Source: Guyparkeria sp. SCN-R1 (GTDB lineage Bacteria > Pseudomonadota > Gammaproteobacteria > Halothiobacillales > Halothiobacillaceae). From it: a DNA stretch of 64,000 bases. Location: the NCBI RefSeq assembly GCF_003932495.1, contig NZ_QZMT01000013.1, forward strand, positions 1 to 64,000. The letters are read 5' to 3'. The position numbers and the translations under genes are program-made. Positions 1 through 64,000 of this stretch are shown piece after piece (the first letter of the stretch is position 1; the number at the start of each line of letters is the position of its first letter). Below the pieces are notes generated by a model. That model was not told the origin of the DNA, ran no database searches, and saw only the letters and a program-made list of their open reading frames with translations.

Positions 1-55
1 CCGCGAAGGCGGCCGCACCGTCGGCGCCGGCGTCGTTTCCAAGATCATCGAGTAA
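1..55 (+). CDS. tuf: Elongation factor Tu, 3' end only
   Basis: The window opens inside an EF-Tu gene. The last 17 codons and the TAA stop are present, ending in VVSKIIE. All 55 bases are identical to the end of the complete tuf gene (16560-16614), and the sequences diverge directly after the stop. This is therefore the second tuf copy, in the usual position upstream of tRNA-Trp and secE. EF-Tu delivers aminoacyl-tRNA to the ribosome. Nothing can be said about the rest of this copy. Confidence 0.97.
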   Translation, partial: REGGRTVGAGVVSKIIE

Positions 56-66
56 CCCGCAACGGG

Positions 67-95
67 TTGCGTCAAGGCGCGGAGTCGGATAGACT
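67..95 (+). promoter_or_regulatory. Sigma-70 promoter for tRNA-Trp / secE-nusG
   Basis: The -35 is TTGCGT (67-72), the spacer is exactly 17 bases and the -10 is TAGACT (90-95). TCGCGCTC follows directly, a GC-rich discriminator typical of stringently controlled promoters. A small inverted repeat (AACCCG/CGGGTT, 54-68) after the tuf stop overlaps the -35. A nearly identical promoter precedes rplM at 58998-59026. Confidence 0.75.
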
Positions 96-128
96 TCGCG
101 CTCTTTTTTCGCGGTAGGCGAAAACACT

Positions 129-204
129 AGGGCAGTAGCTCAACTGGCAGAGCAACGGTCTCCAAAACCGTAGGTTGGGGGTTCGAGTCCCTCCTGCCCT
201 GCCA
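129..204 (+). tRNA. tRNA-Trp (anticodon CCA)
   Basis: A 76-base cloverleaf. The acceptor AGGGCAG pairs with CTGCCCT, the anticodon loop is CTCCAAA with anticodon CCA, the T arm carries GTTCGAGTC, and 3' CCA is encoded. The tuf-tRNA(Trp)-secE order is common in gammaproteobacteria. It is probably cotranscribed from the promoter at 67-95. Confidence 0.97.
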
Positions 205-279
205 CTTCCGTGCAGGGGGTGCCCGCCGGGTCCGGTTCGCCGGCCGGCGGGTGCTGTCTTTGAAGCGTGAGTTCCTAAC

Positions 280-651
280 ATGTCGGAAAAGTCCGTACAG
301 CCCACGTCGTCTGGCCTGGATTCAGCCAAGATCGCGATCGCGATCCTGCTGATCATCGCCGGCATCGTGGGTTATTACCTGCTTGATGACCAGCCGTTGT
401 TCCTGCGCATCCTGGCTGTTGTGGCAGGCGCGGGGCTCGCGATCGCCGTGGCGTACACCACGGCTGTCGGGCGGTCGATCTGGCAGTTCACCTTCGACTC
501 GCGTCTCGAGGTCAAGAAGATGGTCTGGCCGACGCGTCAGGAAGCGACGCAGACGACCCTCGTGGTCATCCTGCTCGTCATCCTGATCGGCCTGTTCCTC
601 TGGGGCGTCGACTCGCTGCTGGGTTGGATCGTTCGCAGCATTACCGGTTAG
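280..651 (+). CDS. secE: Preprotein translocase subunit SecE
   Basis: SecE is the clamp-like subunit of the SecYEG channel in the inner membrane. The 123 residues give three membrane segments (about 17-37, 43-63 and 92-118), the long gammaproteobacterial form rather than the single-span form. The conserved cytoplasmic stretch before the last span includes [12 protein letters not shown]. It is followed 10 bases later by nusG, so the two are certainly cotranscribed. Its partner secY is at 25796-27130. Confidence 0.97.
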
Positions 652-661
652 GAGGCTTTAC

Positions 662-1195
662 ATGGCGATGCGCTGGTACGTCGTCCAGGCGTTCTCACAG
701 TACGAAAACAGCGTCAAGAAGGCGCTTGCCGAGCGCATCGAGCGCGCCGGTCTGGAGCATCTGTTCGGCGAGATCCTGGTTCCCTCCGAGGAAGTGGTCG
801 AGATGCGCGACGGCGTCAAGCGTCGTTCCGAGCGCAAGTTCTTCCCGGGTTACGTGCTGGTCCAGGTCGACATGACGGACGAGGCGTGGCACCTGATCAA
901 GTCGGTGCCGCGGGTGCTGGGCTTCATCGGTAATTCCGGTGGTAAGCCGACGCCGATCACCGAGCGCGAGGCCGAGCAGATCCTCAACCGGGTCAAGGAC
1001 TCGACCGAAAAGCCGAAGCCGAAGACGCTGTTCGACGTAGGCGAGATGGTGCGTGTCTGCGACGGCCCGTTCAACGACTTCACCGGCACGGTCGAGGAAG
1101 TCAATTACGAAAAGAGCCGCCTGCGCGTTGCGGTCAGCATTTTCGGACGTTCCACTCCGGTGGAACTGAATTTCGACCAGGTCGAGAAGACCTGA
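662..1195 (+). CDS. nusG: Transcription termination/antitermination factor NusG
   Basis: A 177-residue protein with an N-terminal NGN domain starting [13 protein letters not shown], which binds the RNA polymerase clamp helices, and a C-terminal KOW domain (about 125-177) with [13 protein letters not shown], which contacts Rho or ribosomal protein S10. NusG raises elongation rate, assists Rho termination and couples transcription to translation. A good Shine-Dalgarno (AGGAGG, 651-656) precedes the ATG. It sits between secE and rplK in the classical order. Confidence 0.98.
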
Positions 1196-1208
1196 TTAGT
1201 CGACAAAC

Positions 1209-1242
1209 GGGGAGCCTGGCCCTGCGCCGGGCGCTACTACCC
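1209..1242 (+). promoter_or_regulatory. Putative L1-binding autoregulatory leader of rplK-rplA
   Basis: The leader folds into a two-part hairpin. GGG (1210-1212) pairs with CCC (1240-1242). Across an asymmetric internal loop containing CTACTA, GCCTGGC (1214-1220) pairs with GCCGGGC (1226-1232) with one G.U. This matches the known shape of the L1 site on L11-operon mRNA, by which free L1 represses translation of rplK and rplA. The pairing is visible; the function is inferred. Confidence 0.65.
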
Positions 1243-1257
1243 ACTTGAGAGGTCATC

Positions 1258-1689
1258 ATGGCTAAGAAAGTCTCCGCTTACATCAAGCTTCAGGTGCCTG
1301 CCGGTCAGGCCAACCCGTCGCCCCCCATCGGTCCTGCGCTGGGTCAGCACGGCGTCAACATCATGGGCTTCTGCAAGGAGTTCAACGCCGCGTCGGGCAA
1401 CATCGAGCCGGGTCTTCCCGTTCCGGTGGTGATCACTGTCTATCAGGACAAGTCGTTCACCTTCATCATGAAGACCCCGCCGGCGGCGATCCTTCTCAAG
1501 AAGGCCGTTGGCATCAAGAGCGGTTCCGCCGAGCCGAACAAGACCAAGGTCGGCACGGTTACCCGTGATCAGCTCGAAGAAATTGCCAAGACCAAAGAGC
1601 CGGACCTGACGGCCAAGGATCTCGACGCCCGTGTGCGCACCATTGCCGGTAGCGCCCGCAGCATGGGCCTGAACGTGGAGGGTGTGTGA
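1258..1689 (+). CDS. rplK: 50S ribosomal protein L11
   Basis: A 143-residue protein opening [20 protein letters not shown]. The N-terminal thiopeptide-binding domain and C-terminal 23S-binding domain (about 75-143) are intact. L11 forms the GTPase-associated region with 23S helices 43/44 and the L10-L12 stalk, and is needed for RelA activation. A GAGAGG Shine-Dalgarno precedes the start. rplA follows with only one base between the stop and its ATG. Confidence 0.98.
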
Positions 1690-1690
1690 G

Positions 1691-2386
1691 ATGGCCAAGT
1701 TGAGCAAGCGTCAGAAGCAGATCGCCGAGAAGATCGATCGTAACCGCCAGTACGGTGCCGAAGAAGCCTTCGCCCTGCTGAAGGAAGTCTCCACGGTCAA
1801 GTTCAACGAGTCCGTTGATGTCTCCGTCAACCTGGGCGTTGATCCGCGCCGTTCGGACCAGATGGTTCGTGGGTCCACCGTCCTGCCGCGTGGCACCGGC
1901 CAAGACGTGCGTGTCGCCGTATTCGCCCAGGGCGCGAACGCCGAGGCCGCTACGGAAGCCGGTGCCGACATCGTCGGCATGGACGACCTGGCCGCCGAGA
2001 TCAAGCAGGGCCGTATGGACTTCGACGTCGTCATCGCCTCTCCGGACGCGATGCGAGTGGTTGGTCAGCTGGGCCAGATCCTGGGTCCGCGTGGCCTGAT
2101 GCCGAACCCGAAGGTAGGCACGGTTTCCACCGACGTGGCCACCGCGGTCAAGAATGCCAAGGCCGGTCAGGTGCGCTACCGCACCGACAAGAACGGCATC
2201 ATCCACTGCACCATCGGCAAGGTGGATTTCGAGCCGGCGGCGCTGATCGAGAACCTCAATGCCTTGGTCGGTGACCTGAACAAGGCCAAGCCGTCCGCGG
2301 CCAAGGGCGTATACATGAAGCGTGTATCCGTCTCCACCACGATGGGCCCGGGCCTGGTGGTGGATCAGGGTTCGCTCGCGGAATAA
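1691..2386 (+). CDS. rplA: 50S ribosomal protein L1
   Basis: A 231-residue protein beginning [16 protein letters not shown]1 builds the mobile L1 stalk that handles deacylated tRNA at the E site and represses its own operon by binding the leader ahead of rplK. The signature around [14 protein letters not shown] (about 127-140) is intact. The ATG at 1691 was chosen over an in-frame upstream codon because it matches the family N-terminus and sits directly after the rplK stop. Confidence 0.98.
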
Positions 2387-2408
2387 CCGCAGCGCAACCC
2401 ACTGAATA

Positions 2409-2438
2409 ACCGGCCTCGACCGTCGTGTCGAGGCCGGT
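2409..2438 (+). terminator. Perfect 12 bp hairpin after rplA (partial terminator or processing site)
   Basis: ACCGGCCTCGAC (2409-2420) and GTCGAGGCCGGT (2427-2438) are exact complements around a 6-base loop. Only a weak T-rich stretch (CACGTTCTTT) follows. It may separate L11-L1 from L10-L12 transcription only partly, as in E. coli, or serve as an RNase site. Confidence 0.5.
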
Positions 2439-2480
2439 CACGTTCTTTGGACTGCCGGTATTGATACCGGTGGCGTCAAA

Positions 2481-2540
2481 GACCGCAGGCGCGGGCGAGC
2501 GTGCTCTCCCGCTTAATCAAGAAAGCCTGCGCAGACGGTC
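2481..2540 (+). promoter_or_regulatory. L10(L12) autoregulatory leader of rplJ-rplL
   Basis: GAC-CGCAGGC (2481-2490) pairs with GCCTGCG (2525-2531) and, beyond a bulge CAGACG, with GTC (2538-2540). An inner stem GCGGG/CCCGC spans 2491-2512. A CAGA-containing bulge next to a GC stem is the kink-turn-like feature recognised by the L10-L12 complex in the E. coli leader. Another hairpin (2455-2470, CCGGTA/TACCGG) precedes it. The leader is about 110 bases upstream of rplJ, as in enterics. Repression by L10-L12 is inferred from this likeness. Confidence 0.7.
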
Positions 2541-2652
2541 AGAGTCCCGATGATTTCATGTCTGGGTGGCCGTTGAGAAGGGCGATTCGTGCACCGCATG
2601 AATCGGTTTCAAACGAAAAGGGCTTGTCCCTTTGCAACCGTAGGTAAGAGAC

Positions 2653-3180
2653 GTGGCATTAACCTTCGATCGCAAGAAGTTGGTTGTCGCAGAAGTCGCC
2701 GAGGTTGCATCCAAGGCCTACTCGGCGGTTGGCGTCGAGTATCGAGGCTTGACGGTCTCGCAGGTCACCGAGCTTCGCGTCAAGGCGCGTGAGCAGGGTG
2801 TTTACCTGCGTGTCGTCAAGAACACCCTGGCCAAGCGCGCCCTGGAAGGCACCGAGTACGAATGCATGAGCGATGCCCTGCGTGGCCCGCTCATCCTCGC
2901 GTTCTCGATGGACGACCTGGGCTCCGCGGCGCGTCTGATGAAGGACGCGACCAAGGAGATGTCGCAGCTTGAAGTCCAGTTCGTGTCCTTGGGTGGCGAA
3001 CTCCTCCCGGCTTCCGCTCTTGAACGCGTTGCCAGCCTGCCGACCCGTGAGGAAGCGCTTGCGCAACTCATGGCGACCATGCAGGCGCCGGTCACCAAGC
3101 TGGCCCGTACCTTCAACGAGGTTCCGGGCAAGCTGGTGCGTACCGTGGCAGCGATTCGCGACCAGAAAGAAGCGGCTTAA
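2653..3180 (+). CDS. rplJ: 50S ribosomal protein L10
   Basis: A 175-residue protein, about ten longer than E. coli L10. The start is GTG (2653), giving MALTFDRKKLVVAEV. L10 anchors L12 dimers to 23S rRNA at the base of the stalk. The N-terminal rRNA-binding domain includes VKNTLAKRALEGT. The C-terminal helix (about 135-175) binds L12. The upstream leader suggests translational autorepression by L10-L12. Confidence 0.97.
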   Translation: MALTFDRKKLVVAEVAEVASKAYSAVGVEYRGLTVSQVTELRVKAREQGVYLRVVKNTLAKRALEGTEYECMSDALRGPLILAFSMDDLGSAARLMKDATKEMSQLEVQFVSLGGELLPASALERVASLPTREEALAQLMATMQAPVTKLARTFNEVPGKLVRTVAAIRDQKEAA

Positions 3181-3210
3181 CCTTTTTCATCACTTTTCAG
3201 GTACTCAATC

Positions 3211-3591
3211 ATGGCAGTTACAAAAGACGATATCCTCGAAGCGATCTCCAACATGTCCGTCATGGAGGTCGTTGAACTGATCTCCGACATGGAAGAGAAG
3301 TTCGGCGTAAGCGCGGCAGCCGCCGTTGCCGCCGCTCCGGCAGCCGGTGGTGGCGAAGGCGCCGCTGCTGCAGAAGAGCAGACCGAATTCGACGTGGTCA
3401 TGACCTCGTTCGGCTCCAACAAGGTTTCCGTCATCAAGGCGACCCGCGAGCTGACCGGTCTGGGCCTCAAGGAAGCCAAGGAACTGGTCGAAGGTGCTCC
3501 GAGCACCATCAAGGAAGGCGTCGAGAAGGCAGAGGCCGACACCATGAAGGCCAAGCTCGAAGAGGCAGGCGCTTCCGTCGAGCTCAAGTAA
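3211..3591 (+). CDS. rplL: 50S ribosomal protein L7/L12
   Basis: A 126-residue stalk protein that recruits EF-Tu, EF-G, IF2 and RF3. It has an N-terminal dimerisation domain ([20 protein letters not shown]), an Ala/Gly-rich hinge (about 34-52), and a C-terminal domain with [15 protein letters not shown]. It lies 30 bases after rplJ. A structured spacer of 237 bases separates it from rpoB. Confidence 0.98.
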
Positions 3592-3676
3592 ACGAGTGCA
3601 AGGGTCGCTTAACCACAGCACCCAGGTACAGGCTGGTGGCCTTCGGGTTGCCGGCCTTTACGCGCTTGTTGGGCGT

Positions 3677-3740
3677 CCTTTCGCGATCGGATTATCGGTC
3701 TGATCGCGAAAGGTTGCCCGGGGCGGCTGGCTGCCGCCCC
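3677..3740 (+). promoter_or_regulatory. Tandem hairpins in the rplL-rpoB spacer (attenuator or RNase III site)
   Basis: Hairpin 1 pairs CCTTTCGCGATC (3677-3688) with GATCGCGAAAGG (3702-3713), 12 perfect base pairs. Hairpin 2 pairs GGGGCGGC (3720-3727) with GCCGCCCC (3733-3740). Neither is followed by a T run. In E. coli the same spacer holds a partial terminator and an RNase III site that lower rpoBC output relative to rplJL, and a like role is inferred. Confidence 0.6.
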
Positions 3741-3828
3741 ACACAGGGGGATTGGATCCCCGCGCGCCACGGCGTGCATCGCCAGTTCGCTGGCGATCAC
3801 ACTCAGATTGTCCCGACGAGGAAAGTAG

Positions 3829-7995
<4,167 letters not shown>

Positions 7996-8072
7996 TTTCC
8001 GGGGCATGGGCCAACCGGGCGGGTGCCCGGGTCCATGGTGCCGTGTGACAGAACACGTTAGGCAGGTAGTCA

Positions 8073-12287
<4,215 letters not shown>

Positions 12288-12294
12288 GCTTGCG

Positions 12295-12323
12295 TTGACA
12301 GCAACGCGGCAACTGCATAGAAT
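12295..12323 (+). promoter_or_regulatory. Near-consensus promoter of the str operon (rpsL-rpsG-fusA-tuf-rpsJ)
   Basis: TTGACA (12295-12300), a spacer of exactly 17 bases, then TAGAAT (12318-12323). This is the closest match to the sigma-70 consensus in the window. The start codon lies 65 bases downstream. A short inverted repeat GCGTTG/CAACGC (12292-12307) overlaps the -35. Confidence 0.85.
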
Positions 12324-12387
12324 CACTGCCCTTTACGGCGGGCAACTGTGCCCGTCGTGCTAGTTTTTGGTCGGAGAATACGGATAC

Positions 12388-12762
12388 ATGGCTACTATCA
12401 ATCAGCTAGTGCGCAAGCCGCGCAAGCGCATGGTCGAAAAGACCAGCGTGCCCGCGCTGGAGCGCTGCCCCCAGCGTCGCGGCGTTTGCACGCGCGTTTA
12501 CACCACCACCCCGAAGAAGCCGAACTCGGCCCTGCGTAAGGTTGCCCGTGTGCGCCTGACCTCAGGATACGAGGTCACCGGTTACATCGGTGGTGAAGGT
12601 CACAACCTGCAGGAGCACTCGGTCGTGCTGATCCGCGGCGGTCGTGTAAAGGATCTCCCGGGTGTGCGCTATCACGTCGTCCGCGGCAGCCTCGATACCC
12701 AGGGTGTCGAGAAGCGCCGTCAGGGTCGTTCCAAGTACGGCGCCAAGCGTCCGAAGAGCTAA
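12388..12762 (+). CDS. rpsL: 30S ribosomal protein S12
   Basis: A 124-residue decoding-centre protein starting [19 protein letters not shown]. The streptomycin loops carry the sensitive sequence ([14 protein letters not shown] and [13 protein letters not shown]), so no resistance substitution is visible. The ATG at 12388 fits the family and follows GGAG about 13 bases upstream. It is the first gene of the str operon; rpsG begins 18 bases after it. Confidence 0.98.
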
Positions 12763-13251
<489 letters not shown>

Positions 13252-13280
13252 CCCGACGCTTTATTTAAGAGGTACTTTTC

Positions 13281-15377
<2,097 letters not shown>

Positions 15378-15423
15378 TAACGCCGCGATCTCCTGAATTT
15401 GTTTCCAGTTGAGGATGTAAGAC

Positions 15424-16614
<1,191 letters not shown>

Positions 16615-16620
16615 TTAAGT

Positions 16621-16932
16621 ATGTCAGGACAAACGATTCGCATCCGGCTGAAGAGCTTCGATCACCGTCTGATCGACCGTTCGACCGCGGAGATCGTCGA
16701 GACCGCGCGCCGTAGTGGCGCGCGGATCAAGGGCCCGATCCCGCTGCCGACCCGCAAGGAGCGGTACACCGTGCTGACTTCGCCGCACGTCAACAAGGAC
16801 GCGCGCGACCAGTACGAGATCCGCACCCATAAGCGCGTACTCGACATCGTCGACCCGACCGACAAGACGGTCGACCTGTTGATGCAGCTTGACCTGGCCG
16901 CCGGCGTGGATGTCCAGATTCGTCTGAACTGA
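16621..16932 (+). CDS. rpsJ: 30S ribosomal protein S10 (NusE)
   Basis: A 103-residue protein of the 30S head, also the NusG and NusB partner in antitermination. It starts [20 protein letters not shown] and contains [15 protein letters not shown]. No clear Shine-Dalgarno lies in the six-base gap after tuf, so translation may depend on coupling to tuf. A strong terminator follows, making rpsJ the last gene of the str unit rather than the first of an S10 operon. Confidence 0.97.
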
Positions 16933-16951
16933 TCCGCCCGCAAGCCAACTG

Positions 16952-16990
16952 AAACGCGCCGGCCAAAAGCCTTTTGGCCCGGCGCGTTTT
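16952..16990 (+). terminator. Rho-independent terminator after rpsJ
   Basis: AAACGCGCCGGCCAAAA (16952-16968) pairs with TTTTGGCCCGGCGCGTTT (16972-16989), interrupted by one extra C, around a three-base loop. TTTTC follows. It closes the str operon. The arm TTTTGG also serves as the -35 of the next promoter. Confidence 0.75.
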
Positions 16991-17000
16991 CTGTTATAGT
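16972..17000 (+). promoter_or_regulatory. Promoter for the rplC...secY operon
   Basis: A good -10, TATAGT (16995-17000), lies 17 bases from a weak -35 TTTTGG (16972-16977) and is followed by GCCGCGCTCTT, the discriminator shared with other translation promoters in this window. The start would fall near 17007, about 100 bases upstream of rplC. Confidence 0.6.
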
Positions 17001-17015
17001 GCCGCGCTCTTGTTC

Positions 17016-17054
17016 AGCCCGATGCGTGCTCAAACCGCGTCGGGCTGGTTTTTT
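17016..17054 (+). terminator. Terminator-like hairpin in the rplC leader (possible attenuator)
   Basis: AGCCCGATGCG (17016-17026) pairs with CGCGTCGGGCT (17036-17046) with one G.U, and GGTTTTTT follows. It lies inside the predicted leader of rplC, so it would attenuate transcripts from the promoter at 16972-17000 or back up the first terminator. Control by L4, as in the S10 leader of E. coli, is speculative. Confidence 0.6.
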
Positions 17055-17107
17055 CCGGCGATCCGGTCAATCGAAATCGGCGTCGAAGTGCATAAGAGGA
17101 AATAACA

Positions 17108-17752
17108 ATGGCTTTAGGTGTTGTCGGTCGTAAGGTCGGCATGACCCGAGTGTTTGACGAGTCCGGCGCTTCCACGCCGGTGACCGTCATCGAGGTCGAG
17201 CCGAACCGCGTGACTCAGAAGAAAGTTGATGATGTCGACGGGTACACCGCCCTGCAGGTAACCGTAGGCGAGCGTCGCCCGAATCGGGTGACCAAGCCGA
17301 TGGCCGGTCACTTCGCCAAGGCGTCGGTCGCTGCCGGTCGTACCGTGCGCGAGTTCCGCGTTGATGCCGACGTGCTCGGTAACTACGAGGCGGGTAACGA
17401 GATCACGGTCGAGATCTTCAACGACGTGCCGTCCGTTGATGTCACTGGCACCAGTAAGGGTAAGGGCTTCGCCGGCACGGTGAAGCGTCACAACTTCCGT
17501 ACCCAGGACGCCACTCACGGTAACTCCCTGTCCCACCGTGTGCCGGGTTCCATCGGCCAGAACCAGACCCCGGGTCGCGTGTTCAAGGGCAAGAAGATGG
17601 CCGGCCACATGGGTGACGAGCGCGTCTCCGCGATGAACCTCAAGGTGGTTCGCGTTGACGTCGAGAACGGTCTGCTGCTGGTGAAGGGTGCCGTTCCGGG
17701 CGCCACCGGTGGCGACGTGCTCGTTCGTCCGTCGGTCAAGATCAAAGCGTGA
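17108..17752 (+). CDS. rplC: 50S ribosomal protein L3
   Basis: A 214-residue early assembly protein near the peptidyl transferase centre. It starts [18 protein letters not shown]. The extension [20 protein letters not shown] contains the Gln that is methylated in E. coli (PrmB site). AAGAGGAAAT precedes the ATG. First gene of its operon. Confidence 0.98.
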
Positions 17753-17763
17753 GGTCGTCAGGT

Positions 17764-18372
17764 ATGGATATCCAAGTCAAGAACGGTTCCGCGCTGAATG
17801 TCTCCGAGCAGGTCTTCGGCCGGGAATACAACGAAGCGCTGGTCCACCAGGCCGTGGTCGCATACCTGGCCGGTGGTCGCGCCGGAACGAAGCGTCAGCT
17901 GAGCCGCGCCGAAGTCTCCGGTGGCAACACCAAGCCGTGGCGTCAAAAGGGCACGGGCCGCGCCCGTGCCGGCACCACCCGTGGGCCGATCTGGCGCACC
18001 GGTGGTGTCACCTTTGCCGCCCGTCCGCGTGATTTCTCGCAGAAGATGAATCGCAAGGCGTACCGCGCCGCGATGCGTTCGATCTTCTCCGAGCTGCTGC
18101 GCCAGGACCGCCTGGTCGTGGTCGAGTCGCTCACCGTCGATGCGCCCAAGACCAAGCAGGTCATCAAGGCCCTCAACGACCTCGGCGTCGAGAAAGGCAA
18201 GCGCCTGATCGTCACCGAGGCAATGGACGAGGCATTGCTGCTGGGGTCGCGCAACGTGATCGAGCTGGGTTACCGCACGGCCGGCACGCTGGACCCGGTC
18301 AGCCTGGTGGACGCCGACAAGGTCGTCATCACCCAGGGCGCGCTGAAGATGGTTGAGGAGTGGCTGTCATGA
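17764..18372 (+). CDS. rplD: 50S ribosomal protein L4
   Basis: A 202-residue protein whose internal loop (about 45-95, including [19 protein letters not shown]) reaches the exit tunnel. In E. coli L4 also represses the S10 operon. The start ATG at 17764 ([16 protein letters not shown]) fits the family length; an upstream in-frame codon only adds five residues and lies closer to the rplC stop. It overlaps rplW by four bases (ATGA). Confidence 0.97.
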
Positions 18373-18662
18373 ATTCGGAAAAGCTTTACGACGTGCTGCG
18401 CGCCCCGGTGGTCACCGAGAAGACCGCCCGCGCCGGCGAGTTCAACCAGTACGTGTTCCAGGTGGCGACCTCCGCCTCCAAGTCGCAGATCAAGGCGGCG
18501 GTCGAGCAGGTGTTCGAGGTCAACGTCGAGGCCGTTCAGGTGGTCAACCAGCGTGGCAAGACCCGCCGGTTCCGTGGCATGCCGGGTCGGCGTGCCGACA
18601 CCAAGAAGGCCTACGTCACGCTCGCCGAAGGTCAGACCATCGATTTCGGCGCGGCCGGCTAA
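18369..18662 (+). CDS. rplW: 50S ribosomal protein L23
   Basis: A 97-residue tunnel-exit protein that docks SRP and trigger factor. It starts [19 protein letters not shown]. The ATG at 18369 overlaps the rplD TGA, giving coupled translation. The conserved [12 protein letters not shown] loop is present. Confidence 0.97.
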
Positions 18663-18681
18663 ACAGTAGGGGATTCAACTC

Positions 18682-19509
18682 ATGGCTTTGAAAGTTGCAA
18701 AACCGACTTCTCCGGGTCGCCGTGGCGTCGTCGAGGTAGACCGCTCCAAGCTCTATAAGGGCAAGGGCTACGCGCCGCTGCTCGAGAAGAAGCACGGCTC
18801 GGGCGGGCGTAACAACGCCGGTCGGATCACCACCCGTCACATCGGTGGTGGTCACAAGCAGCACTACCGCAAGATCGACTTCAAGCGCATCAAGGACGGC
18901 ATTCCCGCCCAGGTTGAGCGCATCGAGCACGATCCGAACCGCTCGGCGCACATCGCGCTGCTGAAGTACGCCGACGGTGAGCGTCGCTACATCATCGCGC
19001 CGCGTGGCGTCGAGGTGGGTCAGGCGATCGTTTCCGGCGTGGATGCCCCGATTCGTCCGGGCAACGCCCTGCCGCTGTACTCGATCCCGGTTGGTACCAC
19101 CATCCACGCGGTCGAGCTCAAGCCGGGCAAGGGCGCCCAACTGGCACGCAGTGCCGGCGGCGCCGTCCAGCTGGTTGCTCGGGACGGTTCCTACGCCACC
19201 ATCCGCCTGCGTTCCGGCGAGATGCGCAAGGTGCTCTCCGAGTGCCGTGCCACGGTGGGCGAGGTGTCCAACCAGGAGCACAGCCTTCGCCAGCTCGGCA
19301 AGGCCGGCGCCAAGCGCTGGCGCGGCGTCCGTCCGACTGTCCGTGGTGTCGTGATGAACCCGGTCGATCACCCCCACGGCGGTGGTGAAGGTCGGACCTC
19401 CGGCGGTCGTCATCCGGTTACGCCCTGGGGCGTGCCGACCAAGGGTTACAAGACACGTACGAACAAGCGTACTGACAAGTACATCATTCGTCGTCGTAAC
19501 AAGAAATAG
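18682..19509 (+). CDS. rplB: 50S ribosomal protein L2
   Basis: A 275-residue protein required for subunit association and peptidyl transferase activity. It starts [19 protein letters not shown]. The C-terminal [19 protein letters not shown] signature is present, with the conserved His. GTAGGGGA precedes the start. Confidence 0.98.
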
Positions 19510-19529
19510 AGCAATAAGAGGGCTTTAAG

Positions 19530-19805
19530 GTGCCACGTTCACTCAAGAAAGGTCCCTTCGTGGACCACCACCTGATGAAAAAAGTGGAAGAGGCCGCGGC
19601 CGCTAACAGCCGCCGGCCCATAAAGACCTGGTCGCGCCGCTCGATGATCCTTCCCGACATGATCGGGTTGACCATCGCGGTGCACAACGGTCGTCAGCAC
19701 ATCCCGGTGCTGGTCAACGAGAACATGGTTGGCCAGAAACTCGGCGAGTACGCACCGACGCGTACTTACCGAGGCCATGCCGCCGACAAGAAAGCCAAGC
19801 GTTAA
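19530..19805 (+). CDS. rpsS: 30S ribosomal protein S19
   Basis: A 91-residue 30S head protein with a GTG start (19530), reading [20 protein letters not shown]. The signature [20 protein letters not shown] is intact. It is followed by an overlapping AAGGAGG Shine-Dalgarno for rplV. Confidence 0.98.
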
Positions 19806-19817
19806 GGAGGCTCCGTG

Positions 19818-20150
19818 ATGCAAGCAGTAGCACTACACCGGTTTGCCCGGATCTCCCCGCAAAAGGCTCGTCTGGTGGCCGACCAGGTGCGTGGCGTCAA
19901 CGTCGCCAACGCGCTGGAGTCCCTCCAGTTCTCGACCAAGAAGGGTGCCGCGATCATTCGCAAGGTGGTCGAGTCGGCCATCGCGAATGCCGAGAACAAC
20001 GAAGGTGCGGACGTCGATCGTCTTTGCATCTCCGAGATCATGGTTGACGAAGGCCCGACCCTGAAGCGGTTCCGTGCGGCGGCGAAAGGCCGCGGTGTGC
20101 GGATCCTCAAGCGGACCAGCCACATCAAAGTCGTCGTCAGCGAGCGCTAA
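19818..20150 (+). CDS. rplV: 50S ribosomal protein L22
   Basis: A 110-residue protein whose loop lines the exit tunnel and takes part in macrolide binding. The ATG at 19818 ([19 protein letters not shown]) was chosen over the adjacent GTG at 19815, because AAGGAGG (19804-19810) is then seven bases upstream and the length equals the E. coli protein. Confidence 0.97.
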
Positions 20151-20159
20151 GGAGCAGTC

Positions 20160-20831
20160 ATGGGTCACAAAGTACATCCGGTAGGCTTCCGGCTTGGGAT
20201 CTCCTCCGACTGGAGCTCTCGCTGGTATGCCGACAACAAGAATTTTTCCGACTACCTCGAGCAGGACGTCCGTACTCGCAAGTACATTCGTCAGCGTCTG
20301 AAGGACGCCTCCGTCTCGCGTGTACAGATCGAGCGCCCGGCCCGTTCGGCCGCCGTCACGATCCACACCGCGCGTCCGGGCATCGTTATCGGCCGCAAGG
20401 GCGAGGACATCGAGCGTCTGCGTACCGAGATCGCCCCGATGCTGGGTCTCGAGCGCAGTGCGGTGAAGGTCTCCGTCGAGGAGATCCGCAAGCCCGAGCT
20501 GGACGCGCAGCTGGTTGCCGAGTCCATCGCTCAGCAGCTCGAGCGCCGCGTCATGTTCCGTCGCGCGATGAAGCGGGCGGTACAGACCACCATGCGTCTT
20601 GGCGCGGGCGGCGTGAAGGTAAACGTGGCGGGTCGCCTGGGCGGCGCCGAGATCGCGCGTACCGAGTGGTACCGCGAAGGCCGCGTACCGCTGCACACGC
20701 TCCGTGCGGACATCGACTACGGCATGGCAGAGGCCCAGACCACCTACGGCATCATCGGTGTCAAGGTCTGGATTTTCAAAGGCGAGGTGTTCGGTGTGCC
20801 GGGCAGCGACGACGGCAAGTCGGCCGCCTGA
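20160..20831 (+). CDS. rpsC: 30S ribosomal protein S3
   Basis: A 223-residue mRNA-entry protein with helicase activity. It starts [20 protein letters not shown]. The KH domain carries [16 protein letters not shown]. The C-terminal domain ends [13 protein letters not shown]-like. GAGCAGTC precedes the ATG. Confidence 0.98.
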
Positions 20832-20859
20832 TCAACGAATTGAAGTGGAGCTTTGAAAA

Positions 20860-21273
20860 ATGCTGCTGCCAAAACGTACAAAATTCCGCAAGCAGTTCAA
20901 GGGCAAGAATCGCGGCGTTGCCAATAACGGCAACAAGGTGAGCTTCGGCGAATTCGGCCTGAAGACCCTTGAGCGCGGAAATATTACTTCCCGTCAGATC
21001 GAGGCTGGCCGTCGTGCCATCTCTCGTCACGTGAAGCGGGGCGGTAAGATCTGGATTCGGATCTTCCCGGACACCCCGATTACCCAGAAGCCCCTGGAAG
21101 TCCGTATGGGTAAGGGCAAGGGCAGCGTCGAGCACTGGGTTGCCAAGGTGCAGCCGGGCAAGATGCTGTACGAAATCGAGGGGGTCAGCGAGGACGTGGC
21201 GCGCGAAGCTTTCGAACGCGCTTCCGCCAAGCTGCCCGTGAAGACCACGTTCGTAACACGGTTGGTGATGTGA
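20860..21273 (+). CDS. rplP: 50S ribosomal protein L16
   Basis: A 137-residue protein at the A-site tRNA elbow, starting [19 protein letters not shown]. The motif [20 protein letters not shown] and an Arg-rich core are present. The last base of its TGA is the first base of the rpmC ATG. Confidence 0.98.
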
Positions 21274-21464
21274 TGAAGGCAACAGAATTGCGTGAGAAAT
21301 CCGTCGACGAGCTGCGCGAAGAGCTGTTGGCCGTCAAGCGCGAGCAATTCAACCTGCGCATGCAGCATGCCACGGGCCAGGAGGCGAAGACCCACCTGGC
21401 GCTGGAAGCGCGTCGCAATGTTGCTCGTATCAAGACCGTGATTGCGGAAAAGGAGCGTGCCTGA
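21273..21464 (+). CDS. rpmC: 50S ribosomal protein L29
   Basis: A 63-residue coiled-coil protein at the tunnel exit, same length as in E. coli, starting [19 protein letters not shown]. The motif [14 protein letters not shown] is diagnostic. The ATG at 21273 overlaps the rplP stop by one base, so translation is probably coupled. Confidence 0.97.
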
Positions 21465-21465
21465 G

Positions 21466-21735
21466 ATGACGACGGTATCCGAAGAAAAGAATGTCCGCAC
21501 CCGTGAAGGGGTGGTTGTCAGCGACAAGGGCGACAAGTCCATTACGGTCGCGGTCGAGCGTCGCGTGCAGCATCCGCTGTACGGCAAGTACATGACGCGC
21601 ACCAGCAAGTTGCGGGTGCATGACGAAGAGAACACCTGTCGCCAGGGCGACCGCGTCGAAGTTCGCGAGACGCGTCCGATCTCCAAGAACAAGACCTGGA
21701 CCCTGGTCCGCGTTGTCGAACGCTCGGCTGAGTAA
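21466..21735 (+). CDS. rpsQ: 30S ribosomal protein S17
   Basis: An 89-residue primary 16S-binding OB-fold protein. The ATG at 21466 ([15 protein letters not shown]) follows the rpmC stop by one base. The conserved [20 protein letters not shown] is present. GGAGCG lies in the end of rpmC. Confidence 0.96.
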
Positions 21736-21746
21736 GGAGTTTCGTC

Positions 21747-22115
21747 ATGATTCAGATGCAAACCGTGCTGAATTCGGCAGATAACAGCGGCGCGCGCAAG
21801 GTCCAGTGCATCAAGGTGCTGGGCGGCTCGCATCGTCGTTACGCCGAGATCGGCGACGTAATCAAGGTGTCCGTGAAGGACGCGATCCCGCGTGGCCGCG
21901 TCAAGAAGGGCGAGGTCTACAACGCGGTGGTTGTTCGCACGGCCAAGGGCGTGCGTCGTCCGGACGGGTCGCTGATCCGTTTTGACGGCAACGCGGCGGT
22001 TCTTCTGAACGCCCAGCTGCAGCCGATCGGTACCCGGATCTTTGGCCCGGTCACCCGCGAGCTGCGTGGCGAGAAGTTCATGAAGATCGTCTCGCTCGCG
22101 CCAGAAGTGATTTAA
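21747..22115 (+). CDS. rplN: 50S ribosomal protein L14
   Basis: A 122-residue protein at the subunit interface (bridge B8) and target of the silencing factor RsfS. It starts [27 protein letters not shown] precedes the ATG. Only 11 bases separate it from rpsQ, so the E. coli S10/spc boundary is not evident here. Confidence 0.98.
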
Positions 22116-22127
22116 GAGGGGGTCGAG

Positions 22128-22448
22128 ATGCGCAAGATTCGCCAAGGTGACGACGTGGTCGTCGTCACCGGTAAAGACAATGGTCGTCGTGGCACCGTGC
22201 TGCGGGTCGTTGAAGATGGGGCCCGAGTGGTCGTCGAAGGGGTCAACATGGTGAAGAAGCACCAGAAGCCCAATCCGATGATCGGACGGACCGGCGGCAT
22301 CATCGAAATGGAGAAGCCCATTGATATCTCCAACGTGATGCTGTTTAATCCGGCCTCCGAAAAAGGCGACCGGGTCGGCTTCAAGACGCTTGAAGACGGT
22401 CGAAAGGTTCGTTATTTCAAATCCAACGGCGAAGTCGTTGACGCTTAA
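22128..22448 (+). CDS. rplX: 50S ribosomal protein L24
   Basis: A 106-residue assembly-initiating protein with an N-terminal KOW motif ([20 protein letters not shown]). It binds the 5' end of 23S rRNA. AGAGGGGG is its Shine-Dalgarno. It is followed 14 bases later by rplE. Confidence 0.97.
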
Positions 22449-22462
22449 CAGGAAACAGAGAA

Positions 22463-23002
22463 ATGGCTCGACTTCAGGAATACTACTCCAAGACGTTGCG
22501 TGGCGAGCTCGCCAAGAAGCTCGAACTCGACAACGTAATGGCCGTTCCGAAGCTGACCAAGATTACGTTGAACATGGGCCTGGGTGATTCCGCTCGTGAC
22601 AAGAAGGTAATCGATAGCGCAGTGGAAGAACTCGGCCTGATCACCGGTCAACAGCCGGTGGTGACGTATGCGCGCAAGTCGATCGCGGGCTTCAAGCTCC
22701 GCGAAGGCATGCCGTTGGGTGTCAAGGTCACCCTCAGGGGACGTACCATGTACGAATTCCTCGATCGGTTGATCCATGTGGCGAGTCCCCGTATCCGTGA
22801 CTTCCGTGGCCTGAGCCCGAAGTCGTTCGATGGTCGTGGCAACTACAGCCTCGGGGTTCGCGAACAGATCATCTTCCCGGAAATCGACTTCGACAAGGTC
22901 GATCAGGTCCGGGGTATGGATATCACGATCACAACGACCGCGAAGGACAACGACCAGGCCCGGGCATTGCTCGACGGCTTCGGTTTCCCCTTCCGTCGTT
23001 AA
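22463..23002 (+). CDS. rplE: 50S ribosomal protein L5
   Basis: A 179-residue 5S rRNA-binding protein of the central protuberance that contacts P-site tRNA. It starts [20 protein letters not shown]. The motif [20 protein letters not shown] is present. In E. coli the S8 repressor site spans the rplX-rplE junction; none was assigned here. Confidence 0.98.
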
Positions 23003-23020
23003 CAGAGACGAAACGAGACT

Positions 23021-23326
23021 ATGGCTAAGAAAAGCATGATTGCTCGCGAGGTCAAGCGCCAGAAGCTTGCTCGCCAGTATGCCGACAAGCGTGCCAAGCT
23101 GCGCGCGATCGTCGCCGACCCCGAAGTGGAGTTCGACGAGAAGATGGCGGCCTCCGCCGCGCTGGCAAAGCTGCCGCGCGATTCTTCCTACACCCGCCAG
23201 GTGCGCCGCTGCGCACTGACCGGTCGTCCGAAGGGCGTCTACCGGAAATTTGGCATGGGTCGCAACAAGCTGCGCCAACTGGCCATGTCCGGGGAAATCC
23301 CGGGCCTGCGCAAGTCGAGCTGGTAA
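23021..23326 (+). CDS. rpsN: 30S ribosomal protein S14 (zinc-independent type)
   Basis: A 101-residue long-form S14 with no CxxC pairs, hence the zinc-independent paralogue. It starts MAKKSMIAREVKRQKLARQY and ends MSGEIPGLRKSSW. It helps assemble the 30S head. rpsH follows 12 bases later. Confidence 0.98.
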   Translation: MAKKSMIAREVKRQKLARQYADKRAKLRAIVADPEVEFDEKMAASAALAKLPRDSSYTRQVRRCALTGRPKGVYRKFGMGRNKLRQLAMSGEIPGLRKSSW

Positions 23327-23338
23327 GGAGAACGCGTT

Positions 23339-23731
23339 ATGAGTATGAATGATCCGATCGCGGACATGCTGACGCGCATCCGCAACGGCCAGGCCGCGCG
23401 CAAGCCGGAGGTTCGCATGCCGGCCTCCAAGTTCAAGAAGGCAGTTGCCGAGACGTTGAAGGACGAAGGCTACATCGCCGACATCCGCGTCGAGGGCGAC
23501 AAGAAGCCGACACTGGTGGTCACCCTGCGTTATTTCGAAGGCAAGCCGGTCATCGAAAAGCTGAACCGCGTTTCCCGTCCCGGGTCGCGCAAGTTCTTCG
23601 GCGCCGAGGACCTCCCGCAGGTACTCGGTGGTCTGGGTGTTGCCGTGGTTTCCACCTCCGAAGGTGTGATGCCGGACCGTGAAGCACGTCGTCGCAATAT
23701 CGGCGGCGAAGTCGTCTGCTTTGTTTCGTAA
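23339..23731 (+). CDS. rpsH: 30S ribosomal protein S8
   Basis: A 130-residue primary 16S-binding protein and, in enterics, translational repressor of the spc operon. It starts [20 protein letters not shown]. The C-terminal signature [20 protein letters not shown] is present. AAGGAG precedes the start. Confidence 0.98.
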
Positions 23732-23746
23732 CCGGTTGGGGGATTT

Positions 23747-24274
23747 ATGAGTCGAGTAGCACGAAAGCCGGTCGCGGTCCCCAAGGGTGTCGAGGTCAAG
23801 CTCGAAGACCAGGTTCTGTCCTTTAAGGGCAAGAACGGTGAGCTGACCCTGAATGTTCACCCGACGGTCGGCGTGACCTTCGAAGACAACGAGATCCGAT
23901 TCGCACCGAACAGTGATGACAACATTCCGATGGCCGGCACCATGCGTTCCCTGGCACAGGGTAGCGTCGACGGTGTCGCCAACGGGTTCGAGATCAAGCT
24001 CCAACTGGTCGGCGTCGGTTACCGCGCTCAGGTACAGGGTCGGACCCTGAACCTGCAGCTGGGTTTCTCGCATCCGATCGATTACCCGCTGCCGGACGGC
24101 GTCACCGCGGAAACCCCGTCGGCGACGGAAATCATCATCCGTGGCGCGGACAAGCAGAAGGTCGGCCAGGTGGCTTCCAACGTGCGGGCACTGCGTCCGC
24201 CGGAGCCTTACAAGGGTAAGGGTGTCAAGTACGCGGATGAGCGCATCCTGCGTAAGGAAGCCAAGAAGAAATAA
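23747..24274 (+). CDS. rplF: 50S ribosomal protein L6
   Basis: A 175-residue protein with two related domains near the sarcin-ricin loop. It starts [19 protein letters not shown]. The C-terminal signature [16 protein letters not shown] is present. Confidence 0.98.
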
Positions 24275-24288
24275 TCGAGGGTGACGCG

Positions 24289-24642
24289 ATGAATGAAAGT
24301 ACAAAACAGCGGCTGCGCCGCGCACGTCGCACCCGGGCGAAGATCAAGCAGCTCGGCGTCCATCGCCTGAGCGTGCACCGGAGCAGCAACCATACCTACG
24401 CTCAGGTCTTCGCACCGGAAGGTCAGGTAATCGCCACTGCTTCCACGGTAGGCAAGGGTGTACTCGCCGACGGCGAATTCGGTGGCAACGTGGCCGCCGC
24501 CAAGAAGGTGGGCGAGGCCATTGCCAAGGCTGCCCTGGAGAAGGGCATCGAGTCCGTGGCGTTTGATCGCTCGGGTTTCATTTACCACGGGCGTGTCAAG
24601 GCACTTGCCGACGCGGCACGCGAAGCCGGCCTGAAGTTCTAA
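24289..24642 (+). CDS. rplR: 50S ribosomal protein L18
   Basis: A 117-residue 5S rRNA-binding protein with a basic N-terminus ([18 protein letters not shown]) and the conserved C-terminal [19 protein letters not shown]. It helps recruit 5S rRNA together with L5. Confidence 0.97.
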
Positions 24643-24654
24643 AGAGGTGAAGCA

Positions 24655-25170
24655 ATGAGCCGTAACGCAAAAGACGTCTCGAACGAAGGCCTGATCGAGA
24701 AGCTGGTCACGATCAACCGCGTGTCCAAGGTCGTCAAGGGTGGCCGCCAGTTCTCGTTCACCGCGCTGACCGTGGTGGGTGATGGCGAAGGCCGTGTTGG
24801 CTATGGCTACGGCAAGGCAAAAGAAGTGCCGGCCGCTATCCAGAAGGCAATGGACCGTGCACGCAACAGCATGATTGACGTGCCGCTCCGTGACGGGACC
24901 CTCCACTACCAGACCAAGGGCCGTCATGGTGCCGGTCGGGTGTTCATGAAGCCGGCATCGGAAGGTACTGGTGTCATCGCCGGCGGCGCAATGCGTGCCG
25001 TCTTCGAGGCAGCAGGCGTCCGTAACGTGCTGGCCAAGTGCATCGGGACCCGCAATCACATGAACGTGATCCGGGCGACGATCAATGGTCTCTCCCAGAT
25101 CCAGTCGCCGGAAGCGGTTGCTGCCAAGCGCGGCAAGCGTGTCGAGGAAATCCTGGGGGATGAGGCATGA
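24655..25170 (+). CDS. rpsE: 30S ribosomal protein S5
   Basis: A 171-residue protein at the mRNA entry channel, important for fidelity. The N-terminal double-stranded RNA-binding fold includes [20 protein letters not shown]. The spectinomycin loop appears unaltered. It overlaps rpmD by four bases (ATGA). Confidence 0.98.
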
Positions 25171-25364
25171 GTCAGAAGGCTAATGGCAAGATCCGGGTGC
25201 GCCTGGTTCGGTCGATGAATAATCGACTCGAGTCCCACAAGGCCTGCGTTCGTGGGCTGGGCATCCGCCGTATGCACCAAGAGGTGGAAGTGGCCGGTAC
25301 CCCGGAAAACCGGGGCATGATCAATCGCGTCCACTACATGCTCGACGTACAGGAAGCGAAGTAA
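25167..25364 (+). CDS. rpmD: 50S ribosomal protein L30
   Basis: A 65-residue protein starting [20 protein letters not shown], with the typical [13 protein letters not shown] core. The ATG overlaps the rpsE stop by four bases. Its TAA shares its last base with the rplO ATG, so three genes are translationally linked. Confidence 0.97.
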
Positions 25365-25792
25365 TGCGTTTGAACAAACTTTCCCCTGCCGAGGGTAGCC
25401 GCAAGGACGCCAACCGCGTCGGTCGCGGTATCGGTTCCGGGCTGGGCAAGACCGGCGGTCGTGGCCACAAGGGCCAGAAGTCTCGTTCCGGCGGCTTCCA
25501 CAAGACCGGCTTCGAGGGCGGTCAGATGCCGTTGCAGCGTCGTCTGCCGAAGATGGGCTTCCGTGCGGCCAAGTCGCTGTACCGGGCGGAGATCCGCACC
25601 GCGGAACTCAATCGCCTGGACGGCGAGGTCACACTCGCGTCGCTCAAGGCCGCTAACCTGATCCGCAACGACGTCAAGAGCGTCAAGATCATCCTTCAGG
25701 GTGACGTGGAGAAGAAGCTGCAGGTCAAGGGTCTGGCGATCAGCAAAGGCGCGCGCCAGGCGATCGAAGCCGCCGGTGGTTCAGCGGAGTAA
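25364..25792 (+). CDS. rplO: 50S ribosomal protein L15
   Basis: A 142-residue late assembly protein. It starts [20 protein letters not shown] and has the Gly/Lys-rich stretch [20 protein letters not shown]. The ATG overlaps the rpmD stop by one base. secY starts three bases after its stop. Confidence 0.98.
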
Positions 25793-25795
25793 AGA

Positions 25796-27130
25796 GTGGC
25801 ACAGGCAAACTCAGGGATAGGCGCACTTGCCGGGGCCGGTCGTTTGACCGAGCTCCGGCAACGTATTTTCTTCGTCATCATGGTGCTCGTGGTGTACCGG
25901 ATCGGGACGTTCATCCCGCTGCCGGGCATCGACGTGGATGTCATGAAGGCGCTTTTCGAGCAGAACTCCGGCGGCATCCTGGGCATGGTGAACATGTTCT
26001 CCGGCGGGGCGCTCTCGCGCATGTCCCTGTTTGCCCTGGGCGTGATGCCGTACATCTCGGCGGCGATCATCGTGCAGTTGCTCACGGCAGTGGTGCCGTC
26101 GCTGGAGAAGCTGAAGAAAGAAGGCGAGGCGGGTCGGCGCAAGATCACCCAGTACACCCGCTACGGCACACTCGGCCTGGGCCTAGTCCAGGCGCTGGGC
26201 GTGTCGATCGCGCTGCAGGGTCAGTCGGTCGGCGGTTCGCCGCTGGTGTTCGCCCCCGGCATCGCCTTCGTGTTCATCGCCACCCTGACCCTAGTCAGTG
26301 GCACGATGCTGCTGGTCTGGCTGGGCGAGCAGATCACCGAGCGCGGCGTGGGTAACGGGATTTCCCTGATCATCTTCGCCGGCATCGTCGCGGGGCTGCC
26401 GAGCGCCATTGGCGGCACGGCCGAGTTGGTCCGCACCGGTGAGCTGCACGTGTTCACGATGTTGATCCTGGGCGTGCTGATCCTCGCGGTCACTGCGTTT
26501 GTCGTGTTCGTCGAGCGCGGTCAGCGCCGGATCACAGTGAACTACGCGCGGCGCCAGCAGGGTCGCGGCATGGCGGGGCAGCAGTCCTCCCACCTGCCGT
26601 TGAAGCTGAACATGGCGGGCGTCATTCCGCCGATCTTCGCCTCGAGCATCATTCTGTTCCCGGCGACGGTGGGTAACTGGTTCGGGCAGCAGGAAGGCAT
26701 GGGTTGGCTCGCCGACCTGTCCAACACGTTGTCGCCGGGTCAGCCGCTGTATGTGCTGTTCTACGCGGCCGCGATCATCTTTTTCTGCTTCTTCTACACC
26801 GCGCTGGTGTTCAATGCCCGCGAGACCGCGGACAACCTGAAGCGCTCGGGTGCGTTCGTTCCGGGGATCCGCCCCGGCGAGCAGACCGCGCGCTACGTGG
26901 ACAAGGTGCTGACCCGTCTCACCTTCTGGGGCGCGATCTACATCACCGCGGTCTGCCTGCTGCCGGAGTTCCTGATCCTGTACTGGAACGTGCCGTTCTA
27001 CTTCGGCGGTACGTCTCTGCTGATCATCGTGATCGTGTTGATGGACTTCATGTCGCAGGTGCAGTCTCACCTGGTTTCGCACCAGTACGACAGCCTGGTT
27101 CGCAAGGCACATTTCAAGAACGGGCTGTAA
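25796..27130 (+). CDS. secY: Preprotein translocase channel subunit SecY
   Basis: A 444-residue inner-membrane protein with ten predicted spans, forming the SecYEG pore. The start is GTG (25796). The first span and plug carry [13 protein letters not shown]. The cytosolic loops that contact SecA and ribosomes include [12 protein letters not shown] and [21 protein letters not shown]. No rpmJ follows; a promoter-like sequence and rpsM come next. Confidence 0.98.
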
Positions 27131-27152
27131 TCACACGGCCCGTCGTTTCCGT

Positions 27153-27181
27153 TTGCTATTGACGGCGCGTTGCGTTACGCT
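27153..27181 (+). promoter_or_regulatory. Promoter of the alpha operon (rpsM-rpsK-rpsD-rpoA-rplQ)
   Basis: TTGCTA (27153-27158), a 17-base spacer, TACGCT (27176-27181), then TTCGCGCTC. An overlapping TTGACG (27159-27164) is too close to this -10 at 11 bases. The leader to the rpsM ATG is only about 25 bases, too short for the E. coli S4 pseudoknot. Confidence 0.6.
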
Positions 27182-27210
27182 TTCGCGCTCTTTTTTGGGG
27201 TGATATATCG

Positions 27211-27570
27211 ATGGCACGTATTGCTGGGATCAACATTCCCGTTCAGAAACATGTGGTCATTGGCCTGACTTCCATCTACGGAATCGGCTCGACCCGCGCC
27301 AAGCAGATCTGCGAAGCCACCGGCGTGGCCGAGGATCGCAAGGTGCGCGACCTGTCCGAGGCAGAGGTTGAGGCCCTGCGTGCGGAAGTCGGCAAGTATG
27401 TAGTAGTCGAAGGCGACCTGCGTCGCGACGTTTCCATGAACATCAAGCGTCTGATGGACCTTGGTTGTTACCGTGGTCTGCGTCATCGCCGTGGTCTGCC
27501 GTTGCGTGGACAGCGCACACGCACTAACGCACGGACTCGCAAGGGTCCGCGGCGCCTGGTCAAGCGCTAA
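27211..27570 (+). CDS. rpsM: 30S ribosomal protein S13
   Basis: A 119-residue 30S head protein contacting P-site tRNA and L5. It starts [20 protein letters not shown]. The helix-two-turn-helix [11 protein letters not shown] and the basic tail [16 protein letters not shown] are present. First gene of the alpha operon. Confidence 0.98.
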
Positions 27571-27604
27571 TCAGGCTTAATATTCTTTCGAGAGTAGGAT
27601 CTTA

Positions 27605-27994
27605 ATGGCTAAAGCAAGTCAAGGTACCCGTAAAAAGGTAAAACGCGTCGTCACCGATGCGGTCGCGCATATCCATGCGTCGTTCAACAATACGATCGTG
27701 ACGATCACCGACCGTCAGGGCAACACCCTCAGCTGGGCGACTTCCGGGGGCTCGGGCTTCCGCGGTTCTCGCAAGTCGACCCCGTTCGCCGCCCAGGTTG
27801 CGGCCGAACGTGCCGGCGAGGCAGCCAAGGTATATGGGGTCAAGAACGTCGATGTTGAAGTCAAGGGCCCCGGCCCGGGTCGCGAGTCGACCATCCGCGC
27901 GCTCAACGCCGTGGGCTTCAAGGTGGGCGTAATCACTGACGTTACCCCCATCCCGCACAATGGTTGCCGTCCGCCCAAAAAGCGTCGCGTTTGA
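27605..27994 (+). CDS. rpsK: 30S ribosomal protein S11
   Basis: A 129-residue platform protein near the E-site codon. It contains [19 protein letters not shown] and the C-terminal signature [16 protein letters not shown]. It sits 34 bases after rpsM. Confidence 0.98.
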
Positions 27995-28022
27995 CGGTGC
28001 GTTTGTAAGGAGTATTTGACTT

Positions 28023-28646
28023 ATGGCTCGTTATCTCGGTCCTACTTGTAAGCTTGCCCGGCGCGAAGGCACGGATCTTTTCCTCAAGTCCGGCGTCCGC
28101 GCACTGGAAGACAAGTGCCATCACGATCGCGCCCCTGGCCAGCACGGCTCCGGCCGTCGCCAGAAGGTGTCGGACTACGGTCTGCAGCTGCGCGAGAAGC
28201 AGAAGCTGCGTCGTATCTACGGTGTGCTCGAGCGGCAGTTCCGTAACTACTACAAGCGCGCTGCGCAAATGAAGGGCTCCACCGGCGAGAACCTGTTGCA
28301 GATTCTCGAGTGCCGCCTGGACAACGTTGCGTATCGCATGGGCTTTGGCGCCACGCGCGCCGAGGCACGGCAATTGGTGTCGCATCGCGGCCTGCTGGTC
28401 AACGGCGAGGTGGTCAACATCCCGTCGTACCAGGTTTCCATGGAAGACGTGGTCTCGGTTCGCGAAAAGGCGAAGAAGCAGCAGCGCGTCAAGGATGCCC
28501 TCGAACTGGCCGCCCAGCGCGAAGTCGTGCCGTGGGTCACGGTCGATTCCAGCAAGATGGAAGGCGTCTTCAAGGCCGTTCCGACTCGGGACGAATTGCC
28601 GGCGGACATCAACGAATCGCTCGTAGTCGAGCTGTATTCGAAGTAA
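28023..28646 (+). CDS. rpsD: 30S ribosomal protein S4
   Basis: A 207-residue primary 16S-binding protein, antitermination factor and, in enterics, repressor of the alpha operon. It starts [20 protein letters not shown]. The S4 RNA-binding domain ([20 protein letters not shown]) is intact. The N-terminal cysteines do not form a full zinc knuckle. Confidence 0.98.
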
Positions 28647-28666
28647 ACGGTTTTCGGGGGTACGTA

Positions 28667-29662
28667 ATGCAACTGGGTTCTACAGAGCTTCTCAAGCCGC
28701 GCCTGGTCGACGTGGAAACGATCGACGACACCCATGCGCGCGTCGTGCTGGAGCCGTTGGAGCGTGGATTTGGCTACACGCTGGGCAATGCGTTGCGGCG
28801 TATCCTGCTCTCGTCCATCCCGGGCGTTGCCGTCACTGAGGCGGAGATCGAAGGCACACTCCACGAGTACAGCGCACTCGAGGGCGTCCAGGAGGACGTG
28901 CTCGAGATCCTGCTCAATCTCAAGGGGCTGTCGATCACCATGCACGGCCGCGACGAGGCGGTGCTGAGCATCAAGAAGACCGGTCCGGGGACCGTGACCG
29001 CCGCCGACATCAAGGCGGATCACTCGGTCGAGATCATGAACCCGGATCACGTCATCGCGACCCTGCGTGACGATGCCGAGCTGAACATGACGTTCAAGGT
29101 CGAGCGTGGCATGGGTTACGTGCCGGCTAGTGCCCGTCGTGACGACGAGGAAACGACGGTCGGGCGTCTGCTGATCGACGCATCGTTCTCGCCGCTGCGG
29201 CGCGTGGCCTACTCGGTCGAGCGGGCACGTGTCGAGCAGCGCACTGACCTCGACTCGCTGGTGCTCGACATCGAGACCAACGGTTCGATTTCGGCCGAGG
29301 ACGCCATCCGCCAAGCGGCTGGCATCCTGGTCGATCAACTGTCGGTTCTGGTCGATCTCAAGGCGGAAAAGGCCGAGCCGGTCGAAGAGCAGGCCCCGTC
29401 GGTTGACCCGGTACTGCTGCGTCCGGTTGACGACCTGGAGCTGACCGTTCGTTCCGCGAACTGCCTCAAGGCGGAAAACATCTATTACATCGGCGACCTG
29501 ATCCAGCGGTCGGAAATGGAATTGCTCAAGACCCCGAACCTTGGCAAGAAGTCCTTGACCGAGATCAAGGACGTGCTTGCCAAGCAGGGGCTGTCCCTCG
29601 GGCAGAAACTGGAGAACTGGCCGCCGGCCGAGCTCCAGAATCTGAGCGAATCCAAGATTTGA
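28667..29662 (+). CDS. rpoA: DNA-directed RNA polymerase subunit alpha
   Basis: A 331-residue subunit. The N-terminal domain has [20 protein letters not shown] for dimerisation and assembly. The linker (about 234-248) is followed by the C-terminal domain with [20 protein letters not shown] and [18 protein letters not shown], which binds UP elements and activators. The start ATG at 28667 ([15 protein letters not shown]) matches the family; GGGGG lies nine bases upstream. Confidence 0.98.
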
Positions 29663-29686
29663 ACGAAATTTTTTGGAGTATTTGAC

Positions 29687-30085
29687 ATGCGTCATCGTCA
29701 ATCCGGTCGGCAGTTGGGTCGTAACGCCTCACAGCGCAAGGCGCTGATGCGTTCGCTCACCAATGCCCTGATCGAGCACGAGGTCATCAAGACCACGGTT
29801 CCCAAGGCCAAGGAGCTGCGTCGCGTCGCCGAGCCGCTGATCACCCTGGCCAAGGAAGACAGCGTCCACGCGCGCCGTCAGGCCTTCGCGAAGGTCGGCA
29901 ACAAGAGCACCGTCGGTAAGCTGTTCTCCGACGTCGGCCCGCGCTTCAAGGAGCGCAACGGCGGTTACCTGCGTATCCTGAAGTGCGGCTATCGCGCAGG
30001 CGACGCAGCGCCGATGGCCTACGTCGAGCTTGTCGAGCGTAGCGCCGAGCCGGCACCCGCCGTCGAGGAAGCTGCCGCCGAGTAA
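29687..30085 (+). CDS. rplQ: 50S ribosomal protein L17
   Basis: A 132-residue protein starting [20 protein letters not shown]. The core matches the E. coli protein, and an acidic Ala/Glu-rich tail (about 118-132) is added. It is the last gene of the alpha operon, followed by a strong terminator. Confidence 0.98.
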
Positions 30086-30123
30086 TTCGGCAATCGGCGG
30101 GCGATGCGTCCGCCAAAATGTAG

Positions 30124-30152
30124 AAAGCCCGCCATTTCGGCGGGCTTTTTCT
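30124..30152 (+). terminator. Rho-independent terminator of the alpha operon
   Basis: AAAGCCCGCC (30124-30133) and GGCGGGCTTT (30139-30148) are perfect complements around ATTTC, and the T run continues to 30150. It may also act for the convergent DUF302 gene. Confidence 0.9.
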
Positions 30153-30187
30153 TGTTCTGGGGGTGTTGGCATCGCCGTGGGCGAGGG

Positions 30188-30577
30188 TCAGGCGCTGACT
30201 GTTTCCTCGATGATGCGGTTCATCGTCTGCTCGACCTCGGTCGCGACATTGGTCAGCGCGGCGTCGTCGCTCAGCATCGAGAGCATGGCAGTCGGGCGGA
30301 TCATCGAAACGATGACCTTTCCGTCGCGCTCGTAGACGGCGATGCGGCAGGGCAGGGCGTTGGCGAGGTCCATTCGGACGGCAAGCACCTCGGCGGCACG
30401 CTTGGGGTTGCAGACTTCGAACACCCGGCATTGCGGGGCGAAGTCGACGCCCTTGGCGTTGAGCGTGCCGTGGATGTCATGCGTGTGCAGCAGGCCAAAC
30501 CCATTGGCCGGTACGGCATCACTCAATCGTTGGCAGGTGGTCTCGAAATCGTGCGGACTGTGGTGTTCGTCGATCAT
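30188..30577 (-). CDS. DUF302 family protein
   Basis: A 129-residue protein with the DUF302 pattern. An N-terminal region centres on FGLLHTHDIHGTLNAKG, then comes CRVFEVCNPKRAAEVL, then LPCRIAVYERDGKVIVSMIRP. No signal peptide is visible. The family has no settled function; members occur near sulfur, metal and redox genes. It stands alone, convergent with the alpha operon, and is read on the minus strand from a promoter region it shares with the divergent gene at 30840. Confidence 0.85.
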   Translation of the reverse strand: MIDEHHSPHDFETTCQRLSDAVPANGFGLLHTHDIHGTLNAKGVDFAPQCRVFEVCNPKRAAEVLAVRMDLANALPCRIAVYERDGKVIVSMIRPTAMLSMLSDDAALTNVATEVEQTMNRIIEETVSA

Positions 30578-30839
30578 GGGTCAGTTGCTCCGATTGGTTT
30601 GTATTCGGGGGGCAAGCTTAGCAAACCGGTCCGGTGTCTAATGATTCGGTTCGAGGAGCCTAGTTGCGAAGCGGCTGACGGTCTCCTACGATGCAGGAGG
30701 TTTCGCGACGGCCGATATACGGGGTTCGCCATGATTATGGAACTTTCCGAATGAAACGGCTGTCGCACCTTTCTATCGGGGCTCGGCACCCGGCACGTAT
30801 TCCGTGCAAAGCCGAATCATTTAAATGAGGAGTGATTGC

Positions 30840-31481
30840 ATGTCCGTTTGGAACCAGAAGTTGCGCAAATCCGTGATGGCCGCCGGTGTCTCCGCTGCGC
30901 TCGCCTTCAGCGGCGCGGCCGTGGCCCAGCAGGGCGGTCAGGCTGCCCCGCACGGTGGTCAGGGCGGCGCTCCGGCACAGGGTCAGATGCCGGAAATGAC
31001 CGACGAACAGCGCCAGCTGATGGAAGAGATGCGCTCGGTTCAACAGGAGCTCCAGCAAACCCAGGCGAAGCTGAGCGAGATGGAGCAGCAGGCCTACGAG
31101 AACAACCCGGAGCTGGGTCAGAAGCGTGAGGCGCTGCAGGCCAAGATCGCCGAAAAGATGTCCAGCGGCGGCTACGACGCCGAGAAGGAATTCGAGGAGA
31201 TGAAGGCCACCATGTCCAAGTACGAGGGTGGCGAGCAGCAGCCGTCCGAGGAAGAGGTCGAGGCCTTCCGTCAGCAGCAGCAGGAATTCCAGCAGCGTCA
31301 GCAGCAGGCCTTCCAGAACGAGGAAGTGCAGAGCATGGCTCAGGACCTGCGTGGTGACGTCGAGCAGGTAATGAAGGAAAACAATCCGGAAGCCGAGGAG
31401 CTGTTCGCCAAGATGGAGAAGCAGTCCGAGGAAATGCAGCAGCTGCGCGAAAAGGCCATGGAGATGCGTCAGGGCGGCTAA
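30840..31481 (+). CDS. Exported glutamine/glutamate-rich coiled-coil protein, unknown function
   Basis: A 213-residue protein. Residues 1-29 form a signal peptide with an AVA cleavage site before QQGG. After a Gly/Gln/Pro linker (about 30-50), nearly the whole mature chain is predicted helix rich in Gln, Glu, Met and Lys, with heptad-like repeats and no cysteines. The shape resembles small periplasmic helical chaperones (Skp/OmpH or Spy type), but no diagnostic motif is seen. The ATG at 30840 has a TGAGGAGT Shine-Dalgarno. It is monocistronic, closed by a strong terminator. Confidence 0.85.
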   Translation: MSVWNQKLRKSVMAAGVSAALAFSGAAVAQQGGQAAPHGGQGGAPAQGQMPEMTDEQRQLMEEMRSVQQELQQTQAKLSEMEQQAYENNPELGQKREALQAKIAEKMSSGGYDAEKEFEEMKATMSKYEGGEQQPSEEEVEAFRQQQQEFQQRQQQAFQNEEVQSMAQDLRGDVEQVMKENNPEAEELFAKMEKQSEEMQQLREKAMEMRQGG

Positions 31482-31509
31482 TCGTCCCGGGCTCTTCGAG
31501 CCGATAAAG

Positions 31510-31540
31510 GCCGATCCCTGATGGGATCGGCTTTTTTTTT
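31510..31540 (+). terminator. Rho-independent terminator after the coiled-coil gene
   Basis: GCCGATCCC (31510-31518) and GGGATCGGC (31523-31531) are a perfect 9 bp stem with loop TGAT, followed by nine T residues. It serves the plus-strand gene at 30840; the minus side lacks a T run, so it is not a good terminator for uvrB. Confidence 0.92.
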
Positions 31541-31569
31541 ATGCCGCCGGCGCCGCGCGGTTTGCCGAG

Positions 31570-33618
<2,049 letters not shown>

Positions 33619-33767
33619 GGGGTGGGAGTATATAGGCTTGACCCTCGGCTTTCCGACGGCTTTTGCTTTATGATGCCCGGCTATATCCCTCGCTACAGCC
33701 GCCGATTTCTCGTTGATTTACGGCCGAGTTTCGCGAGTGACTTCCCAGACGCACTTTTCAGGTATCC

Positions 33768-36230
33768 ATGACCGATTCAAACCTCGAAGACCCGAATGCC
33801 CCGCGCGAGGCCGAGAAATACGAAAACCCCGTGGCCAGTCGCGAGTTCCTGCTCGACCTGTTGGGCAAGCAGGACGGCCCGATCACGCTCAACCGGCTGA
33901 TCAGCGAGCTCGGCTACGACGGTGACGAGGAGCGCATCGAGGGTCTGCGGCGACGCCTGCGGGCGATGGAGCGCGATGGCCAGGCCATTCGCAATCGCCG
34001 CGGCGGCTACGTGCCGGTGACCAAGGCCGAACTGGTGCGTGGCCGGGTGATCGGTCACCGCGACGGTTTCGGTTTCCTGGTGCCGGACGAAGGTGGCAAC
34101 GACGTCTTCCTCTCGCCGCGCGTCATGCGTGCCCTGCTGCATGGCGACCGCGCCGTGGTGCAGGTGGTCGGCGAGGACCGCCGCGGTCGTCCCGAGGGTG
34201 CGCTGGTCGAGGTGATCGAACGGGCCAACGCCGAGATCGTCGGTCGATTGGTGATCGAGGCGGGCGTGGCGTTCGTCATCCCCGACAACACCCGCATGAC
34301 CCAGGACGTGCTGATCCCGATGGAGGCGCTCGGTGGGGCGAGCGACAGCCAGATCGTCCGGGTCGCGCTGGTCGAGCAGCCGACCCAGCGGCACAAGCCG
34401 GTCGGCAAGATCATCGAGGTGCTGGGCGATCACATGTCGCCGGGCATGGAGATCGATGTCGCCATCCGCGCCCACGGCATTCCCCATGAATGGCCGGAAG
34501 AGGTCGAGCGCCACATCGAGCACATGAGCGACCAGGTCGCCGAGGAAGACAAGGTCGGCCGGGTCGACCTGCGCGACGTGCCGATGGTCACTATCGATGG
34601 CTCGGATTCCAAGGACCTCGACGACGCAGTCTTCTGTGAGCCGACCCCGAAGGGCTTCCGCCTGATGGTGGCGATCGCCGACGTGTCGCACTACGTGCGT
34701 ATCGGCTCGGCGCTCGACGAGGAAGGCTTCCGCCGCGGGACCTCGGTCTACTTCCCGGGTCGCGTGGTGCCGATGCTGCCCGAGATCCTCTCGAACGGCC
34801 TGTGCTCGGTGAACCCGGACGTGGATCGCCTCTGCCTGTGCGCGGAGATGCTGATCAACAGCCAGGGGCAGATTATCCGCTCGCGCTTCTTCGAGGGCGT
34901 GATGAAGAGCCACGCGCGCCTGACCTACGACAACGTCGCGGCCATGCTGCTCGATAACGACCAGCAAGAGCGCGACAAGCACGCCCATGTCATCAAGCCG
35001 CTCGAGGCGCTGCATGACCTGTACAAGGTGCTGCGGGCCGAGCGCGAGTCTCGCGGGGCGATCGACTTCGATACTATCGAGACCAAGATCGTCTTCGGCG
35101 AGAACCGCAAGATCGAGGCGATCGTGCCCTACGAGCGCAACGACGCGCACAAGATCATCGAGGAATGCATGATCGCGGCGAACGTTGCCGCTGGTCGCTT
35201 CCTTGCCCGTCGCAAGATCCCGTCGCTCTATCGCGTCCACGATCGCCCGGGCGCCGAGAAGATCGACGACCTGCGCGCTGCGCTCAAGGAGAAGGGGTTG
35301 ACGCTCGGTGGCGGCGAGAAGCCGAGCCCGGCCGACTTCAACGCCCTGATCGCCGAGGCGAAGGACCGTCCGGACTTCGCCACCGTACAGACCCTGCTGC
35401 TGCGCTCGCTTCAGCAGGCGGTCTACGCGCCGGACAATCTGGGTCACTTCGGTCTGGCCCACGAGCACTACGCGCACTTCACCTCGCCGATCCGTCGCTA
35501 CCCGGACCTGATGGTCCACCGCGCCATCCGGCACGTGTTGCGTACCGGTGCCGCCGAGGAGTTCCCGTACAGCCACGAGGAGATGCTGCTGATCGGCGAG
35601 CATTGCTCGAACAACGAGCGACGTGCCGACGAGGCGACGCGCGATGCCACCGACTGGCTCAAGTGCGAGTTCATGCTCGACAAGGTCGGTAATGTCTACG
35701 AGGGCCGGGTGGCATCCGTGCTGGGCTTCGGTCTTTTCGTCCAGCTCAAGGATTTCTTTGTCGACGGCCTGCTGCACATCACCGCTCTCAAGCGTGATTT
35801 CTATCACTTCGATCCGGTGACCGTCTCGCTCAAGGGTGAGCGCAGTGGCAAGACCTACTCGCTCAACGACACCATCCACGTGCGGGTCGCGCGCGTCGAC
35901 CTGGACGAGCGCAAGATCGACTTCATGCTGCCGGAAGACGAGGAAGTCGCCGGTGGCGAGGACCAGTCGAGTGCCGAGCCGGGCAGCGACGAGGACAAGT
36001 CCTCGAAAGGCCCGGAGAAGTCGGAAAAGTCGGAGAAAGGGCCGGAGAGTTCGGACGACAAGTCCGGCGACGAGGGCAGCGGGGGCGCCAAGAAGCGCCG
36101 TCCGCGCCGCCGGCGTCGCCGCAAGCCTCATGATGGCGGCGACGCCGGCGGCCAGGATGATGGTCAGGGGCAGGGCCAGCCCGAAAACAAGGGCAAGGCC
36201 GGCGATTCGTCCGACGACTCGTCCAACTGA
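33768..36230 (+). CDS. rnr: Ribonuclease R
   Basis: An 820-residue 3'-5' exoribonuclease that degrades structured RNA. It has an N-terminal helix-turn-helix-like domain, cold-shock domains (about 85-240), the RNB domain with acidic active site DGSDSKDLDDAV (about 281-292), and an S1 domain (about 640-725). The tail (725-820) is first acidic and Ser/Lys-rich, then strongly basic (KKRRPRRRRRRKPH), then Gly/Gln-rich; basic tails help RNase R unwind RNA. rlmB follows after 11 bases, the usual pairing. Confidence 0.97.
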   Translation: MTDSNLEDPNAPREAEKYENPVASREFLLDLLGKQDGPITLNRLISELGYDGDEERIEGLRRRLRAMERDGQAIRNRRGGYVPVTKAELVRGRVIGHRDGFGFLVPDEGGNDVFLSPRVMRALLHGDRAVVQVVGEDRRGRPEGALVEVIERANAEIVGRLVIEAGVAFVIPDNTRMTQDVLIPMEALGGASDSQIVRVALVEQPTQRHKPVGKIIEVLGDHMSPGMEIDVAIRAHGIPHEWPEEVERHIEHMSDQVAEEDKVGRVDLRDVPMVTIDGSDSKDLDDAVFCEPTPKGFRLMVAIADVSHYVRIGSALDEEGFRRGTSVYFPGRVVPMLPEILSNGLCSVNPDVDRLCLCAEMLINSQGQIIRSRFFEGVMKSHARLTYDNVAAMLLDNDQQERDKHAHVIKPLEALHDLYKVLRAERESRGAIDFDTIETKIVFGENRKIEAIVPYERNDAHKIIEECMIAANVAAGRFLARRKIPSLYRVHDRPGAEKIDDLRAALKEKGLTLGGGEKPSPADFNALIAEAKDRPDFATVQTLLLRSLQQAVYAPDNLGHFGLAHEHYAHFTSPIRRYPDLMVHRAIRHVLRTGAAEEFPYSHEEMLLIGEHCSNNERRADEATRDATDWLKCEFMLDKVGNVYEGRVASVLGFGLFVQLKDFFVDGLLHITALKRDFYHFDPVTVSLKGERSGKTYSLNDTIHVRVARVDLDERKIDFMLPEDEEVAGGEDQSSAEPGSDEDKSSKGPEKSEKSEKGPESSDDKSGDEGSGGAKKRRPRRRRRRKPHDGGDAGGQDDGQGQGQPENKGKAGDSSDDSSN

Positions 36231-36241
36231 TCGCCACCGCG

Positions 36242-37012
36242 ATGGCCCGTCCCCAAGAACCCACCTGGATCGGCGGTTTTCATGCCGTCGAGGCCGCGTT
36301 GCGCGAGCGCCCGGAGCGCATCGATCGGGTCGCCCTGTCGGGGCGTGATGATCGCCGCGCCCGTCGCCTGCAAGCGCTCGCCGAACGGGCGGGCGTCACG
36401 GTGGAGTCGCGTGACGAGCCCTGGTTCGACAAGCTGCGCAGTGATGGCCGGCCCTTGAAACACCAGGGGGTCGCGGCGCTGGTGGCCCTGAGCCAGGCCG
36501 GTGACGAGCAGGATCTCGCTGTGTTGCTCGACGGTAGCGATCAAGTGCCTCTGTTGCTGGTCCTCGATGGCGTCACCGATCCGCATAATCTGGGCGCCTG
36601 CCTGCGCGCTGCCGAGGCGGCCGGGGTGCTCGCGGTGATCGCGCCGAAGGACCGGGCCTGCGGCCTGACCCCCGCCGCCCGCATGACGTCCGCGGGTTCG
36701 GCCGAGCGGCTGCCCTTCTTCCAGGTGACCAATCTGGCCCGCACCCTGGCCGATCTCAAGGCGCGTGGCCTGTGGATCGTCGGGGCGGCCGGCGAGGGGC
36801 CGGTCTCCCTCTACGAGAGCGATTTTGCCTGCGAGCCGGTCGTCCTGGTGATGGGTGCCGAGGGCGGTGGCCTGCGTCGCCTGACCCGTGAGCGCTGCGA
36901 CCAATTGATCCATATCCCGATGGCACCGAGTGTCGAGAGTCTGAACGTGTCGGTGGCCTCGGCCGTCTGCCTGTTCGAGTTCCGGCGCCAGCGACTGGCG
37001 TCCGCCACCTGA
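36242..37012 (+). CDS. rlmB: 23S rRNA (guanosine-2251-2'-O)-methyltransferase
   Basis: A 256-residue SPOUT methyltransferase that uses SAM to methylate G2251 in the P loop of 23S rRNA. The N-terminal substrate-binding domain starts IGGFHAVEAALRERP. The SPOUT motifs are VTDPHNLGACLRAAEAAGV, VMGAEGGGLRRL and MAPSVESLNVSVASAVCLFE. It is in an operon with rnr, as in many gammaproteobacteria. Confidence 0.95.
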   Translation: MARPQEPTWIGGFHAVEAALRERPERIDRVALSGRDDRRARRLQALAERAGVTVESRDEPWFDKLRSDGRPLKHQGVAALVALSQAGDEQDLAVLLDGSDQVPLLLVLDGVTDPHNLGACLRAAEAAGVLAVIAPKDRACGLTPAARMTSAGSAERLPFFQVTNLARTLADLKARGLWIVGAAGEGPVSLYESDFACEPVVLVMGAEGGGLRRLTRERCDQLIHIPMAPSVESLNVSVASAVCLFEFRRQRLASAT

Positions 37013-37148
37013 GGCAGCAGCGCCCCCCCCGGTTGCTCCCGTCGAAACCGGCTGGCGTTTCCGGTAAAATGCCGACCGAATCATTTCAATATGGTCCGGT
37101 GTTCCCGCGCCCACCGGCGAACGCCTAGCCAGGGAGTCAGCTGCCGTC

Positions 37149-38330
37149 ATGAACCTTTCCGACCGGGTCCGCCGGGTCCGTCCCTCACCGACACTTGCCG
37201 TCACCGCCAAGGCCGCCGAACTGCGTGCCGCCGGCCGCGACATCATCAGCCTCGGTGCCGGCGAGCCGGACTTCGACACCCCGAAGCACATCGGTGAGGC
37301 GGGCATCCAGGCGATCCGCGACGGCTTTACCCGCTACACCGCGGTCGAAGGCATCGTCGAGCTGCGCCAGGCGATCGCCGACAAGCTCAAGAACGAGCAG
37401 GGGCTCGAATACGGCCTGGACCAGATCATCGTTTCCACCGGCGGCAAGCAGAGCATCTTCAATCTCTGCCAGGCCCTGCTCAATCCGGGCGACGAGGCCA
37501 TCATCACCGCCCCCTACTGGGTGTCCTACCCGGACATGGTGCGCCTGGCGGGCGGCGAGCCGGTGATCGTCTCGGCCGGCCAGGAGCAGGGGTTCAAGAT
37601 GACTCCGCGCCAGCTGGCCGCCTCGATCACCGACAAGACCCGGCTGGTGATGCTCAACAGCCCCTCCAACCCGACCGGCGTGGCCTACACCCGCGAGGAC
37701 TGGGCCCAGCTGGCGGATGTCCTGCGCGATCACCCCGAGATCGTGATCGCCACCGACGACATGTACGAGAAGATCCTCTGGGCCGACGAGCCGTTCTCGA
37801 ACATCGCGATGGTGGCGCCGGACCTCCTGCCGCGCACCGTGGTCCTGAACGGCGTGAGCAAGGCCTACGCGATGACCGGCTGGCGGATCGGCTATGCCGC
37901 CGGTCCGGCCGACCTGATGAAGGCGATGAAGGTGATCCAGTCGCAGAGCACCTCGGGTGCCTGCTCGATTGCCCAGAAGGCGGCCTGCGAGGCGATCGCC
38001 GGGGACCAGTCGGAGATCGACGCGATGGTGGGCGCCTTCCGCGAGCGCCACGACTTCATCGTCGATGCGCTCAACGAGTTGCCGGGCGTGTCCTGCCTGC
38101 CCGGGCAGGGCGCCTTCTACAGTTTCCCGGACGTCTCCGCGGCCATGAAGGCCCTGGGCGTCGAGGACGACGTCGCCTTCTCCGAGCACCTGCTCGAGCA
38201 AGCCGGCGTCGCCGTGGTGCCGGGGTCGGCCTTCGGCGCCCCGGGCCACGTCCGCCTGAGTTACGCGACCAGCCTGGATGCGCTGCGCGAGGCCATCGAC
38301 CGGATCCGCGCGGTCCTGTCGGCGGCCTGA
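37149..38330 (+). CDS. Class I PLP-dependent aminotransferase, aspartate aminotransferase type
   Basis: A 393-residue fold-type I enzyme, probably aspartate/oxaloacetate or broad-specificity aminotransferase of the I-beta (Thermus AspC-like) group. The N-terminus has SPTLAVTAKAAELRAAGRD and GAGEPDFDTPKHI, SNPTGVAYT holds the conserved Asn, the PLP lysine is in GVSKAYAMTGWRIGY, and the C-terminal Arg lies in APGHVRLSYATS. Substrate preference cannot be read from sequence. It stands alone before recA. Confidence 0.92.
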   Translation: MNLSDRVRRVRPSPTLAVTAKAAELRAAGRDIISLGAGEPDFDTPKHIGEAGIQAIRDGFTRYTAVEGIVELRQAIADKLKNEQGLEYGLDQIIVSTGGKQSIFNLCQALLNPGDEAIITAPYWVSYPDMVRLAGGEPVIVSAGQEQGFKMTPRQLAASITDKTRLVMLNSPSNPTGVAYTREDWAQLADVLRDHPEIVIATDDMYEKILWADEPFSNIAMVAPDLLPRTVVLNGVSKAYAMTGWRIGYAAGPADLMKAMKVIQSQSTSGACSIAQKAACEAIAGDQSEIDAMVGAFRERHDFIVDALNELPGVSCLPGQGAFYSFPDVSAAMKALGVEDDVAFSEHLLEQAGVAVVPGSAFGAPGHVRLSYATSLDALREAIDRIRAVLSAA

Positions 38331-38417
38331 TCGAAACGTTTTTCTATGGCGGCCGGCAGGGAGGCTGGCCGCATTTCACTGCCTGCATTTCAAGCCCGAA
38401 GGGTTGGGAGTTGATTG

Positions 38418-39464
<1,047 letters not shown>

Positions 39465-39479
39465 GGTCGACCACGCCCC

Positions 39480-39965
39480 GTGGACGACGAGAAACGCCGC
39501 CTGCTCGATTGCGAGAAGCGTGCGGTCGGTCTGCTCGCCCGGCGCGAGCACAGCCGGCTGGAGCTTGCCCGCAAGCTGGCCGATCGGGGTTTCACCGCCG
39601 ATGAGGTCGAGCCGGTCCTCGAGCGTCTGGCCGACGAGGGTTGGCAGTCGGATCAGCGCTACGCCGAAAGCCTGATCCGTGCCCGGTCGGCGCGTCGCTA
39701 CGGCCCGGACCGTATTGCCCACGAGTTGGCCCAGCAGGGTGTCGACGAGTCGGTAGCTGGCGCGGCCTTCGCCGCCGAGCCGCAGGACTGGGAGGCGCTG
39801 GCGCGCGAGCAGTTGGTCACGCGCTTTCGTGAGCCGGCCGAGGATTTCCCCGAGCGCGCCCGCCGACACCGGCACCTCGTCCGCCGCGGCTTTCCGCCTG
39901 ACCTCGCCCACGAGCTGGCTGGCTGGTGGCCCGATTCGGACGAGTCCGATTCGGACCTTCTCTAG
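39480..39965 (+). CDS. recX: Regulatory protein RecX
   Basis: A 161-residue all-helical protein that caps and disassembles RecA filaments. The start is GTG (39480, [17 protein letters not shown]). Repeated helical modules include [20 protein letters not shown] and [18 protein letters not shown]. It lies directly behind recA and ahead of alaS, the standard gammaproteobacterial arrangement. Confidence 0.92.
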
Positions 39966-40016
39966 TCGGCGGCCCAACACTTCCCCTTGCACATCGGAAA
40001 TGGCATCGGACTGCGC

Positions 40017-40022
40017 TACAAT
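40017..40022 (+). promoter_or_regulatory. Probable alaS -10 element
   Basis: TACAAT (40017-40022) is followed at once by CCGCGCTTTG, like other promoters in this window. No good -35 is visible at 16-18 bases. The alaS ATG is 38 bases downstream. Confidence 0.4.
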
Positions 40023-40060
40023 CCGCGCTTTGTCCTCCCGCTTTCCGAGATGGTTCGTGC

Positions 40061-42676
<2,616 letters not shown>

Positions 42677-42827
42677 ACCCCGGTGCCGGTTTGCTGTCGA
42701 AGCGTCGCGAGCCGGCTCATGGATGAAAAAGTCAATCGGGCGGTTTATACTGCCCGGCTGCTTTGACTTTCTCACGTCAGCGACAAGGAGCTGGTGCCGT
42801 GATGCCGGTGCCAAGGAAAACCACACT

Positions 42828-44060
42828 ATGGCGTTAATCGTACAGAAATACGGCGGTACCTCGGTCGGTACGGTCGAGCGTATCCAAGCGGTCGCCGAGC
42901 GCGTGCAGCGTTCGGTGGCCAACGGCGACTCGGTGGTCGTCGTGGTCTCGGCCATGAGTGGCGAGACCAACCGCCTGATCGGCATGGCCAACGAGATTCA
43001 GGCCGAGCCGACCCCGCGTGAGCTGGACACCCTGGTCGCCACGGGCGAGCAGGTCACCATTGCGCTGCTGTCCATGGCCCTGCAGGCGCGCGGCCAGGAC
43101 GCGCGGTCCTATACCGGCGCGCAGGTGCGCATCCTCACCGACAGCACCCATACCAAGGCGCGTATACAGTCGATCGATACCGACACCATCCGCGGCGATC
43201 TCGATGCCGGTCGCGTGGTCGTGGTCGCGGGGTTTCAGGGCGTGGACGAGCACGGCCAGATCACCACGCTCGGCCGGGGCGGGTCGGACACCTCGGCCGT
43301 GGCCCTGGCCGCGGCTCTCAAGGCCGACGAGTGCCAGATCTACACCGACGTCGACGGCGTGTACACGACCGATCCGCGTGTCGTGCCCAAGGCCCGCCGG
43401 CTCGACCGGATCACCTTCGAGGAGATGCTGGAAATGGCCAGCCTGGGCTCGAAGGTCCTGCAGATCCGCTCGGTGGAGTTCGCCGGCAAGTACAACGTGC
43501 CCCTGCGGGTGCTGTCCTCGTTCCAGGACGGCCCCGGCACCCTGATTACCCTGGAGGAAGACGGCGTGGAAGAACCAGTAATTTCCGGGATCGCGTTCCA
43601 CAAGGACGAGGCCCAGCTGACCATCAAGGGCGTGCCGGACAGCCCCGGGATCGCCTACAAGATCCTCGGCCCGATCGGCGAGGCCAACATCGAAGTCGAC
43701 ATGATCCTGCAGAACATCGGGGCTGATGACACCACCGACTTCACGTTCACGGTGCATCGCAACGATTTCGACAAGGCTCTCGGCCTCATGCGCACGACCG
43801 CCGAAGAGCTGGGCGCGCGCGAGGTCTCCGGCAACCACAACATCGTCAAGATCTCGCTGGTGGGTGTGGGCATGCGTTCGCACGCCGGCATTGCCTCGAA
43901 AATGTTCCGGGTGCTGGCCGAGGAAAAGATCAATATCCGCATGATCGCCACGTCCGAGATCAAGATCTCGGTGGTGATCGACGACAAGTACCTGGAGCTG
44001 GCGGTGCGTGCGCTGCACGACGCCTTCGAACTGGATACTCCGGAAGTATCCCTGAGCTGA
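42828..44060 (+). CDS. lysC: Aspartate kinase
   Basis: A 410-residue monofunctional aspartokinase, the first step toward lysine, threonine, methionine and diaminopimelate. It starts [20 protein letters not shown]. The kinase core includes [16 protein letters not shown] and [14 protein letters not shown]. Two C-terminal ACT domains (about 265-410) indicate feedback control by lysine and/or threonine. A putative -10 TATACT (42746-42751) lies upstream. It sits between alaS and csrA, as in Pseudomonas. Confidence 0.97.
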
Positions 44061-44140
44061 TCGTCGGCTTACAGACTAATATCCGGCATGGTCCCCGACG
44101 GAACACAGGTGGGGCCGCAAAACACAGAGAGTGACCAGAT

Positions 44141-44338
44141 ATGTTGATTTTGACTCGCCGCATTGGTGAGGTGCTGCGCATCGGCGACGACGTCGCCATC
44201 ACGGTGCTCGGCATCAAGGGAAACCAGGTCCGAATCGGTATTGACGCGCCCAAGGATGTCGCCGTGCATCGCGAGGAAATCTATCAGCGCATCAAGAGCG
44301 AAACGGAGCAGGGCGGAGAAGACGACACCTCGAACTGA
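44141..44338 (+). CDS. csrA: Carbon storage regulator CsrA
   Basis: A 65-residue dimeric RNA-binding protein that controls translation and mRNA stability at GGA motifs in leaders. It starts [20 protein letters not shown] and contains [25 protein letters not shown]; the RNA-contact residues at the N-terminal strand (L4, R6) and around R44 are kept. The position between lysC and tRNA-Ser matches other gammaproteobacteria. Confidence 0.98.
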
Positions 44339-44481
44339 GGTCGTTCCGTCATGACCATTCCGTCGCCGTCGTATGCTCGGGTTGCCCTAGGGTGATCCGT
44401 TCGCGAGGCGTGGTGTTTGGGCGTGCCCTCAACGGCGTGGTTGAGCGCCCCGATAAGGCGACCCGCCGCGTTTCGGCGGCA

Positions 44482-44510
44482 TTGATTCCTGCGGTCAAAG
44501 CCGCTACCAT
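44482..44510 (+). promoter_or_regulatory. Promoter of tRNA-Ser
   Basis: TTGATT (44482-44487), a 17-base spacer, TACCAT (44505-44510), then a GC-rich discriminator GCGGCGCTTG. The predicted start lies a few bases before the tRNA 5' end at 44523. Confidence 0.75.
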
Positions 44511-44522
44511 GCGGCGCTTGTT

Positions 44523-44615
44523 GGAGAGGTGGCCGAGTGGCTGAAGGCGCTCCCCTGCTAAGGGAGTAAGGGGTTTATAGCCCCTTCGAGGGTTCGAATC
44601 CCTCTCTCTCCGCCA
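44523..44615 (+). tRNA. tRNA-Ser (anticodon GCU)
   Basis: A 93-base class II tRNA. The acceptor GGAGAGG pairs with TCTCTCC (one wobble), the anticodon loop is CTGCTAA with anticodon GCT, the long variable arm is AAGGGGTTTATAGCCCCTT, the T loop is TTCGAAT, and CCA is encoded. It reads AGC/AGU codons. A tRNA-Ser next to csrA is also found in E. coli. Confidence 0.97.
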
Positions 44616-44621
44616 CATCAG

Positions 44622-44653
44622 AAAAGCCCCGCCGGGCAATTGGCGGGGCTTTT
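44622..44653. terminator. Bidirectional Rho-independent terminator
   Basis: AAAAGCCCCGCC (44622-44633) and GGCGGGGCTTTT (44642-44653) form a perfect 12 bp stem. The T run follows on the plus strand and a TTTT run on the minus strand, so it can end the tRNA-Ser transcript and the convergent glyQ...SDR operon. Confidence 0.88.
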
Positions 44654-44770
44654 TGCTGTCTGGCCTGCCGCCAGGGAGCCATCTGCGGCGTTGCGGCCCT
44701 TGTAAAGGGCGACGGCCCTTCACGGCGGGCCGCGCCTTGCATCTGGACCCCTGGGGGTCCCGCAGAGATG

Positions 44771-45535
44771 TTATCGATTCGTACAGTCCTTCCTTAGTGA
44801 CTCGTACTCCGCCGGGGCGAGGATCTGGCGCAGGTCGACGAAACTGCCGCTCTCGAATTCCTTCAGGCCCGGTAGCGCCTCGAGAATACGCTCGGCCGCG
44901 GCGGCCGGTGACAGCAACGTGTCGGTGCCGCGAGCGGCGTGGATGCGTTCAAGGGCGGGAAAGCGCTCGGTGTCCGACAACTCGCAGAGCGTGTCGATGA
45001 TGCGGGTGTCGACCAGTCCCGGTGCGATCGCCGCCACGTGGGTGTCGGGAAATTCGTGGGCATACAGCCGGCAGAGCATGTTCAGTGTCGCCTTGGACAG
45101 GGCGTAGCCACCCCAGCCGCGGTTGCCGAGCACCGCCGCCCCCGAGGAGATCGCGACGATCTGGTCGATGGCGATATTCGATGCCAGCAGCCAGTCGAGG
45201 ATCACCTTGTTCGTCCAGACGTTGATGTCCATGATCTCGCGCAGTCGCTCCACCGACACGGAGCTCAGGTCCTCGATCTCGCCGAGGATGCCCGCATTAA
45301 GTACCACCAGATCGAGGTGATCGACGCCGGCCAGCAACTGGTCCATGGCGGGGCCGATCGCCTCGAGGTCGGATAGGTCGCAGTGCACGTCGACTACCCG
45401 GTCGGCCAGGGCTGCGCAGCCACGTCGACTGCAGCCGTACATCCGGTAGTCTCGCTCGAGCAAGGCATGGCTCAAACCCAACCCGAGGCCGCTGCTGTTG
45501 CCGGTGATCAGTGCGCTGCGGGCCTGGTTCGTCAT
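44771..45535 (-). CDS. Short-chain dehydrogenase/reductase, substrate unknown
   Basis: A 254-residue classical SDR. The Rossmann motif is TGNSSGLG (11-18), LNAG is at about 79-82, the catalytic Ser lies in AISSGAAVLG, and the catalytic pair is in GYALSKATLNML (Tyr and Lys in YxxxK). The dinucleotide-binding loop after the second strand reads CSRRG, which favours NADP(H). Last gene of a minus-strand operon, 11 bases after the fructosamine-kinase-family gene. Confidence 0.88.
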   Translation of the reverse strand: MTNQARSALITGNSSGLGLGLSHALLERDYRMYGCSRRGCAALADRVVDVHCDLSDLEAIGPAMDQLLAGVDHLDLVVLNAGILGEIEDLSSVSVERLREIMDINVWTNKVILDWLLASNIAIDQIVAISSGAAVLGNRGWGGYALSKATLNMLCRLYAHEFPDTHVAAIAPGLVDTRIIDTLCELSDTERFPALERIHAARGTDTLLSPAAAAERILEALPGLKEFESGSFVDLRQILAPAEYESLRKDCTNR

Positions 45536-45546
45536 GGTTGCCTCCT

Positions 45547-46473
45547 TCAGCGGATGTCAGCGAGTAACTGGCGAATCATGCCGTCGGCCTGACTGCCGTA
45601 GCCGCCACCGAACAGGTTGAAGTGGTTGAGGACGTGATAGAAGTTGTAGAGCCTCTTGCGCACCCGGTAGCCGGGATCGAGCGGCAGGTGGGCCTGGTAG
45701 GCCCGGTAGAAGCCGGGCGAAAAGCCGCCGAACAGTTCGGTCATGGCGATCTCGGCTTCGCGATCGGCGCGGTAGGTGGCCGGGTCGAACAGGACCGGCG
45801 TGCCGTCGGCCAGCGCGCCGTGGTTCGCCCCCCACATGTCGCCGTGGATCAGGGCGGGGTAGGGGCGATAGTCGGTGAAGAAGGCGGGCAGCGCCTCGAC
45901 CAGTTCCTGGCCGGCATCGATGCTGCGCGTCGCGAGCCCGCGTTCGGCGGCCCACTCGAGTTGCGGGGCGAGGCGCCGCTGACCGTAGAACCGGGCCCAG
46001 TCGTCGTCTTCGCCAGCCAACTGTGGCATCGCACCGATGAAGTTGTCTTCCGGCCAGCCGAAGGCCGGCTGCGGTTCGGCATGCAATTCGGCCAGCGCCT
46101 CGCCCAGGGCGGTGTCGTTGACGGGGCCTAGATCGAGCCACTCAAGCAGCAGGTAGGCCGTGCCCTCCACGCTGCCGGTGGCGATCACCTGCGGGGTGCG
46201 GATGCGGGTGCCCAGGGCCTCGAGTCCGCGCGCCTCGGCCGGGAACATGCCGTCACCGCGGTCGGCATGGGTCTTGATGAACAGCGGGGCGACATCGGTT
46301 TCCAGGCGGGCGGCATCGGCGATGCAGCCGCCGCCGACAGACTGGTGTCCGCGCAAGACGAGGTGGGGGTGTTCGGCCAGCTTTGCCCGTAGTCCGCCTG
46401 CGGGCGTGTCGACATTGTGAAGGCCCGTCAGGGCGTCATCGAGCAGTATCTGGAAGTCGGGTCGGGCAGCCAT
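45547..46473 (-). CDS. Fructosamine kinase family protein
   Basis: A 308-residue kinase of the fructosamine/ketosamine-3-kinase family, which phosphorylates sugar adducts on protein amines so that they fall off (deglycation). The ATP-binding region includes APLFIKTHADRGDGMFPAEA. The catalytic loop is LIHGDMWGANHG, and FDPATYRADREAEIAMTELF follows. The ATG at 46473 was chosen; another at 46506 would lengthen the overlap with the upstream acyltransferase. Either way the two genes overlap, so translation is probably coupled. Confidence 0.9.
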   Translation of the reverse strand: MAARPDFQILLDDALTGLHNVDTPAGGLRAKLAEHPHLVLRGHQSVGGGCIADAARLETDVAPLFIKTHADRGDGMFPAEARGLEALGTRIRTPQVIATGSVEGTAYLLLEWLDLGPVNDTALGEALAELHAEPQPAFGWPEDNFIGAMPQLAGEDDDWARFYGQRRLAPQLEWAAERGLATRSIDAGQELVEALPAFFTDYRPYPALIHGDMWGANHGALADGTPVLFDPATYRADREAEIAMTELFGGFSPGFYRAYQAHLPLDPGYRVRKRLYNFYHVLNHFNLFGGGYGSQADGMIRQLLADIR

Positions 46474-47203
46474 AGCGTTGGTAGAGTTCTTCCTGCTTGG
46501 TTTCAATCCAGTCCTGGACGATCGCGTTGACTTCGCTCGCGGTGCGTCCCTCGGTCTCGACCGGCGGGCCGAAGACGACGTGGATCGTGCCGGGGCGCAT
46601 CAGAAAACCTTGCTTGGGCCAGAGACAGCCGGAATCGATGGCCACGGGGATCACGGTGGCCTTTGCGTGCACGGCCAGCTTGGCGCCGCCGATCCGATAG
46701 TGCGGCCGTGCGCCCGGCCGGGTGCGGGTGCCTTCGGGGAAGATCACCACGTCGCGGCCCTGGGCAAGTGCGGCGGCCCCCTTCTCCATGATCTGCTCCA
46801 GGGCCTGGCGCCCGGCGGCGCGATCGATGGCAATGGCCTCGATGCCCTGGAGCCCCTGGCCGAAGATCGGGATGCGCAGCAGTTCACGCTTGAGCACGAA
46901 GGCCGCCAATCGCAGCACCGTGGGCAGGAACATCGTTTCCCAGGTCGACTGGTGCTTGGGCAGTACGACGCTGCCGCCTTCCTTGGGCACCTGGTCGAGG
47001 CCCTGCACCTCGTAACGGATGCCGGTGACGTGGCGGGCGAGCCAGAGGATCGAGCGACCGAAGGAAAACAGCCGGTAATAACGCCGTTCCAGCGGTCGCG
47101 TGAAGCTGATCAGCAGCACCGGGATGTGCAGGATCAGCGATAGCGTGCCCAGCACGTAAAAGCAGACCGTGCGCAGCCACATGAGGGCGATCGACTGGTT
47201 CAC
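46436..47203 (-). CDS. PlsC-type 1-acylglycerol-3-phosphate acyltransferase
   Basis: A 255-residue inner-membrane acyltransferase with one N-terminal span (about 13-35). The HX4D box reads HQSTWE (84-89), with Glu in place of Asp, a variant I recall from a proteobacterial subgroup. The second motif FPEGTR (155-160) is standard. The role would be acyl transfer to lysophosphatidate. The start is GTG (47203) and overlaps the glyS stop by four bases (GTGA), a context well known for this subgroup. Confidence 0.9.
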   Translation of the reverse strand: MNQSIALMWLRTVCFYVLGTLSLILHIPVLLISFTRPLERRYYRLFSFGRSILWLARHVTGIRYEVQGLDQVPKEGGSVVLPKHQSTWETMFLPTVLRLAAFVLKRELLRIPIFGQGLQGIEAIAIDRAAGRQALEQIMEKGAAALAQGRDVVIFPEGTRTRPGARPHYRIGGAKLAVHAKATVIPVAIDSGCLWPKQGFLMRPGTIHVVFGPPVETEGRTASEVNAIVQDWIETKQEELYQRYGCPTRLPDTAR

Positions 47204-49278
47204 GACTGCAGTTGCGAGACGTCGGCGATGGCCAGGAACAGGGCATTGAGCCGCGCCAGCAGCGCGAGCCGGTTATCGCGCAGCGCCTCGTCCTCCGCCA
47301 TCACCATGACCGAGTCGAAGAAGGCATCCACCGGTTCGCGCAGCGCGGACAGCGTGCTCAGGGCGGCGGTGTAGTCGCCCTCGGCCAACAGCCCATCCAG
47401 CCTCGGGCCGATCGCATCGAGCGCCTCCCACAACCGCTGCTCGGCCGGTTCGACCAGGCGCGCCTCGTCGACGGACTCGGGCACCGGGCCGTCGTGCTTC
47501 TTGAGGATGTTGCTGATGCGTTTGTTGGCCGCGGCCAGTGCTTCGGCCTCGGGCAGCTCGATGAAGGCGTTGACCGCTCGCATGCGCTGCTCGAAGTCCA
47601 GCGGCCGGCGGGTGCCGGTCATCGACACGGCCTGGAACACGTCGCTGCGGATGCCGCGATCGAGGCTGTAGCGATGCTGGCGCTCGGTGATGAATTCGAA
47701 CACGCCCATCACGTGCTCGCCGGCCTCCGGGACCTTGTCCGACAGCCCCTCGGCCGCGGCGTTGAGCAGGTCGACCAGATCGAGGTCCAGCTCCTGCTCG
47801 ACCAGGATGCGCAGCACGCCCAGCGCGGCGCGACGCAGGGCGAATGGGTCCTTGGCGCCGGTGGGCGCCTGGCCGATGGCGAAGATGCCCATCAGGGTGT
47901 CGAGCCGGTCGGCCAGGGCCACGGCCTGCGCTACCCCGCCACGCGGCAGGTCGTCGCCGGCGCGACGCGGGCGATAGTGATCGTCCAGGGCGATGGCTAT
48001 CTCCTCGTCCATGCCCTCGTGCGTCGCCAGATAGCGGCCGATGGTGCCCTGCAAGCCGGCGAACTCACCCACCATCTGGGTCTGCAGGTCGCACTTGCTC
48101 AGGCGAGCCGCCCGGCGGGCGGCCTGCGGGTTGGCATCGATCTGCTTGGCGATGGTCTCGGACAGCTGCTCGATGCGCAGCACCTTGTCGAACACGCTGC
48201 CCAGGCGCTTCTGGAACACCAGGTGCTTGAGCGATTCGAGGTGCGATTCCAGCGGGGTCTTGAGATCGCCTTCCCAGAAGAACATCGCATCGGAAAAGCG
48301 CGGGCGGATGACACGCTCGTTGCCGTGGCGCACCGCCTCGATGTCGCGACTGTCGATGTTCGCCACGGTGATGAACCACGGCATCAGCGCGTCGTGTGCA
48401 TCCAGGACCGGGAAGTATTTCTGGTCGTCCTGCATGGTGTACATCAGCGCCTCGTGCGGCACGTCGAGGAAACGCGCCTCGAACTCGCCGGCCACGGCCA
48501 CCGGCCACTCGACCAGGGCGGTGACCTCGTCGAGCAGGTCGGTATCGATATGGGCGCGGCCGCCGATCTCGTCGGCCTTGGCCTTCACCTGCGACTCGAT
48601 GTGCGCCCGGCGCTCGGCGAAGTCGGCCAGGACAAAGCCTTGCTTCTGCAGGGTGGCGGCGTACTCGCTCGGGGCGCTCACGGTCAGTGCCTCCGGGTGG
48701 TGGAAGCGGTGGCCAAAGGTCTGGTTGCCGGCGGCGTGACCGAACAGGGTCATGTCGACGATCTGCTCGCCATGCAGGGCGAGCACCCAATGCACCGGGC
48801 GGATGAACTCGGCCTTGGAGGTGCCCCAGCGCATGCGCTTCGGGGTGGGGAGCTTGTCCAGCGCGCGCTCGACGATGGCGGGCAGCAGGTCGGCGGCGTT
48901 CTGACCCGGCTCGGTATAGCGGTGGACCAGCCACTCGCCCTTGTCGGTCGTCATGGTCTCGAGCTGGTCGGGCGACACACCGCAGCCGGTGGCGAAGCCG
49001 GTCAGGGCCTTGGTCGGGTTGCCCTCGGCATCGTAGGCGGCCTTGACTGCCGGGCCGCGGCGCTCGACTGCCTTGGGGGCGGTGGCGCGGGCCAGGTCGT
49101 CGACCAACAGGGCCAGTCGGCGCGGCGCAGCAAAGGCCGTGAGCTTGCCGTGGGCCAACCCCGCCTCGTCCAGCCCGGCCCGGATCTCGTCTTCGAGCGC
49201 GTCGCGCAGGGTGGTCAGGGCCTTGGGCGGGAGTTCCTCGGTGCCCAGTTCGAAAAGAAAGTCCGCCGTGTCAGTCAT
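47200..49278 (-). CDS. glyS: Glycyl-tRNA synthetase beta subunit
   Basis: A 692-residue beta chain of the alpha2-beta2 enzyme (E. coli 689), which carries tRNA recognition. It starts MTDTADFLFELGTEELPPKA; the longer open frame upstream is not family-like. The sequence also contains GHRFHHPEAL and a C-terminal anticodon-binding region (about 580-692). It is 73 bases downstream of glyQ. Confidence 0.97.
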   Translation of the reverse strand: MTDTADFLFELGTEELPPKALTTLRDALEDEIRAGLDEAGLAHGKLTAFAAPRRLALLVDDLARATAPKAVERRGPAVKAAYDAEGNPTKALTGFATGCGVSPDQLETMTTDKGEWLVHRYTEPGQNAADLLPAIVERALDKLPTPKRMRWGTSKAEFIRPVHWVLALHGEQIVDMTLFGHAAGNQTFGHRFHHPEALTVSAPSEYAATLQKQGFVLADFAERRAHIESQVKAKADEIGGRAHIDTDLLDEVTALVEWPVAVAGEFEARFLDVPHEALMYTMQDDQKYFPVLDAHDALMPWFITVANIDSRDIEAVRHGNERVIRPRFSDAMFFWEGDLKTPLESHLESLKHLVFQKRLGSVFDKVLRIEQLSETIAKQIDANPQAARRAARLSKCDLQTQMVGEFAGLQGTIGRYLATHEGMDEEIAIALDDHYRPRRAGDDLPRGGVAQAVALADRLDTLMGIFAIGQAPTGAKDPFALRRAALGVLRILVEQELDLDLVDLLNAAAEGLSDKVPEAGEHVMGVFEFITERQHRYSLDRGIRSDVFQAVSMTGTRRPLDFEQRMRAVNAFIELPEAEALAAANKRISNILKKHDGPVPESVDEARLVEPAEQRLWEALDAIGPRLDGLLAEGDYTAALSTLSALREPVDAFFDSVMVMAEDEALRDNRLALLARLNALFLAIADVSQLQS

Positions 49279-49351
49279 GAAAGTCCGTACCTGTTGGCAA
49301 TGCGTAGTCGTCGTGGCGTGGCCCGATTGGCCGGGTGCGCCCGGTGCGTAA

Positions 49352-50278
49352 TCAGCCTTGTGTCTGGTTCGCCATGGGGAAGCCCAGCGCCTCGCGGGCA
49401 GCAAAGTAGCGCTCGGCCACGGCGCGGGCCATGGTGCGCACCCGCAGGATGTAACGCTGGCGCTCGGTCACCGAGATGGCGCGACGCGCGTCGAGGAGGT
49501 TGAAGGCGTGCGAGGCCTTGAGCACCTGCTCGTAGGCCGGCAATGGCAGGTCGGCCTCCACCAGGCGCAGGCACTCGCCTTCCGCGTGGTCGAAGTGCTG
49601 GAACAGGAACGCGGTGTCGGCCTGCTCGAAGTTGTAGGTCGACTGCTCGACCTCGTTCTGGTGGTAGACGTCGCCGTAGGTAATCACCCCGGCATCCGAG
49701 CGCGACCAGACCAGGTCGTAGACGTTCTCGACCCCTTGCAGGTACATCGCCAGGCGTTCGAGACCGTAGGTGATCTCGCCCGAGACCGGATCGCAGTTGA
49801 GCCCGCCGACCTGCTGGAAGTAGGTGAACTGGGTCACCTCCATGCCGTTGAGCCAGACCTCCCAGCCCAGGCCCCAGGCGCCCAGCGTCGGCGACTCCCA
49901 GTTGTCCTCGACAAAGCGGATGTCATGGGTCAGCGGATCGAAGCCCAGCCGGGTCAGCGACTCCAGGTACAGGTCCTGGATATTGTCCGGCGAGGGCTTC
50001 AACAGCACCTGGAACTGGTAGTAGTGCTGCAGCCGGTTGGGGTTGTCACCGTAGCGCCCGTCGGTCGGCCGGCGCGAGGGCTGCACGTAGGCGGCACGCC
50101 ACGGCTCAGGGCCGATCGAGCGCAGGAAGGTGGCCGGGTGGAACGTGCCGGCGCCGACCTCGATATCCAGCGGCTGGAGGACCGCGCAACCTTGCTCGGC
50201 CCAGAAGCTCTGCAAGGCCAGGATCAGGCCCTGGAAGGTCGACAGGTCGAAGCGCGTTTCGATGGAAGGCTGACTCAT
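49352..50278 (-). CDS. glyQ: Glycyl-tRNA synthetase alpha subunit
   Basis: A 308-residue catalytic chain (class II) that makes glycyl-adenylate. It starts [20 protein letters not shown]. Conserved blocks include [39 protein letters not shown] and [20 protein letters not shown]. First gene of the minus-strand operon. Confidence 0.98.
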
Positions 50279-50342
50279 GAGAATTCTTGTGTAGATCGTG
50301 TCTGGACGCGGCCCCTAGAGGGACCAAACGCAAAGCGGCCAT

Positions 50343-50348
50343 AGTATA
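50343..50348 (-). promoter_or_regulatory. Probable -10 of the glyQ operon
   Basis: On the minus strand TATACT lies about 65 bases upstream of the glyQ ATG. The expected -35 position holds only CGTGCA, a weak match. Confidence 0.4.
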
Positions 50349-51180
50349 CCGATGGGCGGTGGCTCTGCACGGGCAAGGCGGTTGCCAGAGAGGATGTCCG
50401 CTAACGACCAGATGGTCTCGTCGCTATCTGGTAGGCATTAACTGGTAAGGAGGCTAGTCCGCTGATTCTCACCAAGGCAGATCGAAGGAGTATTCCCCTT
50501 GGCGTCTTGCCTCACGAGCGAAGGGCAGCCGGGTCGCTAGCGCACCTCAATGCCGCCTTGTTCCGCTCCGGGAGTTGCTTTTTCCCTCAGACGCTCGTCG
50601 TACCCCATCCGATTCGTTTCGCTGGTCATGCGTATTTGCATTAAGGCATACGCCCATCTGTCGCGCCTGGTTAAGGTTTTAGTTCGAAATTGATGGTAAA
50701 CCTAATGAATCTAGTAGGAAATTACGACCGGTTTTGGTTCCCCAGAGCGGTGAACTAATTCCAGTCGGTCGCTGTCTACTAATGCGCTTGTCCGATCGTC
50801 GCGTGTTTCTAATGGCGTAATGGAGTGGCCGGCCGCCGAGCGCGGTGACGTGGAATGTATTGTTGAAAATGAATATAGCCCCCTGGTTCAGGGAGGGGCG
50901 TGGCCGGTGACGCCCTGTGAAAACAAAACTGTCTAACACCAGAGTATGGCGGCTTTATGCAAAAACGGTAGTAATGCTCTTTTTGGCCTTTTTCTTTAAC
51001 TTAAGGGGCTTGTGTGATGTCAACAACAGATCGTGATTGATATTGAACTTTGTCCTGCCTGGAAAGCTGAAAGAGGCCGGGTGTTAAGCCGCGGTTGGAA
51101 CGTCAATTTGTAGTTATGCATTTAACGAGGTCGTGGCCGCGGGGCTTTTTTGTGGTTTTGTAGTAAGGAGGAAGTGGCTC
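50349..51180. other. AT-richer stretch with no credible gene
   Basis: About 830 bases whose composition is clearly more AT-rich than the flanks from about 50600 on. Open frames are short and look like no known family. Small inverted repeats occur: ACCAGAT/ATCTGGT (50407-50413 with 50426-50432) and GCGTAT/ATACGC (near 50629-50652). GTCTAAC (50931-50937) and GTTAAGC (51083-51089) fit integron core-site rules by sequence only. This looks like the decayed left part of an acquired segment. Confidence 0.5.
51165..51172 (+). promoter_or_regulatory. Strong Shine-Dalgarno that fixes a TTG start
   Basis: AAGGAGGA lies eight bases before TTG at 51181, in frame with the gene that follows. No ATG or GTG in that frame has comparable spacing; the first in-frame GTG (51133) lies upstream of the site. 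Confidence 0.8.
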
Positions 51181-51852
51181 TTGTCCCAGGAAGTACATCC
51201 GTTAACCGCGTATCTGCGGGCAAACTTCGTTCAGAGGAAACTCAAAGATATTACCGGCGGTCGCTATGGCGATTTCACGGACGCCCAGTTGGCAAATATC
51301 GTTGGTCAACTTCACAAGTTGGCTGAACATATTCATGATGAGAAACTCACGGATGCTCTCAGTTCGAGAATGGGTTTGTCCAAATCACTCAAGCAGTTGC
51401 CACGGGATCAAATTTCTTGGTGGACTGTTGACATGTCGTCACTAGTTACAGTGCTCTGGCTCGGCGATCTCCCGCATGAGATTACGCACGGTACTCTGGC
51501 AGATATTGTTTCTCTCGTCCGAAACCCTGACAATCGAAGCGTCGCGCCTTATTTCTATGACAAAGTGCATCGATTAAGTAAACTCCCATTCATTCTCGAG
51601 CTCCCTTCTTTGGTGGTTGCCCCGTCCTATAGCCAGAGGTCAGCCCGCAAGAATCATTGTTCTGGTCCCGGAAACACCGGAGCAGCATGTACCGTAAATC
51701 GACTCGAAGAGGGCGAAGCGTATATCGAAGACGGCAATCACAGGGCCGTCGCGCAACTCCTTGCGGGGAAGACGGACTCGATAACCGTGATCAGGTATGA
51801 CATGGTGACCAACCAAACAAATTCAGCCGACGCAGAAAACCACGTGGCATAA
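51181..51852 (+). CDS. Uncharacterised protein with ParB/sulfiredoxin-like EDGNHR motif (probable gene cassette)
   Basis: A 223-residue soluble protein I do not recognise as a whole. Near the C-terminus, AYIEDGNHRAVAQLLAGKTD (180-199) resembles the catalytic or nucleotide-binding loop of ParB-N/sulfiredoxin folds. The N-terminal half (1-75) is helical. The TTG start is set by the Shine-Dalgarno at 51165. About the last 17 residues come from the first copy of a 52 bp tandem duplication of attC-like sequence, so the natural end may have changed. Low GC and the attC-like site point to lateral transfer. Function is unknown. Confidence 0.65.
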   Translation: MSQEVHPLTAYLRANFVQRKLKDITGGRYGDFTDAQLANIVGQLHKLAEHIHDEKLTDALSSRMGLSKSLKQLPRDQISWWTVDMSSLVTVLWLGDLPHEITHGTLADIVSLVRNPDNRSVAPYFYDKVHRLSKLPFILELPSLVVAPSYSQRSARKNHCSGPGNTGAACTVNRLEEGEAYIEDGNHRAVAQLLAGKTDSITVIRYDMVTNQTNSADAENHVA

Positions 51853-51890
51853 CATGATGGCCAACCAAACAAATTCAGCCGACGCAAAAA
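51800..51890 (+). repeat. 52 bp tandem duplication (imperfect)
   Basis: The 26-base core CCAACCAAACAAATTCAGCC plus GACGCA occurs identically at 51809-51834 and 51861-51886, offset by 52 bases. Extending to 51800-51838 and 51852-51890 adds only a few mismatches. The first copy lies in the end of the preceding gene. The second forms the 5' half of the attC-like hairpin. Confidence 0.92.
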
Positions 51891-51918
51891 GCCGCGCGGC
51901 TGATTTGTGGTGTTAGGC
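51847..51918 (+). other. Integron attC-like recombination site
   Basis: The 3' end GTTAGGC (51912-51918) fits the core-site rule GTTRRRY. The 5' end GCATAAC is one mismatch from RYYYAAC. TAACA (51850-51854) pairs with TGTTA (51911-51915). CAAATTCAGCCG (51870-51881) pairs with CGGCTGATTTG (51897-51907) leaving one extrahelical T, as in true attC sites. The two strands between these stems are unequal (15 against 3 bases), which is unusual. No integrase lies in the window. Confidence 0.55.
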
Positions 51919-51942
51919 GCAAGCAAAATCGAAGAGCTCTTG

Positions 51943-52343
51943 ATGGATTTATTTGCCGAGTTTAATCGAAAAAGCATCGATGGCAGACAAATAGATACGC
52001 TGATAGGGATAAGAAAAGGGCTTGCGGCTGACGGTAAAATAGACCAATCAGGAGCCGAATTCATCTTAAACCGTATTATTCAGGCCCGTCAAAATACAGA
52101 AACCCGGTAATAATAAATCTATTAAATAAAGTCGATTCTATGCTGGAGGATGGAGTCTTGGCTCCAGATGAACCTGCCGAGCTGTTCAGTGTCCTTCATG
52201 AAATTAATGGCGAACCATCTGAAATGGGTGAGTTAGCAAAAACAACATCAGTCCCAATAGACCATCCACTTCCATCTCTAACATTTGAAGCCACGGAATT
52301 TCTTTTTACAGTTCTAACTGCTAAATCTGTTTCTTCGCTTTGA
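51943..52343 (+). pseudogene. BRCT-domain protein remnant, frameshifted and 3'-truncated
   Basis: Two adjacent reading frames join into one protein if a base is restored near 52099-52104, where GAAACCCGGTAA reads as a stop. The first part (MDLFAEFNRKSIDGRQIDTL ... GLAADGKIDQSGAEF) and second part (SMLEDGVLAPDEPAELFSVL ... LAKTTSVPIDHPLP ... FEATEFLFT) together match, from memory, a proteobacterial BRCT-containing family. The BRCT domain normally goes on for some 80 residues after FLFT; here it stops after about ten unrelated codons. It follows the attC-like site directly. Confidence 0.65.
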
Positions 52344-52453
52344 ATCGATTGCGCCCCTTAAGTCTTGTTGCGTGAGCTTTTAGCCGATTTTCTTGTTCAA
52401 GCGTGGCTCGCTCGCGAAACCATCAGACCGGTCAACGGAGCAAACTAGGCATC

Positions 52454-53623
52454 ATGTCAGTGATAATTGAAAGGAAAATCGTCTTTTTCCTATGCCGGCT
52501 TGCCGTGGGTCTGCTTGCGCTGGTGTTGATCGTCGGTACCGTAATCCCCTTGCTCCACAGCAACGCCTGGTGGGTGCGCATCTTCGATTTTCCGCGAGTA
52601 CAGATCGCCCTACTGACCGGGTTGACACTGGCGGGCTATGTGGCACTGCGTCTTTACGGATCATTAGGGGGGTGGGACTACGCGCTCGCTGCGTTGGTCG
52701 GGCTGGCCTTGGTGTGGCAGCTCATTTCCATCGCTCCCTACACAGCGCTTTATCCCAAAGAGATGTCGGCCAGCCGCGCCGAAGACGATTCCAACCGCAT
52801 ATCGCTCCTAGTGTTTAATGTGCTCTCCGACAATCGTGACGTCGCGGCCTTGCGTGATCTGATACGCGATACCGATCCTGACATCATCCTGTTAAGCGAG
52901 CCGGACCAGTGGTGGCTTGAGCAGCTCGACGGCCTGGAAGACGACTATCCCTACACGCTACTTCAGCCGCAGGACAATGATTACGGAATGCTGCTTTATT
53001 CCCGGCTCAAGCTGAAAGATCCTGAGGTCCGATTCTTGATTGACCCGGCTGTTCCGTCGTTTCGCGCGCAGGTCCGGCTCCGTTCAGGGAGCCTCGTTAC
53101 CTTCTATGGCGTGCATCCTCGCCCTCCTGGTATCGAAAGGCCCGACGAAGAACAGGACAGCAGTAGGGAGAAAACGGCGGGAGAAGAGGGCGAAGACGGC
53201 GATCGCGTCGATTCCGATGTGCGGGATGCCGAGTTGCTGCTGATTGCCTCGGAGGTGAAGGAACTGGGGAGTGTGCCGGTCATCGTTGCCGGTGATTTCA
53301 ACGACGTGGCCTGGTCCCGGACCACGCACCAATTTCAGCGGATCGGAGGATTGCTCGACCCACGGGTCGGCCGAGGTTTGTTGAATACCTTTGACACCAG
53401 AAGCCGGTTCCTGCGCTATCCACTGGATTACGCCTTCGCGTCTCGGCATTTCTTGCTTGCCGAGTTGCATCGACTTCCCGATATCGGATCCGACCACTTT
53501 CCTATCTTCGCGGTCTTCGACTACAACCCGGAGAGCTTGTCGGAAAACGACCCGCCTCAGCCAGACGCTGGCGATGCACGGGAAGCTGACGAGGCCATCG
53601 AGGAAGGGAAGTCCAACGACTGA
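52454..53623 (+). CDS. Membrane-anchored endonuclease/exonuclease/phosphatase (EEP) family protein
   Basis: A 389-residue protein. Three N-terminal spans (about 10-34, 50-68 and 76-96) anchor an EEP domain that probably faces the periplasm. Active-site elements are LLVFNVLSDN (119-127), SEPDQWW (148-154), VAGDFNDVAW (278-287) and a late GSDHFPIFAVF. A strongly acidic insert (about 226-256) interrupts the domain. It resembles YafD-like proteins; the substrate (nucleic acid, phospholipid or sugar phosphate) cannot be told. The ATG at 52454 is preferred to a GTG at 52403 because the first span then follows naturally. GC content is back to core level. Confidence 0.82.
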   Translation: MSVIIERKIVFFLCRLAVGLLALVLIVGTVIPLLHSNAWWVRIFDFPRVQIALLTGLTLAGYVALRLYGSLGGWDYALAALVGLALVWQLISIAPYTALYPKEMSASRAEDDSNRISLLVFNVLSDNRDVAALRDLIRDTDPDIILLSEPDQWWLEQLDGLEDDYPYTLLQPQDNDYGMLLYSRLKLKDPEVRFLIDPAVPSFRAQVRLRSGSLVTFYGVHPRPPGIERPDEEQDSSREKTAGEEGEDGDRVDSDVRDAELLLIASEVKELGSVPVIVAGDFNDVAWSRTTHQFQRIGGLLDPRVGRGLLNTFDTRSRFLRYPLDYAFASRHFLLAELHRLPDIGSDHFPIFAVFDYNPESLSENDPPQPDAGDAREADEAIEEGKSND

Positions 53624-53787
53624 GGGATTAGATCGGATAGGGAAGACGTTGGGCGGGTAGTCATTGTCTCGGAGGATGCGCCTGCCCCAAGGGGGTGAAA
53701 CGCTTTCCTCTTGGCTCGAGTGCTGCGCAACATCCTCGCCTCGTGCTACCGTTCCCCGCCTGACCCACGCCGGACCCCGAACACCCC

Positions 53788-54810
53788 ATGGACATTCGCG
53801 AAGCCATTGCCCGCACCGTCGACCGTCATGACCTGAGCCGCGAGCAGATGTACGCGGTCATGCACCAGATCATGGCCGGCGAGGCCACGCCGGTGCAGGT
53901 CGCCGGCCTGATGGTCGCGCTGCGCATGAAGGGTGAGACCATCGACGAGATCACGGCCGCCGCCGAGGTGATGCGTGAGCTGGCGGTGGGTGTGCAGGTC
54001 GACGTGCCGCACCTGGTCGACATCGTCGGTACCGGCGGCGACGGCTCGGCGCTGTTCAATGTCTCGACCGCCTCGAGCTTTGTGGTCGCCGCGGCCGGCG
54101 GTCACGTCGCCAAGCACGGCAACCGCTCGGTCACCAGCCGTTCGGGTAGTGCCGACATGCTCGAAACCGCCGGCGTGAACCTCGAGGTCGACAGCGATTG
54201 CGTCGCCCGTTGCGTGCGCGAGCTGGGCATCGGCTTCATGTTCGCCCCGCGCCACCACGGCTCGATGCGCCACGCCGCCGTGCCGCGCAAGGAGCTGGGG
54301 GTGCGCACGCTGTTCAATGTCCTTGGGCCCCTGACCAACCCGGCCGGCGCGCCGGCGATGCTGCTGGGCGTCTACAGCAGCGACTGGCTCGAACCGCTGG
54401 CCGAGGTGATGCAGCGCCTCGGCGCGCGCCACGTGCTGGTGGTGCACAGCCACGACGGCCTTGACGAGATCTCGCTGGCCGAGGCGACCGAGGTGGCCGA
54501 GCTGAAAGACGGCACGGTGCGTCGGTTCCGCGTCGAGCCGGAGGACTTCGGCATCACGCGCCAGCCGCTCGACCGCCTGATCGTCGATGGCCCCGAGCAG
54601 AGTGTCGCCTGCGTGCGTGCCGCCCTGGGCGGCGAAGCCGGTCCGGTTGCGGACATGATCGCGCTCAATGCCGGGGCGGCGATCTACGCCGCGGATCTGG
54701 CCGAGGATCTGGTTGCCGGCGTGGCCACCGCCCAGCGGTTGCTGGCCGAGGGGCGCGCGCTGGACAAGCTTGAGCAGCTGGTCGCCATGACCCGGGCCTG
54801 CCACGCTTGA
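53788..54810 (+). CDS. trpD: Anthranilate phosphoribosyltransferase
   Basis: A 340-residue enzyme that joins anthranilate to PRPP in tryptophan synthesis. It starts MDIREAIARTVDRHDLSREQ. The PRPP loop is VGTGGDGSALFNVSTASSFV, then HVAKHGNRSVTSRSGSADML, and NVLGPLTNPAGAPAML follows. trpC is 68 bases downstream. No trpE or trpG is present upstream; the preceding gene is unrelated. Confidence 0.97.
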   Translation: MDIREAIARTVDRHDLSREQMYAVMHQIMAGEATPVQVAGLMVALRMKGETIDEITAAAEVMRELAVGVQVDVPHLVDIVGTGGDGSALFNVSTASSFVVAAAGGHVAKHGNRSVTSRSGSADMLETAGVNLEVDSDCVARCVRELGIGFMFAPRHHGSMRHAAVPRKELGVRTLFNVLGPLTNPAGAPAMLLGVYSSDWLEPLAEVMQRLGARHVLVVHSHDGLDEISLAEATEVAELKDGTVRRFRVEPEDFGITRQPLDRLIVDGPEQSVACVRAALGGEAGPVADMIALNAGAAIYAADLAEDLVAGVATAQRLLAEGRALDKLEQLVAMTRACHA

Positions 54811-54878
54811 TACGTGTCTGATATTGCCCGGTCGGGGATGGAGTCGTCCTCGGCCAACCCACCCATTTATTCCCGGTC

Positions 54879-55697
54879 GTGACTGCCGTGACTGATACCC
54901 CCGATATCCTGAAAAAGATCATTGCCCGCAAGCGCGTCGAGGTGGTCGCTGCCCGCCAGGTGACCCCGCCGACCGTGATGGAAGACCAGGCGCTGGCCGC
55001 CGATCGTCCGCGCGGCTTCGAGCGTGCGATCGAGAGCCGGGTGGCCGAAAAGCGCCCGGCGGTAATCGCCGAAATCAAAAAGGCCTCGCCCAGCCGCGGT
55101 GTGCTGCGCGACCCGTTCGACCCTGTGGCCATCGCCAAGAGCTACCAGAAGGGCGGGGCGGCCTGCCTGTCGGTGCTGACCGATCGCGACTTCTTCCAGG
55201 GCGATGCCGAGTACCTCAAGGCGGCCCGCGCCGCTTGCCGCCTGCCGGTGCTGCGCAAGGACTTCCTGATCGAGCCCTACCAGGTCGACGAGGCGCGCGC
55301 GATGGGTGCCGACTGCGTACTGCTGATCGCTGCGGCGCTCGACGACGAGACGATGCATGCCCTGCACGACCGCGCCCGCCACTGGGGCATGGACGTACTG
55401 GTCGAGGTGCACGATCACGACGAGCTGCTGCGGGCGCTCCAGCTGGATACCCGACTGATCGGCATCAACAACCGTGACCTGCGCAGCTTCGATGTCAGCC
55501 TGGACGTGACCCTCGAGTTGCTGCACGACATCCCGGACGACCGGCTGGTGGTCACGGAAAGCGGCATCCTCGGTATCGAGGACGTGCGGCGCATGCGCAG
55601 CCACGACGTGCATGCCTTCTTGGTGGGTGAGGCGTTCATGCGCGCCGAGGACCCGGGCGAGGCGCTGGCGGAACTGTTCGAACTCAACCAGTCGTAA
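54879..55697 (+). CDS. trpC: Indole-3-glycerol phosphate synthase
   Basis: A 272-residue TIM barrel that closes the indole ring of CdRP with loss of CO2. Catalytic elements are [36 protein letters not shown] and VTESGI. The start is GTG at 54879 or the in-frame GTG at 54888; no strong Shine-Dalgarno decides. It is the monofunctional form, not fused to trpF. Confidence 0.96.
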
Positions 55698-55707
55698 GGG
55701 AGTGGTG

Positions 55708-56130
55708 ATGAAGGCACGAGTGAAATGGGTCGACGGCATGGCGTTCATGGCCGAGGCCGACAGCGGGCACGCCATCGTCATGGACGGCGCGCCGGAGATC
55801 GGCGGTCGTAACGCCGGGCCGCGACCGATGGAGATGGTGTTGATGGGGCTGGGCGGCTGCACCGCCATCGACGTGATGATGATCCTGGGCAAGCAGCGCG
55901 AGCCGGTGGAAGACTGCTGGATCGAGCTGTCCGCCGAGCGGGCGGATGTGAAGGCGCCCAAGGTGTTCACCACCATTCATACCCGTTACGTGGTGGTCGG
56001 TCGCGGGCTGGACCCGAAGAAGGTCGAGCGGGCGGTGAACCTGTCGGCGGAGAAGTACTGCTCCGTGTCGGCGATGCTGCGCGACTCGGTCGAGCTGACG
56101 CATGACTTCGAGATTCGCGAGCCGGAGTAG
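55708..56130 (+). CDS. OsmC family protein
   Basis: A 140-residue OsmC/Ohr-fold protein. The reactive Cys pair is C51 (LGGCTAIDV) and C118 (EKYCSVSAM), the layout of thiol-dependent peroxidases, closer to the YhfA subgroup than to Ohr. The role in peroxide or reactive-sulfur detoxification is inferred. The ATG at 55708 has GGGAG upstream and lies ten bases after trpC, so it is probably cotranscribed with it. Confidence 0.9.
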   Translation: MKARVKWVDGMAFMAEADSGHAIVMDGAPEIGGRNAGPRPMEMVLMGLGGCTAIDVMMILGKQREPVEDCWIELSAERADVKAPKVFTTIHTRYVVVGRGLDPKKVERAVNLSAEKYCSVSAMLRDSVELTHDFEIREPE

Positions 56131-56184
56131 CGGGCACCCCGGAGAGCCGCTGTGCCACCCGATTGTGGCGTCGCGTGCGGACTC

Positions 56185-56331
56185 GGGACATCCCTGTCCC
56201 TCGCAAGCGCAAGCAAGGCTTGCGTCCGGAATGGCTCCCGGCCATTCCGTCGCTCGCTCCTCTCGATTCGCCGAGATCGAGTCGAGACGTACGAAGTGCG
56301 CTCGGAGAGTGCCGGCCAAGGATGGCCGGCA
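56185..56331. repeat. Cluster of five perfect hairpins
   Basis: Stems with no mismatch: GGGACA/TGTCCC (56185-56190, 56195-56200); CGCAAGC/GCTTGCG (56208-56214, 56218-56224); CGGAATGGC/GCCATTCCG (56227-56235, 56241-56249); CTCGAT/ATCGAG (56262-56267, 56276-56281); TGCCGGCCA/TGGCCGGCA (56310-56318, 56323-56331). Loops are three to eight bases. No T run follows any. This is far denser than in any other spacer here and suggests a dispersed palindromic element or a structured RNA. Confidence 0.75.
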
Positions 56332-56451
56332 TCCGCCTATCTAACGATATGTCTCGTCCCTCGCTCCGCGGCTCCTTGCACTCGGGCGGCTCGCGACGGT
56401 TCTCCGGGGCGCCCGCCCCAGTCGGTATCTCGCGGTGGGCGCCGGCCGTTG

Positions 56452-56481
56452 GTGACAAGCCTCGGGGGAGCGGTTTACACT
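56452..56481 (+). promoter_or_regulatory. Promoter of speD
   Basis: GTGACA (56452-56457), an 18-base spacer and TACACT (56476-56481). The ATG is 88 bases downstream, so the leader is of moderate length. No polyamine-responsive element was identified. Confidence 0.5.
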
Positions 56482-56568
56482 TTGCGGCAATCACATGTCG
56501 TCGGTTTTACGTGCGACGCATCTACACGCCCGGCCGGCAGGTCGGGCGCTTTGTTTCAGGGGGTAGTC

Positions 56569-57405
56569 ATGGGTGAGCCGTCGGTCACCTTGCACGGGTT
56601 CAACAACCTCAGCAAGACGCTGAGCATGTCGATATTCGACATCTGTTATGCCAAGACCCGGGCACAGGTCAACGAGTACATCGCCTACATCGACGAGGTC
56701 TACGACGCCGACCGGCTGACCCAGATCCTGACGGATGTCACCGAGATGATCGGGGCGAACATCCTCAATGTCGCCCGGCAGGACTACGAGCCGCAGGGGG
56801 CGTCGGTGACCATCCTGATCTCCGAGGAGCCGGTGATCGCCGAGGGCATCGACTACCACGAGGAGCCGGGACCGTTGCCGGGGGATGGCGAGCTGGCCCG
56901 TGATTCGGTGGTGGCGCACCTCGACAAGAGCCACATCACGGTGCACACCTACCCGGAGAGCCACCCGGAAAACGGCATCTCCACCTTTCGGGCCGACATC
57001 GACGTGTCCACCTGCGGGCGGATTTCGCCGCTACGCGCGCTCAATTACCTGATCCACAGCTTCGATTCGGACATCGTGACGCTTGATTACCGCGTGCGTG
57101 GCTTTACCCGCGACGTGCATGGCAAGAAGCACTTCATGGATCACGAGATCAACTCGATCCAGAACCACATGTCCGAGGACACGCGCGAGCGCTACCAGAT
57201 GATCGACGTGAACGTGTACCAGGAGAACATCTTCCACACCAAGATGCTCCTGAAGGACTTCGATCTGGACAACTACCTGTTCGGCCACGGCACCGACGAC
57301 TACAGCCCGCAGGTCTGCAACCGCATCGAGAAGGCGTTGAAGAAGGAGATGTACGAGATCTTCTATGGCCGGAACCTGGCCGATGCGGACGTTCCTTCCG
57401 GCTGA
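56569..57405 (+). CDS. speD: S-adenosylmethionine decarboxylase proenzyme
   Basis: A 278-residue pyruvoyl enzyme of the E. coli class (264 residues there) that supplies decarboxylated SAM for spermidine. Self-cleavage before Ser121 in [14 protein letters not shown] yields the pyruvoyl group. [20 protein letters not shown] and [20 protein letters not shown] are typical. The ATG at 56569 follows GGGGGTAG. It converges on the next gene with an 11-base gap. No spermidine synthase is in the window. Confidence 0.97.
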
Positions 57406-57416
57406 TCGGCGGTTGA

Positions 57417-58679
57417 TCAGCGGCTCGCGGCGGCGATCGACTCGGCGAGCAACTCCACCGGCTGCTTGACGACCAGCTTCGCGCCCGCCGCGAGGTGGGT
57501 CGCGCAGCCGACATTGGCGCTGACCACCAGATCGGGCGCCAGCTGTTTGATGGATGCGAGTTTCGGCTCGCGCAGGCGCTCGGCCTGTTCCGGGTAGAGC
57601 AACACGTGCATCCCGGCCGCCCCGCAGCAACGCGCGTTGCCGTCGATCTCCAGTAATTCGAGTCCCGGGATGGCTTCGAGCAGCCGTCGACTGACATCGG
57701 GTTGCGCCAGGTGATTGCGCTGGCTGCATGGGGTGTGCAGCGCGACGCGGTGGTCGAGTCTCGCCAGGCGGGGCCATTCTGCCGGCTCGCGCTCGAGCAA
57801 CCACTCGGTGATCTCGCGGATCGTCAGGCCGTGCGAGGCCGGCAAGGCGGCAAGTTCGGCCGAGCAGGCCGTGCCCACCACGATTATCTCGTCGACGCCG
57901 GCCGCCTTGAATGCGGCCGCGTTGCGTTCGCGCTGGCGAGCCGCCGCTTCGGGCTCTCCGCTGTGGGCATGCATGGCGCCGCAGCAGATCTGATCCCTCG
58001 GTATGACGGGTTGGTAGCCGAACGCGGTGATGGCCGCTCGGGCGGCGGCCACGGCGGGGGCGTTCATGGCCGCGCCGGTGCAGCCCATGAATAGGCCCAC
58101 CCGCCCACGGTATGACTTCGGCTCCTGGGTCGATGCCTGCGGTGGTGTGGCGTGGCTCAGCTGGCGGGGCAGGGCGCGACCCATCGGCCCGGCCAGTCGA
58201 CGTGCCATGCCACCCAGTCCCAGTCGTTGCATGCCGCGATACACCTGCCAGGCCATGCCGAGGCGTCGACGCCTTGTCAGCAGTTGGTCGCGCAGCAGGC
58301 GCCAGAACCACGCCTCGCCTCGCGGGTGCGTGGCGGGTGCCGACTCCTGGGCCAGGCGTGTTCGGCCGTTGTCGATCAGCCGTCCGTAAGCGACCCCCGA
58401 GGGGCAGACGGTCTCGCAGGCGCGGCAGGTCAGGCAGGTGTCCAGGTGCCGGCTGACATCGGCATCCGGTGGCAGCTCGCCCTGGCTGATGCCGAGCAAC
58501 AGGCTGATCCGCCCGCGAGGGCCATCGGCCTCGTTGTGGGTCAGGGAGAAGGTGGGGCAGTGCGGCACGCAGATCCCGCACATCACGCAGTCGAGCGCAT
58601 CCGACTGGATGGCCTGGTCGAGCGTGGTCGATGGGGGCTGGCCCGCGGAGGCGGTCGGGTTGGGCGAGTTCATGTTCAA
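57417..58679 (-). CDS. (Fe-S)-binding protein, GlcF-like (glycolate oxidase iron-sulfur subunit type)
   Basis: A 420-residue electron-transfer protein. Two ferredoxin-type clusters use C31, C34, C37, C41 and C82, C85, C88, C92. Two CCG domains follow, with ICCGAMHAHSGEPE and RCCGAAGMHVLLYPEQAERL. This layout fits GlcF, the Fe-S partner of the FAD subunits GlcD/GlcE that oxidise glycolate. No glcD or glcE is adjacent, so the flavoprotein partner must lie elsewhere and the substrate is uncertain. Confidence 0.85.
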   Translation of the reverse strand: MNMNSPNPTASAGQPPSTTLDQAIQSDALDCVMCGICVPHCPTFSLTHNEADGPRGRISLLLGISQGELPPDADVSRHLDTCLTCRACETVCPSGVAYGRLIDNGRTRLAQESAPATHPRGEAWFWRLLRDQLLTRRRRLGMAWQVYRGMQRLGLGGMARRLAGPMGRALPRQLSHATPPQASTQEPKSYRGRVGLFMGCTGAAMNAPAVAAARAAITAFGYQPVIPRDQICCGAMHAHSGEPEAAARQRERNAAAFKAAGVDEIIVVGTACSAELAALPASHGLTIREITEWLLEREPAEWPRLARLDHRVALHTPCSQRNHLAQPDVSRRLLEAIPGLELLEIDGNARCCGAAGMHVLLYPEQAERLREPKLASIKQLAPDLVVSANVGCATHLAAGAKLVVKQPVELLAESIAAASR

Positions 58680-58779
58680 AGAGTGCAGTGGCCCGGTGGG
58701 GTGGTCAAGGCGCCGTGCCCGTTGTGGCGAGCCGTTGGGCGACGCGCCGACGGGGCGGGAAGAAAATGCAGGGCGGGGG

Positions 58780-58807
58780 TTGACGACCCGTGGAGTATTA
58801 GTATATC
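58780..58807 (+). promoter_or_regulatory. Promoter of a short transcript upstream of rplM
   Basis: TTGACG (58780-58785), a 16-base spacer and TATATC (58802-58807), or ATATCT with 17 bases. The predicted start is near 58814, about 40 bases before a strong terminator hairpin. Confidence 0.55.
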
Positions 58808-58813
58808 TTGATA

Positions 58814-58877
58814 CCGTGAATTGCTTATCCTCCTTTGGTGGTTCTTGTTGTTGCCGGCTCCTGCCGGCATTTTTTTT
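58814..58877 (+). ncRNA. Candidate small RNA or attenuated leader upstream of rplM
   Basis: A promoter (58780-58807) and an intrinsic terminator (58852-58877) bound a unit of about 64 bases. TCCTCCTTT (58828-58836) is a perfect complement of an extended Shine-Dalgarno, AAAGGAGGA. The 3' end is a 7 bp stem plus eight U, suited to Hfq. An alternative is a leader peptide: a GTG at 58816 opens a frame reading [18 protein letters not shown], with three consecutive Cys codons just before the terminator stem. Expression is not shown. Confidence 0.45.
58852..58877 (+). terminator. Intrinsic terminator of the short transcript
   Basis: TGCCGGC (58852-58858) and GCCGGCA (58863-58869) form a perfect stem with loop TCCT, followed by eight T residues (58870-58877). 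No annotated gene ends just before it on this strand. Confidence 0.85.
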
Positions 58878-58914
58878 GCCTGGAATATCTCCAAGGAAGA
58901 ATTGAATGCTTTTG

Positions 58915-58943
58915 GGCGCGGAAAGTCCTTCGCTTTCCGCGCC
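58915..58943 (+). other. Perfect 11 bp hairpin before a second promoter-like -10
   Basis: GGCGCGGAAAG (58915-58925) and CTTTCCGCGCC (58933-58943) pair exactly around TCCTTCG. A good -10, TATACT (58953-58958), follows with a poor -35. The hairpin lies between the short-transcript terminator and the rplM promoter and has no T run. Confidence 0.6.
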
Positions 58944-58997
58944 GATGCGTTTTATACTCCGCGGTTCTCCACGTTCGGGCCGGTTGAAAAATCGGCC

Positions 58998-59026
58998 TTG
59001 CGGGGTGCGATGCCTTCGGGTAGACT
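58998..59026 (+). promoter_or_regulatory. Promoter of rplM-rpsI
   Basis: TTGCGG (58998-59003), a 17-base spacer, TAGACT (59021-59026), then TCGCGCCCTC. Layout, -10 and discriminator are almost the same as at 67-95 before tRNA-Trp/secE. Confidence 0.78.
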
Positions 59027-59078
59027 TCGCGCCCTCTTGAAATCAATGTATCGCTTCTGGTTTGGGAGCTGTCGATCC

Positions 59079-59507
59079 ATGAAAACCTATTCCGCCAAGC
59101 CGGCCGAGGTCAAACGCGACTGGTACGTCATCGATGCATCCGGCAAAACGCTGGGTCGCCTGGCTACCGAGGTCGCCCGCCGCCTGCGTGGCAAGCACAA
59201 GGCCGAGTTCACCCCGCACGTCGATACCGGTGACTACATCGTTATCGTCAATGCGAAGGACATCAAAGTCACTGGCAAGAAGGCCAGCGACAAGATGTAT
59301 CACTTCCATACCGGGTTCATCGGCAACATGAAGCACTTCACCTTCGAGAAGCTGATGGAGCGTTCCCCGGAGCGCGTCATCGAGCTGGCCGTCAAGGGGA
59401 TGCTGCCGAAGAATGCGCTCGGTCGCCAGATGTACACCAAGCTCAAGGTCTACGCCAACGCCGAGCACAATCATCAGGCGCAACAGCCCCAGCCGCTCGA
59501 GATCTAA
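59079..59507 (+). CDS. rplM: 50S ribosomal protein L13
   Basis: A 142-residue early assembly protein, same length as in E. coli. It starts [20 protein letters not shown], which fixes the ATG at 59079; an open frame continuing upstream is not family-like. [20 protein letters not shown] is present. It forms an operon with rpsI, 12 bases later. Confidence 0.98.
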
Positions 59508-59519
59508 GAGAGACTACTC

Positions 59520-59912
59520 ATGGCAATGACACAGAATTACGGAACCGGTCGTCGCAAGAGATCCTCTGCACGGGTCTTCCTGCGTCCGGGTACCGGCAAC
59601 ATCACCATCAACGGCAAGAGCATCGAAGACTTCTTCGGTCGTGAAACTGCCCAGATGGTCGTTCGCCAGCCGCTGGAACTGCTGGAACTGGGCGACAAGT
59701 TCGACGTCGTCGCGACCGTTGCTGGCGGTGGCCCGAGCGGCCAGGCCGGTGCCGTTCGTCACGGTCTGACCCGTGCGCTGATGGACTATGACGAAGCACA
59801 CCGTCCGAAGCTGCGTGAAGCCGGCTTCGTGACCCGTGACGCTCGTCAGGTCGAGCGTAAGAAGGTCGGCCTGCGCAAGGCACGTCGTTCGGTACAGTTC
59901 TCCAAGCGCTGA
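59520..59912 (+). CDS. rpsI: 30S ribosomal protein S9
   Basis: A 130-residue head protein whose C-terminal tail SKR touches P-site tRNA. It starts [20 protein letters not shown]; another ATG two codons on (59526) is possible, but 59520 gives the usual length. [20 protein letters not shown] is diagnostic. It is closed by the terminator at 59948. Confidence 0.98.
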
Positions 59913-59947
59913 TCCGACGCCTTGCCGGCCTCGAGCCGGCCACCTCG

Positions 59948-59974
59948 AAAGCCCCGCCCTCGTGCGGGGCTTTT
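59948..59974 (+). terminator. Rho-independent terminator of rplM-rpsI
   Basis: AAAGCCCCGC (59948-59957) and GCGGGGCTTT (59964-59973) form a perfect stem with loop CCTCGT, followed by T. Confidence 0.85.
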
Positions 59975-60260
59975 GCTTTGTCTGCTATTTGCTCTCACGG
60001 GGCTTGCCGGGGAGGGGAGGCATCGTCGCGGTCAGCGCGTAGGCTGCCGGCAGAAGATAAGCCTTGGGGTCAGAAAGGGGAGGGGTGCCGAGTGCCGATC
60101 GGGATTCGGCGATCCCGGGGGAAAGGCGCTAGCCCGGTGGTGCGTTGCCCGGTTATCCCTGGCCCCAAAGGTGGTTCTCGTTGGGGGCCGGCAAGCCGCC
60201 CGAGTGAAGGCGATGCCTTTGGCCCGGCGCGGTTTGCGTGCGCCGCGCGGGGCGGACGCC
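59975..60260. other. Spacer without recognised features
   Basis: GC-rich sequence between the rpsI terminator and the 3' end of the minus-strand gene at 60261. Open frames here are short and resemble nothing known. No tRNA, strong promoter or minus-strand terminator was seen. Confidence 0.5.
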
Positions 60261-61541
60261 TTAGTCTTCGAGTCTGATCCGGCGCAGGGTGTAGTCGCCA
60301 CCATGGTTGGCCATCACGAAGCCTTGGAAGGGATCGCGCAGGCTGTTGTCCTGCACGCTCAGCAGGTTCCGGCCGTCCACGCGAACCTGCATCTGTCCAT
60401 TCCGGTCACGGGTCCAGACGATGCCGTGGAACTGGCCGTCCTCGAGATCGAGTCTGCCGTCATGGCGGGCCACGACCTCGGCATTCCCGGAAAACAGCCG
60501 GATCAGGCTGAGTCCCGGCTGCGCACCGGCGGAGTAGATCAGGCGATAACCGGTGCCCTGGGGGCGGTTGCCCTGGAACAGCCCCACTGCCAGGCTGCCG
60601 GGACGCTGCTGGGAGGCGAAATCCAGTTCCATCCTGAACGCGTTGTCGACGGGGGCATTGACGAAGATCTCTGCCGGCTCCACGGCAGCGGGCGCCTCGT
60701 CCTGCCGGTCATTGCTCCGCTGATCGAGGATCATGCCCAGCACGGCCAGGCCGATCTCCTCCGGTCGGTCGGAGCTCAGGCCGCGCGAGTCGCGGTCGGT
60801 CACCTGTTGTGTGTCCACGATGCTGCGCAAGCCGTTCTGATCGACCTCGAATTTTCCGCTAAGCACCGTCCAGGCGGGATTGCGACGATAATCGCCGTCG
60901 CTGAAGTTGTCCCGCAGGGCAACCTCGGACGAGGTGTCGGGCGCGGCCACCTCGTCCGTCTCGGTCTGGCGCAAGCGTTGCAGCAGGTCGGTCGATGCGC
61001 GGCCGTTCTGAGAGATACCCATGTCGGCCTGGTACTGGTATATGGCGTTGCGGGTTCGGCTTCCCATGGCGCCATCCGTCGGACCGGCGTCGTAGCCGAG
61101 TCGATTGAGCTCGCGCTGAATCTCGACCACGGTTTCCTGATCCGACAGGGAATTGATGTCGGGCCGTGATTGCGAGCCCGCCGCCTCTTGCTGCCGCCAG
61201 TCCCGCGCCGCCTGCTGTGCCCTGGCGATCTGCGAGGACGTCATGCGTTCGGCCAGCGCATCTCGCGCGCCGGCGGCATGGCGGTGGCCGCGGGACGCGG
61301 CCAGGTTGTACCACTTGTGTGCCTGCACGAAATCCTGGGTGGTGCCGTTGCCGGCCGCATGCAGGCGACCCAGCATGTACTGGGCATCGGCATCCCCGCG
61401 TTTGGCCGCGTCACCGAATTGCTGCAATGCCTGGCGGTATTCCTGCTGCTCGAAGTGGCGCATGGCGTCGTTGAAATCGGCGCTGGCCAATCCGACGGAC
61501 CCGAGGAGGAGAAGAGTGAGTGCGAGTGTCTTGATGATCAC
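60261..61541 (-). CDS. Exported Sel1-repeat / peptidoglycan-binding protein with a C-terminal beta-rich domain
   Basis: A 426-residue protein. Residues 1-21 are a signal peptide (ALTLLLLGSVGLASA). Sel1-like repeats follow (about 22-115; AAKRGDADAQYMLGRLHAAG, AHKWYNLAASRGHRHAAGAR). Residues about 135-195 form a PG_binding_1 domain (ELNRLGYDAGPTDGAMGSRT). The C-terminal part (about 210-426) has alternating beta-strand patterns with FHGIVWTRDRNGQMQVRVDG, suggestive of a concanavalin-like sandwich. The start is GTG (61541), with GGAGGG six bases upstream. A cell-envelope scaffold role is inferred; the combination is not one I know. Confidence 0.8.
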   Translation of the reverse strand: MIIKTLALTLLLLGSVGLASADFNDAMRHFEQQEYRQALQQFGDAAKRGDADAQYMLGRLHAAGNGTTQDFVQAHKWYNLAASRGHRHAAGARDALAERMTSSQIARAQQAARDWRQQEAAGSQSRPDINSLSDQETVVEIQRELNRLGYDAGPTDGAMGSRTRNAIYQYQADMGISQNGRASTDLLQRLRQTETDEVAAPDTSSEVALRDNFSDGDYRRNPAWTVLSGKFEVDQNGLRSIVDTQQVTDRDSRGLSSDRPEEIGLAVLGMILDQRSNDRQDEAPAAVEPAEIFVNAPVDNAFRMELDFASQQRPGSLAVGLFQGNRPQGTGYRLIYSAGAQPGLSLIRLFSGNAEVVARHDGRLDLEDGQFHGIVWTRDRNGQMQVRVDGRNLLSVQDNSLRDPFQGFVMANHGGDYTLRRIRLED

Positions 61542-61757
61542 GGTGGTCCCTCCAGTGGACAGGCGTATCGTCCGCAACATCATGATGCTGGGGAGGTCAG
61601 GGAGGCCGTTGACTGAGGCCTCTTGCTCTTGGAGCGTAGCACTGAGGCGGGCAAGGTGCGTGATATAGCGTGCTTTTTTTCTGACCACGCGCAAAGCGTT
61701 TCCAGGCAAAGTGCAGTGCCCCCGTTTTCGGGTTGGAGGCATGGCGCTGTACAAAAA

Positions 61758-61790
61758 GAAAGGGCCGACGGCATTGCCATCGGCCCTTTC
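61758..61790 (-). terminator. Rho-independent terminator of bamD
   Basis: GAAAGGGCCGA (61758-61768) and TCGGCCCTTTC (61780-61790) pair exactly; on the minus strand a run of five T follows (61757-61753). It lies about 45 bases beyond the bamD stop and separates it from the Sel1 gene. Confidence 0.82.
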
Positions 61791-61835
61791 TTTTCTTGGC
61801 CCTGCCGGAAACCCGGCCGAGACGCATCACTCGCT

Positions 61836-62657
61836 TCAGGAGTCCTCGTCGTTGGCCTGACGCGTTGCCTCGAGAATCTCTTCGGCATCCTGGCGTTCCT
61901 GTTCGAGGCCCAGCTTGTCGTAGGCGCGAATCAGGAGCTCCAGTGCCGGGATGGTCGAGGTCGAGCCGTTGTACTTGTCGAGTGCCGATTGCGCCCGATT
62001 GGCGGCGGCAAGCCACGCGCCGCGTCGCATGTAGTATTCGGCGACCTGGACCTCGTGTTTGGCCAGCGAGTTGCGTACCTCGATCAGGCGGCGGCTGGCG
62101 TCGTCGACATACTGGCTGTCGGGGTATTGCTCGACCAGGCGAGAGAAGGACTTGTACGCCTCCTCGATAACCGATTGGTCGCGCTTGGAGAGGTCCGGCG
62201 GCGCGATCTTGTTGATCAGCGAATCGCCACGGCTCATGTTGGCCAGGCCCTTGAGGTACAGGGCATAGGCCACATTGTCACCACGAGGGTGCAGCTGGAT
62301 GTAGCGATCCGCGGCGGCGATCGCCGAATCCGGTTCGTCGTACTTGTAATAGGCGTACGCGACTTCCAGTTGGGCCTGTTCGGTGTAGGCGCCGAACGGG
62401 TAGCGGCCTTCCAGGGTCTCGTACTTCTTTATCGCCGTCTCGTAGTCGCCCCGCCGCATTGCCTCGTTGGCTTCCTGGTAGAGCTGGCCAGCCGACGCGG
62501 TCGGGTCGGAGAGGTCCACGCGGTCGTCGTCGGACTTCGAGAACCAGGAACAGCCGCTGGCGAACGTGACCATGCCGGCGATCAGGGCCGCGCGGGCAAG
62601 GTGCCGGGGAAGGGAGCGGCGAGTGGCCGGGCGGTTACGGTCGCGATGCTGGGTCAT
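61836..62657 (-). CDS. bamD: Outer membrane assembly lipoprotein BamD
   Basis: A 273-residue essential lipoprotein of the BAM complex that inserts beta-barrel proteins. The lipobox FASGC puts the acylated Cys at residue 36 after an unusually long basic leader (1-22). Five TPR-like repeats follow, including AGQLYQEANEAMRRGDYETA and the conserved GRYPFGAYTEQAQLEVAYAY. The ATG at 62657 is a choice; an open frame continues 17 codons upstream. It is divergent from rluD, a conserved arrangement. Confidence 0.96.
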   Translation of the reverse strand: MTQHRDRNRPATRRSLPRHLARAALIAGMVTFASGCSWFSKSDDDRVDLSDPTASAGQLYQEANEAMRRGDYETAIKKYETLEGRYPFGAYTEQAQLEVAYAYYKYDEPDSAIAAADRYIQLHPRGDNVAYALYLKGLANMSRGDSLINKIAPPDLSKRDQSVIEEAYKSFSRLVEQYPDSQYVDDASRRLIEVRNSLAKHEVQVAEYYMRRGAWLAAANRAQSALDKYNGSTSTIPALELLIRAYDKLGLEQERQDAEEILEATRQANDEDS

Positions 62658-62727
62658 GATCAGGAGTGAAGGGCCGCTGGCAGTAGTGAGTGGACTCCGC
62701 CCGCCCAAAGGCGCATGGTACGGCGCG

Positions 62728-62756
62728 TTGATGGGGCGGGCGTTAGCGGATAATCT
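62728..62756 (+). promoter_or_regulatory. Promoter of rluD-pgeF
   Basis: TTGATG (62728-62733), a 17-base spacer and TAATCT (62751-62756), followed by TCGCAG. It lies about 100 bases before the chosen rluD start. Confidence 0.55.
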
Positions 62757-62859
62757 TCGCAGATAAGATGCTAAAAACCAACCAATCTCATGGCGGGTGT
62801 TTGCCCGTCTTTTTCATGTCTCGACGGACGGCGCCACGGCGCGCTCCCGTGACCTTTGG

Positions 62860-63870
62860 ATGGCTGATTTCCGATCGATGGATGTAGAACGTACCTTGTT
62901 GATTCCCGCCGAGCAGGCGGGCATGCGTCTCGACCAGGCGGCCGCGCAGCTGTGGCCGGACTTCTCCCGCAGCCGACTCCAGGAATGGATCAAGGGTGGC
63001 CAGGTGACGGTGGACGGCCGGTCGATGCGTCCGCGCGACACGGTGCTGGGCGGCGAGAAACTGTCCCTGCGAACCGAGCTGGAGCAGCAGAGTGAGGATC
63101 GTCCCCAGGACATTCCACTGGATATCGTCTTCGAGGACGAGCACCTGCTGGTGGTCAACAAGCCGGTCGACCTGGTCGTTCACCCCGGGGCGGGCAATCC
63201 GGATGGTACGCTGGTCAATGCATTGCTTCACCACGATCCCGAGCTGGCCCTGCTGCCGCGAGCCGGAGTGGTGCACCGGCTGGACAAGCAGACCAGCGGG
63301 CTCCTGGTCGTGGGCAAGACCCAGGCGGCCTATCAGGCACTGGTGGCCGACCTGGCCGAACGGCGCATCGGCCGTGAGTATGACGCGGTGGTGATTGGCC
63401 ATCTGATCGCCGGCGGCACGGTCGACGAGCCGATCGGGCGGCATGCCCGCGATCGGCAGCGCCAGGCGGTCGTGGCCCAGGGCAAACCGGCCGTGACGCA
63501 TTACCGGGTCGTCGAGCAGTTCGGCGAGCACACCTGGTTGCGCGTCAAGCTCGAGACCGGGCGGACGCACCAGATCCGGGTGCATATGGCGCACATCCGC
63601 CACCCGATCGTGGGTGATCCGGTCTATGGAGGGCGCCCGCGCCTGCCGCGGGGTGCCGAGGACATGTTGGTCGATGTGCTGCGCGACTTCGGTCGCCAGG
63701 CCCTGCATGCCCGGCGGCTGACGCTCACTCATCCCGAGACCGGCGAGACGCTGTCGCTCAAGGCGCCGATGCCGGATGATATGGACGAATTGATCGAACT
63801 GCTGCGCGACTATCGCGACGGTAACGACGAAGGAGAGGCCGAGGTTATCTATGTCACGGATCCCGACTGA
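62860..63870 (+). CDS. rluD: 23S rRNA pseudouridine synthase RluD
   Basis: A 336-residue enzyme that makes pseudouridines 1911, 1915 and 1917 in helix 69. An N-terminal S4-like domain (RLDQAAAQLWPDFSRSRLQE) is followed by the catalytic domain; the catalytic Asp is in GVVHRLDKQTSGLLVVGKT. LETGRTHQIRVHMAHIRHPI and VGDPVYGGRPRLPRGA are diagnostic. The start is uncertain: ATG 62860 or ATG 62878 (MDVERTLLIPAE), the latter nearer the usual length. It overlaps pgeF by 20 bases. Confidence 0.96.
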   Translation: MADFRSMDVERTLLIPAEQAGMRLDQAAAQLWPDFSRSRLQEWIKGGQVTVDGRSMRPRDTVLGGEKLSLRTELEQQSEDRPQDIPLDIVFEDEHLLVVNKPVDLVVHPGAGNPDGTLVNALLHHDPELALLPRAGVVHRLDKQTSGLLVVGKTQAAYQALVADLAERRIGREYDAVVIGHLIAGGTVDEPIGRHARDRQRQAVVAQGKPAVTHYRVVEQFGEHTWLRVKLETGRTHQIRVHMAHIRHPIVGDPVYGGRPRLPRGAEDMLVDVLRDFGRQALHARRLTLTHPETGETLSLKAPMPDDMDELIELLRDYRDGNDEGEAEVIYVTDPD

Positions 63871-64000
63871 CGCCCCCGAGGGCAGTCGCTTCATCGAGGC
63901 CACCTGGCCGGCGCCGGGCGGCGTGCGTGCCGGCGTGACCACCCGGATCGGCGGCCATAGCCGGCCGCCGTTCGATGGCTTCAACCTGGCGACTCACGTC
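63851..64000 (+). CDS. pgeF: Peptidoglycan editing factor PgeF (YfiH family), 5' part
   Basis: The first 50 codons of a gene cut by the window end. It starts MSRIPTDAPEGSRFIEATWP and contains GVRAGVTTRIGGHSRPPFDG then FNLATHV, the typical N-terminus of YfiH/PgeF, an amidase or purine-nucleoside-processing enzyme that keeps L-Ser out of peptidoglycan stems in E. coli. It overlaps the end of rluD by 20 bases in another frame; the rluD-pgeF pair is conserved. Confidence 0.9.
   Translation, partial: MSRIPTDAPEGSRFIEATWPAPGGVRAGVTTRIGGHSRPPFDGFNLATHV

Follow-up and report, generated by a model that had tools for sequence, protein, structure and literature searches.

Upstream of rplM, in the 64,000-nt stretch of the Guyparkeria sp. 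SCN-R1 genome that we analysed (the window), a short intergenic segment raises the question of what its RNA is for: does it act on other transcripts as a small RNA (sRNA), does it sense cysteine through a leader peptide, or does it serve the ribosomal protein genes that follow it? The first-pass annotation of this DNA had described a promoter-like motif, a U8 terminator and, at 58828-58836, the anti-Shine-Dalgarno (anti-SD) stretch TCCTCCTTT; all three are present, the last in exactly that place (Table 1). It had also called the divergent gene an Fe-S protein, which agrees with the Fer4 and CCG domains of the 57417-58679 product and with its top NCBIfam model, GlcF, at 204 bits (the cut-off of 333 is not reached). 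On the other side, rplM is followed by rpsI at 59520-59912. The source genome (G000; 2.4 Mb) belongs to a family of which four genera were sampled. Among PDB entries, its RuBisCO large-chain fragment comes closest to 1svd, the Halothiobacillus neapolitanus enzyme, and to related entries, as is likely for a Halothiobacillaceae-like sulphur oxidiser. We consider it quite probable that 58816-58877 encodes, as a gene in its own right, a short trans-acting RNA that blocks ribosome binding sites with the aid of Hfq.

Table 1. Features from the glcF-like gene to rplM, with positions in the window
Feature	Position	Strand	Remarks
glcF-like Fe-S protein gene (4Fe-4S and CCG domains)	57417-58679	-	divergent from the sRNA
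-35-like TTGACG of the sRNA promoter	58780-58785	+	TTGnCn or TTGCAA there in relatives
TATTAG promoter element	58796-58801	+	kept in the window's family and about a quarter of distant members (TTGACA-N10..13-TATTAG)
-10 region (TATATC or TATCTT)	58802-58809	+	putative
sRNA gene	58816-58877	+	predicted, 62 nt; conservation, models R1 and R2, fold
Hairpin 1	58818-58844	+	stem GAAUUGCU/GGUGGUUC (58818-58825 with 58837-58844), loop 58826-58836; thermodynamic prediction
Anti-SD TCCTCCTTT in the hairpin 1 loop	58828-58836	+	corresponds to site 2 of RF02278/NmsR-like RNAs
Intrinsic terminator / hairpin 2, U8 tail	58852-58877	+	compensatory changes in the stem
-10-like TATACT	58953-58958	+	predicted from sequence; candidate separate rplM promoter 3' of the terminator
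rplM (ribosomal protein L13)	59079-59507	+	

Conservation, promoter and fold

In a DNA search of the family, 58795-58880 stood out as conserved far beyond its flanks in all genomes of the window's genus (g1) and in nearly all of a sister genus (g4). Among ten g1 species, identity reaches 98.9% over 58816-58851 and 94.1% over the terminator, but drops to 41% in the DNA 5' of the -35 and to 38% beyond the terminator. This near-complete conservation of the RNA, with about 40% in the flanks, strongly supports the small-RNA reading offered in the first-pass annotation and marks 58816-58877 as a predicted sRNA gene under strong constraint. Model R1 matches 11 of 11 g1 genomes and nine of ten g4 genomes at E<=1e-14, and two weak matches in a third genus (g3; E 0.001-0.004), both with CTTCCTTTGGTGGTTT, lie 120-130 nt 5' of rplM. 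A second place in the source genome (L058, G000:C10:87888-87922) and in two congeners (L174, L175) shares GGTTCTTGTTGTTGCCGGC and a T run with the 3' half of the sRNA, and is matched weakly by R1 (E 2e-4 in G001, 1e-3 in G009). It lies near a gene that we take, from its protein, to be queA, and is possibly a relic or a second sRNA with the same tail.

TTGACG at 58780-58785 and TATCTT at 58804-58809, with an 18-nt spacer, form the only sigma-70-like site in 58000-60000, where 0.4 would be expected. The predicted 5' end of the sRNA was placed from this promoter and the 3' end from the T run. Farther afield, TTGACA-N8..14-(T/A)ATTAG stands 5' of 17 of the 61 distant copies, compared with 0.5% in shuffles. 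The presence of a TATTAG-type motif in both the window's family and these distant copies is a further argument for common descent and indicates a probable conserved promoter or regulator site of some kind. The palindrome TATTAG-N6-CTAATA was considered as a regulator site and rejected, as exact copies elsewhere in the sister genomes are few, their spacers are unrelated and no regulon was seen.

The RNA is predicted to fold into two hairpins. The first carries UAUCCUCCUUU in its loop, the second is the terminator (TGCCGGC and GCCGGCA arms around TCCT, then T8), and the fold of the 62-nt RNA beats all 200 dinucleotide shuffles (z -4.2). The arms of hairpin 1 are invariant in the window's family except in genome G003, and none of its pairs covaries within that family. 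Across an alignment of 64 sequences, six of the seven pairs in the terminator stem show compensatory changes and hairpin 1 is 94% paired, counts that lean towards the covariance model's own structure.

Cysteine codons, and the relation to rplM

The first-pass annotation had set beside the small RNA a second reading, in which the same segment attenuates transcription through a cysteine-sensing leader peptide, and had proposed that conservation of the SD complement be compared with that of the cysteine codons. The complement fared unevenly: TCCTCC is kept throughout g1 but shortened to TTTCC, TTTC or TTC in g4, with the loop reduced to UUCU in one g4 species, and it is kept less well than GGUGGUUCU. 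The cysteine codons are not kept. The window does hold a GTG frame with TGT TGT TGC before the terminator stem (ORF 58438-58905, read from the GTG at 58816), which is the one likeness to cysteine-responsive leader peptide attenuators and is confined to the window sequence. However, neither G003 nor any g4 member has the GTG, in most g4 members an in-frame TGA directly follows the first cysteine codon (GTT AAT TGC TGA), and G008, a g1 genome, reads TAT TTT TTG in place of the three codons. Moreover, no Shine-Dalgarno sequence precedes the GTG and no cysteine gene lies downstream. A translatable ORF with conserved regulatory cysteine codons is therefore missing, and this second reading, which conservation refutes, retains a negligible probability.

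A different cis-acting role would arise if transcription from 58810 continued, in certain conditions, past the terminator and so supplied rplM-rpsI. In keeping with such a leader, the terminator stands just 5' of rplM, on the same strand, in most lineages, and the order around the f1 copies is glcF (divergent), sRNA, rplM. Yet in five genomes (G003, G017, G022, G024, G025) the sRNA still adjoins glcF while rplM lies elsewhere, and three loci from distant genomes (L176, L181, L203) keep glcF with no rplM nearby. That the sRNA stays by glcF when rplM moves indicates that the RNA does not depend on rplM in cis. Tandem sRNA copies away from rplM in other genomes speak against a leader as well, as do candidate rplM promoters between the terminator and the ATG; for the one at 58953-58958 we found no good -35. 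Altogether, a role as rplM leader or attenuator is unlikely, and we give it very little weight. As to what has replaced rplM, at L049 in G022 the glcF-rplM linkage is broken and the sRNA now lies upstream of a gene that we take to encode ribosomal protein L28; in G003 the neighbour is presumably an acetyl-CoA synthetase gene. In the window, a further 12-bp terminator-like hairpin with no proper T run follows the sRNA at 58915-58943 (GGCGCGGAAAG-TCCTTCGCTTTCCGCGCC), ahead of the presumed rplM -10 region.

Spread in Gammaproteobacteria and proposed function

We built covariance model R2 from 20 sequences, namely the window RNA and elements like it that stand 5' of rplM in distant Gammaproteobacteria. 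At E<=0.01, where about four chance matches are expected, it matches 144 of 370 class genomes in 75 families, 54 of them at E<=1e-6; in 2 Mb of the congener G005, the true copy scores E 5e-11 and the next match E 0.7. The match lies on the same strand as rplM and 90-691 nt upstream of it (median 150) in 60 of the 73 genomes where the position of rplM is known. Distant members have in common the core CTCCTCCATCCTCCTTTGGTGGTTT and the terminator hairpin, and CTCCTCCATCCTCCTTTGGTGGTTT-type units followed by a terminator occur upstream of rplM in Thiotrichaceae, Granulosicoccaceae, a Lucinoma symbiont and others. Two sequences, L073 (CAACTGCTCCATCCTCCTTTGGTGG) and the G003 copy (CAACTGCTCATCCTCCTTTGGTGA), bridge the window form and the distant form. 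A large part of the Gammaproteobacteria carries kin of the sRNA at this spot, apparently without annotation. They have one recurrent place, and Rfam 15 does not call them at its cut-off in the loci tested. The exact core was not found in viral contigs, and the literature search yielded nothing relevant on either the core string or an sRNA next to rplM.

The near-invariant core of the distant members holds two anti-SD stretches. Distant member L178 is predicted to fold into a 5' hairpin, a free CUCCUCC, a hairpin with a CUCC loop and a terminator, and of these four elements the window RNA retains only the last two. Where distant gamma members have CUCCUCC (site 1), the window's family reads TGAATTGCT. 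Of the widespread sRNA that Gammaproteobacteria carry between glcF and rplM, the window RNA is a shortened, Halothiobacillaceae-like form; its family has lost the first anti-SD site and so reveals which part is dispensable. Some genomes carry tandem copies elsewhere than at rplM; G375, for instance, has several side by side. In one family (f33; L206, L208, L209) the full-length core sRNA forms arrays of two to four copies, and at L223 (G086) a core copy lies about 100-160 nt from a 6S RNA gene, on the same strand.

How might such an RNA act? It would be transcribed from its own sigma-70-like promoter (TTGACG/TATATC) and end at its own terminator, yielding a stable 62-nt RNA whose U-rich 3' end, the U8 tail, would be bound by Hfq. 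The anti-SD loop of hairpin 1 would then pair with purine-rich ribosome binding sites, the conserved GGUGGUUCUUGUUG extending the pairing, and thereby block translation of a set of mRNAs. Features of Hfq-dependent sRNAs found here are a predicted promoter of its own, a Rho-independent terminator with a long U tail and, in the congener G005, an hfq gene whose product is 79.7% identical to E. coli Hfq over 69 aa. The target search that the first-pass annotation had suggested gave nothing above control: at a cut-off of -20 kcal/mol, the complete genome of G005 holds 31 strong sites, compared with 33.7 for a control in which the TCCTCCTTT core was kept and the flanks were shuffled. Since the real flanks do no better than shuffled ones, we name no target. 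Searching the family with pattern CACCAAAGGA gave no recurrent target sites either; the copy near queA lies antisense inside the gene.

This null result, together with the degradation of the anti-SD loop in g4 while AAUUGCU and CUUUGGUGGUUCU are kept, favours a reading in which the main partner of the sRNA is a protein, or in which it serves as a sponge that titrates, say, another RNA, and its SD complementarity is a by-product of a role other than binding ribosome binding sites. Indeed, because the first anti-SD is absent and the loop is UUCU in one species, what selection maintains family-wide is not strict complementarity to the SD. Against this interpretation, which we regard as improbable, stand the two anti-SD stretches in the near-invariant distant core, arranged as in NmsR. 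It is tempting to speculate, as an idea that we put at slightly short of even, that an ancient anti-SD sRNA, unannotated in Gammaproteobacteria, has kept its place between a glycolate-oxidase-type gene and the L13-S9 ribosomal operon in dozens of families, that it may link ribosome supply to carbon metabolism or growth rate, and that it was pared to one pairing loop in the window's lineage. With position and core this stable, it becomes directly testable whether many environmental Gammaproteobacteria, sulphur oxidisers and symbionts among them, share a global translational regulator.

Resemblance to RF02278 and NmsR

The first-pass annotation knew of no family that matched, and Rfam searches of the window, at gathering and low thresholds, returned only chance-level sRNA matches that share the terminator; the window RNA is not reported against RF02278 at E<=10. 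It is through the distant members that the sRNA proves related, in architecture and core sequence, to RF02278 and NmsR. RF02278 is the best Rfam family for most of them, with 16 of the 20 top loci at 33-48.5 bits; the gamma relatives score 26.8-48.5 bits, every member tested staying below the gathering score of 50. L072 aligns with the model end to end (34.7 bits, E 8e-6 in 161 nt).

RF02278, the Betaproteobacteria toxic small RNA, covers ncS03, ncS05, ncS27 and ncS62 of Burkholderia cenocepacia and Bordetella S17. The B. cenocepacia double-hairpin RNAs have CU-rich stretches predicted to cover ribosome binding sites, and over-expression of ncS27 attenuates growth (PMC5688073); Bordetella S17, which RF02278 RNAs resemble, is an Hfq-dependent repressor of many genes (PMC11722255). 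Like these, the window RNA is a short two-hairpin RNA whose second hairpin is a terminator and whose first presents a CU-rich, anti-RBS stretch in its loop, and the distant gamma members add the 5' CUCCUCC site and the end-to-end alignment. Unlike them, the gamma RNAs lie between glcF and rplM in Gammaproteobacteria, and the window's family has a different stem and no CUCCUCC 5' of hairpin 1.

NmsR of Neisseria (RcoF; RF02877, NmsRb) has three stem-loops, with one anti-SD stretch between SL1 and SL2 and another in the SL2 loop, both complementary to target SDs and mutated to test their action (PMC5362039). L178 has all four parts of this layout (SL1, anti-SD, SL2 with an anti-SD loop, terminator), and distant gamma members generally share it, although the sequence match is weak (26-30 bits against a cut-off of 52). 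The window RNA does not have the full layout: it lacks SL1 and the first anti-SD, and it is single, whereas the NmsRs are a tandem pair. The betaproteobacterial toxic, or double-hairpin, sRNAs and NmsR are linked to a much wider set of RNAs, present in about 40% of the sampled class genomes. In architecture the gamma sRNAs appear to resemble both RF02278 and NmsR, a likeness that may reflect either common ancestry or convergence.
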